Source of the DNA: Methylotenera mobilis 13
GTDB lineage: Bacteria; Pseudomonadota; Gammaproteobacteria; Burkholderiales; Methylophilaceae
Direction: 5' to 3'
DNA: 64,000 bases
NCBI RefSeq assembly: GCF_000384255.1
Contig: NZ_KB913035.1
Span: 434,001-498,000 of the forward strand
In this document: in pieces, positions 1 to 64,000 of the stretch
Layout: the number at the start of each line of letters is the position of its first letter
Numbering within the stretch: the first letter of the stretch is position 1
Notes under the pieces: model-generated
Database searches by the model: none
The model's input: only the letters and a program-made list of their open reading frames with translations
Told to the model about the DNA's origin: nothing
Translations under genes and position numbers: made by a program

Positions 1-1305
1 ACACGCGCTTCAGAATTGAGCAAGCCAGAGTGGGATAACACAAGCTTAATTGGCGATATTCTCAAACTCAAGCGCGAAGAAGCGCAAATGCTCGGCTTTA
101 GCAATTTTGCAGAGCTTTCACTCGCCACCAAGATGGCAGATAGTCCTAAACACGTGACAGAGTTTCTCAACACGTTAGCAAAGCGCGCCAAGCCGTATGC
201 GCAAAAAGATATGCACGAACTAATAGAATATGCCGCTAAACTGGGCATTGCCGACATGCAAGCTTGGGATGTTGCCTATGTGAGTGAGAAGCTACGTGTT
301 GAAAAATACGCGTTCTCAGATCAAGAAGTTAAACAATACTTCCCAGAAAATAAAGTGCTGGCTGGTTTGTTTAAAGTCACCGAAACCATTTTTGGCGTAC
401 AAGTGCGCAAAGTTGATGCCCCTGTATGGCATGCGGATGCAAGTTTTTATGAAATTACGGACAGTGATAATCAGCCTGTTGCTTATTTCTACTTAGACCT
501 CTATGCGCGCAACCATAAACGCGGTGGTGCATGGATGGATGAATGCATTAGCCGTCGCCAGAAAGAAAGTGGTGTTGAGTTGCCAGTGGCGTATCTGACC
601 TGCAATTTCTCAGCACCTGTTGGCGGCAAGCCGGCCTTATTCACGCATGATGACGTCATCACCATGTTCCATGAGTTTGGTCATGGCCTGCACCATATGC
701 TAACGCAAGTGGATGAATACGGTGTATCTGGGATTAAAGGCGTGGAGTGGGATGCAGTAGAACTGCCAAGCCAGTTTATGGAAAACTTCTGCTGGGAATG
801 GGATGTTTTACGCCATATGACGGCTCATGTAGAAACTGGCGCGCAATTGCCGCGCGAATTGTTCGACAAAATGGTGGCGGCTAAAAATTTCCAAGCCGGT
901 ATGCAAACCGTTCGTCAAATAGAGTTTTCACTGTTCGATATGCGCCTACATGGCGAGTTTGACCCAAACGGTAAACAGACTGCTTTAGATTTAATCGAAC
1001 AAGTGCGTGATGAAGTCGCTGTAGTTCGCCCACCTAAATGGAACCGATTCCCCAATAGCTTTAGCCATATCTTTGCAGGCGGCTATGCTGCTGGGTATTA
1101 CAGCTATAAATGGGCAGAAGTGCTATCAGCCGATGCTTATAGCCTATTTGAAGAGATGGGTGTACTTTCAGGTGAAGCAGGTAAACGCTTTAAAAATGAA
1201 GTGCTGTCAAAAGGCGGTTCGCGCCCAGCGATGGAGTCATTTGTGGCGTTTAGAGGTAGGGAGCCGAGTATGGATGCACTTTTGCGTCATAATGGCATGG
1301 CTTAA
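1..1305 (+). CDS. prlC: Oligopeptidase A, M3 family zinc metallopeptidase (5' end outside window)
   Basis: Cytoplasmic thimet-type oligopeptidase that degrades short peptides, including cleaved signal peptides. The reading frame is open from base 1, and the first codons (Thr-Arg-Ala-Ser) already match the interior of the family, so the gene begins upstream; TTG at 16 is not a real start. The zinc site HEFGH is at 670-684, within MFHEFGHGLHHML. The C-terminal part carries the GGYAAGYYSYKWAEVL segment typical of OpdA/PrlC. 434 residues are visible; the family is about 680 long, so roughly 245 N-terminal residues are missing. No coupled downstream gene. Confidence 0.96.
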   Translation, partial: TRASELSKPEWDNTSLIGDILKLKREEAQMLGFSNFAELSLATKMADSPKHVTEFLNTLAKRAKPYAQKDMHELIEYAAKLGIADMQAWDVAYVSEKLRVEKYAFSDQEVKQYFPENKVLAGLFKVTETIFGVQVRKVDAPVWHADASFYEITDSDNQPVAYFYLDLYARNHKRGGAWMDECISRRQKESGVELPVAYLTCNFSAPVGGKPALFTHDDVITMFHEFGHGLHHMLTQVDEYGVSGIKGVEWDAVELPSQFMENFCWEWDVLRHMTAHVETGAQLPRELFDKMVAAKNFQAGMQTVRQIEFSLFDMRLHGEFDPNGKQTALDLIEQVRDEVAVVRPPKWNRFPNSFSHIFAGGYAAGYYSYKWAEVLSADAYSLFEEMGVLSGEAGKRFKNEVLSKGGSRPAMESFVAFRGREPSMDALLRHNGMA

Positions 1306-1786
1306 ACCATCGTCTTCGTCGCTATAAGTTGTTGCTTCGGCCATTTTTCCGCGTTTCTATATAATATTATATGTAGTACTTGAAAAATGGCCTTGCGCCT
1401 AGTCTAGCTTAGAGGCTGATTGTCTAAAATTGATGGGCCGCGAAGGTGTATTCCTCCGCGGCATTTCACTTATATTACTTGTCCAAATAAGCCAAGTAGC
1501 GTGCGCAACTTGTTGCCCACGCGCACGTGCTCTCCGCAAGTGTATTTTGTTGTACCTAATCCTGACAAACCTACAAAAACATTTACAAAAATTATCTTTT
1601 TCATCAATTGTGTCACGTAATGTTTTGGGTCATTGTCATTGCGCAAAAATAGTTCGCTTGTGTAATTGTGTATGATGAATAAGTTGTGCTTCAGGTTGGC
1701 ATGACCAGCGATGATGCGCTGTCTTGTAATTTATGTAGCTATAAACATTGTGGGCAAAGAAGTTGCTCACCCTAAGAGAATTTAAT
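1306..1786. other. Gene-free, hairpin-rich intergenic region
   Basis: 481 bases without a credible gene. Three inverted repeats occur in the first half. An 11-bp perfect repeat (1339-1349 with 1382-1392) has in its loop a 14-bp AT palindrome (1359-1372). A GC-rich hairpin at 1437-1462 has GCCGCG and CGCGGC arms extended past one mismatch by AGG and CCT. A 7-bp repeat lies at 1500-1506/1521-1527. None is followed by a clear T-run, so a simple terminator is not evident. It could hold a small RNA or the 3' UTR of prlC. Short ORFs here match no family I know. Confidence 0.5.
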
Positions 1787-2434
1787 ATGCAACACGACTT
1801 CTGGCACCAAAAATGGCAAAAAAACGAAATAGGCTTTCACTTACCTGAAGCTAATCCGTTATTGGTCGCACACCTCTTCAGCCTTAATTTGAAACATGGT
1901 TCCCGGGTATTTTTACCTCTCTGTGGCAAAACATTGGATATTGCTTGGTTACTTGCACAAGGCTATCGCGTTGTCGGTGCCGAGCTAAGCGAAATTGCCA
2001 TCCAAGAGCTATTTAAAAATATTGGTTTAATACCAACAATTAGTCAGTTAGGTGAAGTCACACATTACAGCACCCTCAATCTTGATATGTTTGTTGGCGA
2101 TATTTTTCATGTATCGCCCGATATGTTGGGGCGTGTAGATGCTGTGTATGACCGAGCAGCCTTGGTGGCGCTGCCCGCGGAGATGCGTAAAGATTATGCT
2201 ACACATTTAATGGCGCTTACCTACCCAGCGCCTCAGTTGTTGGTTTGTTTTGAGTATGACCAAGCCTTGCAGGCTGGCCCGCCGTTTTCTATAGGGGCAG
2301 ATGAAGTTAAGCAGTATTACCAAACCAGCTACGATTTAACTTTGCTAGCCAGCGTAGGTGTTGCGGGTGGGTTAAAGGGTAAATGTGCCGCTACAGAGCA
2401 TGTTTGGCATATGAAGCCTTTACATTCGGTCTAA
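1787..2434 (+). CDS. tpm: Thiopurine S-methyltransferase family protein
   Basis: SAM-dependent methyltransferase; bacterial members methylate thiopurines and also tellurite or selenium compounds. The protein (215 aa) begins MQHDFWHQKW, the characteristic TPMT N-terminus, followed by EIGFHL, VFLPLCGKTLDIAWL (SAM-binding loop), VVGAELSE and VDAVYDRAALVALP. The frame is open up to 1748, but the ATG at 1787 gives the family N-terminus and has AGAGAA upstream. Its last 15 bases overlap the 3' end of the convergent HAD gene. Substrate in this organism is not deducible. Confidence 0.93.
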   Translation: MQHDFWHQKWQKNEIGFHLPEANPLLVAHLFSLNLKHGSRVFLPLCGKTLDIAWLLAQGYRVVGAELSEIAIQELFKNIGLIPTISQLGEVTHYSTLNLDMFVGDIFHVSPDMLGRVDAVYDRAALVALPAEMRKDYATHLMALTYPAPQLLVCFEYDQALQAGPPFSIGADEVKQYYQTSYDLTLLASVGVAGGLKGKCAATEHVWHMKPLHSV

Positions 2435-3055
2435 GAAATCTAACAAGCTATCAACCACTTGATGGCTGTGTTTGCTGACAAAGTCACTTGGCTGTATTAA
2501 GTCTGGCACGACAACCACTTTCAGTCCTGCGGCAATCGCCGCACGCGCCCCAGCCTCACTATCTTCAAAAGCAATGCATTGTTCTCCTTTCAAGCCTAAT
2601 CTTTCAATCGCTAGTAGGTAAATGTCTGGGTTGGGTTTGCCTCGCGCTACTTCTTGTCCGCTGGTGATGTGGCTAAAATAATCAATGACTCCAACTTGGC
2701 TTAAGCGATGAATAATGTGGTGCGTGGCGGATGATGAGGCAACGCTACATATAATTTGATTGTCTTGGTAATGTTGGAGTAGCTTAAGGGCGCCTTGTTT
2801 GAGCGGGAAAGTATGGTTTAGCTTTGCTAGTTCTGCATCTAAACCTACCATGACTTGATTGAATCGTTCAGTACCACCCAATTGTGCTGTCATTACACGT
2901 GTGGAGTCTGGCCCCGCTAGGCCAATGAGCTCAATATATTCAGCTTGTGTGTAAGTGATGCCAACTTGTTGTGCGGCAGTCATACAAGCTTGCATGATGA
3001 TACGTTCTGAATCAATCAGCAAGCCGTCCATATCAAATATTGCGGCTTTAATCAT
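2420..3055 (-). CDS. HAD-superfamily phosphatase, beta-phosphoglucomutase-like subfamily
   Basis: Predicted cytosolic phosphosugar phosphatase or mutase (211 aa). HAD motifs appear in order: motif I DMDGLLIDSE with both catalytic aspartates at residues 8 and 10, motif II SVASSS, the motif III lysine in GKPNPDIYL, and motif IV FEDSEAGARAA. An alpha-helical cap domain lies between motifs I and II. This arrangement resembles HxpB/YniC-type phosphatases, but substrate cannot be read from sequence. The 3' end overlaps tpm by 15 bp, tail to tail. Confidence 0.9.
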   Translation of the reverse strand: MIKAAIFDMDGLLIDSERIIMQACMTAAQQVGITYTQAEYIELIGLAGPDSTRVMTAQLGGTERFNQVMVGLDAELAKLNHTFPLKQGALKLLQHYQDNQIICSVASSSATHHIIHRLSQVGVIDYFSHITSGQEVARGKPNPDIYLLAIERLGLKGEQCIAFEDSEAGARAAIAAGLKVVVVPDLIQPSDFVSKHSHQVVDSLLDFLDRM

Positions 3056-3274
3056 AGGCTTGTTTTTCTAAAAAACGGACTTTACCATACTCAGTTAAAC
3101 TGAATACGTGTGACCTATATTTTTCTAATGATTGTGGCATGAGAGAGTACATTTAAAATTTTTAGGTGCATGGTTTTCAGCATAGTCTGGTTTTTGACCC
3201 ATGTGATGATGCGTGTTAGAGTTGCGCACCGCTATATGCAAACCTTTTTCGTACTTTTTTAATATCATAGGCCT

Positions 3275-4045
3275 ATGAAACTAGCTAGCTGGAATGTCAA
3301 TTCTCTTAATGTGCGCTTGCCTCACGTGGTTGACTGGTTAACGGCTAATCAGCCAGATGTACTTTGTTTGCAAGAAACAAAGCAAGAGGATAGCAAGTTT
3401 CCTTACGAGGCGTTGCGTGAACTAGGCTACCATGCCGTGCATATTGGTCAAAAAACTTATAACGGCGTGGCAATTATTAGTCGTCATCCTATTCTTAACG
3501 TACAGCATAATATTCCTAATTTTGATGACGACCAGCAGCGAGTCATTGCCGCAGATGTTAATGGAATACGTATTGTGTGCGCTTATATTCCTAATGGGCA
3601 GGCAGTTGATTCAGATAAGTATCAATATAAAATGCGCTGGTTATCTGCGTTAAACAGCTGGCTTAAAACAGAGCTGGTACAGCATCCGAAGCTAGCGTTG
3701 CTAGGTGACTACAACATTGCACCTGAAGACCGTGATTGTCATGACCCAGTGGCTTGGGAAGGGCAGATATTGGTTTCTCCGCAAGAGCGAGAGGCATTTA
3801 GTCGTTTAACTAATCTTGGCTTGCATGATAGTTTTAGGTTGTTTGATCAGCCTGAAAAGAGTTTTAGCTGGTGGGATTATCGTATGATGGGTTTTAGACG
3901 AAATCTTGGGATGCGCATTGACCATATACTAGTAAGTGACTCGCTTAAGCCGCTATGTAATGCAGCGTACATAGACAAAGCGCCACGTAAGCTGGAGCGC
4001 CCTTCTGATCATACACCAGTAGTGCTTGAGCTTAATGTGGATTAA
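3275..4045 (+). CDS. xth: Exodeoxyribonuclease III (AP endonuclease)
   Basis: Base-excision repair enzyme with AP endonuclease and 3'-5' exonuclease activity. The 256-residue length fits the Xth/ExoA family. Visible active-site motifs are WNVNSLNVR, LQETKQED (metal-binding Glu), LGDYNIAPEDRD (catalytic Asp and Asn), RIDHILVS and the C-terminal SDHTPVVLEL (catalytic His). The 3' end overlaps the convergent mrcA gene by 14 bp. The 219-bp gap upstream separates it from the divergent HAD gene and should hold its promoter; no strong box is evident. Confidence 0.96.
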   Translation: MKLASWNVNSLNVRLPHVVDWLTANQPDVLCLQETKQEDSKFPYEALRELGYHAVHIGQKTYNGVAIISRHPILNVQHNIPNFDDDQQRVIAADVNGIRIVCAYIPNGQAVDSDKYQYKMRWLSALNSWLKTELVQHPKLALLGDYNIAPEDRDCHDPVAWEGQILVSPQEREAFSRLTNLGLHDSFRLFDQPEKSFSWWDYRMMGFRRNLGMRIDHILVSDSLKPLCNAAYIDKAPRKLERPSDHTPVVLELNVD

Positions 4046-6611
4046 ATAACTGTTGAACCTGCTCACTAGCAGTGCTTGTATTACTAGGATCAGGTTTTTT
4101 AGCTTTTGTTGGCTCAGCGGCTTTGTTTGCGGTCAAATCTTTGTTATTGGCAACATCAGCAGGCTTAATTGTTTTTGCCGTACTAGGGTCTTTAAATCTT
4201 GATAGTTGCTCAGGTGTTTTTGGCGCTAAGTTCTTCGGCTGCAAAGTGATTTCAGGTTGTAGTATTTGCTGCGGCTGGTTCAATGGTGTATCGGTACCGC
4301 TGTCAAACAGATCTGGCAGAGAAAACTCCGCTTCTGGAGGAGGGTTCTCATGATAGAAGTACTCGTAAATGCCATTCTCATCATTGTCAGCTCTAACTCC
4401 TGTCACTGGGTCTACGCGTAGCGCCATCACTCCATCGGGTACTGGCATGTCAGTTTCTGGTACATTTCTTAGGGCGGTTGCCATATATTTAATCCAAATC
4501 GGCAATGCAGTTGAGCCGCCTGTTTCGTTGCGACCTAGACGTTTAGGTTTATCAAACCCAACCCATGTCACTGCAACTTGTTTTGGGCTATAACCAGTAA
4601 ACCATGCGTCAAAATGGTCGTTTGTCGTCCCTGTTTTGCCAGCAATGTCGCCACGTCCGAGCTGTAGAGCCTTGGTTGCAGTGCCGTATCTCACAACGTC
4701 CTGCATCATTGAGTTCATGATGAACGCATTGCGGGCGTCGATAACACGCGGTGCATCTTGTTTTGCTGTAACAAACTTATTTTTAGAAATTAGTTTGCCA
4801 TTATGATCCACAATTTTGGAAATTAAATATGGATTAACTCGATAACCACCATTTGCAAATACAGCATAAGCACTTGCCATTTGCATCGGTGTTGCTGAGC
4901 CCGCACCTAGCGCCATTGTCATATAAGCAGGGTGATTCTTAGCAGAAAATCCAAACCGAGTAATGTAATCTTGAGCATAACCCTTACCAATATTCTCTAA
5001 CACGCGAATCGCCACCATGTTCTTAGACTTTGCTAAGGCTTGTCTCAGGCGGATTGGGCCATCAAACGTCGCATCGTAATTTTGTGGAGTCCACTCTGTA
5101 TTACCTGTCTCTTCAGATGAAAAACTTAATGGTTCATCTTCAACAATGGTTGCTGGCGTGTAGCCCTTTTCTAAGGCTGCTGAGTAAATAAAAGGCTTAA
5201 AGCTAGAGCCTGGTTGGCGCCATGCTTGGGTGACATGGTTGAATTTGTTACGATTAAAATCAAAGCCACCTACCAACGCGCGAATTGCACCAGTTTCAGG
5301 GTCTATGGAAATGAGCGCAGACTCAACTTGGGGTAATTGAACCACTCGCCATTGACCTGATTGGGTAGATGGAGATGCGTTTAGAACGCGAATCACAGCG
5401 CCCACTTTTAATAGGCGCTTCTCGTGGTTTTTCTCATTAAGCGTCCTGTCAATTAATGCTAGACCCTTGCCACTAATTTCAACGTCATCACCATATTTTG
5501 TATGTACGCTAATTGATTTTTCTGCAATTTTTGTAATCACTGCTGGCATGAGACCGTTTGATATTTCAATATCACTGAGCGCTTCAGTCATTAGTTCTTT
5601 GTCTGCATCCGTGGTTGGCTGATTTAATTTAAGCAGTTTCTCTGGTCCACGATAACCTTGGCGCGCGTCATAATCTAAGATTCCATCTCTGAGCGCATTA
5701 TTTGCTGCTTCCTGATTCGCTTTTCGGATGGTTGTGTAAACTTTTAGGCCACTACTATAAATCTCGTCTTGATAGGTTGCATATAAGCTTTCCCTTACCA
5801 TTTCAGCAACATAATCTGCTGATAAATCACGGGATTGTCTAGATGCTTTAAATCGAAGCGGTTGGTTAAGCGCTTTTTTATACACGGATTCTTCAATGAA
5901 TCCATAACGATACATATCGCGTAGCACCTCGTTCTGACGAGCGATTGCGCGCTTAGGATGCGTGTAAGGGTTATAGCCGGATGGTGCTTTAGGTAACCCA
6001 GCCAGCAATGCTGTTTCCGCTAGATTTAACTTTTCCAACGGCTTGCCAAAGTAAACTTGTGACGCTGCTGCAAAACCGTAAGAACGTTGACCAAGATAGA
6101 TTTGATTGATGTACAACTCAAGAATTTTATCCTTGCTTAAATTATTCTCGATTTTGATGGCGAGTAAAGCTTCATTGATTTTTGTGCCAAGAGTACGTTT
6201 GCCGTTAGGTTTGGTAAAAAAATTCTTGGCCACCTGCATGGTAATAGTGCTTGCCCCCTCGTGGCTAACGCCGGTGAGATTATTTTTGATGGCGCGAAGA
6301 ATGCCTTTAGTATCAATGCCGCCATGCTGATAAAAGCGGCGATCTTCAATCGCCAATACTGCATCTTTCATGCTTTTGGGTACGTCAGTGATTTTCACGT
6401 AGGCGCGTCGTTCTTCACCAAATTCCTCGATTAAAAAGCCATCCTCAGAATAAACTCGTAATGGTAGCTTAGGCCGATAGTCCGTGAGCGTTTCAAGGGA
6501 TGGTAAGCTTGGGTAAACGACTGCAACAGCAATCCCGACAAAAGCAATGGCAGAAAGCCCGCTAACAACGATAGTTAACAAAAGATAGTGCCACCATTTG
6601 TTTGGAGTCAT
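4032..6611 (-). CDS. mrcA: Penicillin-binding protein 1A, bifunctional transglycosylase/transpeptidase
   Basis: Polymerises and crosslinks peptidoglycan at the inner membrane. The 859-aa protein has an N-terminal membrane anchor (about residues 8-32) and a GT51 transglycosylase domain with EDRRFYQHGGID and GASTITMQVAKNFF. The transpeptidase domain carries the nucleophile motif SSFK near residue 467, SKN, and KTGTT near 658. The last 90 residues are a Pro/Lys/Thr-rich, probably disordered tail. It is divergent from pilM across 198 bp, a classic proteobacterial arrangement. Confidence 0.97.
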   Translation of the reverse strand: MTPNKWWHYLLLTIVVSGLSAIAFVGIAVAVVYPSLPSLETLTDYRPKLPLRVYSEDGFLIEEFGEERRAYVKITDVPKSMKDAVLAIEDRRFYQHGGIDTKGILRAIKNNLTGVSHEGASTITMQVAKNFFTKPNGKRTLGTKINEALLAIKIENNLSKDKILELYINQIYLGQRSYGFAAASQVYFGKPLEKLNLAETALLAGLPKAPSGYNPYTHPKRAIARQNEVLRDMYRYGFIEESVYKKALNQPLRFKASRQSRDLSADYVAEMVRESLYATYQDEIYSSGLKVYTTIRKANQEAANNALRDGILDYDARQGYRGPEKLLKLNQPTTDADKELMTEALSDIEISNGLMPAVITKIAEKSISVHTKYGDDVEISGKGLALIDRTLNEKNHEKRLLKVGAVIRVLNASPSTQSGQWRVVQLPQVESALISIDPETGAIRALVGGFDFNRNKFNHVTQAWRQPGSSFKPFIYSAALEKGYTPATIVEDEPLSFSSEETGNTEWTPQNYDATFDGPIRLRQALAKSKNMVAIRVLENIGKGYAQDYITRFGFSAKNHPAYMTMALGAGSATPMQMASAYAVFANGGYRVNPYLISKIVDHNGKLISKNKFVTAKQDAPRVIDARNAFIMNSMMQDVVRYGTATKALQLGRGDIAGKTGTTNDHFDAWFTGYSPKQVAVTWVGFDKPKRLGRNETGGSTALPIWIKYMATALRNVPETDMPVPDGVMALRVDPVTGVRADNDENGIYEYFYHENPPPEAEFSLPDLFDSGTDTPLNQPQQILQPEITLQPKNLAPKTPEQLSRFKDPSTAKTIKPADVANNKDLTANKAAEPTKAKKPDPSNTSTASEQVQQLFNPH

Positions 6612-6809
6612 GGGTGATTGGTTTCTTTAAACATAAAAATGTAACGCTATTATAAATTGCTATGCAAGTTGACGCGAATTATCTGATAGATAAACTTAAA
6701 TATTTGAATAAATGAAAAATTGCTTTACAGGGTTTAAAGTTGTTGCTAGGATTTAATGTAAATTATTAGAAATGTTCGTAACTAACGAAATCAGAAAAGG
6801 AATTTCAAT

Positions 6810-7883
6810 TTGAAATTCAGCTTTTTTACAGAATCGGTACCCCCGCTAGTAGGAATAGATATAAGCTCAACTTCAGTGAAAATGGTTGAGCTTATTAGTG
6901 ATGGGCGTGGTGGTTACAAACTCGAGAACTATTCAATCTCCCCGCTTGCAAAAGACGCGATTTCTGATGGCAATGTTGGCGACCTTGAAAAGGTTGCTGA
7001 TGCTGTGAAGCTAGGCTGGAAGCTGCTTGGCTCGCGTGAGAAGCGTGTGGCCTTGGCTTTGCCGTCTTCTGCTGTCATTGCTAAAAAAGTCATCATGTCT
7101 GCAGATCTCCGTGAAGAGGACATGGAAGTGCAAGTTGAAGCGGAGGCTAATCAGTACATCCCCTTTTCACTCGAAGAGGTGAATCTCGACTTTCAGGTGC
7201 TCGGGCCTGCACCTAATAATCCAGATGAAGTTGAAGTGCTCATCGCTGCCGCTCGTAAAGAAAAAATCGAAGATCGTGTCGCTGCCGCTGAGGGCGCAGG
7301 TCTAAAGGTGATAGTGATGGATGTTGAGTCCTACGCTACTGAAGCTGCATACACATTGGTCGCAGGGCAACTGCCTAATGCTGGACGTGAGCAAACTGTC
7401 ATGATTGTTGATATCGGTGCGACCATGATGCACATTAACGTGTTGCACGATAATGTTCCCATTTATGCACGCGAGCAAAGTTTTGGTGGCGCGCAATTAA
7501 CGCAAGAAATACAGCGACGCTTTGGCTTGTCGCAAGAGGAAGCGGAAATCGCCAAGCGTAAGGGAGGCTTGCCCGATAGTTATGAAAGTGAAGTATTGCA
7601 GCCTTTTGTTCAACTGCTTGCGATGGAGGTTGCTAGAGCGTTGCAGTTCTTCACCAGTTCAACGCAATATAACCGCGTTGATCATATCGTGCTTGCAGGT
7701 GGCTGTGCTTCTATTCCTGAGATTGACTTAACAGTTCAAGATCGCACACAGGTAAATACCATTGTTGCAAATCCATTCCACAGTATGGCGCTTAGTGCGA
7801 AGGTCAGGCCGCAGCAGGCTGCTACCGATGCCCCTGCATTATTAATTGCTTGTGGGCTTGCAATGCGAGGGTTCGCAATATGA
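6810..7883 (+). CDS. pilM: Type IV pilus assembly protein PilM
   Basis: Actin-like cytoplasmic protein of the type IV pilus alignment subcomplex; its groove binds the PilN N-terminus. The 357-aa protein shows the SHS2/FtsA-like fold signatures: VGIDISSTSVKMVEL near the N-terminus (ATP phosphate 1), MIVDIGATMMHINV (phosphate 2) and VLAGGCASIP near the C-terminus. The start codon is TTG, preceded by AAAAGGAAT. It is the first gene of pilMNOPQ and overlaps pilN by ATGA. Confidence 0.97.
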   Translation: MKFSFFTESVPPLVGIDISSTSVKMVELISDGRGGYKLENYSISPLAKDAISDGNVGDLEKVADAVKLGWKLLGSREKRVALALPSSAVIAKKVIMSADLREEDMEVQVEAEANQYIPFSLEEVNLDFQVLGPAPNNPDEVEVLIAAARKEKIEDRVAAAEGAGLKVIVMDVESYATEAAYTLVAGQLPNAGREQTVMIVDIGATMMHINVLHDNVPIYAREQSFGGAQLTQEIQRRFGLSQEEAEIAKRKGGLPDSYESEVLQPFVQLLAMEVARALQFFTSSTQYNRVDHIVLAGGCASIPEIDLTVQDRTQVNTIVANPFHSMALSAKVRPQQAATDAPALLIACGLAMRGFAI

Positions 7884-8479
7884 TACGCGTCAATCTATTA
7901 CCACATCGTCAAATTAGGCGTGAAGCAAGGCAACGAGAGTTTGGTTTGATGGCCTTGTTCAGTGCTGTTACTGCATGTGCAATTCTGTTCATGGCCTATA
8001 CTATTATCAATAGTAAGGTTGACTCACAGCTTGAGCGTAATCAGCGTCTTAATAATGCGATTACAAAGTTAGACAAAGAAATCGCTGACATTAAAGATTT
8101 GAGAGAGCAGATTAGTGCAATGCTTGAGCGTAAGCAGGTTGTTGAGAATTTGCAGACTAATCGAAGTCAGTCGGTTATCGTTTTTGATGAAATTAGTCGT
8201 CAACTGCCAGAAGGCATGTACATCAAAAGTATCAAGCAGGAAGGTAAAGTTATTACCCTTGAGGGCGTTGCAGATACCAACGCCAGAGTGGCGACATTGG
8301 TGCGTAACTTTAATCAATCTGAGTGGATGGAATCTCCCATTTTGATAGAAATTAAGGCTATCACCGTAGGAGTGCAGAAACAAAACTTATTTACGCTCAA
8401 GGTGAGCTTAAAAACGCCGATAACAGAAACAGATGATGCAGGTGCTAAAGCGACAGCTGGAAGTGCGAGAAAATCATGA
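7880..8479 (+). CDS. pilN: Type IV pilus assembly protein PilN
   Basis: Bitopic inner-membrane protein that couples PilM to PilO. The ATG at 7880 overlaps the pilM stop and gives the highly conserved PilM-binding N-terminus MIRVNLLPHR; the frame is open further upstream but those codons lie inside pilM. One transmembrane segment is at about residues 24-43, then a periplasmic coiled coil and a ferredoxin-like domain. 199 residues. Overlaps pilO by ATGA, so translation is probably coupled. Confidence 0.96.
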   Translation: MIRVNLLPHRQIRREARQREFGLMALFSAVTACAILFMAYTIINSKVDSQLERNQRLNNAITKLDKEIADIKDLREQISAMLERKQVVENLQTNRSQSVIVFDEISRQLPEGMYIKSIKQEGKVITLEGVADTNARVATLVRNFNQSEWMESPILIEIKAITVGVQKQNLFTLKVSLKTPITETDDAGAKATAGSARKS

Positions 8480-9159
8480 AGTTAGAAGATTTTAATAATA
8501 TCGACATCAATAACGCAGGTAATTTGCCAGCACCTGTTAAAGCAGTGTTATTGGGGGTGGTATTTTTCGTACTATTGGTACTTGGGTATTATTTGGTGCT
8601 CAGTCCGACTCTAGAAACACTCGATACAGAAAAAGCAAAAGAAGAAGAACTTAGAAAAGTATATTTTGAGAAAAAAAGTCAGGCGATTAATTTAGAAGCA
8701 TATCAGGCGCAAATGGTTGAAATTGAAAAGACTTTTGGTGCCTTACTAAAACAACTGCCAGACCGCTCACAAATTGATGGATTGTTAACAGATATTAATC
8801 AGGCTGGACTTGCTCGTGGACTGGAGTTTGAGTTATTTAAGCCTGGTCAAGAAACGCAGGCGGAGTTTTATGCAGAAATGCCGATCTCAATTAAGGTCAC
8901 AGGTGCGTATCACGATCTAGGCGCGTTCGCGACTGATATATCAAAACTGTCTCGAATCGTGACGTTGGGTGAAGTTTTTGTCACTAACAAAGACGCTGCC
9001 AATAAAAGTAAGGATGTAAAAGCAAAACCAAACTCAAGTGATAGCACCTTGGTAATGGAAGCGGTAGCTAAAACGTACCGGTATTTAGACGCGGCAGAGA
9101 TTGCGGAAAAACGTAAAGCTGAAAGTGAAAAAGCTAAATCTCGTAAGAAAGGTAAATAG
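8476..9159 (+). CDS. pilO: Type IV pilus assembly protein PilO
   Basis: Partner of PilN in the inner-membrane alignment complex. 227 residues with one transmembrane helix (about 23-45), a periplasmic coiled-coil segment rich in Glu and Lys, then the PilO core with QLPDRSQIDGLLTDINQAG. The C-terminal tail is strongly basic (Lys/Arg-rich, about 20 residues). It begins inside the pilN stop (ATGA) and ends one base inside the pilP GTG start. Confidence 0.96.
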   Translation: MKLEDFNNIDINNAGNLPAPVKAVLLGVVFFVLLVLGYYLVLSPTLETLDTEKAKEEELRKVYFEKKSQAINLEAYQAQMVEIEKTFGALLKQLPDRSQIDGLLTDINQAGLARGLEFELFKPGQETQAEFYAEMPISIKVTGAYHDLGAFATDISKLSRIVTLGEVFVTNKDAANKSKDVKAKPNSSDSTLVMEAVAKTYRYLDAAEIAEKRKAESEKAKSRKKGK

Positions 9160-9710
9160 TGGCCGTAACTCATTTTATCAAAAGAATATTTTCTCTTCTT
9201 GCTGTCACGCCTATTTTATTTTTTGGCTTACTCACTGCTGGATTGAGTGGGTGTAGCTTTGAAGACGGTGATGACCTTGACCAGTACATGCGCGATGCTA
9301 CTAAAGGAGTAAAGCCAAGAGTTAAACCTTTACCAGAAGTTCAGCCATATATGGTTTTGCAATACAACGCAGATGGCACGCTGGTTGATCCGTTCCGTGC
9401 ACGTAAGGCTGTTAACAAGTCTAGTGTTTTGCAACCTAATTTGAATCGTCCTAGAGAGCCAATGGAGGCTTATCCTCTTGAAAGTCTAAAGTATGTTGGT
9501 CTGCTGTCTAAAAGTAAGTTGACGTATGCTTTACTTAAAACGCCGGATGAGTCTGTTCAGCAAGTTAAATTAGGTAGTTATGTGGGGCAAAACTTCGGCA
9601 GAGTTACACAAATTATGGATGGAGAAGTTGTCTTAACTGAGATTGTGCAAGATGATCTGACTGGCGACTGGGTGGAACGTACATCCAGTCTCGTTTTACA
9701 AGAGGAATAA
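9159..9710 (+). CDS. pilP: Type IV pilus assembly lipoprotein PilP
   Basis: Inner-membrane lipoprotein that links PilN/PilO to the PilQ secretin. 183 residues from a GTG start whose G is the last base of the pilO TAG. A hydrophobic signal ends in lipobox LSGC with the acylated cysteine at residue 32. The C-terminal beta domain contains LESLKYVGLLSKSKLTYALL, typical of PilP. It is followed by 158 bp before pilQ, unusually long for this operon. Confidence 0.96.
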   Translation: MAVTHFIKRIFSLLAVTPILFFGLLTAGLSGCSFEDGDDLDQYMRDATKGVKPRVKPLPEVQPYMVLQYNADGTLVDPFRARKAVNKSSVLQPNLNRPREPMEAYPLESLKYVGLLSKSKLTYALLKTPDESVQQVKLGSYVGQNFGRVTQIMDGEVVLTEIVQDDLTGDWVERTSSLVLQEE

Positions 9711-9868
9711 CTCTAACAATGGCTGTAAAAACCCCACTAACACGTAATTTTAAAAGGTATTACAAAGTATTTCGTAGTGCTTAGTTTGAATGCGGTCAAT
9801 TTATTGTGACATAGCATTAGGTCCTGAAAGTTCTCATGTTTTTAGGAAGTAAGATTTAAGGTGAAATA

Positions 9869-12067
9869 ATGAAAATGAATAATTGGATATCGAGTTTTTT
9901 GCAAGCAACTATGTTGTTTTCCTTGATGCTAGGCACGACAACGCTTCTTGCTGAAGATCAGTCGGGGTTGACGAATAAAATTGAGAGTGTCGATTATTCA
10001 ACCTTACCTGGTGGAAGAGTGAGTATTCGTGTAAAGACTACGCAGCCCTTAGCAAACCCACCAGCTGGGTTTACATTAACGAGTCCAGCTCGCATTGCAT
10101 TAGATTTTCCTAAAGTGGGTAATGGGTTAGCGAAGAACAGTATCGCAGCTGATGCGGGAGCGCTAAAAAGTGTGACGCTGGCGCAGGGTAAAGATCGTAC
10201 CCGAATGGTACTCAATCTAACAAAAAATGTTGGTTATAGCGCATCAGCAAGTGGCAACGAAGTAACTATTTTGTTACAGGCGAATGAAGTTACTAGTGCT
10301 GTGAACGTGGAAACTAAGTTTTCCGAACCTGTTCGCGGTGTAAATTCCGTTTCAATTAACAATGTAGATTTTGCACGAGGTAAAAACGGTGAGGGGCGCA
10401 TTATTGTTGACTTGTCAGATCCGTCTGCTGGTATCAATATCAAGCAAAAAGGTAAAGTGATTGAAGTGGACTTTATCAATACTGATGTGCCTGTTAATTT
10501 GCAACGTCGCTTGAATGTCACGAACTTTAATACGCCAGTGCTTTTTGTAGATACGATGAAGCAGGGTAAAAATGGACGTATGGTGATTGAACCTAAAGGC
10601 AATTGGGAACAGTCAGCATATCAGGCCGATAAAAAATTCATTATTGATGTGCGTCAGGTTGTTGAGGATCCAAACAAGTTGGTCCGGGGCTCAAAACCAG
10701 GATATGCTGGTGAAAAACTATCTTTAAATTTCCAAAATATTGAAGTCCGGTCAGTCTTGCAAGTGATTGCAGACTTTACAGGGTTAAATATTATTAGCAG
10801 CGATACAGTGACAGGAAATATTACATTACGTCTGAAAGACGTGCCTTGGGATCAGGCGCTTGAGATTATCATGCAAAGTAAGGGTTTGGATAAGCGAAAA
10901 AATGGCAATGTTATTCTTATTGCGCCAGCAGATGAGTTGGCCGCAAAAGAAAAGGCTGAGTTGACTGCACAGCAAGAAAAAGAAAGCTTAGAGTCAATAA
11001 AAACAGAGTCATTTACACTAAAATATCAAAAAGCAGAGGATTTTAAAACGATATTGAATGGTGGATCAAGCACCGCTGGAGGTGCTGCAGGTGCTGGCAG
11101 GATGCGTAATAGAATTTTATCTGAGCGAGGTAGTGTCAATCACGATGCTAGAACTAATACATTGTTTGTGCAGGATACAGCTAAGAAACTGGAGGAAATA
11201 CAGGCAATAATCAATAGGGTGGATGTTCCCGTTAAGCAGGTCATGATTGAATCTCGATTGGTGCTTGCTGATGATAAGTACAGTAAAGCGCTGGGAGCAA
11301 GGCTGGGCGTTACTCAGACTGGTAAGCCAGGTAGCAATACTAATGCAACCCTAAGTGGCTCGATAGGTAATAGGCCTACAGCAACAACCGCAACTACAAT
11401 TACACAAGGTACGCATAATGGTTCTGTCCAGACGGCATTAACCGATGGCAATGTGTTTACGAGCTCTGATGGCCAACCTGATTTAATGTCAAATTTGGCG
11501 GTAGCAAATGCGGCAGGCTCCATTGCATACAGTATTTATAATGTAGCTGCAGGGCTTTTATTGAATCTAGAGTTAACTGCAATGGAGTCGGACCAACGTG
11601 GCAAAATTGTTTCTAGTCCTCGGGTCATTACAGCTAACCAAAGTAAAGCTAAAATTGCATCGGGTACTGAAATTCCTTACCTGCAAGCGTCTAGCAGTGG
11701 AGCCACTAACGTTGCATTTAAACCAGCAGTGTTAAGTTTAGAAGTCACACCACAAATTACCCCGGATGAGAAAATCATCATGGAGCTTGATATTAAGAAA
11801 GATAAAGTAGGTCAAATATTTAACGGCGTCCCTTCTATTGATACTCAAAATATCAATACGCAAGTGCTTGTTGGTAATGGTGAAACAGCTGTGCTTGGCG
11901 GTATTTTTGAGCAAATTGAACGTAATGATGTAGATAAAGTACCATTCTTTGGTGATTTGCCTTTATTCGGTCATTTGTTTAAGAAGACAACTCGCCAAAA
12001 TGACAAAACAGAATTGTTGATATTCATTACACCAAGAATCGTAGATGAGCGCTTAACCCTGCAGTAG
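9869..12067 (+). CDS. pilQ: Type IV pilus secretin PilQ
   Basis: Outer-membrane secretin through which the pilus passes. 732 residues: signal peptide (about 1-28), two AMIN domains binding peptidoglycan (about 37-250), the N0/STN domain (NIEVRSVLQVIADFTGLNII), an N1 domain, then the secretin domain ending in VPFFGDLPLFGHLFK and LLIFITPRIV. A glycine-rich insert lies inside N1 and a Thr/Asn-rich insert inside the secretin domain. The ATG at 9869 has AAGGTG 6 bases upstream. Followed by a strong terminator. Confidence 0.97.
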   Translation: MKMNNWISSFLQATMLFSLMLGTTTLLAEDQSGLTNKIESVDYSTLPGGRVSIRVKTTQPLANPPAGFTLTSPARIALDFPKVGNGLAKNSIAADAGALKSVTLAQGKDRTRMVLNLTKNVGYSASASGNEVTILLQANEVTSAVNVETKFSEPVRGVNSVSINNVDFARGKNGEGRIIVDLSDPSAGINIKQKGKVIEVDFINTDVPVNLQRRLNVTNFNTPVLFVDTMKQGKNGRMVIEPKGNWEQSAYQADKKFIIDVRQVVEDPNKLVRGSKPGYAGEKLSLNFQNIEVRSVLQVIADFTGLNIISSDTVTGNITLRLKDVPWDQALEIIMQSKGLDKRKNGNVILIAPADELAAKEKAELTAQQEKESLESIKTESFTLKYQKAEDFKTILNGGSSTAGGAAGAGRMRNRILSERGSVNHDARTNTLFVQDTAKKLEEIQAIINRVDVPVKQVMIESRLVLADDKYSKALGARLGVTQTGKPGSNTNATLSGSIGNRPTATTATTITQGTHNGSVQTALTDGNVFTSSDGQPDLMSNLAVANAAGSIAYSIYNVAAGLLLNLELTAMESDQRGKIVSSPRVITANQSKAKIASGTEIPYLQASSSGATNVAFKPAVLSLEVTPQITPDEKIIMELDIKKDKVGQIFNGVPSIDTQNINTQVLVGNGETAVLGGIFEQIERNDVDKVPFFGDLPLFGHLFKKTTRQNDKTELLIFITPRIVDERLTLQ

Positions 12068-12111
12068 TCATGTAAGTGTTATGTAATAGCTACTAAGTTA
12101 ATAGTTTTGAT

Positions 12112-12142
12112 AAAATGCCCATCAAGAACAGATGGGCATTTT
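12112..12142 (+). terminator. Rho-independent terminator after pilQ
   Basis: A 12-bp perfect inverted repeat (arms 12112-12123 and 12131-12142) around a 7-base loop; the stem ends in TTTT and continues ATTTTC. It ends the pilMNOPQ transcript, so aroK needs its own promoter or read-through. Confidence 0.85.
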
Positions 12143-12232
12143 ATTTTCAGGATTTATCTGTAGTACCGCGTTGGCGAAAGCTGCATGCACCACATAATAA
12201 AAATGTTGCTAAGCAATAGGGGTGGTTTTAAA

Positions 12233-12739
12233 TTGAATAATATCTACTTTATAGGCCTAATGGGTGCCGGTAAAACTACAATCGGTCGCATGTTATCTAA
12301 GCAGTTGGATAAAGAGTTTTATGATTCTGATGTTGAGATTGAACGTAAAACAGGGGTGAAAATTCCACTGATTTTTGAGTTAGAGGGCCAGGATGGTTTT
12401 CGTAAGCGGGAAAATTTAGTGATAGAAGAGTTGTGCCAGTTGAATGATATTATTATGGCAACTGGTGGTGGTGCTGTATTAATGCCTGAAAATCGGACAT
12501 TGTTAAAAAATAGCGGAAAAATTATCTATCTACGCGGCAAAGTAAATGATTTGTATCAGCGCACACGACACGATAAAACGAGACCTTTGCTCCAAGGTGG
12601 AAACATGAAGCAGAAGTTAGAACGCTTATATATAGAGCGTGATCCAATTTACACTGGACTAGCTGATTATATTGTAGATACTGGGGCACAATCTGCACTA
12701 GAAATAACTAGTTATATTGAAGACTTGTTGAAAAAATAA
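12233..12739 (+). CDS. aroK: Shikimate kinase
   Basis: Phosphorylates shikimate, step five of the chorismate pathway. Walker A GLMGAGKT, the shikimate-binding Asp in SDVEIE, GGGAV and the lid arginine in KTRPLL are all present. I place the start at TTG 12233, which follows AGGGGTGG by 6-7 bases and begins directly at the first beta strand (NNIYFIG), giving 168 aa. An ATG at 12185 in frame would add 16 residues but has no ribosome binding site. aroB follows within 21 bp. Confidence 0.94.
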   Translation: MNNIYFIGLMGAGKTTIGRMLSKQLDKEFYDSDVEIERKTGVKIPLIFELEGQDGFRKRENLVIEELCQLNDIIMATGGGAVLMPENRTLLKNSGKIIYLRGKVNDLYQRTRHDKTRPLLQGGNMKQKLERLYIERDPIYTGLADYIVDTGAQSALEITSYIEDLLKK

Positions 12740-12760
12740 ATGGTAAAAAAGTAAACTGTG

Positions 12761-13846
12761 ATGCAAACATTAAAAGTAGAATTAGCGAATAGAAGTTACC
12801 CAATTCATATTGGGCGCGGACTTGTTTCAAATGCAGATCTGATCTTGCCGCATCTAAAGCGAAAACATGTGGCAATTGTGACGAATACAACGGTTGCGCC
12901 GCTTTATCTTGAGCAATTAAGCGCTTCATTACAAGCTGCTGGCGTTTCTTTTATTTCAATTATATTGCCAGATGGTGAAGCCTACAAAAATAGTGAAACG
13001 CTAAATCTTATCTATGACGCGCTACTCCAAAATAGATGCGAGCGTGGCACCACGCTCATTGCGCTTGGCGGCGGAGTCATTGGAGATTTGACGGGGTATG
13101 CGGCCGCTACTTATCTACGTGGTGTGCCATTTATACAAATTCCTACGACCTTGCTTTCTCAGGTTGACTCTTCCGTTGGTGGTAAAACGGGCATTAATCA
13201 TCCGCTTGGCAAAAATATGATTGGTGCCTTTTATCAGCCGCAATTAGTGCTGGCAGATATCGATACATTACAAACTTTACCATCACGTGAGTTTTCTGCT
13301 GGGATGGCTGAGGTCATTAAATATGGGTTGATAAGAGATCCTGATTTTTTTGATTGGCTGGAAATGCATATCGATCAGCTAATGGCATTAGATGAGTCTT
13401 CTATTACTGAGGCTATTTATCGTTCATGCCAAAATAAAGCAGATGTGGTCGCGCGTGATGAACATGAAACTGGTGAGCGAGCATTGTTGAACCTAGGTCA
13501 TACATTTGGACATGCGATTGAAAATGCAATGGGCTACGGTGTTTGGTTGCATGGAGAGGCGGTTGCTGCCGGTACGATGATGGCGGCAGGCTTGTCTGCC
13601 CGCATGGGCTGGCTGAAGCCCGAGGATGTTAAGCGCATTTATGCTCTATTAACTGCGGCAAATTTACCTTTAGAAGCGCCAAAATTAGGCGTGGAAAAGT
13701 ATTTGGACTTGATGCAACTTGATAAAAAAGTCGCAGATGGAAAAATTAGATTGGTGTTGCAACAGGGAATAGGAAAATCTGTGATTACCAGTGACTACGA
13801 TGAGAAAAAGCTTAAAGAGACTTTATCACTTTCTCCAGTCCAGTAA
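12761..13846 (+). CDS. aroB: 3-dehydroquinate synthase
   Basis: Second step of the shikimate pathway: NAD- and metal-dependent cyclisation of DAHP to 3-dehydroquinate. 361 residues with the family hallmarks: PDGEAYKN, the NAD-binding [35 protein letters not shown], and metal ligands in [18 protein letters not shown] and LHGEAV. An in-frame GTG at 12758 is immediately upstream; the ATG seems likelier. It forms an aroK-aroB pair. Confidence 0.97.
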
Positions 13847-13992
13847 TTGTTAAGCGATTGTGACAAAGGGTTGTTGATTAAACATTTGTCAATTGTGCTG
13901 ATTGTTTAAATGGCTTTAATGATAGATGTTAGTCTATTGGGATAACTGATGTATCTGGCTATAAACTCTTTGCCTAAAATTAAAGTAAAAAC

Positions 13993-15117
13993 ATGAACAC
14001 ACTTGCCCCCTACGCAGCTAACCCAGAACAATCAATAGGTCGACACTTTGATGAGCCTGCCTCATCTACAAGGAATGCATTTCAGCGCGACCGCGACCGC
14101 ATTATTCACTCTACCGCTTTTCGTCGACTAGAATATAAAACACAGGTGTTTGTTAATCATGAGGGAGATTTATTCCGCACTCGGTTAACGCATAGTATTG
14201 AAGTTGCACAAATGGCACGAGGGATTGCACGCACACTTCATTTGCATGAGGATCTGACAGAAGCGATTGCATTGGCGCATGATCTTGGGCACACCCCATT
14301 TGGACATGCAGGACAGGATGCGCTCAATGAGTGTATGCGTGAATTTGGTGGGTTTGAGCATAACCTTCAATCGCTTCGGGTTGTTGATCAATTAGAACAA
14401 CGCTACGCGGATTTTGATGGATTAAATCTTACGTTTGAAGTGCGTGAAGGGATACTGAAGCACTGCTCAATTAAAAACGCTAAGCAGCTTGGTGATGTTG
14501 GCCAACGTTTTATTGATAAGACCAGCCCAAGCTTAGAGGCGCAATTAACTAACTATGCAGATGAAATTGCTTATAACAATCATGATATTGACGACGGATT
14601 ACGTTCTGGTTTAATCAGCGTAGAGCAGTTGTCAAAAGTCGAGTTGTTCGCACAAAATTTAGCCGAGGTAAGGACCCGATATCCAAAGCTAGAGCAAAAA
14701 AGGCTGATACACGAAACGATCCGCCGAATGATTAATACCTTGGTTGTCGATTTGTGCACACAAAGTGCGCATAATATAGGCCAACATCAACCTGCCAGCA
14801 TTGAAGATATTCGACAATTACCTCAACTGGTGGGATTTAGTCCTGATATTGCTGAGCAAAACCTAAAACTTAAGCAATTTTTACGTAAAAACCTATACCA
14901 GCACTACAAAGTGAATCGCATGAGTGCAAAGGCAGTAAGGATTGTTCGAGAGCTGTTCTCATGCTTTTTTGAAAATGTCGGGCTGTTACCTAATGAGTTT
15001 CAAATATATGCAGAAGTAGATAAAGCACGTGCTGTGGCCGACTATATAGCAGGGATGACAGATCGATTTGCCATTAGAGAGCATCGTAAACTATTTACAG
15101 TAGAAGAGTATTTGTAA
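13993..15117 (+). CDS. dgt: Deoxyguanosinetriphosphate triphosphohydrolase-like protein
   Basis: HD-domain dNTP triphosphohydrolase that cleaves dNTPs to nucleoside and tripolyphosphate. 374 residues. Metal ligands lie in [23 protein letters not shown] and [16 protein letters not shown]. The N-terminal Dgt-type block [21 protein letters not shown] is present. It belongs to the shorter Dgt-like class common outside enterobacteria, so strict dGTP preference is not assured. Follows aroB by 146 bp. Confidence 0.93.
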
Positions 15118-15472
15118 TTTCAATCATGAGGTTGTTAGTGCTTGCTAGTAACTTGAGTGCTAATTCCTTAATTGGATTCTTGCTTATTTTATGTACTAGT
15201 AAAGTATCAAACACTGACTATCTGATATAGGTACAAATCACCAATGTTGCAAATTTACAACAAATGTAAGTAATTGTGACAAAAAACCCAACTTTTAGTT
15301 GTAACGGTAAATATCTTTGTGCATACTACGCTCTACCTTCTTAGTGAATGCTACTTAAGTAGTAAACGTTGAGAGAGTTTGCAAACTTTCTCTTTGGTTT
15401 GGTTGCTGTCATGGCGACAAACTGATGAGGTAATCGAGTAATAAAAATAGTAATATTTTTTAGGAGATTTAT
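15118..15472 (+). promoter_or_regulatory. Long porin leader with two palindromic hairpins
   Basis: 355 bp between dgt and the porin. Near the gene are a 12-bp perfect palindrome CTACTTAAGTAG (15351-15362) and a hairpin at 15371-15392 (9-bp stem with one G-U, loop TGCA). The gene then has a strong Shine-Dalgarno, TTAGGAG, before ATG 15473. Stable 5' hairpins are known to lengthen the lifetime of porin mRNAs such as ompA; that role here is inferred. A weak promoter candidate is TTGTAA...CATACT near 15300-15326. Confidence 0.5.
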
Positions 15473-16696
15473 ATGAAAACAACAATTAAATTAGCAGTTG
15501 CATCAGCTCTAGTAGCTGCAGCTTCAAGCGCACAAGCTGGTATCACAATCCCAGCTGGCGATTGGACATTAGACATCGGTGGCGTTGTAAACGCTTACTA
15601 CACTACTACATCTTACAGCGGTGATGCAGGTGCTGGCACTGCTGCTTTAGGTTTAGGTAATGGTAACGGTTCTTCACAAAACAACATTACTACAGGTTTG
15701 TTACCAAACTACCTATCAGTTTCTGGTAAAACTCGTCAAAATGATTTAGATGTTGGTTTCACAATCAGCATGAACCCAGGTGCATCATCAAACAACGCAG
15801 GTAATCAGAATAATGATCTTGCTAATGGTGGCCGTGCTGAAAACCGTCAAGCATTCTTGACATTCGGTGACAAATCATGGGGTTCTATCAAGTTAGGTAA
15901 AGATTTAGGTATCTACGCTTCTGACGCTATCTTGAACGATATGACATTGTTAGGTGTTGGTGCTGGTGCTGGTAACTTGTCAGGTAACACAACGACACTA
16001 GGTCGTATCGGTTCAGGTTTCATGTACGCTGACTGGAAATCACAAGTTGCTTACTCATCACCAAACTGGAATGGCTTCAGCTTCACAGCTGGTGTAACAC
16101 AAGGTTGGAACTTAACAGCCGGTGGTTTCGGTGGTGTTACAAGTAATGACCGTAGTGGTGCACAATCAGCATACGAAGCTAAAGCTTCATACGAATGGGC
16201 TGGCGATGTATCAGGTAAAGTATGGACATCTGGTATTTCACAAAAAGTAGCTGGCTTGTCAGGTGCTGCTGGTTCTGACCGTGCAACTGCAATGGACATC
16301 GGTGCTAACGTAAACGTAGCTGGCTTTGGTTTAACTGGTTACTACGGTCAAGGTGACGGTATCGGTCAAACATTCCAATTGAACGGTGGTTATGATGCTG
16401 CTGGTAAATCACGTGATTCAGACCAATGGTACTTGCAAGGTACATATACACTTCCAGGTGTAGGTACTAAATTAGGTGTTTCATACGGTGAATCTACACT
16501 TGACGGTAACTCAGGTGACACATTCAGCGAAGTACAAGATTCAATGGTAACAGTTGGTGCTTACCACCCATTGACAAAACACTTGAATCTAGTTGCTGAG
16601 TACTCAGAATCAGAGCGTGAAGTAAGCAATCGCGCAGCTGCTGATGCAGATGGTAAAGCAAAAACTATCTCTTTAGGCGCAATCTTATTCTTCTAG
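15473..16696 (+). CDS. Outer-membrane porin (Gram-negative porin family), probably a major protein
   Basis: Trimeric beta-barrel porin for passive diffusion of small hydrophilic solutes. 407 residues with a clean signal peptide (MKTTIKLAVASALVAAASSA then QAG) and a C-terminal phenylalanine (LGAILFF), the BAM recognition signature. Alternating polar/hydrophobic strands continue throughout, with Gly/Asn/Thr-rich loops. Codon use is markedly restricted (GGT, GCT, GTA, AAA, CGT dominate) compared with neighbours, which suggests very high expression. A strong terminator follows. Solute preference is not deducible. Confidence 0.92.
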   Translation: MKTTIKLAVASALVAAASSAQAGITIPAGDWTLDIGGVVNAYYTTTSYSGDAGAGTAALGLGNGNGSSQNNITTGLLPNYLSVSGKTRQNDLDVGFTISMNPGASSNNAGNQNNDLANGGRAENRQAFLTFGDKSWGSIKLGKDLGIYASDAILNDMTLLGVGAGAGNLSGNTTTLGRIGSGFMYADWKSQVAYSSPNWNGFSFTAGVTQGWNLTAGGFGGVTSNDRSGAQSAYEAKASYEWAGDVSGKVWTSGISQKVAGLSGAAGSDRATAMDIGANVNVAGFGLTGYYGQGDGIGQTFQLNGGYDAAGKSRDSDQWYLQGTYTLPGVGTKLGVSYGESTLDGNSGDTFSEVQDSMVTVGAYHPLTKHLNLVAEYSESEREVSNRAAADADGKAKTISLGAILFF

Positions 16697-16736
16697 GATA
16701 AGGCTGACGTAAGTCAGTGCAATTAAAGTAATAGCT

Positions 16737-16767
16737 AAAAACGGCAACCTAGGTTGCCGTTTTTTTA
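16737..16767 (+). terminator. Rho-independent terminator of the porin gene
   Basis: A 12-bp perfect inverted repeat (16737-16748 and 16753-16764) around the 4-base loop CTAG, ending in a run of seven T. Confidence 0.93.
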
Positions 16768-16971
16768 TTTGTGTGAGTAGAAATTTTTAATATTATGTTG
16801 CCTCACCTCTCAATATAGCTAGTTGAGTTGATATGAAGGTCTAATGTCTACTATTAAATCTAGCTGATCTTCGCTGACATAAAAACTTGAAGGCCAATTC
16901 CTTGATGCTAATTTATTCAGAAATCACCTAAATAGTTAAAGATGTGATTAATAGTGGTGTGGACTCACTTT

Positions 16972-18369
16972 TTACTCCTCTATTCCCAGCTCTTGAATTT
17001 TTCTTGTTAGCGTATTACGCCCCATCCCTAATTGGTTAGCGGCTTCGATTCTTCGGCCATGCGTATGTTCTAGCGCTTTTTCAATTAATATTCGCTCAAA
17101 TATTTGAGTGCGAGTTTCTAGCACATTTTGTTCGCCACGGTTGAGTGCATCGGTCACTTCTGCGGCAAGTGCTTCTTGCCAAGAGTCGTTAGTGCTGGAT
17201 TTATTGCCATCTTGTTTTAGTTCAGGCGGTAAGTCCGCAATGTCAATGTTCTGCCCTGGCGCCATGACAGTGAGCCAGTGACATACGTTCTCGAGTTGAC
17301 GAACGTTACCGCTCCAGTTCACGGCACTTAAATATTTAAGTGCTGCAACTGACGGCTGTTTTGCTTCAACACCAAGTTCGGTAGCGCTATGTTGTAGGAA
17401 ATGTTTGATGAGCAGCGGGATGTCTTCACGGCGTTCACGCAGTGCTGGTAAACGCAGGCGGATAACATTCAGGCGGTGAAATAAGTCTTCACGGAATAAA
17501 CCATTTTTAACGCGCTCTTCCAAGTCTTGGTGAGTGGCGGCAATAATACGCACATTCACTTTAATCGGTTGGTGGCCGCCTACACGATAAAATTGACCGT
17601 CGCTAAGAACGCGTAATAAACGGGTTTGTAGATCTGCTGGCATGTCGCCAATTTCATCTAGAAATAAAGTGCCAGTATCTGCTTGTTCAAAGCGGCCACG
17701 TCTTCCGGCAGCTGCTCCAGTAAATGCGCCGCGCTCGTGTCCAAATAATTCTGACTCTAATAAGTCTTTCGGAATTGCTGCAGTGTTAATCGCAATGAAC
17801 GGCTTGTCTGCACGTGGGCTATGGCGATGCAGTGCGCGCGCGACTAACTCTTTGCCGCTACCAGACTCGCCGTTGATTAATACCGTGGCGTGCGAGCGGC
17901 TTAGACGTCCGATTGCTCTAAACACCTCTTGCATAGAAGGGGCTTGGCCAATGATTTCAGGTGTATCTTCAGCAACCGAGCTAAATCCATTTTCTGAGGC
18001 TTGTCTGGTGCTTTCCTCTACAGCGCGTTTGATAATGTCGATGGCTTGGTCAACATCAAATGGTTTGGCAAGATATTCAAATGCACCACCTTGAAACGCA
18101 GCCACTGCACTTTCAAGGTCAGAGTAAGCTGTCATGATAATGACTGGTATATCGGGGTGTCTGCGCTTCATTTCACTTAAGAGATCTAACCCAGAGCCAT
18201 TTGGCATGCGAATGTCACTTACCACTACTTGTGGTTGCTCATGATCCAGTGCGTTCAGCGCATCAACTACAGAAGGGAATGTCTTGAACTCGAGATCTGT
18301 ACGGGCTAGTGCTTTTTCAAAGACCCAGCGAATTGATTTGTCGTCGTCAATAATCCAAATTGGTTTCAT
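16972..18369 (-). CDS. ntrC: Nitrogen regulation response regulator NtrC (sigma-54 activator)
   Basis: 465-residue transcription activator. Receiver domain (1-120) with the phosphorylated Asp in VVSDIRMP; central AAA+ domain with Walker A GESGSGKE, the sigma-54-contacting GAFTGA loop, and Walker B FLDEIGDMP; C-terminal Fis-type HTH (about 425-465, GRRIEAANQLGMGRNTLTRK). When phosphorylated by NtrB under nitrogen limitation it activates sigma-54 promoters such as that of glnA nearby. Downstream of ntrB by 107 bp on the same strand. Confidence 0.96.
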   Translation of the reverse strand: MKPIWIIDDDKSIRWVFEKALARTDLEFKTFPSVVDALNALDHEQPQVVVSDIRMPNGSGLDLLSEMKRRHPDIPVIIMTAYSDLESAVAAFQGGAFEYLAKPFDVDQAIDIIKRAVEESTRQASENGFSSVAEDTPEIIGQAPSMQEVFRAIGRLSRSHATVLINGESGSGKELVARALHRHSPRADKPFIAINTAAIPKDLLESELFGHERGAFTGAAAGRRGRFEQADTGTLFLDEIGDMPADLQTRLLRVLSDGQFYRVGGHQPIKVNVRIIAATHQDLEERVKNGLFREDLFHRLNVIRLRLPALRERREDIPLLIKHFLQHSATELGVEAKQPSVAALKYLSAVNWSGNVRQLENVCHWLTVMAPGQNIDIADLPPELKQDGNKSSTNDSWQEALAAEVTDALNRGEQNVLETRTQIFERILIEKALEHTHGRRIEAANQLGMGRNTLTRKIQELGIEE

Positions 18370-18476
18370 ATGCTTCTCATTTACCTATCATGCTTACGTA
18401 TTATGCAAGTTGCTGTTTAATTCTTAAATTATTAGTACTACTGATACATTGGAGGTTTGTGTCGCCCCAAGAAAGT

Positions 18477-19568
18477 TTATTGTGTTTTTGATGCTGGCTT
18501 GATTGCTGTTGTTTCAATTGGTAACAAGATTGTAAAGCGTGTATTTCCCGGTACGCTTTCGCATTCAATCATGCCATGATGTTGTGTCACAAACGTTTGT
18601 GCCAACGTTAAACCTAAGCCTGTACCACCTTCGCTACCTGAAACTAATGGGTAAAAGATTCGGTCGCGAATGTCGGCTGGAATGCCCGGGCCATTGTCGA
18701 TAATTTCTAGTTTAATCGCGACACGATAGCGTTTTCTCGCGAGTGTCACTTGTCGTTCTGCACGCGTCTTAAACGTAATTTGGCTGTTAGGTGTTTTGCT
18801 AGACTGCATAGCCTGAACTGCATTGCGTGCAATGTTTAATACAGCCTGAATTAGCTTTTCACGGTCACCTATTAGCTCTGGCAAACTTAAATCGTAGTCA
18901 CGTTTGATCAGTATGCTGCGAGGTGACTCTGCTAATAGTAGGCTACGGACGCGTTCTAGAACTTCGTGTATGTTCGTTGGTTGGTACTTTGGTACACGAT
19001 GTGGGATTAAAAGCCTATCCATCAGCGCTTGTAATCGATCAGCCTCTTTAATAATGACTTGAGTATATTCGCGTAAGCTCGGCGATGGTAGCTCATGTTC
19101 TAGTAGTTGAGCCGCGCCACGGAGGCCGCCAAGCGGGTTGCGTATTTCATGTGCTAAGTTACGTAGCAACTCCGCATTCGCTTGCTGTTGTATTAGCATG
19201 CGCTCTTCACGGGCTATCCTTAACTGAGCATCCATAGGTTGGAACTCTAGTATTAGGTTTGCTACAGCAGACTCTATTGGTGTGACCGTGCATGTGACAG
19301 CAAATGAGTTGTGTCTGTGAGTGCTGATGGTGAACTCATGTTCTCGAAATGGGCTTTGCTCTTTAATCGCATTGTTGATTGCGAGCATTAATATTTCACA
19401 ATCCGGAAATACTTCATTGATGTGCTGACCAATAATTTGAGTTGCACTAAAGGCAAATATAATTTCTGCGCCTGGATTAACATAGGCAACGCGATAGTCA
19501 TCCAGCAGGATGATGGCCGTAGCTAAATGCTCTAGTCCAGCAAAGTGGTCTGGCGTTGGTTGAACCAT
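18477..19568 (-). CDS. ntrB: Nitrogen regulation sensor kinase NtrB
   Basis: Cytosolic histidine kinase/phosphatase for NtrC, controlled by PII. 363 residues: a PAS domain (about 8-100), the H-box NLAHEIRNPLGGLRGAAQLL with the phospho-accepting His near 139, and the ATPase domain with NIARNAVQAM (N box), DNGPGIP (G1) and GGTGLGL (G2). There is no membrane segment, as expected for NtrB. Sits upstream of ntrC on the same strand. Confidence 0.95.
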   Translation of the reverse strand: MVQPTPDHFAGLEHLATAIILLDDYRVAYVNPGAEIIFAFSATQIIGQHINEVFPDCEILMLAINNAIKEQSPFREHEFTISTHRHNSFAVTCTVTPIESAVANLILEFQPMDAQLRIAREERMLIQQQANAELLRNLAHEIRNPLGGLRGAAQLLEHELPSPSLREYTQVIIKEADRLQALMDRLLIPHRVPKYQPTNIHEVLERVRSLLLAESPRSILIKRDYDLSLPELIGDREKLIQAVLNIARNAVQAMQSSKTPNSQITFKTRAERQVTLARKRYRVAIKLEIIDNGPGIPADIRDRIFYPLVSGSEGGTGLGLTLAQTFVTQHHGMIECESVPGNTRFTILLPIETTAIKPASKTQ

Positions 19569-19871
19569 AATAGTGCTTCACTCGTCATTTCATTGATTGC
19601 CATATCATAAGCAAGAGATAGACCAGATTCTGTGTGTCTCATCAATAACTTAATAAAACATGGCTTAATTCTAAGTGGCGAAACATAACTGATTGAATAT
19701 CAATAATAAAATATTTTTTATGATTAGCATGTACTCAATCCACCATGGATTAATTTTAATCAATCATCTATTTTTAATGTATTAAGTATAACAGTATTAG
19801 AAAACAAAAAAGCCGACACTGCACCTAAATGGTGCGGTGTCGGCTATCGAGCCTACTTTATGCTTAATGAT
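19569..19871. other. Gap between the DUF4124 gene and ntrB
   Basis: 303 bp. Apart from the minus-strand terminator at 19805-19845, the region is AT-rich and would hold the ntrB promoter (minus strand). I saw no convincing sigma-54 or NtrC motif here, in contrast to glnA. Confidence 0.4.
19805..19845 (-). terminator. Rho-independent terminator after the DUF4124 gene
   Basis: A 15-bp inverted repeat (19811-19825 and 19831-19845) with one non-Watson-Crick pair and a 5-base loop. Read on the minus strand it is followed by TTTTTGTTTT. It lies 27 bp past the stop of the DUF4124 gene and separates it from ntrB. Confidence 0.9.
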
Positions 19872-20372
19872 TTAGTGTAGGGAGTCTAATTCTTTCTGCA
19901 ACAGCTCAATATTTTTCTTATGATTGTCTACAGTTGCCTGCAAGTCTTTCATTTTTTCTTCAAATTTTGGAACGTTTCTGAACGTTTTACCGGATGCGGT
20001 TTTGTAAACTTCAGGGTTGGACTCGCCCTCTGCATAGGCTTTTTTTGCCTCGTCTAAGGCTAGTTTCTCAGCTTCAAGTTCGTTTTGTAGAATCTCTCTG
20101 CGCTTGCCATCACGTTGATTTTGAGTGTTGGCATCGACTCTTGGAAAACTCTCTGGTGTTGGTGCACGCTTAGCACTAGATGGGCTTGTGGCTTTGGGGC
20201 GGTCATTTGAGATGGTGTTGGCATCAGGGTCTAGCTCTAGGCGAGTGGCGCCTTTGCTTTTGATGTTGGAGTAAGTGACTCGACCATCTGCATCTACACG
20301 CTTATAAATTTCAGCAAATGCATGGCTTGAGAGCGTAATGGCAATCAGTGATAAGAATAAGTGTTTTTTCAT
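19872..20372 (-). CDS. DUF4124 domain-containing secreted protein
   Basis: 166 residues with a signal peptide (about 1-20, ending SSHAFA). The short N-terminal DUF4124 domain (IYKRVDADGRVTYSN) is a beta-rich motif found in many proteobacterial envelope proteins of unknown function. It is followed by a Ser/Pro-rich linker and a strongly charged C-terminal coiled coil (about 95-166). Lies between glnA and ntrBC on the same strand with its own terminator. No role can be assigned. Confidence 0.88.
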   Translation of the reverse strand: MKKHLFLSLIAITLSSHAFAEIYKRVDADGRVTYSNIKSKGATRLELDPDANTISNDRPKATSPSSAKRAPTPESFPRVDANTQNQRDGKRREILQNELEAEKLALDEAKKAYAEGESNPEVYKTASGKTFRNVPKFEEKMKDLQATVDNHKKNIELLQKELDSLH

Positions 20373-20538
20373 GAGGTGAGTTTATTAGAGTTAGTTAAAT
20401 AAGGCAACATTGATTATGCTTGGCGTTGTTGTTAGCAAGTGATCGTTTAACGAATGCATATCGTATTAGGTTGACGCTGATATAGATGCGGCACTAATGT
20501 TTGCAATGATTACTGCTGCTGTATATGCGCAGGCAAAT

Positions 20539-20565
20539 AAAAAGGGCGAGTAGATCGCCCTTTTT
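20539..20565 (-). terminator. Rho-independent terminator of glnA
   Basis: 11-bp perfect inverted repeat (20539-20549 and 20555-20565) with a 5-base loop, flanked by A on one side and T on the other, so it can act in either direction. It lies 24 bp beyond the glnA stop on the minus strand. Confidence 0.9.
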
Positions 20566-20588
20566 ATTTAGATCAAACTAACAACACA

Positions 20589-21998
20589 TTAGCAAGAGTA
20601 GTACAAGCCAAACTCAGCTGGGTGTGGTGTCATGCGTACTTTGTTTACTTCTTCCATTTTCAATGCAATGTAAGCATCGATCCAGTCGTTAGTAAATACG
20701 CCACCTTTAGTTAAGAACTCACGGTCAGCATCAAGTGCTTCCAACGCTTGCTCTAGTGATGCGCAAACTGTTGGGATCTTAGCATCTTCTTCTGGTGGAA
20801 GATGGTACAAGTCTTTAGTTGCAGCTTCACCTGGGTGAATCTTGTTTTGTACGCCATCTAAACCAGCCATTAGCAATGCTGAGAATGCCAAGTATGGGTT
20901 AGCGATTGGATCTGGGAAGCGTGCTTCAACACGGCGACCTTTGTCAGAATGCACAAATGGGATGCGGATAGAAGCTGAACGGTTTTTAGCTGAGTAAGCT
21001 AATTTAACTGGTGCTTCGAAGTGTGGTACTAAACGTTTGTATGAGTTAGTACCTGGGTTTGTAATCGCGTTTAATGCACGAGCGTGTTTGATGATACCGC
21101 CGATGTAGTAAAGTGCGAACTCGCTCAAACCTGCGTAGCCGTTACCAGCGAACAAGTTTTTGCCATCTTTCCAAACTGATTGGTGAACGTGCATACCAGA
21201 GCCGTTATCGCCAGCGAATGGTTTTGGCATGAATGTAGCAGTTTTGCCGTAAGCGTGAGCTGTGTTCAAGATGACGTATTTTTGGATTTGAGTCCAGTCA
21301 GCACGTTGTGTCAATGTGCTGAATTTTGTACCAATTTCACATTGGCCAGCAGTTGCAACTTCGTGGTGGTGTACTTCAACTGGCACGCCTAGTTGTTCTA
21401 ATGTTGTACACATTGCTGAACGGATGTCGTGTAATGAATCGACTGGTGGCACTGGGAAGTAGCCGCCTTTAACGCCCGGACGGTGACCTGTGTTGCCGCC
21501 TTCAAATTTCTCGTTTGATGACCATGCGCCCTCTTCAGAGTTGATGCGCACTGAGCTACCGTTCATTGAAACATCCCATTGGATGCTGTCAAAAATGAAG
21601 AACTCTGGTTCTGGGCCAAAGTAAGCTGTGTCGCCTAAGCCACTTGATTTTAAGTATGCTTCAGCACGTTTTGCCAAGCTACGTGGGTCACGGTCATAGC
21701 CTTTACCATCAGTAGGATCTACCACGTCACAAGTCAATACTAATGTTGGCTCGTCGAAGAATGGGTCGATAAATGCGGTGCTTGGGTCTGGCATTAATTG
21801 CATGTCAGATGCTTGAATGCCTTTCCAGCCAGCGATAGAAGAGCCGTCAAAAGCGTGGCCTTCTGTAAATTTGTCTTCATTAAAGTGCGATACTGGCACT
21901 GTTACGTGTTGCTCTTTGCCGCGTGTATCGGTAAAACGAAAATCAACAAATTTAATGTCGTTATCGATTACCAATTTCATTACATTTTCCACTGACAT
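20589..21998 (-). CDS. glnA: Glutamine synthetase, type I
   Basis: Dodecameric enzyme making glutamine from glutamate, ammonia and ATP. 469 residues. Visible are the latch-proximal DGSSIAGW, the metal-binding [54 protein letters not shown], and the adenylylation tyrosine in LYHLPPEE near residue 398, so activity should be covalently controlled by GlnE. Transcribed from a sigma-54 promoter (22060-22075) with upstream NtrC-like sites; AGGAG precedes the ATG. Confidence 0.98.
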
Positions 21999-22059
21999 TA
22001 GAATCTCCTATGGTGGTGTGGGTTAAAATAAAACAAGTAAAAATTCAACTCAGAAGATT

Positions 22060-22075
22060 AGCAGGAAACGTGCCA
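22060..22075 (-). promoter_or_regulatory. Sigma-54 (RpoN) promoter of glnA
   Basis: On the minus strand the sequence is TGGCACGTTTCCTGCT. This has the GG-N10-GC spacing and matches the consensus TGGCACG-N4-TTGCT at all but one position. The predicted start is near 22048, giving a 5' UTR of about 50 nt before glnA. Confidence 0.88.
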
Positions 22076-22134
22076 ATCTGGATAGCGTTAAACGCTTGAA
22101 TTTTAGAGGGTAAATAAAAATCGCCTTAAATTAA

Positions 22135-22181
22135 TGCACCAATTTAATGCCTTTTATTATTTTTCGCACAAAAATGGTGCA
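22135..22181 (-). promoter_or_regulatory. Two NtrC-like enhancer sites upstream of glnA
   Basis: Two 17-bp imperfect dyads resemble the NtrC consensus TGCACCA-N3-TGGTGCA: 22135-22151 has a perfect left half, and 22165-22181 has a perfect right half with a partial left half. Their centres fall about 95 and 125 bp upstream of the predicted start, similar to the paired enhancers of enterobacterial glnA. Binding is inferred. Confidence 0.68.
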
Positions 22182-22324
22182 AATGTGCATTGGTGACGAG
22201 GTTTGTATCAACAGGTATAAGTATAATCTGAAAGATAGTTTATTATAATTCGAACAGCCGTAATGGTGTAAGAAAAAGGTGTTAACAGATTGTTTTTGGT
22301 CATGTAATTAAGGGTGAATACATC

Positions 22325-22789
22325 ATGAGAGATATACAAGAAATTTTTGCGCTTGCAGAAAAGCGAGCAATTGAAAAACGATTGCCATATGCTGGCGCGT
22401 TGACGCCACAAGAGGCGTATGAGATTTTGACAGCCAGTGCAGGGGCGCAGTTGATTGATGTGCGCACCAAGGCGGAGCTGGAACTGGTGGGGCGTGTGCC
22501 ATCTGCCTTGCATGTTGAGTGGGCATTTTATCCGGGTATGGTGGCTAACCCAGATTTTGCAGCGCAATTACAGGCACAGCTTAACCAAAAGAATGTAGAT
22601 AATAATGCGGTACTGATGTTTTTATGCCGTACTGGAGGGCGTTCTCATAACGCTGCTTTAGTTGCTGAGTCTTTAGGGTATCAGCATGCATATAACGTAC
22701 TAGAGGGCTTTGAAGGGGATGCGAATGAGCAAAAGCAACGCACGCTTATTAATGGTTGGAAACATGCTGGCTTGCCTTGGACTAACTAA
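22325..22789 (+). CDS. Rhodanese-like domain protein
   Basis: 154-residue single-domain sulfurtransferase-like protein. The substrate loop FLCRTGGRS contains the catalytic cysteine; upstream is LIDVRTKAELELVGRVP, the usual rhodanese domain entry. An N-terminal helical extension of about 25 residues precedes the domain. It is divergent from glnA and only 3 bp upstream of aroE. The sulfur acceptor is unknown; the next genes offer no clue. Confidence 0.9.
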   Translation: MRDIQEIFALAEKRAIEKRLPYAGALTPQEAYEILTASAGAQLIDVRTKAELELVGRVPSALHVEWAFYPGMVANPDFAAQLQAQLNQKNVDNNAVLMFLCRTGGRSHNAALVAESLGYQHAYNVLEGFEGDANEQKQRTLINGWKHAGLPWTN

Positions 22790-22792
22790 TCA

Positions 22793-23674
22793 ATGACCAA
22801 TCATTATGTTGAGCCGTTAAATAGTGTTGACCGTTACGCGGTAGTGGGTAACCCGATTGCGCATAGTAAATCTCCCTTAATTCATGAGGCTTTTGCTCAA
22901 CAGACTGGGCAGGCCATGACTTATGAGCGTATTCTTGCACCAGTGGATGGTGGTTTTGCTACAGTCATTCATGATCTTATAGCAAAAGGCTACAAAGGTG
23001 TAAATGTAACTGTGCCTTTCAAATTTGAGGCTTTGAAATTTGCACTTATCAATGGCACAGTTAATCCTTTTGCCAATAGAGCTCGGGCATCCAACACCCT
23101 GTTATTTAAGGAAAATGGGGCTGTTGTTGCTGATAATACTGATGGGTTAGGACTGGTTAACGATATCACCAAGAACTTAAAGTTTGATATTAGAAACAAA
23201 AGAGTGCTTTTGCTTGGTAGTGGGGGGGCCGCTTTTGGAGTACTACAACCCTTAGTCGAAGCAAAGCCAAGTCTTATAGTCATTTCAAATCGTACTTTTG
23301 CTAAAGCTGAAGATGCTGTAAAAATTCTTTCAGAGATTGTTGATTTAAGTAGAAGTGATACTGTATGTGTGGCTAAGCGTTTTGATCAGCTAGATGAGCT
23401 GACGTTTGATTTGATCATTAATAGCACGTCAACAGGTTTAACTGATTCTGTTTTGCCAATTCCTGACACAGTATATGCTGAAAATTGTCTTGCGTATGAC
23501 ATGATGTATGGTCGTGAAACACCTTTCATGGCACAAGCGCGCCGTAATGGTGCGCAAGTCGCAGATGGTTTAGGTATGTTGGTTGAGCAGGCTGCTGAGG
23601 CTTTTTATTTGTGGCGTGGTGTGCATCCTGACACTAAGCCTGTGATGGATAAGATTAGGGCGCTAGCAAAATGA
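22793..23674 (+). CDS. aroE: Shikimate dehydrogenase
   Basis: NADPH-dependent reduction of 3-dehydroshikimate to shikimate. 293 residues with GNPIAHSKSPLIH (shikimate-binding Ser pair), NVTVPFK (catalytic Lys), NTDGLG, the Rossmann loop LLLGSGGAAFGV and the C-terminal GLGMLVEQAAEAFYLWRG. The stop overlaps mtgA by ATGA, a pairing conserved in many betaproteobacteria. Confidence 0.97.
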   Translation: MTNHYVEPLNSVDRYAVVGNPIAHSKSPLIHEAFAQQTGQAMTYERILAPVDGGFATVIHDLIAKGYKGVNVTVPFKFEALKFALINGTVNPFANRARASNTLLFKENGAVVADNTDGLGLVNDITKNLKFDIRNKRVLLLGSGGAAFGVLQPLVEAKPSLIVISNRTFAKAEDAVKILSEIVDLSRSDTVCVAKRFDQLDELTFDLIINSTSTGLTDSVLPIPDTVYAENCLAYDMMYGRETPFMAQARRNGAQVADGLGMLVEQAAEAFYLWRGVHPDTKPVMDKIRALAK

Positions 23675-24405
23675 TAGATTGGTTGATGAATAACAAACCT
23701 AATGCATCGTCTTTGAGTGTAGGTGGATATCTTGCACGAGCGGCTGTGCTTTTGGTGAGTTTTGTTTTGTTGTATCAGGTTTGGATATTTCTGCATATTT
23801 GCTGGTGGATTAAATTTAATCCTTCTTCTAGCGCTTTTATGGAAGATCGATTAGAGGTTATTCAAGAAAAGCGACCAGAGGCTGAGCTTAAACATAAATG
23901 GGTAGATTATGAAAAGATATCTAACAACCTAAAGCGCGCAGTCATTGCTTCAGAGGATGCAAAGTTTCTTAATCATGAGGGCTTTGATTGGGACGGTATC
24001 CAAAAAGCCTATGAGAAAAACTTGAAAAAAGGCAAGATTGTGGCAGGAGGTTCGACCATTAGTCAGCAATTAGCAAAGAACTTGTTTTTATCTACAAAAA
24101 GAACACCTTGGCGTAAAGCGCAAGAAGCAATTATTACTGTGATGCTGGAAAAGACGATGTCTAAGCGCCGTATTTTAGAAACTTATCTCAACGTGATTGA
24201 GTGGGGTAATGGTGTGTTTGGCGCAGAGGCCGCTGCACGACATTATTACAAAACGAGTGCAGCTCGCCTAAGCAAGGGGCAGGCTGCAAGGTTGGCAGCG
24301 ATGATTCCTAATCCACGTTTTTACGATAAGCATCAGTATACACGTTACCTTAATAGGCGTACGGGAACGATACAGGCACGGATGCATATGGTACCAGTGC
24401 CATAA
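23671..24405 (+). CDS. mtgA: Monofunctional biosynthetic peptidoglycan transglycosylase
   Basis: Inner-membrane GT51 enzyme that polymerises lipid II without transpeptidase activity. 244 residues: one transmembrane helix (about 28-50), then the catalytic block ASEDAKFLNHEGFDWDGI with the general-base Glu, GGSTISQQLAKNLFLS and KRRILETYLNVIEWG. Lacks any penicillin-binding domain, which distinguishes it from PBP1A at 4032-6611. Start overlaps aroE. Confidence 0.96.
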   Translation: MIDWLMNNKPNASSLSVGGYLARAAVLLVSFVLLYQVWIFLHICWWIKFNPSSSAFMEDRLEVIQEKRPEAELKHKWVDYEKISNNLKRAVIASEDAKFLNHEGFDWDGIQKAYEKNLKKGKIVAGGSTISQQLAKNLFLSTKRTPWRKAQEAIITVMLEKTMSKRRILETYLNVIEWGNGVFGAEAAARHYYKTSAARLSKGQAARLAAMIPNPRFYDKHQYTRYLNRRTGTIQARMHMVPVP

Positions 24406-24462
24406 ATAATTTAATGACGCTTTTAATTCACATGGCGAGTTGCTAATGGTGAGAGAGGTTGT

Positions 24463-25290
24463 ATGAAGCCAATAGAGGATTTTTTTAATTCGATTGTTAG
24501 CTTACCTAGCTTGCCTAAGGTGGTGCAGGAAGTGATGCGTATGCTCAATAGCGAGGATGTCGATATTAATATATTGGCTAATACGATTGAGCAAGATGCT
24601 GTGATTGCTGCCAAAGTGCTGAAAATGGCCAACTCATCTTTTTATGGCGTCACCCGTGCCGTTAAAAATATAGACGATGCAGTTGCGATTTTAGGATTAG
24701 CTAAGATTCGTTCTTTGGTGGTTGCTTGCGGTGTTACTGGCACTATTGCTGAGGTGCCTGGCTTGGATTTAAAACGATTTTGGCGCCATAGTTTGGTGGC
24801 TGCGAGCATTAGTCGTGAAATCGCAAAGCAATTAGGTAAAGAATCTGAAGTTCCATATATCGCTGGATTGTTACATAACATTGGCGATTTGCTGATTCAC
24901 CTGGTGTTTCCAGTGACCTCTTCTGAAGTAGATGATTTGTGTATTGGTATCAGTGCAGAGAAGCGACAGGCTGTTGAGCGTGAAGTGATAGGACTAGACC
25001 ATTGTCAGATTGGCGAGGAGCTTGCGATTCGATGGAGTTTTCCGCAGGAAATCGCGCGTGCGCTACGTTATTATGCAACGCCTATGGACAAAAATGCATG
25101 TGAGGTGTCACTCATTGTTTATGCGGCAGTACATGTTGCGCATGGGCTGGAGCGAGGTGATGCTGCGGACAGCATTGTTGATAGCCTCAATCCAGATGTT
25201 TCGACCTACTTAAATGTTCGGCGTGATGAGTGGGTTGCACAGATAGCGCGTTATCGTGACCTGATAGACGAGGCAAGTGCGATGATTTAG
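24463..25290 (+). CDS. HDOD domain protein
   Basis: 275-residue single HDOD domain protein, a non-catalytic relative of HD phosphohydrolases common in signalling and motility control. The domain opens with the typical LPSLPKVVQEVMRMLN, followed by IEQDAVIAAKVLKMANSSFY and AVAILGLAKIRSLVVA; an HNIGDL remnant of the HD motif is at about 145. No receiver, GGDEF or EAL domain is fused. GAGAGG precedes the ATG. Target unknown. Confidence 0.9.
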   Translation: MKPIEDFFNSIVSLPSLPKVVQEVMRMLNSEDVDINILANTIEQDAVIAAKVLKMANSSFYGVTRAVKNIDDAVAILGLAKIRSLVVACGVTGTIAEVPGLDLKRFWRHSLVAASISREIAKQLGKESEVPYIAGLLHNIGDLLIHLVFPVTSSEVDDLCIGISAEKRQAVEREVIGLDHCQIGEELAIRWSFPQEIARALRYYATPMDKNACEVSLIVYAAVHVAHGLERGDAADSIVDSLNPDVSTYLNVRRDEWVAQIARYRDLIDEASAMI

Positions 25291-25354
25291 TGGCTGAGAC
25301 GTAACTTGTAGATGTTAAGTTTCAAGTGTTAGGTTTGTTACCCAGTGTTAAATA

Positions 25355-25405
25355 ACAAACCCTGATTTAGCATGCTTATTGGGCATGCCGAATCATGGGT
25401 TTTGT
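25355..25405. terminator. Possible bidirectional terminator between HDOD gene and uvrA
   Basis: Long imperfect stem: arms 25355-25375 and 25382-25405, with GCATGC paired at the tip and ACAAACCC/GGGTTTTGT at the base, interrupted by a bulge. It lies between two convergent genes. There is no clean T-run, so termination is inferred from position. Confidence 0.45.
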
Positions 25406-25408
25406 GAA

Positions 25409-28222
25409 CTAAAGCATTAACTTTAGGTATTTGGCTGTATAGCTAACATTACTTTTTGCGACCTCTTCCGGCGTGCCCTCTGCGATCACCATGCCGCCGC
25501 CATCACCACCTTCTGGCCCCATGTCTACAATCCAGTCTGCAGTTTTAATTACGTCTAGATTATGTTCAATAATCACAATGGTGTTCCCTGCATCGCGCAA
25601 GCGGTGGATAACATCTAGTAATAGTTGAATATCCGCAAAGTGTAGACCCGTGGTTGGTTCATCTAGGATGTAAAGCGTACGGCCTGTGTCGCGTTTACTT
25701 AGCTCTAGCGCAAGCTTAACGCGTTGCGCTTCACCGCCAGATAGCGTTGTCGCACTTTGCCCCAACGTAATGTAGCCTAAGCCAACATCTAGCAAGGTTT
25801 GCAGTTTTCTAGAAATGACAGGCTGCGCACTGAAAAAGGCGTGCGCTTGTTCTACGGTCATCCCTAAAATTTCATGGATATTTTTACCTTTGAACTGAAT
25901 TTCTAGTGTTTCACGGTTATAACGTTGGCCTTTACATACGTCACATGGGACATAAACGTCAGGCAAGAAATGCATTTCAACACGTAATACACCGTCACCT
26001 TGGCATGCTTCACAGCGTCCGCCTTTCACATTAAAGGAGTAGCGACCTGGGCCGTAACCGCGCGCACGACTTTCTGGTACACCTGCGAATAAGTCGCGAA
26101 TCGGTGTAAATAAGCCCGTATAGGTGGCAGGGTTAGAGCGAGGCGTGCGGCCAATTGGGCTTTGGTCTACATCGACCACTTTGTCAAAGAATGCTAAGCC
26201 GTCTATTTCTCCGTAAGGTGCTGGTTCTGTGCTACTGCCGTATAAATGCTGTGCAACGATACGATAAAGCGTATCGTTAATGAGGGTAGATTTTCCGCTA
26301 CCAGAAACGCCTGTAATGCAGCTTAGTAAGCCAACAGGTAGTTTTAGGGTTACGTCCTTCAAGTTGTTGCCAGTTGCGTTGCTCATTTTGAGCCAGCGTT
26401 CTGGGTCTGGTGCTGTACGTTTTTTGTTATAGGTGATTTGGCGTTTACCACTTAAATATTCACCTGTAAGAGAGTTTACATTCTCTTTAATTTCCGTTGG
26501 TGTACCTTCTGCCACAATGCGTCCGCCGTGCTCGCCAGCGCCAGGGCCAATATCAACGACATAATCTGCCGCCATAATTGCATCTTGATCATGCTCCACT
26601 ACAATGACGCTGTTGCCGATGTCACGTAGACGTTTGAGCGTGTCGAGTAAGCGGTCGTTATCACGTTGATGCAAGCCAATTGATGGTTCATCTAACACGT
26701 ACATGACGCCAGTTAAGCCGCTACCGATTTGTGATGCTAACCTGATGCGTTGTGCTTCACCGCCTGAAAGGGTTTCAGCTGAGCGTGATAATGATAAATA
26801 CTCAAGCCCAACGTTGGTGAGAAATTTTAGACGGTTGCTAATCTCTTTAACAATTTTATCTGCAATTGCTAGTTTTGCGCCAGTTAGTTCAAGTGTGTCA
26901 AAGAAAGTAAGCGCTAACTTTAGCGGCACTTGGCATACTTCATGGATGTTCTTATTGCCAACTTTTACGTGGCGCGCTTCTTTGCGTAAGCGTGTGCCTG
27001 CGCAATCTGGGCAGCTTTGTGAGTTGAGGTATTTAGCGAGCTCTTCGCGTACGGTTTGTGAGTCCGTTTCGTGATAGCGACGTTGCAAGTTATTTAAAAT
27101 ACCCTCAAACGTATGGTTCTTTTGATAAAACACACCGCGTTCATTCAGATATTTAAACGCAACTTCTTCTTTGCCACTACCGTTAAGTAATATTTTTTGA
27201 ATTGGCTCTGGCAGTTTTTCAAACGTCGTGTCTAAATCAAACTGATAATGAGCGGCCAGACTTGCCAGCATCTGGAAGTAGAATTGGTTGCGTTTATCCC
27301 AGCCTTTAATTGCACCTGCCGCTAACGATAAATGTGGGAAAGCAACCACACGTTTAGGGTCAAAGAAGTTGATGTTACCTAAGCCATCACAAGTTGGACA
27401 TGCGCCCATTGGATTGTTGAAAGAGAATAGACGTGGCTCTAGTTCTGCAAGTGAGTAATCACATAATGGACATGAAAACTTAGCAGAGAACAAGTGCTCT
27501 TTCTCTGTGTCCATTTCTACCGCAATCGCCTTGCCTTCGGCTAAACGTAATGCAGTTTCAAAAGATTCAGCAATCCGTTGCTTCATATCCGCTTTGACTT
27601 TGATACGGTCAACCACGACATCCACATTATGCTTAGTGGTTTTGGCTAGTTGCGGTAACGCATCCACTTCATAGATTTTTCCGTCTACACGTAACCTTAC
27701 AAACCCTTGTGCTTTTAGTTCTTCAAATAGATCAATTTGCTCCCCTTTGCGGTTAGACACTACTGGCGCTAATATCATTAGTTTAGTGTCTTCAGGCAGG
27801 GCAAGTACGCTATCCACCATTTGGCTGACAGTTTGTGCTTCTAGCTTGTTGCCGTGCTCTGGGCATTCTGGATCGCCAGCACGTGCGTATAAAAGGCGCA
27901 GGTAATCATGGATTTCAGTAACGGTGCCAACGGTGGAGCGCGGGTTGTGTGAGGTTGATTTTTGTTCAATAGAAATTGCGGGTGATAAGCCTTCAATCAA
28001 ATCGACATCGGGTTTATCCATGCGCGCCAAAAACTGGCGGGCGTAAGCGGAAAGTGATTCAACATAACGGCGCTGACCCTCTGCATATAACGTATCAAAA
28101 GCTAGCGAAGATTTGCCAGAGCCAGATAAGCCGGTAATCACAACCAGTTGATTGCGTGGAATATCCAGTGAAATATTCTTTAAATTGTGCGTGCGCGCAC
28201 CGCGAATACGAATTAAATCCAT
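25409..28222 (-). CDS. uvrA: Excinuclease ABC subunit A
   Basis: Damage-recognition ATPase of nucleotide excision repair. 937 residues with two ABC modules: Walker [10 protein letters not shown] and GVSGSGKST, and two SGGEAQR signatures. Zinc-binding cysteines occur in CPLCDYS and CPTCDG, CPDCAG, and the C-terminal module CEACQGDG and CDVCKG. The following genes run in the other direction across a 259-bp gap. I found no clear LexA box in that gap. Confidence 0.98.
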
Positions 28223-28481
28223 ATAGCTAAATCCATTGTACTTTTGCTTACCTATTGAGTCTGATAAAACGCCGTCAGATGACGTAATATTTTAAGTTGC
28301 AGGTAATATTTGTGAAAGAGGCGTGTCGTGGTTCTTTTACCCATGTTATCAATATTGTGTCCAAATAATGTATCTGGGCAAAAAGTCGATTGATCATATG
28401 CAATTTTGTGAAACATTCGAGTTAACATGAAGGCAACCTGCTAATATACCTACTTTTACGCATTTAGCTTAATTATTTTTC

Positions 28482-29885
28482 ATGTCTTCATCGCAACACT
28501 CCTCATCAGACAATATGACACCAGCAGAAAGGCGCGCTACTCTTAGCTTAGCGTCCATTTATGGCTTGCGCATGTTTGGTATGTTCTTGATTTTACCGAT
28601 TTTTGCTATTTACGCATCCACCTTGCCTGATAAGCCTAGTAGCTTTATGGTGGGATTGGCGCTAGGTGCGTATGGTTTAACTCAAGCCTTATTGCAGTTA
28701 CCATTCGGCATGGCTTCTGACAAGTATGGACGTAAACCAATGATTTATTTAGGCTTGGCTATTTTTGCAGTTGGTAGCTTAGTTGCTGCGCTTGCCACGA
28801 GCATTGAAGGTATTATTATTGGCCGTGCTTTACAGGGGGCGGGCGCCGTTTCTGCTGTGGTAACTGCTTTGGTGGCTGATTTAACGCGCGATGAGCACCG
28901 CACCAAAGCAATGGCGACCATTGGGGTAACTATCGGCATTGCTTTCTCATTATCTTTGGTTGGTGGCCCGATTCTAAATCAATGGATAGGCGTGCCAGGG
29001 ATATTTGCCCTAACTGGTGTCCTAACCTTAGCTGCTATTGCTGTGGTGCGCTTCATTGTACCAAACCCTGTGCATAGTCATTATCATTCAGATGCCAGCG
29101 CCACACCCGCCAGATTAAAGGACGTGCTGAAGAATAAACAGTTGTTGCGATTGAATTACGGCATTTTTGCCCTGCATGCGGCACAAATGGCCATGTTTGT
29201 CGTGGTGCCGTTCGCCATTGTGAGTGCAAGCGGCTTGCATGAGAATCAGCATTGGCAAATCTACCTACCTATTGTGCTGGCTTCTTTTGTATTGATGGTG
29301 CCAGCGATTATTTATGCTGAAAAACAATCGCAAATGAAACGAGTGTTCGTTGCTGCTGTGCTGATGATGTTGGTGGCACAATTGATGTTCTCAGTTTCTA
29401 TTCATTACTTCTGGGGTATTGTTGCTTCACTCACCGTGTATTTTGTGGCTTTTAATGTGCTGGAGGCGTCGCTGCCGTCATTGATTAGTAAAATTGCACC
29501 AGCTGCCGCAAAAGGAACTGCCATGGGTGTTTATAATACAGCGCAGTCTTTGGGGATTTTTGTTGGCGGTGCATTGGGTGGGTATCTCTCCCATGTTTAC
29601 GGCTTTGCAAGCGTGTTCATATTTTGTGGCGTGATGATGTTTTTATGGCTATTATTAGCATTTTCAATGCAAGCGCCACTCGCGGTGAGAACCAAAATGT
29701 ACACCATGGAAGATTCAGCTGAGCAGATGACTGCAGAGATGGTCGTGAGTGTGAAAAGTAAGCTCACCAAGCTGGCTGGCGTAATCGAGGCGGCAGTGCT
29801 GCCACAAGAACGTACTGTCATATTGAAAATAGATAAATCGTATGATTGGGATGACTCCCAAGTGTATCAATTGTTGAGGGGGTAA
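28482..29885 (+). CDS. MFS transporter, YajR-like with C-terminal YAM-type domain
   Basis: 467-residue 12-TM drug:proton antiporter-like protein. MFS motif A is seen as [17 protein letters not shown], and the R-loop motif as [13 protein letters not shown]. The last about 65 residues are cytosolic ([20 protein letters not shown] and DDSQVYQLL), matching the small ferredoxin-like YAM domain described for E. coli YajR. The gene order uvrA / MFS / ssb recurs in betaproteobacteria. Substrate unknown. Confidence 0.9.
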
Positions 29886-29887
29886 GC

Positions 29888-30385
29888 ATGGCATCAGTAA
29901 ATAAAGTGATATTGGTTGGGAATCTTGGTCGCGATCCAGAAGTGCGCTATATGCCAAACGGCGAGGCCGTATGTAACTTCAGTATCGCAACAACCGATAA
30001 TTGGAAAGATAAATCAGGCGCTAAACAAGAGCGTACTGAATGGCACAATATTGTCATGTATCGTAAATTGGCTGAAATTGCGGGCGAATACCTTAAGAAA
30101 GGTCGTCCTGTCTATGTGGAAGGTCGTTTGCAAACACGTAAATGGCAAACTAAAGAAGGCCAAGATCGTTACACGACTGAAATTATTGCAGACCAAATGC
30201 AAATGCTAGGCGGCCGTGATGGTGGCGGTTCAAATGCTAGTTATGACGGCGGTATGGATCAGGGCGGTGATAGTGATTACAACCAAGCACCTCCTAGTCA
30301 AGGTCAAGCAAGACAAGCGCCCGCCGCAAAACCTGCGCCAGCTGGGTCAGGCTTTGATGATTTTGAGGATGATATTCCGTTCTGA
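29888..30385 (+). CDS. ssb: Single-stranded DNA-binding protein
   Basis: 165 residues: an OB fold (1-110; [47 protein letters not shown]), a Gly/Gln/Pro-rich linker, and the acidic tip FEDDIPF that recruits replication and repair partners. The ATG lies 2 bp after the MFS stop, so it may be co-transcribed as well as driven by its own promoter inside that gene. A strong terminator follows. Confidence 0.98.
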
Positions 30386-30411
30386 GGTCTACCTACTTTA
30401 AAAGTGTAAAC

Positions 30412-30450
30412 AAACCCCATTAACCTGATAAGTTAATGGGGTTTTTCTTT
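30412..30450 (+). terminator. Rho-independent terminator of ssb
   Basis: 13-bp perfect inverted repeat (30412-30424 and 30432-30444), 7-base loop, followed by TTCTTTTG. Confidence 0.92.
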
Positions 30451-30625
30451 TGTTTACATATTATTTGTCTTGGGATTGGGGTAGGTGATGCGTTGGCAGA
30501 GCAGGCTGGTGGGTGACAATAATCAGCACAGTTATCAACACTGGTTTTTCTGATTTATGACCAGGTTCATATAGTAGAAGATGGATATATACCATACCTT
30601 GCTTTTACATGATAATGACGTTTCA

Positions 30626-31093
30626 ATGAACATATATCTTATCGTTAAAACCATTCATATCATTAGTTCTACAGTGCTATTCGGCACTGGACTTGGCATT
30701 GCTTTTTTTATGTTTCGTAGCTACTTTACTGATAATCTTCAAGAGAAGCTATATGCCGCAAAAGGTACAGTCATTGCAGACTATGTATTTACTTTCCCAG
30801 CGGTCATCACACAACTTGTCACTGGCGTATGGTTGGTTTGGAAAAGTGGTTATCATTGGACAGAGTTTTGGCTAACTGTCACTTATGCAATTTTCATTGC
30901 AGCTGGATTTTGCTGGTTACCCGTCGTTTGGATACAAGTTAGATTAAGAAATATTTTGCTTGAATGTGTAGAGAATAAAACAACTATTCCTAATCAATAC
31001 GTTAAGCTTTTTAGAATATGGTTTCTACTTGGTTGGCCTGCATTTATAGGGTTAATCGTGGTATTTTTTATGATGGTGACGAAACCAATATGA
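30626..31093 (+). CDS. DUF2269 family integral membrane protein
   Basis: 155 residues with four predicted transmembrane helices; the first begins YLIVKTIHIISSTVLFGTGL, the typical opening of DUF2269. A possible extended start at 30581 would add 15 residues, but the family N-terminus matches ATG 30626. The stop overlaps the next gene by ATGA. It opens a three-gene coupled cassette (30626-33200). Function unknown. Confidence 0.82.
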   Translation: MNIYLIVKTIHIISSTVLFGTGLGIAFFMFRSYFTDNLQEKLYAAKGTVIADYVFTFPAVITQLVTGVWLVWKSGYHWTEFWLTVTYAIFIAAGFCWLPVVWIQVRLRNILLECVENKTTIPNQYVKLFRIWFLLGWPAFIGLIVVFFMMVTKPI

Positions 31094-32097
31094 ATAAAGA
31101 AACTGTTGATAATGCTATCTGGTTTGTATATGACGGTAAGTGTCCATTATGTACGAACGCAGCGCTAGCCCTAAGAGTTCAGAAAAAGTATGGAAGTCTG
31201 CATCTTATAAATGCGCGTGAGGAAAAACCTCATTTCGTCTTACAAGAAATAAAAAAACGGAAATTGGACCTAGACGAAGGCATGATTATTTATGATGGTA
31301 GGCAGTTTTACCATGGGAAAACTGCGTTGTCTTTTATGGCCAAGTTCGGTGAAAACCAAGGTTTTTTTAATCTGATTAATAAAGCTTTATTTTGGTCTGA
31401 AAGCATTGCAAAAATCACCTACCCTTGGATGCGTGGATTAAGAAATCTATTACTTAATCGACTTCACATTCCCAAGATCGACAATCTAAATCTAAAGTCA
31501 GAACCGATATTTAAGGAAATTTTTGGGGATAGTTGGAGTGAGTTACCACCTGTCATGCAAAAGCACTATTTAAATCGACCTTATAGTGATGATATTAATG
31601 TTGTTAATGGACATCTAGATTTAATGTGCGCTGGTCCAGTTAAACTTCTAGCCCCCTTACTTTGGTTGACGGGTGGAATACCACCTATAAATGCACAGAA
31701 TGTCCCTGTAACGGTACATTTTGAAAGCCATAAAAACTCAAAGGCTTTTACGTTCAACCGCATTTTCTACTTTGCAAATAGAAAACCTTATCGCTTTCAA
31801 TCTCGTATGTTGCAACTAGACGGAAATAAGGTTGTAGAGTTGATGAAATTTGGCATAGGCTGGAAAACCAGTTTTCATTGGGAGGATGGTTGCGTTAAAT
31901 TAAAGCATCAGGGCTACATTTTAAAACTTTTTGGCCATTACATCCCTATACCACTTACTCTGCTGATTGGTGAGGGCAATGCCTTGGAAAAACCTGTGGA
32001 TGACAATACGTTTGACATGCAGGTTGATATAACTCATCCATGGTGGGGAAAAGTGTACGGATATGAAGGACGCTTTTACCTAAAGGGTGAGGATTGA
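31090..32097 (+). CDS. DCC1-like thiol-disulfide domain fused to DUF4166
   Basis: 335 residues with two domains. The N-terminal about 120 residues are a DUF393/DCC thioredoxin-like domain with motif DGKCPLC (a CxxC pair) and the later MIIYDGRQFYHGKTAL. The C-terminal about 190 residues are DUF4166, from LPPVMQKHYLNRPYSDD through HPWWGKVYGYEGRFY. The ATG at 31090 overlaps the DUF2269 stop; an in-frame ATG at 31018 lies inside that gene and is rejected. The domain fusion suggests a redox protein acting at or near a membrane lipid substrate, but this is only inference. Confidence 0.85.
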   Translation: MNKETVDNAIWFVYDGKCPLCTNAALALRVQKKYGSLHLINAREEKPHFVLQEIKKRKLDLDEGMIIYDGRQFYHGKTALSFMAKFGENQGFFNLINKALFWSESIAKITYPWMRGLRNLLLNRLHIPKIDNLNLKSEPIFKEIFGDSWSELPPVMQKHYLNRPYSDDINVVNGHLDLMCAGPVKLLAPLLWLTGGIPPINAQNVPVTVHFESHKNSKAFTFNRIFYFANRKPYRFQSRMLQLDGNKVVELMKFGIGWKTSFHWEDGCVKLKHQGYILKLFGHYIPIPLTLLIGEGNALEKPVDDNTFDMQVDITHPWWGKVYGYEGRFYLKGED

Positions 32098-33200
32098 TGC
32101 AACGTGTCCTGGTTATTGGTGGCTATGGAAACTTTGGCAGTGTGATCTCAAAAACATTAGCCAAAGAGTCTGATATTCAAATTATTGTCGCAGGACGGTC
32201 TTTGCAAAAAGCCGAGTCCTTTATACAAACATTAGAGGCTAAAAACAAAGCAGAAGCGACTTTCATCGATATCAATAAAAACATTGCATCAGTGCTAAAT
32301 GACATCAAACCTAATATTCTGATTCATACTTCAGGGCCATTTCAAGGCCAAAGTTATGATGTTGCAAAAGCCTGTATTCAAGCTGGCATTCACTACATAG
32401 ATTTAGCTGATGGGCGTGACTTTGTTGAGGGAATTAGTAGTCTTCACTCGCTCGCAAAAGAGGCAAATATTTTGTTGATCAGTGGTGCAAGTTCAGTCCC
32501 CTGTTTAACTTCTGCATTAATAGACCACTATCATGATGAGTTTAAGTCGCTCGATGGTCTTGATTATGGAATTACGACAGCTCAAAAAACCACGCGCGGC
32601 TTAGCCACTACTGCTGCCATTTTAGGGTACACAGGCAAGAGCTTTCAAACAATTATCAATGGCGTACAAACAAAAATTTATGGGTGGCAGGGTCTGACAG
32701 TCAGAAAATACAAAAATCTTGGATGGAGGCTATTAGGTTATTGTGATGTGCCTGATTTAGCATTATTTCCAAAGCGCTATCCTTCATTAAAAAGTATTGG
32801 CTTTTATGCTGGCCTAGAACTTCCTTTCATTCATGTGACTCTTTGGGGTTTATCATGGTTGGTGCGTTTAGGCATTATTAAGCATTTAGAAAAATTCGCG
32901 CCTTTAATGCTGCGACTGTCATTTATGTTTGATTGGATAGGTTCTTCTAATAGCGCCTTTCACATGTCCTTATCAGGTAAGGGCCTCAACGGAGTCACCA
33001 ATAAAACCATCACTTTTGAACTGCTTGCTAGATCAGGAGATGGCCCTAACATACCTTGTATGCCTGCCATCATCATGACTAAAAAACTGGCGAAGAATGA
33101 TATCAATCAGCGTGGTGCTTTTCCATGTATCGGATTTATTAGTCGCGACGAATATTTGGATGAATTAAAGAACTTCGATATAAGTTGGCAGGAAAGTTAG
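32097..33200 (+). CDS. Saccharopine dehydrogenase-like NAD(P)-binding oxidoreductase
   Basis: 367 residues. The N-terminal Rossmann fold opens RVLVIGGYGNFGSVIS, followed by VAGRSLQKAE and HTSGPFQGQSYDVAKAC, as in the saccharopine dehydrogenase / trans-acting enoyl reductase superfamily. The C-terminal half has a hydrophobic stretch (FIHVTLWGLSWLVRLGII) that may contact a membrane. ATG 32097 shares its A with the TGA of the preceding gene and has GGTGAGG upstream. It is not lysine-biosynthetic saccharopine dehydrogenase by context; substrate unknown. Confidence 0.85.
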   Translation: MQRVLVIGGYGNFGSVISKTLAKESDIQIIVAGRSLQKAESFIQTLEAKNKAEATFIDINKNIASVLNDIKPNILIHTSGPFQGQSYDVAKACIQAGIHYIDLADGRDFVEGISSLHSLAKEANILLISGASSVPCLTSALIDHYHDEFKSLDGLDYGITTAQKTTRGLATTAAILGYTGKSFQTIINGVQTKIYGWQGLTVRKYKNLGWRLLGYCDVPDLALFPKRYPSLKSIGFYAGLELPFIHVTLWGLSWLVRLGIIKHLEKFAPLMLRLSFMFDWIGSSNSAFHMSLSGKGLNGVTNKTITFELLARSGDGPNIPCMPAIIMTKKLAKNDINQRGAFPCIGFISRDEYLDELKNFDISWQES

Positions 33201-33301
33201 ATTTACCTAACCGCATTTAGTTACTTGAAACCGCGTGATTCGAATCCACTGTTTTCTGTATTTATCGCGAATGCTTAACATTAATAATGTTTGAGATAGA
33301 T

Positions 33302-33340
33302 AAAACCTAGCCATGTACAACTCTGGCTAGGTCTTATCTT
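33302..33340. terminator. Probable bidirectional terminator between convergent genes
   Basis: 9-bp perfect inverted repeat (33305-33313 and 33324-33332), 10-base loop; plus-strand tail CTTATCTTT and minus-strand tail TTTTATC. Lies between the cassette and katG, which converge. Confidence 0.7.
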
Positions 33341-33357
33341 TAGCGATTAAATAGTGA

Positions 33358-35589
<2,232 letters not shown>

Positions 35590-35700
35590 TTAGTGGTGAT
35601 CATATTACTCTGATTTTTAATTCCACTAAATTCGATGCGATGTTGCGAGTAAAGTTGCTAATTTATAAAGAGTGCTACAGCATAAGAACAATGGATGGTG

Positions 35701-36309
35701 TTACCAACGTTGTCCTTGTTTTACGTTTAATAAAGGTTTAATTTTTTCTGAAATAATATTTCTCGCTCTGAATATTCTGGATCGCGTAGTGCCTATGGGA
35801 CAATCCATTGTGAGTGAAATTTGCTCATAAGATAGTCCATCGATTTCTCTTAAAGTGATTGCTAACTTTAACTCTGATGGCAATGCTTCAATCGAATCGT
35901 TGACTGTCTTTGCAATTTGCTTGTTACTCAACTCACTTTCTGGCGTCTCGGGGCTATACAAATTTGATGCTGTACTTAAATTATCTAAATCTTCAGACTC
36001 AATTGAGCAGTCAATTTGAGGGCTATGCTTTTTATCATAGAGATAGCTTCTTGCTGTATTTAAGCCAATTTTATAGAGCCAAGTGTAGAACGCACTGTCA
36101 CCTCTAAAATTAGCGATTGAGCGATAAGCTTTAATGAATGATTCTTGTACAAGATCTTCAACAATCGATTGGTTTTTGATGATACGTAGAATAACTCGAT
36201 ACAACTTATTCTGGTATTTCTCTACGAGCAAGCCAAAAGCATGTGCGTCACCTAATTGGCTAAGCATCACCAATTGTTCATCTATTAATTTTCCGTTAGC
36301 AATATTCAC
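35701..36309 (-). CDS. RNA polymerase ECF sigma factor, RpoE-like
   Basis: 202 residues. Region 2 contains AFGLLVEKYQNKLYRVILRI and DLVQESFIKAYRSIANFRG; region 4 contains ALPSELKLAITLREIDGLS and CPIGTTRSRIFRAR, close to the RpoE (ECF02) class. I place the start at GTG 36309, which has AGGGG 5 bases upstream and gives an RpoE-like N-terminus; the frame is open to a TTG at 36345. No rseA-like anti-sigma gene is adjacent, unusual for this class. The next gene downstream is katG. Confidence 0.9.
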   Translation of the reverse strand: MNIANGKLIDEQLVMLSQLGDAHAFGLLVEKYQNKLYRVILRIIKNQSIVEDLVQESFIKAYRSIANFRGDSAFYTWLYKIGLNTARSYLYDKKHSPQIDCSIESEDLDNLSTASNLYSPETPESELSNKQIAKTVNDSIEALPSELKLAITLREIDGLSYEQISLTMDCPIGTTRSRIFRARNIISEKIKPLLNVKQGQRW

Positions 36310-36826
36310 GTTATCCCCTATGCCCCAACATTGAATTTTCTTCAAAACCTTTTTTACTTACTTTTTGCCTTAGGTGCTCTTATAAAAATTACACGATCAC
36401 AATAAGAGGTTGAGTTCATTATAGAGTGATGCTTTTATTTGTGAAGTTAATGTTTCTGATTGTTTTGATAAGTAAAATAAATCAATGTGCTTATGTAGCA
36501 TTTCCTCATGAGGCTTGATTAATATGAATTGTGCTAGGTGATTGGTGATATATGTTTTTGTTGGCTTTTGGATTGCGGCAGATGATGATTAAGTATGGTG
36601 GGTGTTATTGCTGTAATGAGAGGTCTTTAATGTATCAATAGCCCTGAAGTTTTTATTGATAAACGTAACTAAGTTTGTTAAATTAGGTACATCGTTTGAA
36701 CGGATGTTCAAAGCAGAATTATCAAAGTAGCATGCTAGGTGAGTGGGGTCTCGAAGCCGCCTCCAAGGGTTTTGTTATTGTTTCAATCAATGATAAAACA
36801 AGAATTCCTTATAAGGGGCTGTTTTT
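36310..36826. other. Long divergent intergenic region
   Basis: About 517 bp between the sigma-factor gene (minus strand) and the small ORF at 36827. AT-rich. It must hold promoters for both sides, but I see no box I would defend. A 62-codon frame at 36696-36884 has no ribosome binding site and no recognisable protein, so I do not call it. Confidence 0.4.
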
Positions 36827-36943
36827 ATGTACCGCGCGCTTCATGAAGTCATCAATACGCATGCTCAGCATCAGCAACTTTTAGTTGCCCTGTCTTTGCA
36901 AGTTTTTATTCTATCTACCTTGGCATTAAGCCTCTTTAGGTAA
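36827..36943 (+). CDS. Putative 38-residue small protein upstream of the GGDEF-EAL gene
   Basis: An ATG at 36827 preceded by AAGGGG (36813-36818, 8-base spacing) opens 38 codons ending TAA at 36941-36943, four bases before the TTG start of the GGDEF-EAL gene. The peptide starts MYRALHEVINTHAQHQQ and ends in a hydrophobic segment (LLVALSLQVFILSTLALSLF) that could be membrane-embedded. The ribosome binding site is better than that of the large downstream gene. It may be a coupled microprotein or a leader peptide. Family unknown. Confidence 0.55.
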   Translation: MYRALHEVINTHAQHQQLLVALSLQVFILSTLALSLFR

Positions 36944-36947
36944 TATT

Positions 36948-39900
36948 TTGAAATTCGATTTCAAAAAAATCTTAGCAACTCTCCATCAAAGGACATGGAT
37001 GTCGGTGTTGGTGCTGACCTCTGTATTCTCCGTTTTTGGCTACTATGTTTATACCGAAAAGCAGTTGGATGATGCCTACGAGGCACGCTATGTTTCTTAT
37101 CAGTTAGTCGGTCAGTTGAGGCAGACTTCGGATGACCTTACTAGGATGGTTCGCTCATATGTCTTAACAGGTGATGAGCGATATAAAGTTTACTTCCAGA
37201 ACATTTTAGATATTCGTAATGGCGATATCCCCCTTCCTGATGGTTACTTCAACTCATACTGGGATATGGTGATTGTAGGTAAGCTACCAGCACCCTCTCA
37301 AGATGGGAAAGGGGTCGCCCTTTTGGAGATGATGCATGCGGCTGGTTTTACGAAGGAAGAGTTAGATAAGCTTGGTTCAGCCAAAAAGCACTCAGATGAG
37401 TTAACCGCGCTAGAGTTTGAGGCAATGCGTCTTGTAGAGTCAGCGACGACAGATATCGATGCGAATAGATTAAAAGCAGCTCAGATGCTGCTGGTTAATC
37501 AATATCATCAGGCAAAGTCTGAAATTATGAAGCCGATTAATGAGACTTTCTTAATGATGGATCGTCGCACCTTAAATGCGGTGAATCATGCTAAAACGGT
37601 ATCTTCTATTTTTCGCGCTATATTTGTTTTTGTTTCGTTGTGGGCCCTATTTTTTATGTGGCGAGCTTACCGAGCACTACGCTTAACATTGGGTGCCAGT
37701 GCAGGTGAGATTCATCAGCATATTTCCAGAATTGGTGGCGGTGATTTCTCTATGCCAATAAAAATCACACCGGAACAGAGTAAAAGTGTCATTGCTGAGT
37801 TGGCGAAAATGCAAGATTTACTTCACTCGCACGATGTAGAGCGTACCCTCGCTGAACAAAATTTACGGTTGAATAAAAAGCTTTTGGTAGAAGCGCAACA
37901 CATTGCCCAAGTTGGGAGTTGGTCATTAGATTGGCAGGCGGGTGACTTGGTCTGGAGCGATGAGATTTTCCATCTCTTTGAGATTGATGAGCATCAGTTT
38001 TCTGCCAACTATGAAGCGTTTTTGAGTGTCGTGCATCCGTTGGATCGTGCAGAGGTAGAGCGTATATTTAAAGCATCGTTGGCTAACCATGAGTCCTATG
38101 ATATTACACACCGATTACTTTTAGCCGACGGTTCAATTAAGTGGGTACATGAGCGAGGCACTTCAGATTATGATGCTGAAGGTAATCCTGTCTACTCTCG
38201 GGGTACTGTGCAAGATGTGACTGGCCGTCATTACACTGAAGCGCTGATGCGTAAAACCGAGAGTTACCTGACTAATATTCTTAACTCAGTAGAAGAAGTC
38301 ATTTGGACAGCTAGTGCGCCAGATTTTAAAATAAACCATGTGAATGCAGCGATAGTAAAGCTTTGTGGTTTGTCCCAACAGGATTTGATTGAGGATGACA
38401 GCTCGTGGATGAATCTGATTCATACTGATGATCGTGTTAAAGCTCGGCTAGCGATGAGTTCTGTTTTTGGCATAGGAAGAGTCGAGATTGAATATCGTAT
38501 TGTGCTAGCGGATGGATCTGTTCGTTGGGTATCGGATCGTCGGCATTTGATTTATGGCGAGCAGGGAGATCCTGCAGAGCTGGTCTGTGTTATTCGTGAT
38601 GAAACCGATAAAAGGCTAGCTGCTAATGCAGACCGGGAGAGTAAAGAGCGCGTTATTCAAATGTTGGAGACCAGTCCAATTGCTGTCCGTATCGCTACTT
38701 CCGCAGGAGATAAGGTGCTGTTTGCGAATAAGCGTTATACCGAGTTGATTAATTGCTCTCCAGACACTGTGATGGGACGAAATCCTAAGCTTTATTATGC
38801 TGACCCGCTACAGTACGAAGCACTTTTAGCGCAGGTAAATAGCGGTCATTCTGTTAATGATAAATTGATTCAATTAATTGTTGAGAATAAAGGCCCTGTA
38901 TGGGTAATCGCCTCTTATCGGCCGGTACACTACGAAGGCAGTCCTGCCATGTTGGGTTGGTTTTACGACGTCACAGATTTAAGGCAGGCACAAGATGCTT
39001 TGTTGCTCAGTGAAACGCTCGCTAAGCAGTCGCTTGAAGAATTAAAGTATCAGAAATATGCATTAGATAAGCACGCAATAGTTGCGGTGACCGACGTCAA
39101 AGGACGTATTACTTACGCTAATGATAAGTTCAGTGAGATTAGCGGTTACTCTGTAGAGGAGCTTATTGGTCAAGACCATGCAATCCTCAATTCAGGCTAT
39201 CACCCTAAAGGCTATTTTAAAGAGATGTATCGGGTAGTGGCAAATGGCCAAGTTTGGCATGATGAAGTATGCAACCGCGCTAAAGATGGTCACTTGTACT
39301 GGGTAGACACAACCATCGCACCTTTTATTGGTGAAGATGGTAAGCCGCAAAGCTATATCTCTATTCGCACTGACATTACCCAGCGTAAGGCCGCAGAAGA
39401 TAAAAGTAATTATTTAGCACTTTATGACACGCTGACCAACCTCCCTAACAGGCGGTTATTGTTAGATCGTTTAAATCAAGCGTTGGCTTCTGCTGCGCGA
39501 AGTGTGCGAAACGGTGCGTTACTGTTTTTAGATCTAGATCATTTTAAAACACTAAATGATACCCTAGGGCATGATGTGGGCGACTTGTTATTGCAACAGG
39601 TTGCAGAACGTCTAACGGCTTGTGTGAGAGAGGGTGATACCGTTGCTCGCCTAGGAGGGGATGAGTTTGTTGTAATTCTTGAGGCCCTAAGTGAGCATGA
39701 CGTTGAAGCTGCCACTCAAGCTGAAACAATAGGTGAAAAAATCATTGGGAAGTTTATTCAGCCATATCAGTTTAAAGGGTATGAGTATCACATCACTTCC
39801 AGCATAGGTATCACGTTATTTGGTAAAAACAACCTGAAGTCTGATGAGTTGTTGAAGCAGGCAGATATTGCTATGTATCAGGCCAAGAAGCTGGGACGAA

Positions 39901-40703
39901 ATGCGCTGAGCTTTTTTGACCCAAAAATGCAGGAAGGTATTCAGGCGCGCGTTGATATGGAGCATGAACTACGCAAAGCGCTGGATAAAAATGAATTCCA
40001 ATTGTTTTATCAAATGCAGGTAGATGTTGCTGATCGACCAGTAGGTGCAGAAGCCTTAATTCGTTGGATACATCCAGAGCGGGGATTGATTCCGCCGAAT
40101 GAATTTATCCTGGTTGCTGAGGAAACTGGGATGATTTTGGCCATCGGCGAGTGGGTGATTGATGCTGCTTGCGCACAACTTAAATGTTGGGAAACTGATG
40201 AAAAAGCACGTAACTTGACACTTTCAGTAAATGTGAGTGCTAAGCAGTTTCATCAGGTGGATTTTGTTGAGCAAATTAAGGCGGCAGTCTCACGTCATGC
40301 AGTAAACCCAATGTTGCTAAAACTGGAGTTGACTGAAAGCGCGCTTTTGGATCATGTTGAAGATACCATCGCAATCATGAATGCATTAAAAGATGTTGGT
40401 GTTAGATTCTCGCTTGATGACTTTGGTACTGGGTATTCGTCGCTTCAATATCTCAGGCTGTTGCCTCTTTATCAACTGAAGATAGACCGTTCATTTGTAC
40501 AAGATATTGCAGGCAAGGGGAGCGACCAAGCGATTGTACGCACCATTATTGCGATGGCACATACTTTAAACTTAAATGTGATTGCAGAAGGGGTTGAAAC
40601 CCAAGTGCAGCAAGGCATACTGTTAGATAGCGGCTGCGTGCATTATCAAGGCTATTTGTTCAGTAAACCTTTGCCTGTTGATGTATTTGAGCGATTGCTT
40701 TAA
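36948..40703 (+). CDS. Membrane-bound PAS-PAS-PAS-PAS-GGDEF-EAL cyclic-di-GMP protein
   Basis: 1251 residues: TM helix about 17-35, a periplasmic sensor region to about 217, TM helix about 219-243, a HAMP-like linker, PAS domains beginning near 315, 438, 568 and 702, a GGDEF domain with intact ARLGGDEF near 900, and an EAL domain with GAEALIRW near 1034, DDFGTGYSSL and IAEGVET. Both catalytic motifs look intact, so it may make or degrade c-di-GMP depending on signal. Starts at TTG with a weak AGG upstream. No partner gene is adjacent other than the small ORF. Confidence 0.94.
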   Translation: MKFDFKKILATLHQRTWMSVLVLTSVFSVFGYYVYTEKQLDDAYEARYVSYQLVGQLRQTSDDLTRMVRSYVLTGDERYKVYFQNILDIRNGDIPLPDGYFNSYWDMVIVGKLPAPSQDGKGVALLEMMHAAGFTKEELDKLGSAKKHSDELTALEFEAMRLVESATTDIDANRLKAAQMLLVNQYHQAKSEIMKPINETFLMMDRRTLNAVNHAKTVSSIFRAIFVFVSLWALFFMWRAYRALRLTLGASAGEIHQHISRIGGGDFSMPIKITPEQSKSVIAELAKMQDLLHSHDVERTLAEQNLRLNKKLLVEAQHIAQVGSWSLDWQAGDLVWSDEIFHLFEIDEHQFSANYEAFLSVVHPLDRAEVERIFKASLANHESYDITHRLLLADGSIKWVHERGTSDYDAEGNPVYSRGTVQDVTGRHYTEALMRKTESYLTNILNSVEEVIWTASAPDFKINHVNAAIVKLCGLSQQDLIEDDSSWMNLIHTDDRVKARLAMSSVFGIGRVEIEYRIVLADGSVRWVSDRRHLIYGEQGDPAELVCVIRDETDKRLAANADRESKERVIQMLETSPIAVRIATSAGDKVLFANKRYTELINCSPDTVMGRNPKLYYADPLQYEALLAQVNSGHSVNDKLIQLIVENKGPVWVIASYRPVHYEGSPAMLGWFYDVTDLRQAQDALLLSETLAKQSLEELKYQKYALDKHAIVAVTDVKGRITYANDKFSEISGYSVEELIGQDHAILNSGYHPKGYFKEMYRVVANGQVWHDEVCNRAKDGHLYWVDTTIAPFIGEDGKPQSYISIRTDITQRKAAEDKSNYLALYDTLTNLPNRRLLLDRLNQALASAARSVRNGALLFLDLDHFKTLNDTLGHDVGDLLLQQVAERLTACVREGDTVARLGGDEFVVILEALSEHDVEAATQAETIGEKIIGKFIQPYQFKGYEYHITSSIGITLFGKNNLKSDELLKQADIAMYQAKKLGRNALSFFDPKMQEGIQARVDMEHELRKALDKNEFQLFYQMQVDVADRPVGAEALIRWIHPERGLIPPNEFILVAEETGMILAIGEWVIDAACAQLKCWETDEKARNLTLSVNVSAKQFHQVDFVEQIKAAVSRHAVNPMLLKLELTESALLDHVEDTIAIMNALKDVGVRFSLDDFGTGYSSLQYLRLLPLYQLKIDRSFVQDIAGKGSDQAIVRTIIAMAHTLNLNVIAEGVETQVQQGILLDSGCVHYQGYLFSKPLPVDVFERLL

Positions 40704-41026
40704 AGCTCATAATCTTGCTGTGCTTGATTGGTGGAGATTGATTTGCTTCACTTGAGTTTTGCTGGGCTCAAGTTGATTGCGCCTGAGTGATGCCTAACAG
40801 CGATGTAAAACAGAGCCGCGCTGTAAAGTCAGCGTCGCTGTCTTGACATTTTTAATCTCCACGACTTTGTCTTCAGAAAGTACCGTAAATACCACTAAGT
40901 TGTATCAACTGAGCTTTAAAGTGTTAAAATTGCACAAGACGATTGGTTTTAAAGACAAAAAAGCAAAAAATTGTTTAAAATTTTGCTCAATATTCATCAG
41001 TGCCTACTGATTGTTACGTAGTGCAT
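40704..41026. other. Intergenic region upstream of the DAHP synthase leader
   Basis: 323 bp, AT-rich, with no gene. A promoter for the aroG leader is expected near its 3' end; a loose candidate lies around 40900-40930 (an AT-rich TTAAAAT). I see no further structure here. Confidence 0.35.
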
Positions 41027-41185
41027 ATGAATTTTTATTTTTGCTAGATGCTTGTGTTGGATTGGCTATTTAGCTAGTTTAGTAGTTGCGCTAAATGGCT
41101 GATAAAGTTTGGCGAGTGCCTTGATCGGCAGCTGCCTCAATCGTTTTATTGTTGATAAGCCCGCGATATACGGGCTTTGTTGTTT
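41027..41185 (+). promoter_or_regulatory. Probable transcription attenuator of DAHP synthase
   Basis: Three parts in order. A six-codon ORF, MNFYFC (41027-41047), is half aromatic residues; a second nine-codon ORF, MLVLDWLFS (41048-41077), follows at once. An 11-bp hairpin (41064-41074 with 41090-41100, two G-U pairs) overlaps the second ORF. Then comes a terminator hairpin AAGCCCG/CGGGCTT (41157-41163 with 41171-41177), tail TGTTGTTT, only 60 bp before the aroG start. A terminator immediately before a biosynthetic gene with an aromatic-rich mini-ORF suggests ribosome-mediated attenuation. No clear ribosome binding site precedes the mini-ORF. Confidence 0.5.
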
Positions 41186-41239
41186 CTGATTTTTGATTTT
41201 TGTTGCACCAAATCTTGTTGCAGCAAATGAGTTATCTAA

Positions 41240-42334
41240 ATGAGCCCTATCCAAAAAATTATTACTGATGATGTGCGCATCATCGAAATCAAAGAGCTGA
41301 CGCTACCGTCTGTGCTGTTGGATAAACTTGAGCCCAGTACTGCCACGACAGATAGAATCGTTAAAACACGTACGGATATTCATCGTATCTTACATAGTGC
41401 AAATGACCGTCTGTTAGTGGTGATTGGGCCGTGTTCTATTCATGATTATGATGCAGGGATTGAATACGCAAAGCGCCTGTTAACGCAATATCACAAACAT
41501 ATTAATGAGTTGTTGATTGTGATGCGTGTGTATTTTGAAAAGCCACGCACCACGGTTGGTTGGAAAGGCTTAATTAACGATCCGCATTTGGATGGTAGCT
41601 TCAATATCAATGCCGGTTTAGAGTTGGCTAGACGGTTTTTGCTGGAAGTGAATGAGCTGGGTTTGCCAGCAGCGACTGAGTTCTTAGATACGATTACGCC
41701 ACAATATACGGCAGACTTAGTGAGTTGGGGTGCGATCGGTGCGCGCACGACTGAGTCGCAGATTCATCGGGAGTTAGCGTCTGGCTTATCTTGCCCGGTT
41801 GGTTTTAAAAATGGCACAGATGGCAATATTCGTATTGCTGTCGATGCAATTAAAGCTGCCGCAAGTCCTCATCACTTTTTATCTGTGACTAAAGAAGGCC
41901 GTTCAGCCATTATTTCTACGACAGGTAATGAAGACTGTCATGTGATTTTGCGCGGTGGTAAAACGCCTAATTATGATGCAGCAAGCGTAGACGCTGCCGC
42001 GGTTGAGTTGGCGCAGTCGGGCCTAAATGCCAAAGTAATGATTGATTGCTCACATGCTAACAGTCAGCGCCAATATCAGTTGCAAGCACAAGTGGCGGCA
42101 AACGTAGCCGAGCAGTTAAATGCTGGCGATGACCGTATCATGGGCTTAATGATTGAATCGCATCTACATGCTGGGCGTCAGGACCATGCGCCAGGTTGCG
42201 AATTGACTTATGGCCAGTCGATTACTGATGCTTGCTTGGGATGGGAAGAGACATTGCCCTTACTGGATATGCTCGCTGAAAGTGTGAAGGCTCGTCGCCT
42301 TAGAAATCAGCAAGATGACGACGCGGATGAGTAA
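41240..42334 (+). CDS. aroG: 3-deoxy-7-phosphoheptulonate synthase (DAHP synthase), class I
   Basis: First enzyme of the shikimate pathway, condensing PEP and erythrose 4-phosphate. 364 residues of the AroFGH type: VVIGPCSIHD, RVYFEKPRTTVGWKG, PAATEFLDTITPQY, GAIGARTTESQIHRELASGL, PVGFKNGTDG and DCSHANSQ are all present. Which aromatic amino acid inhibits it cannot be told from sequence alone. Preceded by a likely attenuator. aroK, aroB and aroE also lie in this window but not in the same operon. Confidence 0.96.
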   Translation: MSPIQKIITDDVRIIEIKELTLPSVLLDKLEPSTATTDRIVKTRTDIHRILHSANDRLLVVIGPCSIHDYDAGIEYAKRLLTQYHKHINELLIVMRVYFEKPRTTVGWKGLINDPHLDGSFNINAGLELARRFLLEVNELGLPAATEFLDTITPQYTADLVSWGAIGARTTESQIHRELASGLSCPVGFKNGTDGNIRIAVDAIKAAASPHHFLSVTKEGRSAIISTTGNEDCHVILRGGKTPNYDAASVDAAAVELAQSGLNAKVMIDCSHANSQRQYQLQAQVAANVAEQLNAGDDRIMGLMIESHLHAGRQDHAPGCELTYGQSITDACLGWEETLPLLDMLAESVKARRLRNQQDDDADE

Positions 42335-42443
42335 ATATTCATCTGCTTGATTGGTTAAATCTGGGTGGCGTGGCCTCAATAAAATTGAGACAGATTCAGG
42401 TATAATCGCGGGTTATTTAACGTATTGAGAGAGGTGATTTTAT

Positions 42444-42728
42444 ATGCCTATTTACGATTATCAATGTAGTAGCTGCGGACACAAAGCAGAGGTGATGCGC
42501 AAAGTGAGTGCTGCAAGTGTAGAAGCTTGCCCACAGTGCGCTAAAGAGACTTTTGCTAAGCAAGTGTCTGCACCGAGTTTTCAGTTAACTGGCAGTGGCT
42601 GGTATGCGACTGACTTCAAAGGTGGTGCGAGTAAGACAGCTAAACCAGCTGACTCAGCCACCTCTGAATCGGCTAGTGAGTCAAGCGCTGCACCAACTGC
42701 TTGCGCTACGGGTTGTGCGTGCCACTAG
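42444..42728 (+). CDS. FmdB family zinc-ribbon protein
   Basis: 94 residues. The N-terminal about 40 residues are the FmdB/CxxC zinc ribbon, with MPIYDYQCSSCGHKAEV and CPQC as metal-binding pairs. The rest is Ala/Ser-rich and ends CATGCACH. GAGAGAGG precedes the ATG. Found upstream of the DUF502 gene and aspS in many betaproteobacteria. Molecular role unknown; the name comes from an old report on formamidase regulation. Confidence 0.9.
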   Translation: MPIYDYQCSSCGHKAEVMRKVSAASVEACPQCAKETFAKQVSAPSFQLTGSGWYATDFKGGASKTAKPADSATSESASESSAAPTACATGCACH

Positions 42729-42752
42729 GCGCGGTTGAATGACTCAACGTTA

Positions 42753-43379
42753 ATGAAAAAATACTTTATTACAGGCTTGTTAGTGTTAGTGCCATTGGTG
42801 ATTACCATCTGGGTGCTAAAGTCATTCATCGGTGTGATGGATCAAAGCCTGTTGCTGTTACCAGAAGCTTGGCATCCACATACCTTTTTAGGTCGTGATA
42901 TTCCGGGCATTGGTGCGATTTTAACGGTGCTGATCGTGTTGACCACAGGGTTGATTGCGACCAATTTTTTTGGCATGCAGCTCATCATTCTCTGGGAAAA
43001 GCTGCTTAATCACCTACCTGTGGTGAAGTCGATTTACTCTAGCGTCAAGCAGGTGTCTGATACTTTATTTTCAGATTCTGGTAATGCGTTTCGTCAGGCT
43101 GTACTAGTGCAGTTTCCGCGAGAGGGTGCGTGGACAATTGCTTTTGTGACGGGCACACCAGGCGGCGATGTGGCGAATCATCTGCAAGGCGATTACGTTA
43201 GCGTGTTTGTGCCAACCACACCAAACCCGACGGGCGGTTATTTTTTGATGATGCCTAAAGCTGACGTGATAGCGCTCGAAATGACGGTAGATGAAGCACT
43301 GAAGTATATTATTTCTATGGGTGTGGTTGCGCCTGTAAACAAGATTCCAAAACTTTTAACTCAATATCCAAACAATTAA
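42753..43379 (+). CDS. DUF502 family inner-membrane protein
   Basis: 208 residues with two transmembrane helices near the N-terminus (KKYFITGLLVLVPLVITIWV and IGAILTVLIVLTTGLIATNF), then LPVVKSIYSSVKQVSDTL and PREGAWTIAFVTG, the DUF502 core. An in-frame TTG at 42735 exists, but ATG 42753 gives the standard N-terminus. It lies 3 bp before aspS. Function unknown. Confidence 0.88.
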   Translation: MKKYFITGLLVLVPLVITIWVLKSFIGVMDQSLLLLPEAWHPHTFLGRDIPGIGAILTVLIVLTTGLIATNFFGMQLIILWEKLLNHLPVVKSIYSSVKQVSDTLFSDSGNAFRQAVLVQFPREGAWTIAFVTGTPGGDVANHLQGDYVSVFVPTTPNPTGGYFLMMPKADVIALEMTVDEALKYIISMGVVAPVNKIPKLLTQYPNN

Positions 43380-43382
43380 ATT

Positions 43383-45170
43383 ATGATGCGTACACATTAC
43401 TGCGGCCATTTAAACCGCGAACACATTGGTCAAACTGTCACATTATGTGGTTGGGCGCATCGTCGCCGTGACCACGGTGGTGTTATTTTTATTGATTTGC
43501 GTGACCGTGAAGGTTTGGCGCAAATCGTGATTGACCCTGATACCAAAGACGCATTTGCGATTGCGGAAACTGTACGCAGTGAGTTTGTACTAAAAGTGGT
43601 GTGTAAAGTGCGTGCGCGCCCAGAAGGCACAGTTAACCCAAACTTACCTACGGGTGAAGTGGAAATGCTAGCGACTGAGATTGAGGTATTAAACCCATCA
43701 CTCACGCCACCGTTCATGTTGGATGATGAAAACCTGACTGAAACCGTGCGTTTAGAGCACCGCTATATTGATTTGCGCCGCCCTGCGATGCAAAAAAACA
43801 TGATGTTGCGTTATCGCGTGGCTAAAACCTTGCGTGACTACTTGGATGTGAACGGCTTCATTGAAGTTGAAACACCAATGCTGACACGTAGCACACCAGA
43901 AGGCGCGCGTGATTACCTAGTACCTAGCCGTGTGCATCATGGTCAGTTCTTTGCGCTGCCACAATCACCACAATTGTTTAAACAATTGTTGATGGTGTCT
44001 GGCTTTGACCGCTACTTCCAAATTACTAAATGTTTCCGTGATGAAGACTTGCGTGCTGATCGTCAGCCAGAATTCACACAAGTGGATATTGAAACATCGT
44101 TTATGGAAGAAAACGATATTATGGATTTGGTGGAAGAAATGATTCGCCAAATGCTGAAAAAAGTCCAAAACGTAGAGTTACCAGCTCAATTCCCACGTAT
44201 GCCATTTGCTGAAGCAATGAGCCGCTACGGTTCAGATAAGCCAGATATGCGCGTGACCTTAGAAATCACTGAGCTTTCAGATGTGATGAAAGATGTAGAT
44301 TTTAAAGTATTTGCGGGTGCTGCCAATATGGCAGGTGGGCGTGTGGCAGCCTTACGCGTGCCTAACGGCGCGGCAATTAGCCGTTCTGAAATTGATGCCT
44401 ACACAGAGTTCGTAAAAATCTACGGTGCTAAAGGTTTGGCTTACATCAAGATTAACGACATCACTAAATTGAACGAAGAAGGCTTGCAAAGCCCGATTGT
44501 TAAAAATATTCATGTCACAGCGTTACAAGCGATTATTGACCGCACTGGCGCACAAAATGGCGATATCGTGTTCTTTGGTGCAGATAAAACTAAAGTAGTG
44601 AATGAAGCTTTAGGTGCGTTGCGCCTTAAAGTTGGTCACGATAAAGGCCATGTAGATGGCCGCGCATGGGCGCCATTGTGGGTAGTTGATTTCCCAATGT
44701 TCGAACATGATGAAGAAGCTGATCGTTGGGTGGCATTACACCATCCGTTCACTGCACCAAAAGATGGTCACGAAGACTTGTTAGCCACTAACCCAGGTGC
44801 GTGTTTATCAAAAGCTTATGACATGGTCTTAAACGGATGGGAAGTAGGTGGCGGTTCTGTGCGTATCCATCAGCAAGAAGTGCAATCTAAAGTGTTCGAT
44901 GCTCTAAAAATAAGCCGTGAAGAAGCGCAAGAGAAGTTTGGTTTCTTGTTAGACGCATTGCAATACGGTGCGCCTCCGCACGGTGGTTTGGCATTCGGTT
45001 TAGACCGTTTGGTCACATTGATGGCAGGTGCAGAATCTATTCGTGATGTCATCGCATTCCCGAAAACACAACGTGCTCAGTGCTTGATGACCAATGCGCC
45101 GAATGAAGTGGATGAGAAGCAGTTGCGTGAATTACATATTCGCGTTCGCTCACAAACGCCAGCGGCGTAA
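43383..45170 (+). CDS. aspS: Aspartate-tRNA ligase
   Basis: Class II aminoacyl-tRNA synthetase charging tRNA-Asp (possibly also tRNA-Asn if AsnRS is absent). 595 residues: OB anticodon-binding domain ([20 protein letters not shown]), motif 1 region, motif 2 [17 protein letters not shown], the bacterial GAD insertion, and motif 3 GLAFGLDRL. Two adjacent ATG codons open the gene. Third gene of the fmdB-DUF502-aspS unit. Confidence 0.98.
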
Positions 45171-45301
45171 AATGCACTCGCTTTACGATAACGTCGTTAC
45201 ATCCGCTTGCCGTACTTTCGTACTGTCTACGCGTATGTGCCTAGTGCTCGTATCGCGAGTTGCACTTTAAAATGATTGAAGTGTAGTTTCTAAACTCAGA
45301 T

Positions 45302-45330
45302 GGTTAGTCTTAACTCCTCTAAGACTAACC
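45302..45330. repeat. Perfect 11-bp hairpin between aspS and apt
   Basis: Arms 45302-45312 and 45320-45330 around a 7-base loop. There is no T-run on either side, so it is not a canonical terminator; it may act as a processing or regulatory hairpin in the apt leader. Confidence 0.55.
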
Positions 45331-45361
45331 ACTCAATTTGACCAATATGGTGTAAGTGCTT

Positions 45362-45889
45362 ATGCCTATCAAATCCCTAATCCGCACTATCCCACATTAC
45401 CCAAAACAGGGTATCCAGTTCCGTGATATCACCACTTTACTCAAAGACCCCATTGGCTTTCGGATGGTGGTAGATGCACTTGCACAGCATTATGCTAGCC
45501 AGCACATCGACAAAATCGCAGGGATTGAGGCACGCGGATTTATTATAGGAGCAGCATTGGCGTATAAGCTCGGTGTGGGCTTTGTGCCGATTCGTAAATC
45601 TGGCAAGTTGCCTGCTGAGACAATTGGGCATGATTACGCCTTAGAGTACGGTGCTGATCGTGTTGAGATTCATACTGATGCAATTGCTCAAGGTGAGCAG
45701 GTATTGTTGGTGGATGATCTAATTGCGACAGGCGGTACAGCTGAAGCTGCTGCCGCGTTAATACAAAAATTAGGTGGTGTAGTCATGGGTTGTGCGTTTG
45801 TGATTAACTTGCCTGATTTAGGTGGCTCAGAGCGTCTAGCTGAAAGTGATCTCAAGCCTTTTTCACTTTGCGAGTTTGAAGGCGATTAA
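45362..45889 (+). CDS. apt: Adenine phosphoribosyltransferase
   Basis: Salvages adenine to AMP using PRPP. 175 residues with the family blocks YPKQGIQFRDITTLL, GIEARGFIIGAALAY, FVPIRKSGKLP and the PRPP loop VLLVDDLIATGGTAEAAA. ATG 45362 is preferred; a GTG two codons earlier is in frame. Confidence 0.96.
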   Translation: MPIKSLIRTIPHYPKQGIQFRDITTLLKDPIGFRMVVDALAQHYASQHIDKIAGIEARGFIIGAALAYKLGVGFVPIRKSGKLPAETIGHDYALEYGADRVEIHTDAIAQGEQVLLVDDLIATGGTAEAAAALIQKLGGVVMGCAFVINLPDLGGSERLAESDLKPFSLCEFEGD

Positions 45890-46006
45890 TCTCTGCTTTC
45901 ATCGAGTTGCGCTAGTTACTCGTCGCGTCAAAGGTGTTAAAGTATCTAGATTATTGTTGCCGATTATTTATCGCACTTACCTACACCAATTTATTGAAAC
46001 CATACT

Positions 46007-46402
46007 ATGCCGGTCACCCAACTTAATCATTACAACCTACGCACGCCTTATGAGACGATGCTTAAACTCAAGGATTTTTATTGTGATGTATTGGGTTTAA
46101 AAGTCGGCCCACGTGAGGGGTTTACTAGCAGAGGCTTTTGGCTATATATTGGTGATACACACGTGTTGCACTTAGCGGAGTATCGGGGCGAAGGTGAGCC
46201 GTTAACCAATGTACTGACAACGATTGATCATGTGTCATTTACTTGTACTGACATGCCAGCAATGGAAGCGCATCTGAAGCATCACAATATTCACTATACA
46301 ACGCGCGATTTACCAGTGTTAAACGTGAAGCAGATTAACTTTAAAGATCCTGTCGGTAATGGTATAGAGTTGTTTTTCTATATGGAAAACGAAAGCGTTT
46401 AA
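46007..46402 (+). CDS. VOC superfamily (glyoxalase/dioxygenase-like) protein
   Basis: 131-residue single-domain metalloprotein of the vicinal oxygen chelate fold: a paired beta-alpha-beta-beta-beta module with candidate metal ligands His in LNHYNLRT, His in IDHVSFTC and Glu in GNGIELFF. Such proteins include glyoxalases, dioxygenases and resistance proteins; the activity here cannot be assigned. No operon partner. Confidence 0.85.
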   Translation: MPVTQLNHYNLRTPYETMLKLKDFYCDVLGLKVGPREGFTSRGFWLYIGDTHVLHLAEYRGEGEPLTNVLTTIDHVSFTCTDMPAMEAHLKHHNIHYTTRDLPVLNVKQINFKDPVGNGIELFFYMENESV

Positions 46403-46507
46403 TCGGCAATCTTGCTAAGCATGGTCCCATGAGAACTATCTAGCAATATAGTTTGTCATAGGCGTATGAAAACAAAAAATCATAAATATTAATTTGGAGC
46501 GTATGGT

Positions 46508-47317
46508 ATGGCTATGCAATTTCAAAGGTGGTTTAGTAAGGTAGTAGTAGCTACTGGCTTGTCTTTAGCTTTTATTGCTAACACGTATGCAGAGGCTGAC
46601 CCAAAACTGTGGCCAGTGATGAAAGAGGCTTTCTTTGCTAAAAGAGAGATGAAGGAAGTTGACTTCATTAAGATTGAAGCGCCTAAACGTGCAGAGAGCG
46701 GTGCGCAAGTGCCAGTATCTTATAGCATTGATAATGCGGCAGCGAACGGTGTGGTAATTAAAAAGCTATATGCTTTTGTTGATGCAAATCCGATTCCACT
46801 CACAGCGACTTATCATTTAACAGATGCGCTAGGTAACTTTCAGTTATCGACACGTATTCGTTTTGAGACAGATGCTTATGTGCGTTTAGTGGGTGAAACG
46901 GCGGATGGTCAGTTATATTTGGCTTCACGCGTAATTCGTGCTGCAGGCGGCTGTGGTGGCATGGTGGAGAACAATGAAGCTGAAATCCGTGCCGCGGCAG
47001 GGCGAATTAAAATGAATGTAGAAACGCCGGTTAAAGTGGGTACACCAACGACAGCAACATTCAATATTAAGCACATTATGCGGACTGGCTTACAGCGTGA
47101 CTTGGTTTCTCAGGGTTATGTGCCAGCTTTTTATATCAACAAAGTTGATTTTGTTTACGGCGGAAAACCTTTAATGACGGTGGATGTTGGGGTTGGCACT
47201 GCAGAAGACCCATATTTCAAATTTAGTTTTATTCCAGCTACGGCTGGCAAGCTAGAGGCGGTAGCAACCGATAATGAAGGTAAAACATTTAGCCAACAAT
47301 ATGAAGTGAAGATATAG
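46508..47317 (+). CDS. Quinoprotein dehydrogenase-associated SoxYZ-like carrier
   Basis: 269-residue periplasmic protein: signal peptide (about 1-28, ending NTYA), a SoxY-like domain that ends with the swinging-arm motif GGCGG (cysteine near residue 149), then a SoxZ-like domain to the C-terminus. In true Sox systems SoxY and SoxZ are separate and the GGCGG cysteine carries sulfur intermediates. This fused form is known from organisms with PQQ-dependent alcohol dehydrogenases, and pqqA lies 2 kb away. Other sox genes are not in the window. Own terminator. Confidence 0.88.
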   Translation: MAMQFQRWFSKVVVATGLSLAFIANTYAEADPKLWPVMKEAFFAKREMKEVDFIKIEAPKRAESGAQVPVSYSIDNAAANGVVIKKLYAFVDANPIPLTATYHLTDALGNFQLSTRIRFETDAYVRLVGETADGQLYLASRVIRAAGGCGGMVENNEAEIRAAAGRIKMNVETPVKVGTPTTATFNIKHIMRTGLQRDLVSQGYVPAFYINKVDFVYGGKPLMTVDVGVGTAEDPYFKFSFIPATAGKLEAVATDNEGKTFSQQYEVKI

Positions 47318-47352
47318 CGCTTAAGTTCATCTTTAATTAACGGTTAACAATG

Positions 47353-47382
47353 AAAAGGCCTCCGATGTGAGGTCTTTTTTTT
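47353..47382 (+). terminator. Rho-independent terminator after the SoxYZ-like gene
   Basis: Hairpin AAAGGCCTC/GAGGTCTTT (47354-47362 and 47368-47376, one G-U pair) with a 5-base loop, followed by an uninterrupted T-run. Confidence 0.88.
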
Positions 47383-47467
47383 AACCATTTTTATATAGTG
47401 GAAATTTTCTAGGTGGGATATATAATGCGATGTTAAAATTAGGCTGTTGAAAATTAAGGACTATTTG

Positions 47468-47887
47468 ATGAAAAGCTATCGTAAAGAACTTTGGTTTAAC
47501 CCACCGACACGCGTTGCATTTATTCGCATTACCGAGCAAATTCGTGAATGTTTGCGTGAAAGTGGCGTGCGTGAGGGCTTGGTGTTGGTGAATGCGATGC
47601 ATATTACAGCGAGTGTATTTATTAACGATGATGAGCGCGGCTTGCATCATGACTATACTCAGTGGTTGGAGCGTCTTGCACCACATGAGCCTGTGAGTAG
47701 CTATCGCCACAATGATACGGGTGAAGATAATGCGGATGCGCATATGAAGCGTCAAATCATGGGACGTGAGGTTGTGGTGGCCGTCACTAATGGTGACCTT
47801 GATTTTGGCCCCTGGGAACAGATATTTTACGGTGAGTTTGATGGCAGACGTAAGAAGCGTGTGCTTGTGAAAATTATTGGTGAATAA
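47468..47887 (+). CDS. YjbQ/UPF0047 family protein
   Basis: 139-residue small enzyme-like protein of the YjbQ family, members of which show weak thiamine-phosphate synthase activity. Diagnostic are [35 protein letters not shown] and [16 protein letters not shown] 47468 has AAGGA 7 bases upstream, so the frame's extension to 47447 is rejected. Real cellular role uncertain. Confidence 0.9.
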
Positions 47888-48031
47888 AACCAAAACAACA
47901 TCTCCATACGGTGTTGCAAATTTAAAAAGAGCACCTTACATATGATTGATATGCCGCGGCGCTCTTTTCTAATTTGCGCCTTATCTGGCTTCGTTCTTTT
48001 GATTTTATAGAGATTAAGTGAAGTAATAGTG

Positions 48032-49378
48032 ATGAAAATACCTGAACTTTTAGCCCCAGCGGGCGATTTAGATCGTATGCGTACTGCATTTGATTATGGA
48101 GCAGATGCGATTTATGCAGGACAGCCGCGTTATAGTTTACGTGCACGCAATAATGATTTTACGATGGCCAACCTTGAGATCGGTATTAACGAGGCACATG
48201 CGCGTGGTAAAAAGTTTTTTGTGGCCAGTAACATTGCGCCACATAACGCTAAAGTTAAAACTTACATGGCAGATATGGCGCCTGTGATTGCAATGCGTCC
48301 AGATGCTTTGATTATGTCTGATCCTGGCTTGATTATGATGGTGCGTGAGAAGTGGCCTGAAATGCCAGTGCATCTTTCTGTACAGGCGAACACGGTGAAC
48401 TTTGCGACGGTGAAGTTTTGGCAAAGTTTAGGGTTGTCGCGTGTGATTCTGTCACGTGAGTTGTCTTTAGATGAAATTGAAGATATCCGTCAGCAATGCC
48501 CTGAAATGGAATTAGAAGTTTTTGTGCATGGTGCTTTATGTATTGCTTATTCTGGTCGTTGTTTGCTTTCAGGTTACTTTAACCAGCGCGATCCGAATCA
48601 AGGTACTTGTACCAATAGCTGCCGTTGGGATTATAAAGTGCATGATGCGGCAGAAGACGCTGCCGGTGTGATACGTCTTGATGAGTTTGACTTTAAAGCA
48701 GAGATGGAAAAATCAAGCTTGTCTGGCTGTGGCAGTTTGCCGCGCCACCCGTTAGCTGACAAAGTTTATCTGATTGAGGAAAAAGGGCGTCCAGGCGAGT
48801 TGCTCCCTATTGAAGAAGATGAGCATGGTACTTACATCATGAACAGTAAAGATTTGCGAGCGATTGAGCACGTGGAGCGCTTGATTAAAATGGGGGTGGA
48901 TTCGCTTAAGATTGAGGGGCGGACTAAATCACGTTACTACGTCGCACGTACTTGCCAAAACTATCGTCAGGCGATTGATGATGCGCTAGCAGGGCGACCA
49001 TTTGACTGGAACTTGCTAGGTGATTTAGAAAACTTGGCTAACCGTGGCTATACCGATGGGTTTTACCAGCGTCATCACACCGCAGAGCACCAAAACTACA
49101 AGCAAGGTTATTCAAGCTCTAACCGCAGTTTATATGTGGGTGATGTAGTGGCTTATGATGCTGAGAAAGGCTTGGCAGATATTGAAGCGCGCAACAAGTT
49201 TGCCGTGGGCGACCGTTTACAGGTGATACACCCGACTGGTAATCAAGATATTGTGGTTGAAACCATGTTCAATAAAAAAGGTGATCCGATACAAGAGGCC
49301 TCCGGTAGCGGTTACTACGTGAAACTACCCATTGTTGCAGCTGATTTGAATAATGCGATGGTAGTGAAGTATTTATAA
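48032..49378 (+). CDS. trhP: tRNA 5-hydroxyuridine modification protein TrhP (YegQ), U32 family
   Basis: 448 residues. The U32 collagenase-like N-terminus ELLAPAGDLDRMRTAFDYGADAIYAG is clear, followed by LEVFVHGALCIAYSGRCLLS and the cluster of cysteines CTNSCRW. YegQ homologues install the 5-hydroxyl of wobble uridines in tRNAs using a prephenate-linked, iron-sulfur-dependent route. A GTG immediately precedes the ATG I use. A bidirectional terminator follows. Confidence 0.93.
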   Translation: MKIPELLAPAGDLDRMRTAFDYGADAIYAGQPRYSLRARNNDFTMANLEIGINEAHARGKKFFVASNIAPHNAKVKTYMADMAPVIAMRPDALIMSDPGLIMMVREKWPEMPVHLSVQANTVNFATVKFWQSLGLSRVILSRELSLDEIEDIRQQCPEMELEVFVHGALCIAYSGRCLLSGYFNQRDPNQGTCTNSCRWDYKVHDAAEDAAGVIRLDEFDFKAEMEKSSLSGCGSLPRHPLADKVYLIEEKGRPGELLPIEEDEHGTYIMNSKDLRAIEHVERLIKMGVDSLKIEGRTKSRYYVARTCQNYRQAIDDALAGRPFDWNLLGDLENLANRGYTDGFYQRHHTAEHQNYKQGYSSSNRSLYVGDVVAYDAEKGLADIEARNKFAVGDRLQVIHPTGNQDIVVETMFNKKGDPIQEASGSGYYVKLPIVAADLNNAMVVKYL

Positions 49379-49444
49379 GGTTGGTGTGTAAAGTTTGGCT
49401 GTCATGGCTATACGTATATAGTGTGGTAAAACTATGAGTTTAAT

Positions 49445-49476
49445 AAAAAGGGGAGCGATTGCTCCCCTTTTTTATT
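49445..49476. terminator. Bidirectional terminator shared by trhP and pqqA
   Basis: 12-bp perfect inverted repeat (49445-49456 and 49461-49472), loop GATT, with A-tract and T-tract flanks. It serves trhP on the plus strand and pqqA (stop at 49490) on the minus strand. Confidence 0.93.
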
Positions 49477-49489
49477 GCAGAAAAACGGA

Positions 49490-49561
49490 TTACTTGTTCA
49501 TTACATACATCGTTACTTCAAAGCCAAAACGCATTTCAGTTGCTGATGGTGATGTCCACAT
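49490..49561 (-). CDS. pqqA: PQQ precursor peptide PqqA
   Basis: 23-residue peptide, MWTSPSATEMRFGFEVTMY followed by VMNK. The Glu and Tyr separated by three residues in FEVTMY are the pair crosslinked by PqqE to make pyrroloquinoline quinone. The N-terminal Met-Trp and the RFGFEVTMY core are classic for PqqA. GGAGAA lies 6-7 bases before the ATG. pqqBCDE are not adjacent, so this pqqA is transcribed on its own. PQQ is the cofactor of methanol dehydrogenases. Confidence 0.95.
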   Translation of the reverse strand: MWTSPSATEMRFGFEVTMYVMNK

Positions 49562-49841
49562 GATTATTCTCCACATTAAGTTAAAGATAGAACTAGTATT
49601 TTTGGGCTTGCAGTATTGCTAGTTCGTTAAAAACATTGTGCGCTTATCTGCATATTGATGAGCTATTAGTATTCATGAATGCCACTTAAGAAAAATCATG
49701 AGATGGCACCAGTGACTTGGCGTATATCAACTTGTTAAGTTTTTCAGCCTGACTAGTCGATCTTTGTGTATCTAAGAATGTGATCAGCGTTGGAGTAATA
49801 AGGGTAAATAATAGTTTACTAATTTAGTCACCAATTATGTG
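49562..49841. other. Divergent intergenic region between pqqA and the iron locus
   Basis: Holds the pqqA leader on the minus strand, including a hairpin with arms at 49590-49596 and 49619-49625 (GAACTAG/CTAGTTC, extended by two pairs), about 30 bp upstream of the pqqA start codon. The rest is AT-rich with no gene; the plus-strand promoter with a Fur-like box follows at 49842. Confidence 0.5.
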
Positions 49842-49871
49842 TTGACATATTAAATGAGAATGATTATCATT
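49842..49871 (+). promoter_or_regulatory. Promoter with Fur box, iron locus operon 1
   Basis: TTGACA (49842-49847), 17-bp spacer, TATCAT (49865-49870). A 19-bp dyad AATGAGAA-N3-TTATCATT (49853-49871) covers the -10 element, close to the Fur consensus. The predicted first gene starts at 49900. Confidence 0.82.
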
Positions 49872-49899
49872 TATTTAAATTCCTAGATTGGAGTACGTC

Positions 49900-50109
49900 A
49901 TGAGTAAGCAGTTAATTATTAGCCAAGCCAAACTGACAGGTAATGAAGATTGCAAAGTGCTTTATAACAAAGCAAAAGACATTGTTGAGCTTGAAATTGG
50001 AGACACTTCATTGCGGCTAGAGGTGCGTAATTTTTTCATGATGAATGAAATGATGCGCAAGGCAGTGGCAAGGTTGGTGATGCAAACTGAGTTGCATCAA
50101 GTGCAGTAA
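49900..50109 (+). CDS. Small protein of unknown function, iron locus (paralogue 1)
   Basis: 69 residues, cytosolic by composition, no signal or TM segment. The core VELEIGDTSLRLEVRNFFMM is followed by a helix ending AVARLVMQ. It resembles the 90-residue protein at 51482-51754 (V.ELE.G..SLR core and RL in the following helix), so the two are probably paralogues. GGAG lies 7 bases before ATG 49900; the frame's earlier ATG at 49888 is less likely. First gene after a Fur-like promoter. I do not recognise the family. Confidence 0.75.
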   Translation: MSKQLIISQAKLTGNEDCKVLYNKAKDIVELEIGDTSLRLEVRNFFMMNEMMRKAVARLVMQTELHQVQ

Positions 50110-50137
50110 TTTAGCGAATAAAACAAATGAGGTAATT

Positions 50138-50437
50138 ATGCAAAAACAAGTATCAGCATTGAAAGCACCCAGCGAGCTATTTGACCCTGAGTTGCCAACG
50201 TCTAGAGAGCTAATGGCGGCCATATGTTGTGTAGCTACGCAGTATGCGCTTAAGCCGTCACATGAGTTGGCGGTGTTGGCGAGTGAGTTGGCTCATAAGT
50301 TAACAGCACCTGAGTATGCAGATACCAAGCTGATTGAAGATATTGCTGAGCGTTTGGTGAAGCAATGGCAGGTAATCGTTAGTGAGTATGGTGCTGAAGA
50401 CAATTGGTTGATGGCAACACATAACACATTGCAATAA
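50138..50437 (+). CDS. Small helical protein of unknown function, iron locus
   Basis: 99 residues, soluble, mostly helical by composition. Distinctive stretches are LPTSRELMAAICCVATQYAL and LIEDIAERLVKQWQVI. GAGG precedes the ATG. Lies 28 bp after the first small gene and 29 bp before the S4 paralogue, suggesting one transcript from the Fur-controlled promoter. I do not recognise the family; no catalytic motif is visible. Confidence 0.72.
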   Translation: MQKQVSALKAPSELFDPELPTSRELMAAICCVATQYALKPSHELAVLASELAHKLTAPEYADTKLIEDIAERLVKQWQVIVSEYGAEDNWLMATHNTLQ

Positions 50438-50466
50438 GTTATATATTAATTAGATAAGGAAACAAG

Positions 50467-51084
50467 ATGTCTCGATTTATTGGCCCACGATTAAAAGTGA
50501 TGCGTGCTTTAGGGGTGGATTTACCTGGATTGTCACGTAAAACCATTGAAGCACGCCCAACACCACCAGGCCAGCACGGTAATAAAGCATCGCGCAAGCG
50601 CCGCTCTGATTTTGGTGTGAAATTACAGGAAAAACAAAAAATTCGCTTCAATTACGGGTTGACCGAGACGCAGATGCGTAGATTGATACTGGATGCGCGT
50701 AAAGGTAAAGAGCCAACAGGCGAGCGTTTGTTGCAATTGCTGGAGCGCAGAATGGATAACGTAGTTTTCCGTGCTGGATTTGCACCTACGGTAATTGCTG
50801 CAAGGCAGTTAGTGAGCCATGGTCACCTCATGTTAAACGGTAAGCCAGCGAACATCCCGTCGATTAGATTGAATGTCGGTGATGAAATCGCTGTTAAGGC
50901 CAAAAGTAAGCATATCCCAATGGTGGTGGAAACTGTTAAGCAGCCGTCTTTAGAGCGACCAGAGTGGCTAAGTTGGGATGCGAGCACACAAGTGGTCAAG
51001 GTAGCACATTTGCCGGCGGTGAGCGATGTGCCCTTCCCTGTGGATGTGCAGTTGGTGGTTGAATATTATGCTAACCGCGTGTAG
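50467..51084 (+). CDS. rpsD: Second copy of 30S ribosomal protein S4, outside a ribosomal operon
   Basis: 205 residues with the S4 fold: N-terminal IGPRLKVMRALGVDLPG and PPGQHG, the EKQKIRFNYGLTE block, TGERLLQLLERRMDNVVFRAG, and the S4 RNA-binding domain ARQLVSHGHLMLNGKPANIPS. It has no cysteine. Its EKQK-RF-YGLTE block and VVEYYANR ending look more like cyanobacterial and plastid S4 than the usual betaproteobacterial S4, from memory. Standing in a Fur-controlled cluster, it is probably a conditional paralogue; the housekeeping copy should be in the rpsM-rpsK-rpsD-rpoA operon elsewhere. Confidence 0.9.
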   Translation: MSRFIGPRLKVMRALGVDLPGLSRKTIEARPTPPGQHGNKASRKRRSDFGVKLQEKQKIRFNYGLTETQMRRLILDARKGKEPTGERLLQLLERRMDNVVFRAGFAPTVIAARQLVSHGHLMLNGKPANIPSIRLNVGDEIAVKAKSKHIPMVVETVKQPSLERPEWLSWDASTQVVKVAHLPAVSDVPFPVDVQLVVEYYANRV

Positions 51085-51252
51085 CGGCTGGCAACAGAAT
51101 TTGAGTTGCCCCTAACAGCGGCTCAAATGTAGTACTGCATGGCAACATGCGTCTCCTTGATCTTAACCGATCATTTTATGGTTGCATTAAGTTTAATTGC
51201 TTATGTAAGTCGGCCATCTTTTTAATTTTAGTGACTCAATTGGGCTGCCATC

Positions 51253-51474
51253 ATGAAAATTATTACTAATTTAACCTCTAAAGAACATATGAGTTTTGAT
51301 ATAGCAATTGTGACAGACAGTACACGCACGCAAGATGACATAAAGATTTCTAGAATAAAAAGATTGAACAGCGACAAGCTGTTTACGAATGTGAAGGAAG
51401 TAATGATCGATCACGAGGATGAAACTTATTTTTTACGGATTACTAAACAAAATAAATTGATACTCACTAAATAG
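51253..51474 (+). CDS. hemP: Hemin uptake protein HemP, copy 1
   Basis: 73 residues. The C-terminal about 40 residues match HemP/YdiE: ISRIKRLNSDKLF, EVMIDHEDETYFLRITKQ and the terminal KLILTK. The N-terminal about 30 residues are variable as usual. HemP-type proteins are linked to heme and iron uptake regulation; the mechanism is not settled. No strong ribosome binding site, and a later in-frame ATG at 51289 is possible. Followed 8 bp later by an unknown small gene. Confidence 0.85.
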   Translation: MKIITNLTSKEHMSFDIAIVTDSTRTQDDIKISRIKRLNSDKLFTNVKEVMIDHEDETYFLRITKQNKLILTK

Positions 51475-51481
51475 GTGTGAC

Positions 51482-51754
51482 ATGAAAATTAACAAAGCAT
51501 TGGAAAGCGTGACAAATAATCAAGCCTCGTGCTTGCGTGTTTTATTGTCTAAGAATGAAAGTGGCCAAATTATATTTTGTGAGAATTGCAATGTCGCTGA
51601 GTTGGAGCTGGGTGCAATTAGCTTGCGTATCGATGCTAGCACTTTGCATACATTAAAAACTTTATTAGCGGATGCTGATACTAGGCTGGCATTGTATCAA
51701 CAAGAAAAAGCTATTTATGCGCAACAGTCTGCTATTAACTGTAGCGTTCATTAG
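51482..51754 (+). CDS. Small protein of unknown function, iron locus (paralogue 2)
   Basis: 90 residues. The core VAELELGAISLRIDASTL resembles the 69-residue protein at 49900-50109. It also has a CENC cysteine pair near residue 37, absent from paralogue 1. AGGTG lies upstream of the ATG. It sits between the two hemP copies. Unknown family; the repeated occurrence inside one iron-responsive region suggests a role there. Confidence 0.72.
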   Translation: MKINKALESVTNNQASCLRVLLSKNESGQIIFCENCNVAELELGAISLRIDASTLHTLKTLLADADTRLALYQQEKAIYAQQSAINCSVH

Positions 51755-51807
51755 TAAGGCAATTAAATAAAATCAAATACATAGATAGTAAATGGCGAAT
51801 AAAGTCA

Positions 51808-51838
51808 TTGACAAATCTAAATGATAACAATTATCATT
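51808..51838 (+). promoter_or_regulatory. Promoter with Fur box, hemP2-tonB-exbBD
   Basis: TTGACA (51808-51813), 18-bp spacer, TATCAT (51832-51837). A perfect 8-3-8 inverted repeat AATGATAA-CAA-TTATCATT (51820-51838) covers the -10 element. This is the best of the three Fur-like boxes in the region. Confidence 0.88.
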
Positions 51839-51900
51839 AGCCTTTCTGCTTTGAGTGATTGATAGAGTAGAAATCGACAACAAAATAATGAGCCTGATAA

Positions 51901-52071
51901 ATGATGCTTGATGAAAAGAAACATGAAACCAAAGTTGCAGAGCCTTCTGCTGCTAGGGTGACAACAAGTGAGCTGTTGTTTTCTGGCGCGCGTGAGTTGG
52001 TGATTAAGCACGTTGGTGAAGATTATCGTTTAAGGCTTACCAATCAGGGTAAGTTAATTCTTACAAAGTAG
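51901..52071 (+). CDS. hemP: Hemin uptake protein HemP, copy 2
   Basis: 56 residues. After a variable N-terminus come TTSELLFSGARELVIKHVGE, DYRLRLTNQG and terminal KLILTK, a clear HemP. Start is ATG 51901 or the adjacent ATG 51904. It is the first gene after the 51808 promoter and 48 bp before tonB, the arrangement seen in hemP-linked heme and siderophore uptake operons. Confidence 0.9.
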   Translation: MMLDEKKHETKVAEPSAARVTTSELLFSGARELVIKHVGEDYRLRLTNQGKLILTK

Positions 52072-52119
52072 TACTGCTTCAACGGTGTTGCAGTTGATAC
52101 GAAAAGGTTAGGAGGAAGT

Positions 52120-52953
52120 ATGATGACAAATTCAGAGCTTGCAGTGAATACTCACTTCTCTTCGGAGCCTTTTTCGAACAGGGTGGAAGCTGCGATTAAA
52201 TCTAACGTTAAACATCTGCCAATAAACACGCATATTGGTGCAACACGGGTGGACAAAAAAACAATCTCTTACAAAATGCTGGCAGCAGTGACCTTGATGC
52301 ACATGGTGGCTCTGGCGGGCGCGTTGAATGCTAAACCAGAAGCAGCGGCGATTAATAAGTTAGAAACGCCAATGATGGTGAGCTTGGTGAGCCAAGTGGC
52401 AGATGTCCCAAAAGAAATAGCTAAACCGCCAGTAGAGCAAGTCCAGCCTATTAAGAAACCTGTTGCTCAAAAACCAAAAGTCGTAGAGAAAAAACTGGTA
52501 GTGAATGAAGAGGCTGTCAGAAAAATAGAGCAAGTAGAGCCAGCAGTCGTAGAGAAAAACGAAACTGCTGTGGTTGCTGAAGCTTCCCCGGCGGAGCAGC
52601 AACCATTAGCAAAAGCAACAGAAGTGACGGAGAAAGTAGCCACTGAGCAAGTAGTGGCAGAGCCCGTAATTGAGCCGCCTAGATTTGGAGCAGCCTATTT
52701 AAATAACCCTGCACCTGCTTATCCCATGCAAGCAAGACGCATGGGTGAGCAAGGTAAAGTGCTGCTTAAAGTGTTAGTGTCTCAAGACGGCAAGGCTGAA
52801 ACAGTTAAAGTGGATACAAGTAGCGGCCATCATAAATTGGATCAGGCAGCGATTGAAGCTGTTAAAAAATGGAGCTTTGTACCGGCAAAGCGTAGTAACC
52901 AGCCAATTAGTGCTTATGTATTGGTACCTGTAAATTTCACATTGAATGGATAA
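52120..52953 (+). CDS. tonB: Energy transducer TonB
   Basis: Transmits proton-motive force from ExbBD to outer-membrane receptors. 277 residues with an unusually long cytosolic N-terminus (about 50 residues), one TM helix (about 52-70), a Pro/Lys/Glu/Val-rich periplasmic spacer (about 95-195), and the C-terminal domain PAPAYPMQARRMGEQGKVLL ... KKWSFVPA. AGGAGG lies before two adjacent ATG codons (52120 and 52123); the second has the better spacing. Confidence 0.95.
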   Translation: MMTNSELAVNTHFSSEPFSNRVEAAIKSNVKHLPINTHIGATRVDKKTISYKMLAAVTLMHMVALAGALNAKPEAAAINKLETPMMVSLVSQVADVPKEIAKPPVEQVQPIKKPVAQKPKVVEKKLVVNEEAVRKIEQVEPAVVEKNETAVVAEASPAEQQPLAKATEVTEKVATEQVVAEPVIEPPRFGAAYLNNPAPAYPMQARRMGEQGKVLLKVLVSQDGKAETVKVDTSSGHHKLDQAAIEAVKKWSFVPAKRSNQPISAYVLVPVNFTLNG

Positions 52954-53036
52954 ATAGTAAAACTAATGAATATGCAGTTAATGCATGGACTAGTCGATAA
53001 ATTAAGAGTGAACAGATTAAGAATCAAGCGAGGGTA

Positions 53037-53786
53037 ATGATGCAAAACGGGTATGAGTTTAATAGTTGGGAATTTATCACGGCGGGTGGGCCAGTTTCTA
53101 TGTTGGTTGCCTTGATCTTATTAGCAATGTCGGTGGCGAGTTGGTATTTAATCGTGACAAGAAGCGTTAGTGCATGGCGTATGCGTCGTGCTTATCAGAT
53201 ATTTTTACAGGCATTTTGGCAAGCGCCAAGTGTGGCCGTGGCAATTAAGCAAAGCCAGACTTATGCTAATACAGGGCTGGCTAGATTGGCAGAAAAAGCG
53301 ATACTGGCGGCTGAGCACCACAAGATGTGTGCAATAAAAGGATTTGAGATTGTTGCACAAGATGAGTTTGTAGCACGTGCCATGAACCGTAGCATTGCAG
53401 AAGAAAACGCAAATATGGAAGGCGGCTTAACTGTATTGGCTTCTGTGGGTAGCGTATCGCCATTTGTAGGTTTGTTTGGCACGGTGTGGGGGATTTATCA
53501 TGCACTTGCCAGCATCAGCTTAAGTGGTCAGGCGACTCTAGATAAAGTAGCTGGGCCAGTAGGTGAAGCTTTGATTATGACGGCATTAGGTTTGGCTGTG
53601 GCGATTCCTGCAGTGTTAGCTTATAACGCAATTGTACGTAGTAACCGTGCGTTATCTGTAGCACTTGAAAAATTTGGCTATGACTTGCATACCTTGATTA
53701 CAACTGGCGCGGTCATTGGTGCTAAACGAGCACATAAGCAGGGTGCTGCTGACCAAACGATGCATGTTGCAGGTGCCGTCGCATGA
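53037..53786 (+). CDS. exbB: ExbB, MotA/TolQ/ExbB proton channel family
   Basis: 249 residues, three TM helices (about 17-40, 128-150, 172-195). The conserved channel block LASVGSVSPFVGLFGTVWGI and GPVGEALIMTALGLAVAIPAV is intact. Partner of ExbD and TonB; the stop overlaps exbD by ATGA. Confidence 0.96.
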   Translation: MMQNGYEFNSWEFITAGGPVSMLVALILLAMSVASWYLIVTRSVSAWRMRRAYQIFLQAFWQAPSVAVAIKQSQTYANTGLARLAEKAILAAEHHKMCAIKGFEIVAQDEFVARAMNRSIAEENANMEGGLTVLASVGSVSPFVGLFGTVWGIYHALASISLSGQATLDKVAGPVGEALIMTALGLAVAIPAVLAYNAIVRSNRALSVALEKFGYDLHTLITTGAVIGAKRAHKQGAADQTMHVAGAVA

Positions 53787-54202
53787 TAGGGTCAGGAAGC
53801 AATGTAGGCGGTGCACCACATTCAGCACCTATGTCTGAGATTAACACTACCCCGCTAGTGGATGTGATGTTGGTGTTATTGGTAATTTTTATTATTACCG
53901 CACCATTACTGACGCATGCTGTAAAAATTGATTTGCCGCAAACAAGTAGCCAGCCTGTTCCTGAAAAGCCAGAAGTGATTTCTGTGTCTATTGATGCATC
54001 AGGCAAAATGTACTGGAATGATATGCCGCTGGTGCAAGGTGAGCTGAAATTGAAGTTAAAAGAAATTGCCCAGAAAAAACCACAGCCAGAATTAAATATA
54101 CGCGCTGATAAGGAAACCCGTTATCAGGTATTGGCTGAAGTGATGGCTGATGCACAAAATTCAGGTGTCAGTAAAATGGGTTTTGTAAGCGAAAGTAAGT
54201 AG
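53783..54202 (+). CDS. exbD: ExbD, biopolymer transport protein
   Basis: 139 residues. Short cytosolic N-terminus with SEINTTPLVDVMLVLLVIFI, where the Asp of VDVML is the proton-carrying residue in the single TM helix; the periplasmic C-terminal domain ends VLAEVMADAQNSGVSKMGFV. Start overlaps exbB. Confidence 0.96.
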   Translation: MIGSGSNVGGAPHSAPMSEINTTPLVDVMLVLLVIFIITAPLLTHAVKIDLPQTSSQPVPEKPEVISVSIDASGKMYWNDMPLVQGELKLKLKEIAQKKPQPELNIRADKETRYQVLAEVMADAQNSGVSKMGFVSESK

Positions 54203-54209
54203 TTATTTG

Positions 54210-54239
54210 TTGAACAAAAAGTCGTTACGTACGTATAAA
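54210..54239 (+). promoter_or_regulatory. Candidate promoter of the first TonB-dependent receptor
   Basis: TTGAAC (54210-54215), 18-bp spacer, TATAAA (54234-54239). No Fur-like box overlaps it. The predicted start near 54246 would give a leader of about 97 nt that contains both AGCCAGCCA copies. The gene could also be read from the tonB operon. Confidence 0.5.
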
Positions 54240-54267
54240 AAATAAACATAAATAGTCATTAAAAAAT

Positions 54268-54336
54268 AGCCAGCCAGTAAGTGTTGCTTGCAACCCCTTA
54301 GATAGCCAGCCAAATAGACAATCACAATCTAAGGGG
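54268..54336 (+). promoter_or_regulatory. AGCCAGCCA leader element with Shine-Dalgarno hairpin, receptor 1
   Basis: AGCCAGCCA occurs at 54268-54276 and again at 54304-54312. The second copy opens a 23-nt loop closed by a perfect 10-bp stem (54294-54303 with 54327-54336). The 3' arm ends in AAGGGG, the Shine-Dalgarno of the receptor ATG at 54343 (6-base spacing), so the closed stem should block ribosome binding. The same design precedes receptor 2. Confidence 0.75.
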
Positions 54337-54342
54337 AAGCTG

Positions 54343-56514
54343 ATGAGGAATCATCAAAACGTGCTTATGCTGGCAGTCATGGTTGCATTAGCATCTATGA
54401 CTGCGGTGGCAGAAGAGCAAACAGCACATTCAAAATTGGCAGATGAACTGCCTGAGGTTAATGTTCAGGCGGACGCGCCAAACGAAATCCGATATAAACC
54501 CAAACGTGCCTCAACAGCAACCAAGACTGATGCTGATATCATGGATATTCCGCAAGTAGTCAATGTGGTGCCACAGCAGGTACTGATTGATCAGCAGGCA
54601 CGATCACTTGATGATGCAATCAAAAATGTGAGCGGTATTACCATGGGTAATAACTTTGGACATACAGCAGACAGTTTGTTTGTTCGTGGTTTCGGCGGTA
54701 GTTTTTTTGGCGCAAGTTCTGGCATTTTGCGCGATGGTTTAAGATCACAAACTTCACGTAATTTCAGTATTACCACTGAGCGTGTAGAGGTTTTAAAAGG
54801 ACCTTCTTCATTGCTATATGGTATTCAAGATCCTGGTGGCGTGGTGAATGTGATTAGCAAAAAACCATTATCCGAACAAAGGACAGAAATCAATTTGTTA
54901 GCCAATAGTTTCGGCGGTGGTTCAGGTTGGGTTGATTTTTCAACACCACTGAACGATGAGGCTGGCTTTCGAATTCTGGCAGAGCATGAAGGGTCTGATT
55001 ATTGGCGTAACTTTGGGCAGACTAAGCGCACACTAGTCGCACCATCATTTGCTTGGGCTGGTGATAAGCTGCGGGTAAATGTGAACTATGAGTATCTGGA
55101 TTTTGAAGTGCCATTTGATCGCGGTACCGTGTTTCTTAACGGCAAGCCACTGGATGTGCCTGACTCACGGCGTTTTGGTGAACGATTTGAAGTCATGGAA
55201 GGCATTTCACAATATGCTCAAGGGAAAGTGGAGTACGATTTAACTCAGAAGGTGACGTTGCGCGGATCAGTGGCTTGGAGCAATGAAATCAATAGCGACA
55301 GGCGAGTAATGATTGCCTCACTGGCAGCGAATGGTGATGCAACCCGAACAGTGCAAGGTGTTGATGACCGTGAGCGTGATAATTTGTATGCATCATTTGA
55401 TGTGTTGAGCAAATTTGATATTGCCTCAACAAAGCATGAGGTGCTGGCTGGTTTTGACTTTGAAAAGTTAGATGCTAAAGACCCAAGTTTCTTTAGATTA
55501 AATACAGTGGGTGGCTTTAATGTATACAACCCTCAGTATGGTGTAATACAAGAGCCGACCACCATCACAGCTGCTAATACTTTTGCTTGGCAGAGGTCAG
55601 ATACTGATGTTGAGAATAAATCGGTATTTCTACAAGATACGATTCATTTTGGTGAGCAGTGGATAGCGCTCTTGGGTGGCCGTTATCAAGAGAGTGAGCA
55701 ATTTGCTTCACAACGTGATTTGCGCTTAGCTAATCCAGTTAAGGTCATTACTAATGACTCTAAGAGTGACGTTTTTCTTCCACGAGTTGGCCTAGTGTAT
55801 CGGCCACAGACATGGCTATCGCTCTTTACTAATTACAGTGAGTCATTCAAGCCTAATATCTCCGTAGACGGCGCGGCACAAGGCCCATTTGACCCAGAAG
55901 AGGGGGTTATTTATGAGGCTGGGGCTAAGCTTGATTTAGCGAATGGGGTGAGTGCTACTGCAGCAGTATTCAACATTATTAAAGAAAATGTTTTGGTGAC
56001 AGAAGGTGGCGTTAGTCGCACGGCTGGTGAAGTGCGCTCACGCGGGCTAGAAATCGATGTCGCAGGAAAACTATCAGATCATTGGGATGTAATTAGCACC
56101 TACGCTTACACCGACACCGAAACTTTAAAGGATGCTGCAACGGCGAATACGGTGGGTAAACGCCTTGTTAACTCGCCCAAGAATATGGCAAGCCTTTATC
56201 TGAACTATCGCACGGGAACCCCATCTGTTGGCGGACGGTGGACGTTAGGGGGCGGCGCACGCTATGTTGGTGAGCGTCCTGTCGATAGCGTCAATAGATA
56301 CTTTCTTGATGCTTATACAGTTGCTGATGCATACGCCGCTTATCAATGGCTGGCGGGCAGTCATCTTGCAACTGTGCGCCTGAATGTCAAAAACCTTTTT
56401 GATAAAACCTACTATCCAGGAGCCAATGGCGGTGTAATCAACAGCACAGGTGGTGGCAGCATCTTTTTAGGTGAGCCGCGTCAAGTACTACTACAGGCTG
56501 GTGTTGAGTTTTAA
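54343..56514 (+). CDS. TonB-dependent siderophore receptor
   Basis: 723-residue outer-membrane receptor. Signal peptide (about 1-23), a possible TonB box LPEVNVQA, plug domain with DIPQVVNVVPQQVLIDQQ, SLDDAIKNVSGI and VEVLKGPSSLLYGIQDPGG, then a 22-strand barrel ending in GVEF with terminal Phe. It is of the ferrichrome/hydroxamate-type receptor superfamily; the ligand cannot be fixed. Downstream partner: a DUF4198 protein. Expression probably controlled through the leader hairpin. Confidence 0.94.
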   Translation: MRNHQNVLMLAVMVALASMTAVAEEQTAHSKLADELPEVNVQADAPNEIRYKPKRASTATKTDADIMDIPQVVNVVPQQVLIDQQARSLDDAIKNVSGITMGNNFGHTADSLFVRGFGGSFFGASSGILRDGLRSQTSRNFSITTERVEVLKGPSSLLYGIQDPGGVVNVISKKPLSEQRTEINLLANSFGGGSGWVDFSTPLNDEAGFRILAEHEGSDYWRNFGQTKRTLVAPSFAWAGDKLRVNVNYEYLDFEVPFDRGTVFLNGKPLDVPDSRRFGERFEVMEGISQYAQGKVEYDLTQKVTLRGSVAWSNEINSDRRVMIASLAANGDATRTVQGVDDRERDNLYASFDVLSKFDIASTKHEVLAGFDFEKLDAKDPSFFRLNTVGGFNVYNPQYGVIQEPTTITAANTFAWQRSDTDVENKSVFLQDTIHFGEQWIALLGGRYQESEQFASQRDLRLANPVKVITNDSKSDVFLPRVGLVYRPQTWLSLFTNYSESFKPNISVDGAAQGPFDPEEGVIYEAGAKLDLANGVSATAAVFNIIKENVLVTEGGVSRTAGEVRSRGLEIDVAGKLSDHWDVISTYAYTDTETLKDAATANTVGKRLVNSPKNMASLYLNYRTGTPSVGGRWTLGGGARYVGERPVDSVNRYFLDAYTVADAYAAYQWLAGSHLATVRLNVKNLFDKTYYPGANGGVINSTGGGSIFLGEPRQVLLQAGVEF

Positions 56515-56577
56515 AGCGTACTTTTTACCTTTACAAATTCGAATTAATGGGCATTCATTATTTTTAGGAAATTCATC

Positions 56578-57243
56578 ATGAAAACAAAAAAATTATCATC
56601 TATTTTAGTTTTGGGGCTCTTTGCACTATTCCAGGCGACTATGGCTCAAGCGCATTTTATTTGGCTAGAGCAAGCAGATGGTCAAACAAAGTTATATTTT
56701 GGCGAATACGAAGGTGGCTTACGTGAAAAAACAGGAGGTAAGCTAGATACGATTGCTACCCCTGCGGCCACGACATTAGATAATAAAGTACTGCAAGTAG
56801 CCGCTAAACGTGCAGAAAATTATATTGCTATCGAGGGTGCAAATAATCAAGCTGTGCTTGCACATGAGTTGGGTATGAAAGTAAAAGATTTAACTAAATA
56901 TTATTATGGCATCGTTAAGCCTATGTACTACGCGCGACATGGAAATGGCAATGCAGAAGCGGCCTCTAGCCATGCTTTAGATATTCAACCGATAGGTAAT
57001 AATAAAGTGCGTGTTCACCTCAACGGTAAGCCCCTCGCAAAAGCGAAGCTAAAAGTGATGGCACCTAATCAATGGTTACAAGAATTAGATGCTGATGAGA
57101 ATGGTGAAGCTACCTACAATATGCCGTGGGCAGGGCTATATGTGTTAGAGGCTATTTATTTGGAAGCTAAGCCAGGCGAGTTTCAGGGGGATAAATATGA
57201 AAATATCCGCCATGTGAGTACATTATCTGTGATGAAGAAATAA
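56578..57243 (+). CDS. DUF4198 family periplasmic protein
   Basis: 221 residues: signal peptide (about 1-25, ending AQA), then HFIWLEQADGQTKLYFGEYE, the characteristic DUF4198 opening with a possible metal-binding His at the mature N-terminus, and a C-terminal Ig-like domain (GKPLAKAKLKVMAPNQWLQE). DUF4198 proteins are frequent companions of TonB-dependent receptors for metals. It follows receptor 1 by 63 bp with GG-containing AGGAAA upstream. Likely in the same transcript. Confidence 0.87.
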   Translation: MKTKKLSSILVLGLFALFQATMAQAHFIWLEQADGQTKLYFGEYEGGLREKTGGKLDTIATPAATTLDNKVLQVAAKRAENYIAIEGANNQAVLAHELGMKVKDLTKYYYGIVKPMYYARHGNGNAEAASSHALDIQPIGNNKVRVHLNGKPLAKAKLKVMAPNQWLQELDADENGEATYNMPWAGLYVLEAIYLEAKPGEFQGDKYENIRHVSTLSVMKK

Positions 57244-57339
57244 TTGAATAACAAAAACTCAAATACCTAGATCTTAGATGTTAGGGGATTGGATGAAGGT
57301 GACGTGAGTAATGCACGGCACCTTCATTAAGTGTACTAC

Positions 57340-57361
57340 GCCTTCATTAAAGGCATTTTTC
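57340..57361 (+). terminator. Weak terminator after the DUF4198 gene
   Basis: Short hairpin GCCTT/AAGGC (57340-57344 and 57350-57354) followed by ATTTTTC. A second hairpin (57294-57301 with 57319-57326) lies just upstream. Confidence 0.5.
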
Positions 57362-57472
57362 TTGACTCAACCTAAACGTCACTGACCACACAGCTTAGCA
57401 CTTATAGCCTCGCAAGATGTGCTAACGCATATATCAGATAGCACGAGTTGCGGCGTCTATATGTATGCCAAA

Positions 57473-58090
57473 CTAGAGGTGGTGCAACTCTGATCTTGCT
57501 TTTTTTATTACTTGCATCGCCGCTGAAACGCCTAGGCTTGCCATGATTACCGCTACCACCAGATCAGGCCATGCACTGTTGCTTCCCCATACGCCTAATG
57601 CGGCTATCATGACGGCAATATTGCCGATGGCATCATTTCTGCTGCATAGCCAAACCGATTGCATATTGGCGTCTCCATCACGATAGGCATAGAGCATCAT
57701 GGCAACGCTTAAATTTGCAAGCAGGGCGATCAAGCCGATTAGTCCCATTGTGTATGCTTCTGGTATGCCACCGTGCATGATAGACCATAGGGTGGAAGCC
57801 AGTACCAGTAATCCAAAAATGCCCATCGTTAGCCCTTTAAACAGCGCGGCACGTGCACGCCATGCAAGGCTCATAGATAGCACTGCTAAAGATATCCCAT
57901 AGTTCATGGCATCGCCGAAGAAGTCGATGGCATCTGCCATCAATGACACTGATTGGGCATTGATACCACTGAGAATCTCTACCATAAACATGGTGGCATT
58001 GATGACTAACGCGATCCAAAGTATCTTCTGATATTTAGGGGTTAGCAGCTTGGGGTTGCTGCATTCGTGATTACAACAATCTTTAGCCAT
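57473..58090 (-). CDS. Cation diffusion facilitator-type transporter
   Basis: 205 residues, five or six TM helices. Metal-binding Asp pairs appear in DAIDFFGDAMNYG and in the later RNDAIGN helix; an N-terminal Cys/His cluster (CCNHEC) may bind the metal first. I chose ATG 58090, with AGGAA upstream, over the frame's longer start at 58168. Shorter than classic CDF proteins because the cytosolic C-terminal domain is missing. Probable metal efflux; ion unknown. Confidence 0.88.
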   Translation of the reverse strand: MAKDCCNHECSNPKLLTPKYQKILWIALVINATMFMVEILSGINAQSVSLMADAIDFFGDAMNYGISLAVLSMSLAWRARAALFKGLTMGIFGLLVLASTLWSIMHGGIPEAYTMGLIGLIALLANLSVAMMLYAYRDGDANMQSVWLCSRNDAIGNIAVMIAALGVWGSNSAWPDLVVAVIMASLGVSAAMQVIKKARSELHHL

Positions 58091-58338
58091 AGGTTTCGTT
58101 CCTAGCAATGATCTTTCAAGCGGTATGATGGGGTGATGCTGATGAAGATATTTTATATTGGCATCCAACTAGCTGTCAGCATATTCTGAAATGATTAGAT
58201 AACGGCTGGTATTCGTTAGAGAATAGACAAGGATTGTTTTGCAATGTTTAGCCGAATGCTTGAGTGATGCTAGGCATTCGGCACATCAATAGATGTAAGC
58301 TTGAGACCGCCAGTTGATTAGCGACCTCATGAGCGTGA
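58091..58338. other. Gap between the CDF gene and the MacB-type permease gene
   Basis: 248 bp. Contains a 9-bp inverted repeat GCCGAATGC/GCATTCGGC (58251-58259 and 58274-58282) downstream of the permease gene. It lacks a T-run on the minus strand, so it is only a possible transcript end. Confidence 0.4.
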
Positions 58339-59562
58339 TTATTGATAGCGTAGCGCTTCAATAGGGTTGAGCATTGCGGCTTTGCGGGCAGGGTAAAAGC
58401 CAAAGAACACACCAATGCTTGCAGCTACGCCAAAAGCAATGGCGACAGAGTTTACCGAAATAATGATTTCTGCTTTTGTGATGATGTTCACCATGATGGC
58501 GCCACCAACGCCAATGGCAATGCCAATCAGGCAGCCCACAATCGAGATGACGATCGCTTCCAATAAAAACTGCAATAAAATATCGCGCTGACGTGCACCA
58601 ATCGCCATCCGAATGCCAATTTCACGTGTGCGCTCGGTCACTGAAACTAGCATGATGTTCATGATGCCGATGCCGCCTACTAGCAAAGAGACAGAGGCAA
58701 TTGCACCCAGCAGCAGAGACATTGTACGCGTGGTTTCAGCCGCGGAGTTTGCAATCGCAGTGAGGTTACGGACAGAAAAATCGCTATCTGAGCCTTCTCT
58801 AATGTTGTGGCGTTGGTTAAGTAGGCTGTTTAAGCCTTGTTCAACCATTGGCATCGTATTATCAGACTCAGCTTGCACCATAATTTGACGAACACTACCT
58901 GGCAACTGGTTACCAAAGAGTTTACGTTGCGCGGTGGTGAGTGGCACGATAATCGTATCGTCCTGATCGCGGCCGTCAAGCGTTTGGCCTTTGCTGTCGA
59001 GTACACCCAAAATGACAAAAGGGCTTTGTTTGATGCGGATGGTTTTACCAATAGGGTCGATATTGTCACCAAAGATATTTTGGACGATGGTTTTCCCAAC
59101 CAAGGCAACGCGGGTGGCTGAGCGAATGTCTGATTCAGAGAACGCATAGCCGTCACTGAGATTCCATCCGCGAATGTCCAGATAGCTTGGTGTAGTGCCA
59201 ATGATGTCAGTGTTCCAGTTGTTACTGCCAAATACGATTTGTGCTTTACCCATCGTGACTGGTGCAACACCCACTACACCATCTAAATCTGAGATTGCGT
59301 TGGCATCTTTGACATTGAGTGAGGGGGCATTGCCAGTCGCGGATCTGGCCCCGCCAGCAGAGGGAGGGCCAGATAACACAACAAATAAATTGCTACCCAT
59401 CGCGCTGATTGAGCGTTTGACGGCAGCTTCAGCCCCTTGTCCAATCGCCATCATTAATACAACAGCACTCACGCCTATCACCATGCCCAGCATGGTGAGA
59501 AATGTGCGTAAACGGTTGGCACCCATGGCATGCCATGCTTCGCCTAGCATTGCAGTAAACAT
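58339..59562 (-). CDS. MacB-type ABC permease (FtsX domain)
   Basis: 407 residues: TM helix at about 20-42, a large periplasmic MacB_PCD domain (about 48-250), then three TM helices with VGGIGIMNIMLVSVTERTREIGIRMAIGA, the FtsX/MacB hallmark region. The ATP-binding domain is encoded by a separate gene (59562-60311), unlike enterobacterial MacB where both are fused. It starts inside the ATPase stop (TAATG). Last gene of the exporter operon. Confidence 0.93.
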   Translation of the reverse strand: MFTAMLGEAWHAMGANRLRTFLTMLGMVIGVSAVVLMMAIGQGAEAAVKRSISAMGSNLFVVLSGPPSAGGARSATGNAPSLNVKDANAISDLDGVVGVAPVTMGKAQIVFGSNNWNTDIIGTTPSYLDIRGWNLSDGYAFSESDIRSATRVALVGKTIVQNIFGDNIDPIGKTIRIKQSPFVILGVLDSKGQTLDGRDQDDTIIVPLTTAQRKLFGNQLPGSVRQIMVQAESDNTMPMVEQGLNSLLNQRHNIREGSDSDFSVRNLTAIANSAAETTRTMSLLLGAIASVSLLVGGIGIMNIMLVSVTERTREIGIRMAIGARQRDILLQFLLEAIVISIVGCLIGIAIGVGGAIMVNIITKAEIIISVNSVAIAFGVAASIGVFFGFYPARKAAMLNPIEALRYQ

Positions 59563-60311
59563 TAAATAGCCTCACTTATTATATTGTTTGTAGGTGTGCC
59601 GAATGTCTCAGTCGTTCCAATTTCTCTAGTCCGCGTGTCCTGCACAATTCTCCCATCTAAAAAACGCACTTGGCGGCTGGCGTGTTCGGCAATATCAGTT
59701 TCGTGGGTGACTAATACAATCGTGATACCTTCTTGGTTGAGCTCAGAAAATAGCGTCATGATTTCTTCGCTAGTGACGCTATCCAAGTTACCAGTTGGCT
59801 CATCTGCTAAGATTAGGCTTGGTTTGTTCACCAAGGCGCGCGCAATCGCAACGCGCTGTTGTTGTCCGCCAGAAATTTGATTGGGGCGTGAATTCAGGTA
59901 CTTTGCTAAGCCTACTTTTTCTAACAGGAGTTTGGCTCGAGCATGGCGTTCAGTTTTATCTACGCCAGCATATACTAGAGGCAAAGCAACGTTATCTAGC
60001 AAGCTTGAGCGTGCTAATAAATTAAAGCCTTGAAACACAAAGCCTATGGTTCTGTTACGCACTTGTGCTATGGCGTTTTGTTCCATATTAGCAACTGGGT
60101 GGCCATCTAACACGTACTGACCTTTGCTTGGTTTATCCAAGCAACCAAGAATATTCATAAAGGTAGATTTGCCAGAGCCAGATGGACCCATGATGGCGAC
60201 ATAGTCACCATTTTCGATGCGTAGATTCACATCCTTTAGTACGGGAAATGGCCCGGCAGCTGTTTGGTAGTCTTTATATAAGCCACTGACTTCAATAACG
60301 CTTTTTTGCAT
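59562..60311 (-). CDS. ABC transporter ATP-binding protein, MacB/LolD type
   Basis: 249-residue nucleotide-binding subunit: Walker A GPSGSGKST, the MacB-like MNILGCLDKPSKG, signature ISGGQQQRVAIARAL, Walker B LILADEPTGNLDS and the switch His in LVTHETD. ATG 60311 is used; a GTG at 60326 directly follows the stop of the upstream gene and is also possible. Works with the FtsX-type permease that follows. Confidence 0.93.
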   Translation of the reverse strand: MQKSVIEVSGLYKDYQTAAGPFPVLKDVNLRIENGDYVAIMGPSGSGKSTFMNILGCLDKPSKGQYVLDGHPVANMEQNAIAQVRNRTIGFVFQGFNLLARSSLLDNVALPLVYAGVDKTERHARAKLLLEKVGLAKYLNSRPNQISGGQQQRVAIARALVNKPSLILADEPTGNLDSVTSEEIMTLFSELNQEGITIVLVTHETDIAEHASRQVRFLDGRIVQDTRTREIGTTETFGTPTNNIISEAI

Positions 60312-60326
60312 GGTTTCAGCTTCCAC

Positions 60327-61544
60327 CTAGAACATTCTTGGGCCGCGCGCGTTGTTACCGCCTACTTGTGCTGAACCATTGCTTTGTAATTCAGAGACAA
60401 TCAGTTGGGTGCCGACATTGACACCTTTGGCTTGTAAGTCTCTGCCAGTAACCTCTGTAAAGCGGCCATCTGTGATGCCTAATCGAACCTTGATAGGGGA
60501 TGGTTTATTATCTTTCAGGATATAAATGGTGCCCGTGTTCAGATCATCACCTTTATTTCTTTTCTTACGAGCTCCTCCATTTTTAGCCATCTCACCTTTG
60601 GGGCTATCTGCGCTGTTTTCGTCTAACTTGGGTTTATAACGTAGCGCTGCGTTTGGCACTAGCAAGGCTTGCTCACTTTTGGCGACACCAATGTTGACAT
60701 ACGCTGTCATGCCCGGAAGTAGCAGTTGGTCTTGATTGTCTACTGAAATCACTACGTCGTAAGTAACCACATTTGAGGTGTTAACTGGGTTTAAACGCAC
60801 TTGTTTAACCACACCTTCAAAATTTCTATTCGGAAAAGCATCCACATTGAACTTGGTCATTTGCCCAACTTTAATGTTACCGATATCAGCCTCAGCAAAG
60901 CTGGAGTTAATTTGCATTTTAGATAAATCTTGTGCGATCTTAATCAGGGTTGGCGTTTGAAAGCTTGCTGCAACGGTTTGCCCAACATCTACCACGCGGT
61001 CTACCACCACACCAGAGACTGGTGAGCGGATAATCGTGAAGTTTAAATTGGTTTGGTCGCGTGCTAATAGGCCGCGTGCACTATCTAATTGTGCCTTTGC
61101 AGACTTTAATACTTGTACGGCAGTATCGAGCTCTTGTTTAGATACAAACTCTTGTGCATATAGCTCACGGATACGTTTTTCATTTGCTTGCGCTAGCTCA
61201 ACGGATGCTTGATTATTGCGCACGCTTGCTTGAGATTGGCTGATTTGCGCCATGAATAAAGCGTTATCCAGCTCTAGCAATACCTGATCTTTTTTCACCT
61301 CATCATTAAAGTCTACATATAGCTTTTTAACGATACCTGAAATTTGTGTACCTACACTAACGAGCGTTACTGGGTTCAATGTACCGTTAGCTGATACCGT
61401 TTGTTCGATATCACCCTGTGTGATTTCAGCTAATCTGTATAAATCAGCAGGATTGATGTTGCGTGTGCTTTGATAGTAATAATAGGCGCCCGTAGCGAGT
61501 GCGATTAACACAATGATGAGGATTATTTTATTGAGTGATTTCAT
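60327..61544 (-). CDS. Periplasmic adaptor (membrane fusion protein), MacA-like
   Basis: 405 residues: N-terminal TM anchor (about 7-25), lipoyl/barrel-sandwich halves (VSANGTLNPVTLVSVGTQIS and TIIRSPVSGVVVDRVVDVG) around a coiled-coil hairpin (about 95-165), a beta-barrel domain, and a Lys-rich insert near 305-330. Bridges the ABC exporter to the TolC-like channel encoded just upstream. Second gene of the operon. Confidence 0.93.
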   Translation of the reverse strand: MKSLNKIILIIVLIALATGAYYYYQSTRNINPADLYRLAEITQGDIEQTVSANGTLNPVTLVSVGTQISGIVKKLYVDFNDEVKKDQVLLELDNALFMAQISQSQASVRNNQASVELAQANEKRIRELYAQEFVSKQELDTAVQVLKSAKAQLDSARGLLARDQTNLNFTIIRSPVSGVVVDRVVDVGQTVAASFQTPTLIKIAQDLSKMQINSSFAEADIGNIKVGQMTKFNVDAFPNRNFEGVVKQVRLNPVNTSNVVTYDVVISVDNQDQLLLPGMTAYVNIGVAKSEQALLVPNAALRYKPKLDENSADSPKGEMAKNGGARKKRNKGDDLNTGTIYILKDNKPSPIKVRLGITDGRFTEVTGRDLQAKGVNVGTQLIVSELQSNGSAQVGGNNARGPRMF

Positions 61545-61555
61545 GGTGAATATCG

Positions 61556-63022
61556 TTAGTTGGTGTTGGTAGTAGTAGGCATTGAGTCGAGTGTTGCACT
61601 AGGTAATGATTGAATCATGGCATGGTCTAAAGAGCCCATGGCTTGTGCTAGTGTTGCACGCGTAATGTTGGCATTTAGCACAGCCTGAATTTGTTGTTGC
61701 CTAGCGCTAGCAAGTGCACTTTGCGCATTTAGGGTGTCGATAATATTGCCTACCCCTGCTTTGTAGCGCCCTAATGCCACGCGGTAAGACTCCTCCGCGC
61801 TGGCAACTAATATTTCAGTTGCTGAGACAGACTCAAGTGCGGTGCGCAAATTCTGATAGGCGCTCCACACATCCAGTGAAATTTGCAAACGTAAACGGTC
61901 GCGCTGTGCTGCGCGTAAGTCTGCAGTAGCTTCAGCGGCACGTATTCTGTAGGTAGGCGCATAACCATTAAAGAGTGGAATTGCGACGGTAAAACCTAAG
62001 GTGGAGTTGTTGCTGGTGGCTAACTGAGAGCCATCTTGCAGGCTGTTAGACATAGAGATTGAAATGGTTGGTTTTGCCGCAGCCTTGCTGGCGTCAATGC
62101 TGGCTTGTGCAGCTTTCAGTTGTGCCTCGCTAGCAATCAGATCTGGGCGACGTGTACTTGCTTGTTCAATGAGTGAGTTAACGTCATTGAGTATGGTGGC
62201 CGATGGCATTGCAGTATTGCTGACTAATGATATTTTTTGATTAGCTGGTAAGCCCATCACGTTGGCTAAATTACCATAGGCAGTTTGTAAGTTGCCTTCA
62301 CTCGTAATACGCGTCAAGGTCAGTTGTGCATAGGCAGTTTGCGCTTGTAGTTTATCAGCGGGGGTGGATACGCCTGATTGATAGCGTGCTTCTGCTGCTT
62401 TAAAGCTCTCGCTGCTCGCACGCTCAGCTTCTAATGCTGCATCCACTGCGGCCAAGCTAGCTTGTACTTGATAAAACGCTACTGTGGCAGAGAGTAAGAC
62501 ACTTTGCACTGTGCTGCTTTGGCTGGCACTAGCGGATAAAAGCAATTGGCGTGCGTTTTCTAGATTTGCATGACGGTTACCAAAATCATACAGCAGGTAG
62601 CTTGCCACCAAACTATTGCTCAAGTTTAGGTTGGGATTACTACGTGTAGTTGATGCTGGGTTGAGCACACTGTTGTTGACCGAAATATTATCGGTGAGCG
62701 ATGGCAGATAGGCAGACTTTGCAATGCCTAACTGTGCTGCTTGTACACGAGCACTTGCCCACACCTCCCGTGTTTGCGGATTGTTGCATAGGCTTGCATC
62801 TGCAACCTCTGCCAATGTCAGTGGTTTTTCAAGTCTTTCTCCACTCATCAACCCATCACAAGGCGACCCTTGGTACTCGTCAGCTATTTGTGGCAGCGAG
62901 AATAGATTAGTTTGCAAAGGGTCATTGCGTGTAGAGTTTTTATCGGTATACCAAACGCCACCTTCGGCGAATGCATGGTGAGTGAGTAGCATTAAACTAA
63001 GCACAAAAAAGCGTTTTTTCAT
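61556..63022 (-). CDS. TolC family outer-membrane efflux protein
   Basis: 488 residues with a signal peptide (KKRFFVLSLMLLTHHAFA). Two OEP repeats follow, each with long helical stretches; the first has LTDNISVNNSVLNP, the second YRVALGRYKAGVGNIIDTLN, typical of TolC-like channels. ATG 63022 is preferred to the in-frame GTG at 63037. First gene of a TolC-MacA-MacB export operon and divergent from receptor 2 across a 503-bp regulatory region. Confidence 0.92.
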   Translation of the reverse strand: MKKRFFVLSLMLLTHHAFAEGGVWYTDKNSTRNDPLQTNLFSLPQIADEYQGSPCDGLMSGERLEKPLTLAEVADASLCNNPQTREVWASARVQAAQLGIAKSAYLPSLTDNISVNNSVLNPASTTRSNPNLNLSNSLVASYLLYDFGNRHANLENARQLLLSASASQSSTVQSVLLSATVAFYQVQASLAAVDAALEAERASSESFKAAEARYQSGVSTPADKLQAQTAYAQLTLTRITSEGNLQTAYGNLANVMGLPANQKISLVSNTAMPSATILNDVNSLIEQASTRRPDLIASEAQLKAAQASIDASKAAAKPTISISMSNSLQDGSQLATSNNSTLGFTVAIPLFNGYAPTYRIRAAEATADLRAAQRDRLRLQISLDVWSAYQNLRTALESVSATEILVASAEESYRVALGRYKAGVGNIIDTLNAQSALASARQQQIQAVLNANITRATLAQAMGSLDHAMIQSLPSATLDSMPTTTNTN

Positions 63023-63037
63023 TTGATGTTTAGGCAC

Positions 63038-63174
63038 AATTTTTATATAGGCTGATTTCTAGAACGATTAAGATTCACAATCGAGACTTTAAGTGACTGA
63101 CCTGAAAATTACACCTAAGAGACTAGCATTATTTAGGGGCTTCAAGTCATTGAAAAGTTCGTATTGCGTAATGG
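63038..63174. other. Upstream part of the divergent exporter/receptor region
   Basis: 137 bp without a gene. Should hold the minus-strand promoter of the TolC operon. I see no box I would defend. Confidence 0.35.
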
Positions 63175-63204
63175 TTGCAATTGTAAATGAGAACAGTTAT
63201 CATT
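63175..63204 (+). promoter_or_regulatory. Promoter with Fur box, siderophore receptor 2
   Basis: TTGCAA (63175-63180), 17-bp spacer, TATCAT (63198-63203). The dyad AATGAGAA-CAG-TTATCATT (63186-63204) covers the -10 element. Same design as 49842 and 51808. The leader to ATG 63526 would be about 315 nt. Confidence 0.82.
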
Positions 63205-63276
63205 AGCAAATGAATTGGGGTTGAATGCAAGGACTTTTACACAGTTTTACATTCAGTTCGTGCATTCCTTATTTTT

Positions 63277-63328
63277 AGCCAGTCAACGGTCAGTTCTCTA
63301 GCCAACCACTGAGTTATTTTATAGGAGA
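63277..63328 (+). promoter_or_regulatory. Degenerate AGCCAGCCA element upstream of a five-codon ORF
   Basis: AGCCAGTCA (63277-63285) and AGCCAACCA (63300-63308) align with the receptor 2 element, sharing the following CAACGGT. A weaker 5-bp stem (63295-63299 with 63324-63328, one G-U) would hold the SD AGGAGA in its 3' arm around a 24-nt loop. Six bases later TTG 63335 opens a five-codon ORF, MSIQA, ending at 63352. A hairpin follows at 63366-63392. Confidence 0.55.
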
Positions 63329-63365
63329 TTTATCTTGAGTATTCAGGCTTAAGTTGACGGCAATT

Positions 63366-63392
63366 CGAAAGGCAGCAATAGGATGCCTTTCG
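63366..63392 (+). repeat. 9-bp hairpin in the receptor 2 leader
   Basis: Perfect inverted repeat CGAAAGGCA/TGCCTTTCG (63366-63374 and 63384-63392) with a 9-base loop, between the five-codon ORF and the second leader element. Tail GCAAATCTGTAGTTTT lacks an immediate T-run, so termination there is uncertain. Confidence 0.6.
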
Positions 63393-63465
63393 GCAAATCT
63401 GTAGTTTTAAGTATTACAAAATAAGTAAGTGAAACATGTAAAAAAATAATTTAATAAGCACGTCA

Positions 63466-63525
63466 AGCCAGCCAACGGTATTTTCCTCTAGCCAGCCAGA
63501 TATTTTGAATCAAGAGGAAAGTACC
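63466..63525 (+). promoter_or_regulatory. AGCCAGCCA leader element with Shine-Dalgarno hairpin, receptor 2
   Basis: AGCCAGCCA at 63466-63474 and 63490-63498. The second copy opens a 23-nt loop on a 13-bp stem (63477-63489 with 63513-63525, one G-U) that contains the SD AGAGGAAA and ends at the base before ATG 63526. Same copy order, same loop length and same SD occlusion as at receptor 1, although the stem sequences differ. Confidence 0.78.
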
Positions 63526-64000
63526 ATGAGTTATATTCGTAGTCGTAAACACAACCCCGCCCGTATCGCTGCGCTAGTTGCTGCAACATTGTCCTTTGGT
63601 GCAAACGCTGCTAGCGAAACTAATGAGGCCGCAGATCAACTTCCAGAAGTGAATGTGACGGCAACGCCAGAGGTGCCTTTTAAGGCTAATACGTCAGCTA
63701 GCTCTAAATTTACAAAGCCGTTAATCGATACCACACAAACTGTGCAAGTGATTAAAAAAGAAGTGCTACGTGAGCAAGGCGTCATTTCATTAACAGATGC
63801 TTTACGTAATACGCCAGGTATCACCATGCAATTGGGTGAGAATGGCAACACTTCAGCAGGTGATACTTTCTCGATGCGCGGTTTTGCAACACAAAACTCA
63901 TTGTTTGTAGATGGCATTCGTGACCTAGGTGCAGTAACGCGTGACGTGTATAACTTAGAGCAGATTGAGGTGGTGAAAGGCCCAGCAGGTGCAGATATCG
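63526..64000 (+). CDS. TonB-dependent siderophore receptor, Fiu/PiuA-like (3' end outside window)
   Basis: Open to the window edge; 158 codons visible. Signal peptide (about 1-27, ending ANA), possible TonB box LPEVNVTA, then a plug domain strongly like E. coli Fiu: SSKFTKPLIDTTQTVQVI, LTDALRNTPGI, LGENGNTSAGD, FVDGIRDLGAVTRDVYNLEQ and VVKGPAGAD. Fiu-type receptors import catecholate iron complexes. Under a Fur-like promoter and a structured leader. Confidence 0.92.
   Translation, partial: MSYIRSRKHNPARIAALVAATLSFGANAASETNEAADQLPEVNVTATPEVPFKANTSASSKFTKPLIDTTQTVQVIKKEVLREQGVISLTDALRNTPGITMQLGENGNTSAGDTFSMRGFATQNSLFVDGIRDLGAVTRDVYNLEQIEVVKGPAGADI

Follow-up and report, generated by a model that had tools for sequence, protein, structure and literature searches.

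The stretch of DNA examined here, referred to as the window, comprises 64,000 nucleotides of the Methylotenera mobilis 13 genome (contig NZ_KB913035.1, positions 434,001 to 498,000) and contains two TonB-dependent receptor genes, each preceded by a leader with the same order of parts (Table 1). In leader B, which lies before the Fiu-family gene, one copy of the nine-letter motif AGCCAGCCA is followed after a two-letter gap by a 13-nucleotide 5′ arm, a second copy at the head of a loop, and a 3′ arm that carries the Shine-Dalgarno (SD) sequence and adjoins the ATG at 63526; the stem has 13 base pairs, one of them G-U. We refer to this pairing of the spacer with the stretch from copy 2 to the start codon as P2, and to folding of the spacer between the copies on itself as P1. 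The original prediction had described the stem, the 23-nt loop headed by the motif, the second copy upstream and the SD-containing arm that ends at the start codon, and all of this holds to the base; it had also called the downstream gene a Fiu-like receptor, and the encoded protein (gene complete in L329:527-2818) scores 777.9 bits against the NCBIfam Fiu equivalog, for which the cut-off is 686. Leader B (63466-63528) folds with a z score of -4.36, which 1 of 200 shuffles equalled, and its positions -13 to -5 have a predicted mean pairing probability of 0.99. Self-pairing of its spacer yields two pairs only (-0.9 kcal/mol).

Leader A (54268-54342) repeats this arrangement with a 10-bp stem whose sequence, as previously claimed, is unlike that of stem B, and its fold has a z score of -2.73 (2 of 200 shuffles were equally good). 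Receptor A matches the Pfam Plug and beta-barrel models. Two hemP genes, whose products both end in KLILTK, precede tonB-exbB-exbD and receptor A, so that about 2.2 kb separate hemP from leader A. hemP copy 2 presumably heads a single transcript running hemP-tonB-exbB-exbD-[HPRE-A]-receptor A.

Table 1. Features of the two leaders and their surroundings in the window
Feature	Position	Strand	Sequence or basis
hemP copy 1, 73 aa	51253-51474	+	PF10636, 63.0 bits (cut-off 25)
Fur-box-like site before hemP copy 2	51822-51836	+	TGATAACAATTATCA, 13/14
hemP copy 2, 56 aa	51901-52071	+	PF10636, 61.1 bits
tonB	52120-52953	+	PF03544
exbB	53037-53786	+	PF01618
exbD	53783-54202	+	named from sequence and place
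HPRE-A copy 1	54268-54276	+	AGCCAGCCA
HPRE-A anti-SD arm (5′ arm of P2)	54294-54303	+	CCCCTTAGAT
HPRE-A copy 2, heading a 23-nt P2 loop	54304-54312	+	AGCCAGCCA
HPRE-A 3′ arm of P2, with SD	54327-54336	+	ATCTAAGGGG
TonB-dependent siderophore receptor A	54343-56514	+	TIGR01783, 326.5 bits (cut-off 223.5)
DUF4198 protein, directly 3′ of receptor A	56578-57243	+	PF10670, 39 bits (cut-off 34)
Fur-box-like site upstream of relic and HPRE-B	63188-63202	+	TGAGAACAGTTATCA, 11/14
Relic HPRE, former leader of DUF4198 gene	63277-63308	+	AGCCAGTCA-14-AGCCAACCA, alignment to G114
HPRE-B copy 1	63466-63474	+	AGCCAGCCA, read from sequence
HPRE-B anti-SD arm (5′ arm of P2), in spacer	63477-63489	+	GGTATTTTCCTCT
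HPRE-B copy 2, head of P2 loop	63490-63498	+	AGCCAGCCA
HPRE-B P2 loop, 23 nt	63490-63512	+	
HPRE-B 3′ arm of P2, with SD AGAGGAAAG	63513-63525	+	AGAGGAAAGTACC
Catecholate siderophore receptor B, Fiu family	63526-64000, runs past window edge	+	

The best identification of both leaders is the HmuP-responsive element (HPRE), described as a direct repeat in the 5′ UTR that is tied to HemP/HmuP (Amarelle 2019, via the accessible text of PMC9131926 and PMC9241770). According to the accessible parts of PMC9131926, the HPRE of C. violaceum chuR is CCCGCAAGCCAGCCGACAGCCAGCCAGCG, located 26 nt before the ATG, and ChuP, a member of the HemP family, binds heme and is needed for full expression of chuR and of vbuA, which encodes a siderophore receptor. 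A post-transcriptional effect is favoured there, and no binding of ChuP to the tested DNA probes was found. The window leaders likewise carry a AGCCAGCC-type direct repeat 5′ of a TonB-dependent receptor start (the comparison with chuR was made by eye), a short way from it, as do the HPREs of Ensifer meliloti shmR and C. violaceum chuR and vbuA; the published elements, in what is available of these reports, are proposed to act in the 5′ UTR, with hemP/hmuP in the genome and often nearby. Here HemP/HmuP is encoded by two PF10636 genes within one cluster, both products scoring above the cut-off (PDB relatives in the family are 2JRA, 4YNX YdiE and 2LOJ). Heme receptor genes are not what follows: receptors A and B exceed the cut-offs of siderophore families, which by these models makes both something other than heme receptors, and since the vbuA HPRE also precedes a siderophore receptor gene we do not treat the heme-receptor position as defining. 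The spacing differs too, in that the copies stand 10-40 nt apart in our curated set, with a spacer that tends to fold on itself and pairs with the SD region, whereas the accessible description of the chuR HPRE gives a spacer of 3 nt, in which P1 could not form. An Rfam covariance-model scan of the leaders returned no family above the gathering cut-off (one sub-threshold microRNA match lay elsewhere in L182), and the matches listed by a literature text search for the letters AGCCAGCCA all looked unrelated.

The window holds four copies of the motif where 0.66 would be expected, and the whole genome 57, compared with 5 for the reversed pattern. Single copies were ruled out as a marker, given this number and the fact that open frames of at least 100 codons contain 50 of the 53 copies found elsewhere in the genome; it is therefore the closely spaced pair that constitutes the signal, and the genome has three such pairs, namely leaders A and B and one judged coding. 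These numbers also bear on the idea that a Fur-repressed small RNA containing UGGCUGGCU pairs with both copies and thereby opens P2. Two identical 9-mers around a regulated stem would make a fair sRNA target, and 3 of the 53 copies outside the window (L023, L036 and L057) fall outside such open frames; against this, no terminator-like end is visible at L057, which leaves the perfect-complement candidate there unconvincing, and nothing but one tRNA exceeded an Rfam cut-off in 16 stretches that surround copies of the motif in the genome, those at L057 and L023 being two of them. We regard an sRNA as quite unlikely; these observations bear on a perfect complement more than on an imperfect seed.

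Among family (Methylophilaceae) genomes, AGCCAGCCA-N10-40-AGCCAGCCA is present in 40 of 187, compared with 1 for the reversed pattern. In a sample of 399 genomes from the order, 17 matched a stricter pair pattern and no reversed match was seen; in a sample of 369 from the class, 9 matched it and 1 the reversed form. The pair is thus neither absent upstream of receptor genes in relatives nor equalled by its controls, the two outcomes that the original prediction had named as counting against a functional RNA. When the two middle letters are left free (AGCCNNCCA, a search that also required T before copy 2), 52 of 187 family genomes match, against 6 for the reversed pattern, and of the 16 relaxed-only matches whose DNA was examined one precedes a receptor-like open reading frame (ORF), suggesting a motif that is rigid, though not absolutely. 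The second copy in that leader (L271) is AGCCCGCCA instead of AGCCAGCCA, a natural motif variant in a genome (G107) that has hemP. A short-spacer pattern was found in 6 of 399 order genomes (reversed control 1) versus 17 of 399 for the long spacer, the two patterns also differing in their flanking letters.

Curation of these matches removed seven family genomes in which they were judged coding-only (G109, G147, G043, G054, G066, G073 and G074), one place each in G000, G117, G145, G146, G172 and G173 (the last judged without its DNA), and G148:C11:33796-33900, a long tandem AGCC array that matches the pattern without being a leader. Beyond the family, a contig-wide scan gave at least 115 stretches with the pattern, from which no frequencies can be derived, and the pair occurs in other Beta- and Gammaproteobacteria as well. 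The element and hemP stand together in eight named stretches from Methyloglobulus, Methylobacter, Methylomonas and Ectothiorhodospira (lineage checked for Methylobacter). The accessible text of PMC9241770, citing Amarelle 2019, names Alpha- and Betaproteobacteria as carriers of the HPRE and states that Gammaproteobacteria lack it, a limit that the wider set oversteps; the window appears to be betaproteobacterial, so its own membership is untouched. Thirty-three viral stretches among the matches listed were excluded from the leader counts. One contig labelled Helicobacteraceae (L141) combines hemP, the element and a receptor-looking ORF of 758 aa, reflecting either horizontal transfer or a binning error.

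The genes behind the element are predominantly receptors. There were 124 downstream ORFs, and with L063, L068, L073 and L074 left out of the alignments, 37 remained from the family and 83 from the wider scan. The former comprise 29 receptors (Plug), 5 azurins (Copper-bind) and 1 DUF4198 protein. The latter, which come from the matches listed and include some spurious ORFs, comprise 32 receptors (Plug), four proteins with Sigma70 region 4, three with TonB_C, and individual matches to Iron_transport, IucA/IucC, Cu-oxidase, OprB and further models. The ORF in L124 is a FecI-like sigma factor, and that in L292 is a bacterioferritin above the cut-off. Seven further receptors, picked by hand, have a siderophore-type model as their best match, and the wider set includes at least one ORF with a match to the heme-receptor model (3.5e-68). 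The elements described here differ from the published HPREs in the siderophore type of the two window receptors and in standing, in relatives, also before azurin, FecI-like sigma factor, TonB and bacterioferritin genes. The bacterioferritin gene (L292:1000-1461) adjoins what by eye is a ferric-reductase-like frame; here a gene for storing iron follows an element that supposedly serves iron uptake.

The element is closely associated with hemP. hemP is present in each of the 33 family genomes credited with a leader element (38 of 40 if the seven coding-only genomes are kept), compared with 68 of 187 overall, and outside the family hemP is present in 20 of 22 genomes with the element versus 22 of 58 without it (Fisher p 1.4e-5). 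Among the matches listed, the fetched stretch includes hemP for 39 of the 73 leader loci from other families and for 0 of the 33 viral ones; for loci with the pattern in which no start codon was found the count is 8 of 34. The association is not strict in either direction. Two element-bearing genomes, G647 and G774 (L300 and L301), have no hemP at the PF10636 cut-off, which may mean a divergent hemP, an assembly gap or another reader of the element, and of the 68 hemP-bearing family genomes 35 lack a leader element by reading and 30 lack any strict match. Part of the co-occurrence reflects linkage: the distance to hemP is at most 14.3 kb for 38 of 40 family elements, the remaining two being on another contig.

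Position and orientation bear directly on whether the repeats work as DNA or as RNA. In B. japonicum and B. multivorans, HemP/HmuP is credited with activating transcription (accessible text of PMC9131926 and PMC11442138), and HemP proteins of other bacteria have been reported as DNA-acting or repressing (accessible text of PMC9131926 and PMC9241770). The repeats could be a DNA operator through which HemP, by itself or jointly with Fur/Irr, switches transcription on, the folding being incidental. We consider this unlikely. Over 181 motif rows, in a test that took in 116 sense and 33 antisense ORFs, receptor-like ORFs number 66 in the sense and 0 in the antisense orientation; 37 of the 181 rows begin within 150 nt 3′ of a hemP stop codon on the same strand and so probably lie inside a transcript. 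Position, orientation and these 37 rows speak for a place in a transcribed 5′ leader. The copy spacing varies across the 10-40 nt range, covariation of P1 and P2 exceeds that of swapped controls (see below), and ChuP did not bind the DNA it was tested on in the accessible account of PMC9131926. A leader RNA, on the other hand, would explain why the spacing of the repeats is variable.

Beyond what the original prediction described, many relatives have a second, alternative hairpin between the copies. As a control, spacer halves were swapped between leaders for P1 (300 permutations), and leaders were mixed in the same spirit for P2 (200 permutations). Over 114 non-identical leaders, a set that keeps some spurious rows and whose permutations retain related leaders, P1 sums to -445.6 kcal/mol against -204.0 +/- 17.8 for swapped halves, and P2 to -1344.9 kcal/mol against -1032.1 +/- 32.1. 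Two stricter subsets behave similarly. In 43 leaders with hemP in the stretch, the sums (kcal/mol) are -216.4 against -109.8 +/- 12.7 for P1 and -538.3 against -440.8 +/- 18.3 for P2, where the reversed spacer reaches -465.4 and the P2 excess is accordingly moderate. In 38 family leaders (five loci left out), they are -86.7 against -42.9 +/- 7.5 for P1 and -411.9 against -287.0 +/- 15.0 for P2, with -271.4 for the reversed spacer. A first P2 cut-off of -6 kcal/mol proved uninformative: 99 of 114 leaders pass it, 90 of them with P2 covering -14 to -5, but weak P2 pairings are cheap in swapped controls too (means 87.8 and 74.5). At -10 kcal/mol, 64 of 114 leaders pass compared with a swapped mean of 39.1, and 61 reach -14 to -5 compared with a mean of 33.3 and a maximum of 46 (100 permutations each). 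Of the 92 leaders that have both, 88 show a P2 that draws on the P1 3′ arm, meaning that the two pairings compete. Several leaders have a very short P1 or none, and copy 2 is predicted to be partly paired (mean 0.50).

The stem covariation is real, although its source is not the one first proposed. Leaders A and B had been taken as a case of compensatory evolution, but they are non-orthologous leaders with different stems and cannot alone show it; the idea stands instead on orthologues and on the 114-leader mix-and-match comparisons. Between Fiu-type orthologues, two pairs change on both sides, as judged by eye: counting from the start codon, pair four reads A-U in three leaders and U-A in two, and the inner C-G pair is U-A in G070. 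The third pair is broken in each of two leaders, G079 and G172 (also by eye). In seven such orthologues the mean pairing probability of the SD region is 0.76-0.99. The supposed conservation of loop length has to be given up, since the loop measures 21-24 nt in these seven and 17 nt in the A-type relative L094, so 23 nt is not fixed and the equal loops of A and B are a coincidence. What several receptor genes do have in common, as had been proposed, is the RNA design itself, in which the repeat is invariant, the stem varies and the ribosome-binding site is sequestered.

A hidden ribosome-binding site is also a feature of other regulatory leaders. Translational ON riboswitches use anti-SD pairing, with two competing pairings of which one hides the ribosome-binding site. 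The window leaders show the same competition, but their conserved part is a direct repeat linked to a protein and not a known ligand pocket. The copies and P1 might nevertheless bind heme, iron or a siderophore directly, with no protein involved, and the 18 rigid letters, the helix and the competing anti-SD pairing do resemble a small riboswitch; this would leave unexplained the tie to hemP, which follows from the HPRE reading, and it sits poorly with the leaders in which P1 is minimal or missing, making it very improbable in our estimate. Leaders of Shigella heme-uptake genes are said to be RNA thermometers with a hidden SD. They resemble the window leaders in being iron/heme uptake leaders of this kind, while the AGCCAGCCA copies and the hemP tie belong to the window leaders and go unmentioned in the opening of the abstract of PMC3660397. 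The strong predicted occlusion of the SD region by P2 in leader B would fit a static or temperature-dependent hairpin that only sets a low basal rate of translation. Such a hairpin would need neither two rigid copies outside the stem nor hemP, and we hold it to be highly improbable.

The action of HemP/HmuP is disputed, with DNA activator, post-transcriptional activator and repressor roles all represented in the accessible parts of PMC9131926, PMC9241770 and PMC11442138. For the present element we think it likely that it is an HPRE whose spacer forms either P1 or P2 and that HemP frees the ribosome-binding site. When iron is scarce, Fur would allow transcription of hemP-tonB-exbBD-receptor and of fiu, and by default the ribosome-binding site of these leaders would be hidden by P2. 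HemP would then bind the two single-stranded AGCCAGCCA copies and hold the spacer in or near the P1 arrangement, upon which P2 would open and the receptor would be translated; heme on HemP could tune the switch. This proposal draws on the motif, the two competing pairings, the sense orientation, the location in many relatives behind hemP and ahead of the gene that follows it, and the co-occurrence with hemP, all of which were computed. Contact of HemP with the copies, an activating sign and action on translation are what we infer, the sign being taken over from the C. violaceum work. With a P1 of two pairs only, the switch in leader B would be between P2 and an open state and not between P2 and P1, and the alternative to P2 there is probably an open, HemP-held leader.

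Two rigid copies with covarying, competing pairings offer a concrete and testable model of HemP acting at the level of translation, and they make HemP targets findable by sequence. The HemP regulon would probably widen from heme uptake to iron starvation at large. A more general formulation, in which HemP is an RNA-binding activator of a two-state translational switch (P1 on, P2 off) that defines a general iron-starvation regulon of Beta- and Gammaproteobacteria beyond heme, is possible, and we advance it tentatively. Should it be true, that regulon would take in siderophore receptors, TonB, FecI-like sigma factors, azurin and even bacterioferritin, azurin being a copper protein that would stand in for one containing iron.

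The element itself has been described before, though it is little studied, and the combination of a P1 spacer hairpin with P2 anti-SD pairing is apparently new. Amarelle 2019 may reportedly contain a predicted RNA structure already. In literature search results and in passages of PMC9131926, PMC9241770 and PMC11442138, we did not find the P1/P2 switch, the azurin, FecI-like sigma factor and bacterioferritin targets, or the occurrence in Methylobacter, Methyloglobulus, Methylomonas and Ectothiorhodospira.

The window also holds what seems to be a third, decayed element. In the relative G114 an intact pair leads a DUF4198 gene (L330:4584-5270, minus strand), which in turn precedes fiu. In the window most of this gene is missing, and the upstream stretch with its Fur-like box is kept. 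Both copies of the relic are altered relative to G114, but leader B, which lies 189 bases further on, retains all 18 repeat letters; the relic has a fold z score of 0.04, which is no fold beyond chance. Decay of this sort is what loss of selection would look like, in a single case known from alignment. The Fur-like box is weak evidence by itself, as sites of the TGAGAACAGTTATCA grade (11/14) number 11 in the window against 4-9 in ten shuffles. Remains of the DUF4198 gene occupy 63180-63440, with fiu on one side and on the other a cluster that by eye resembles MacAB-TolC.

Some further genes near hemP deserve mention. Just 5′ of hemP copy 1 is a gene (50467-51084) whose sequence suggests a ribosomal protein S4-like product, with a Fur-like box (13/14) at 49855. 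Small proteins of about 70-100 aa that share a similar ELEIG-like stretch are encoded adjoining hemP in the window (51482-51754 and 49888-50109) and beside hemP in L126, L128, L147, L149, L164, L206 and L212, with one of them being DUF6686 by Pfam. In Methylobacter relatives, the gene for the ELEIG-like small protein stands behind a AGCCAGCCA-hairpin-AGCCAGCCA leader of its own.
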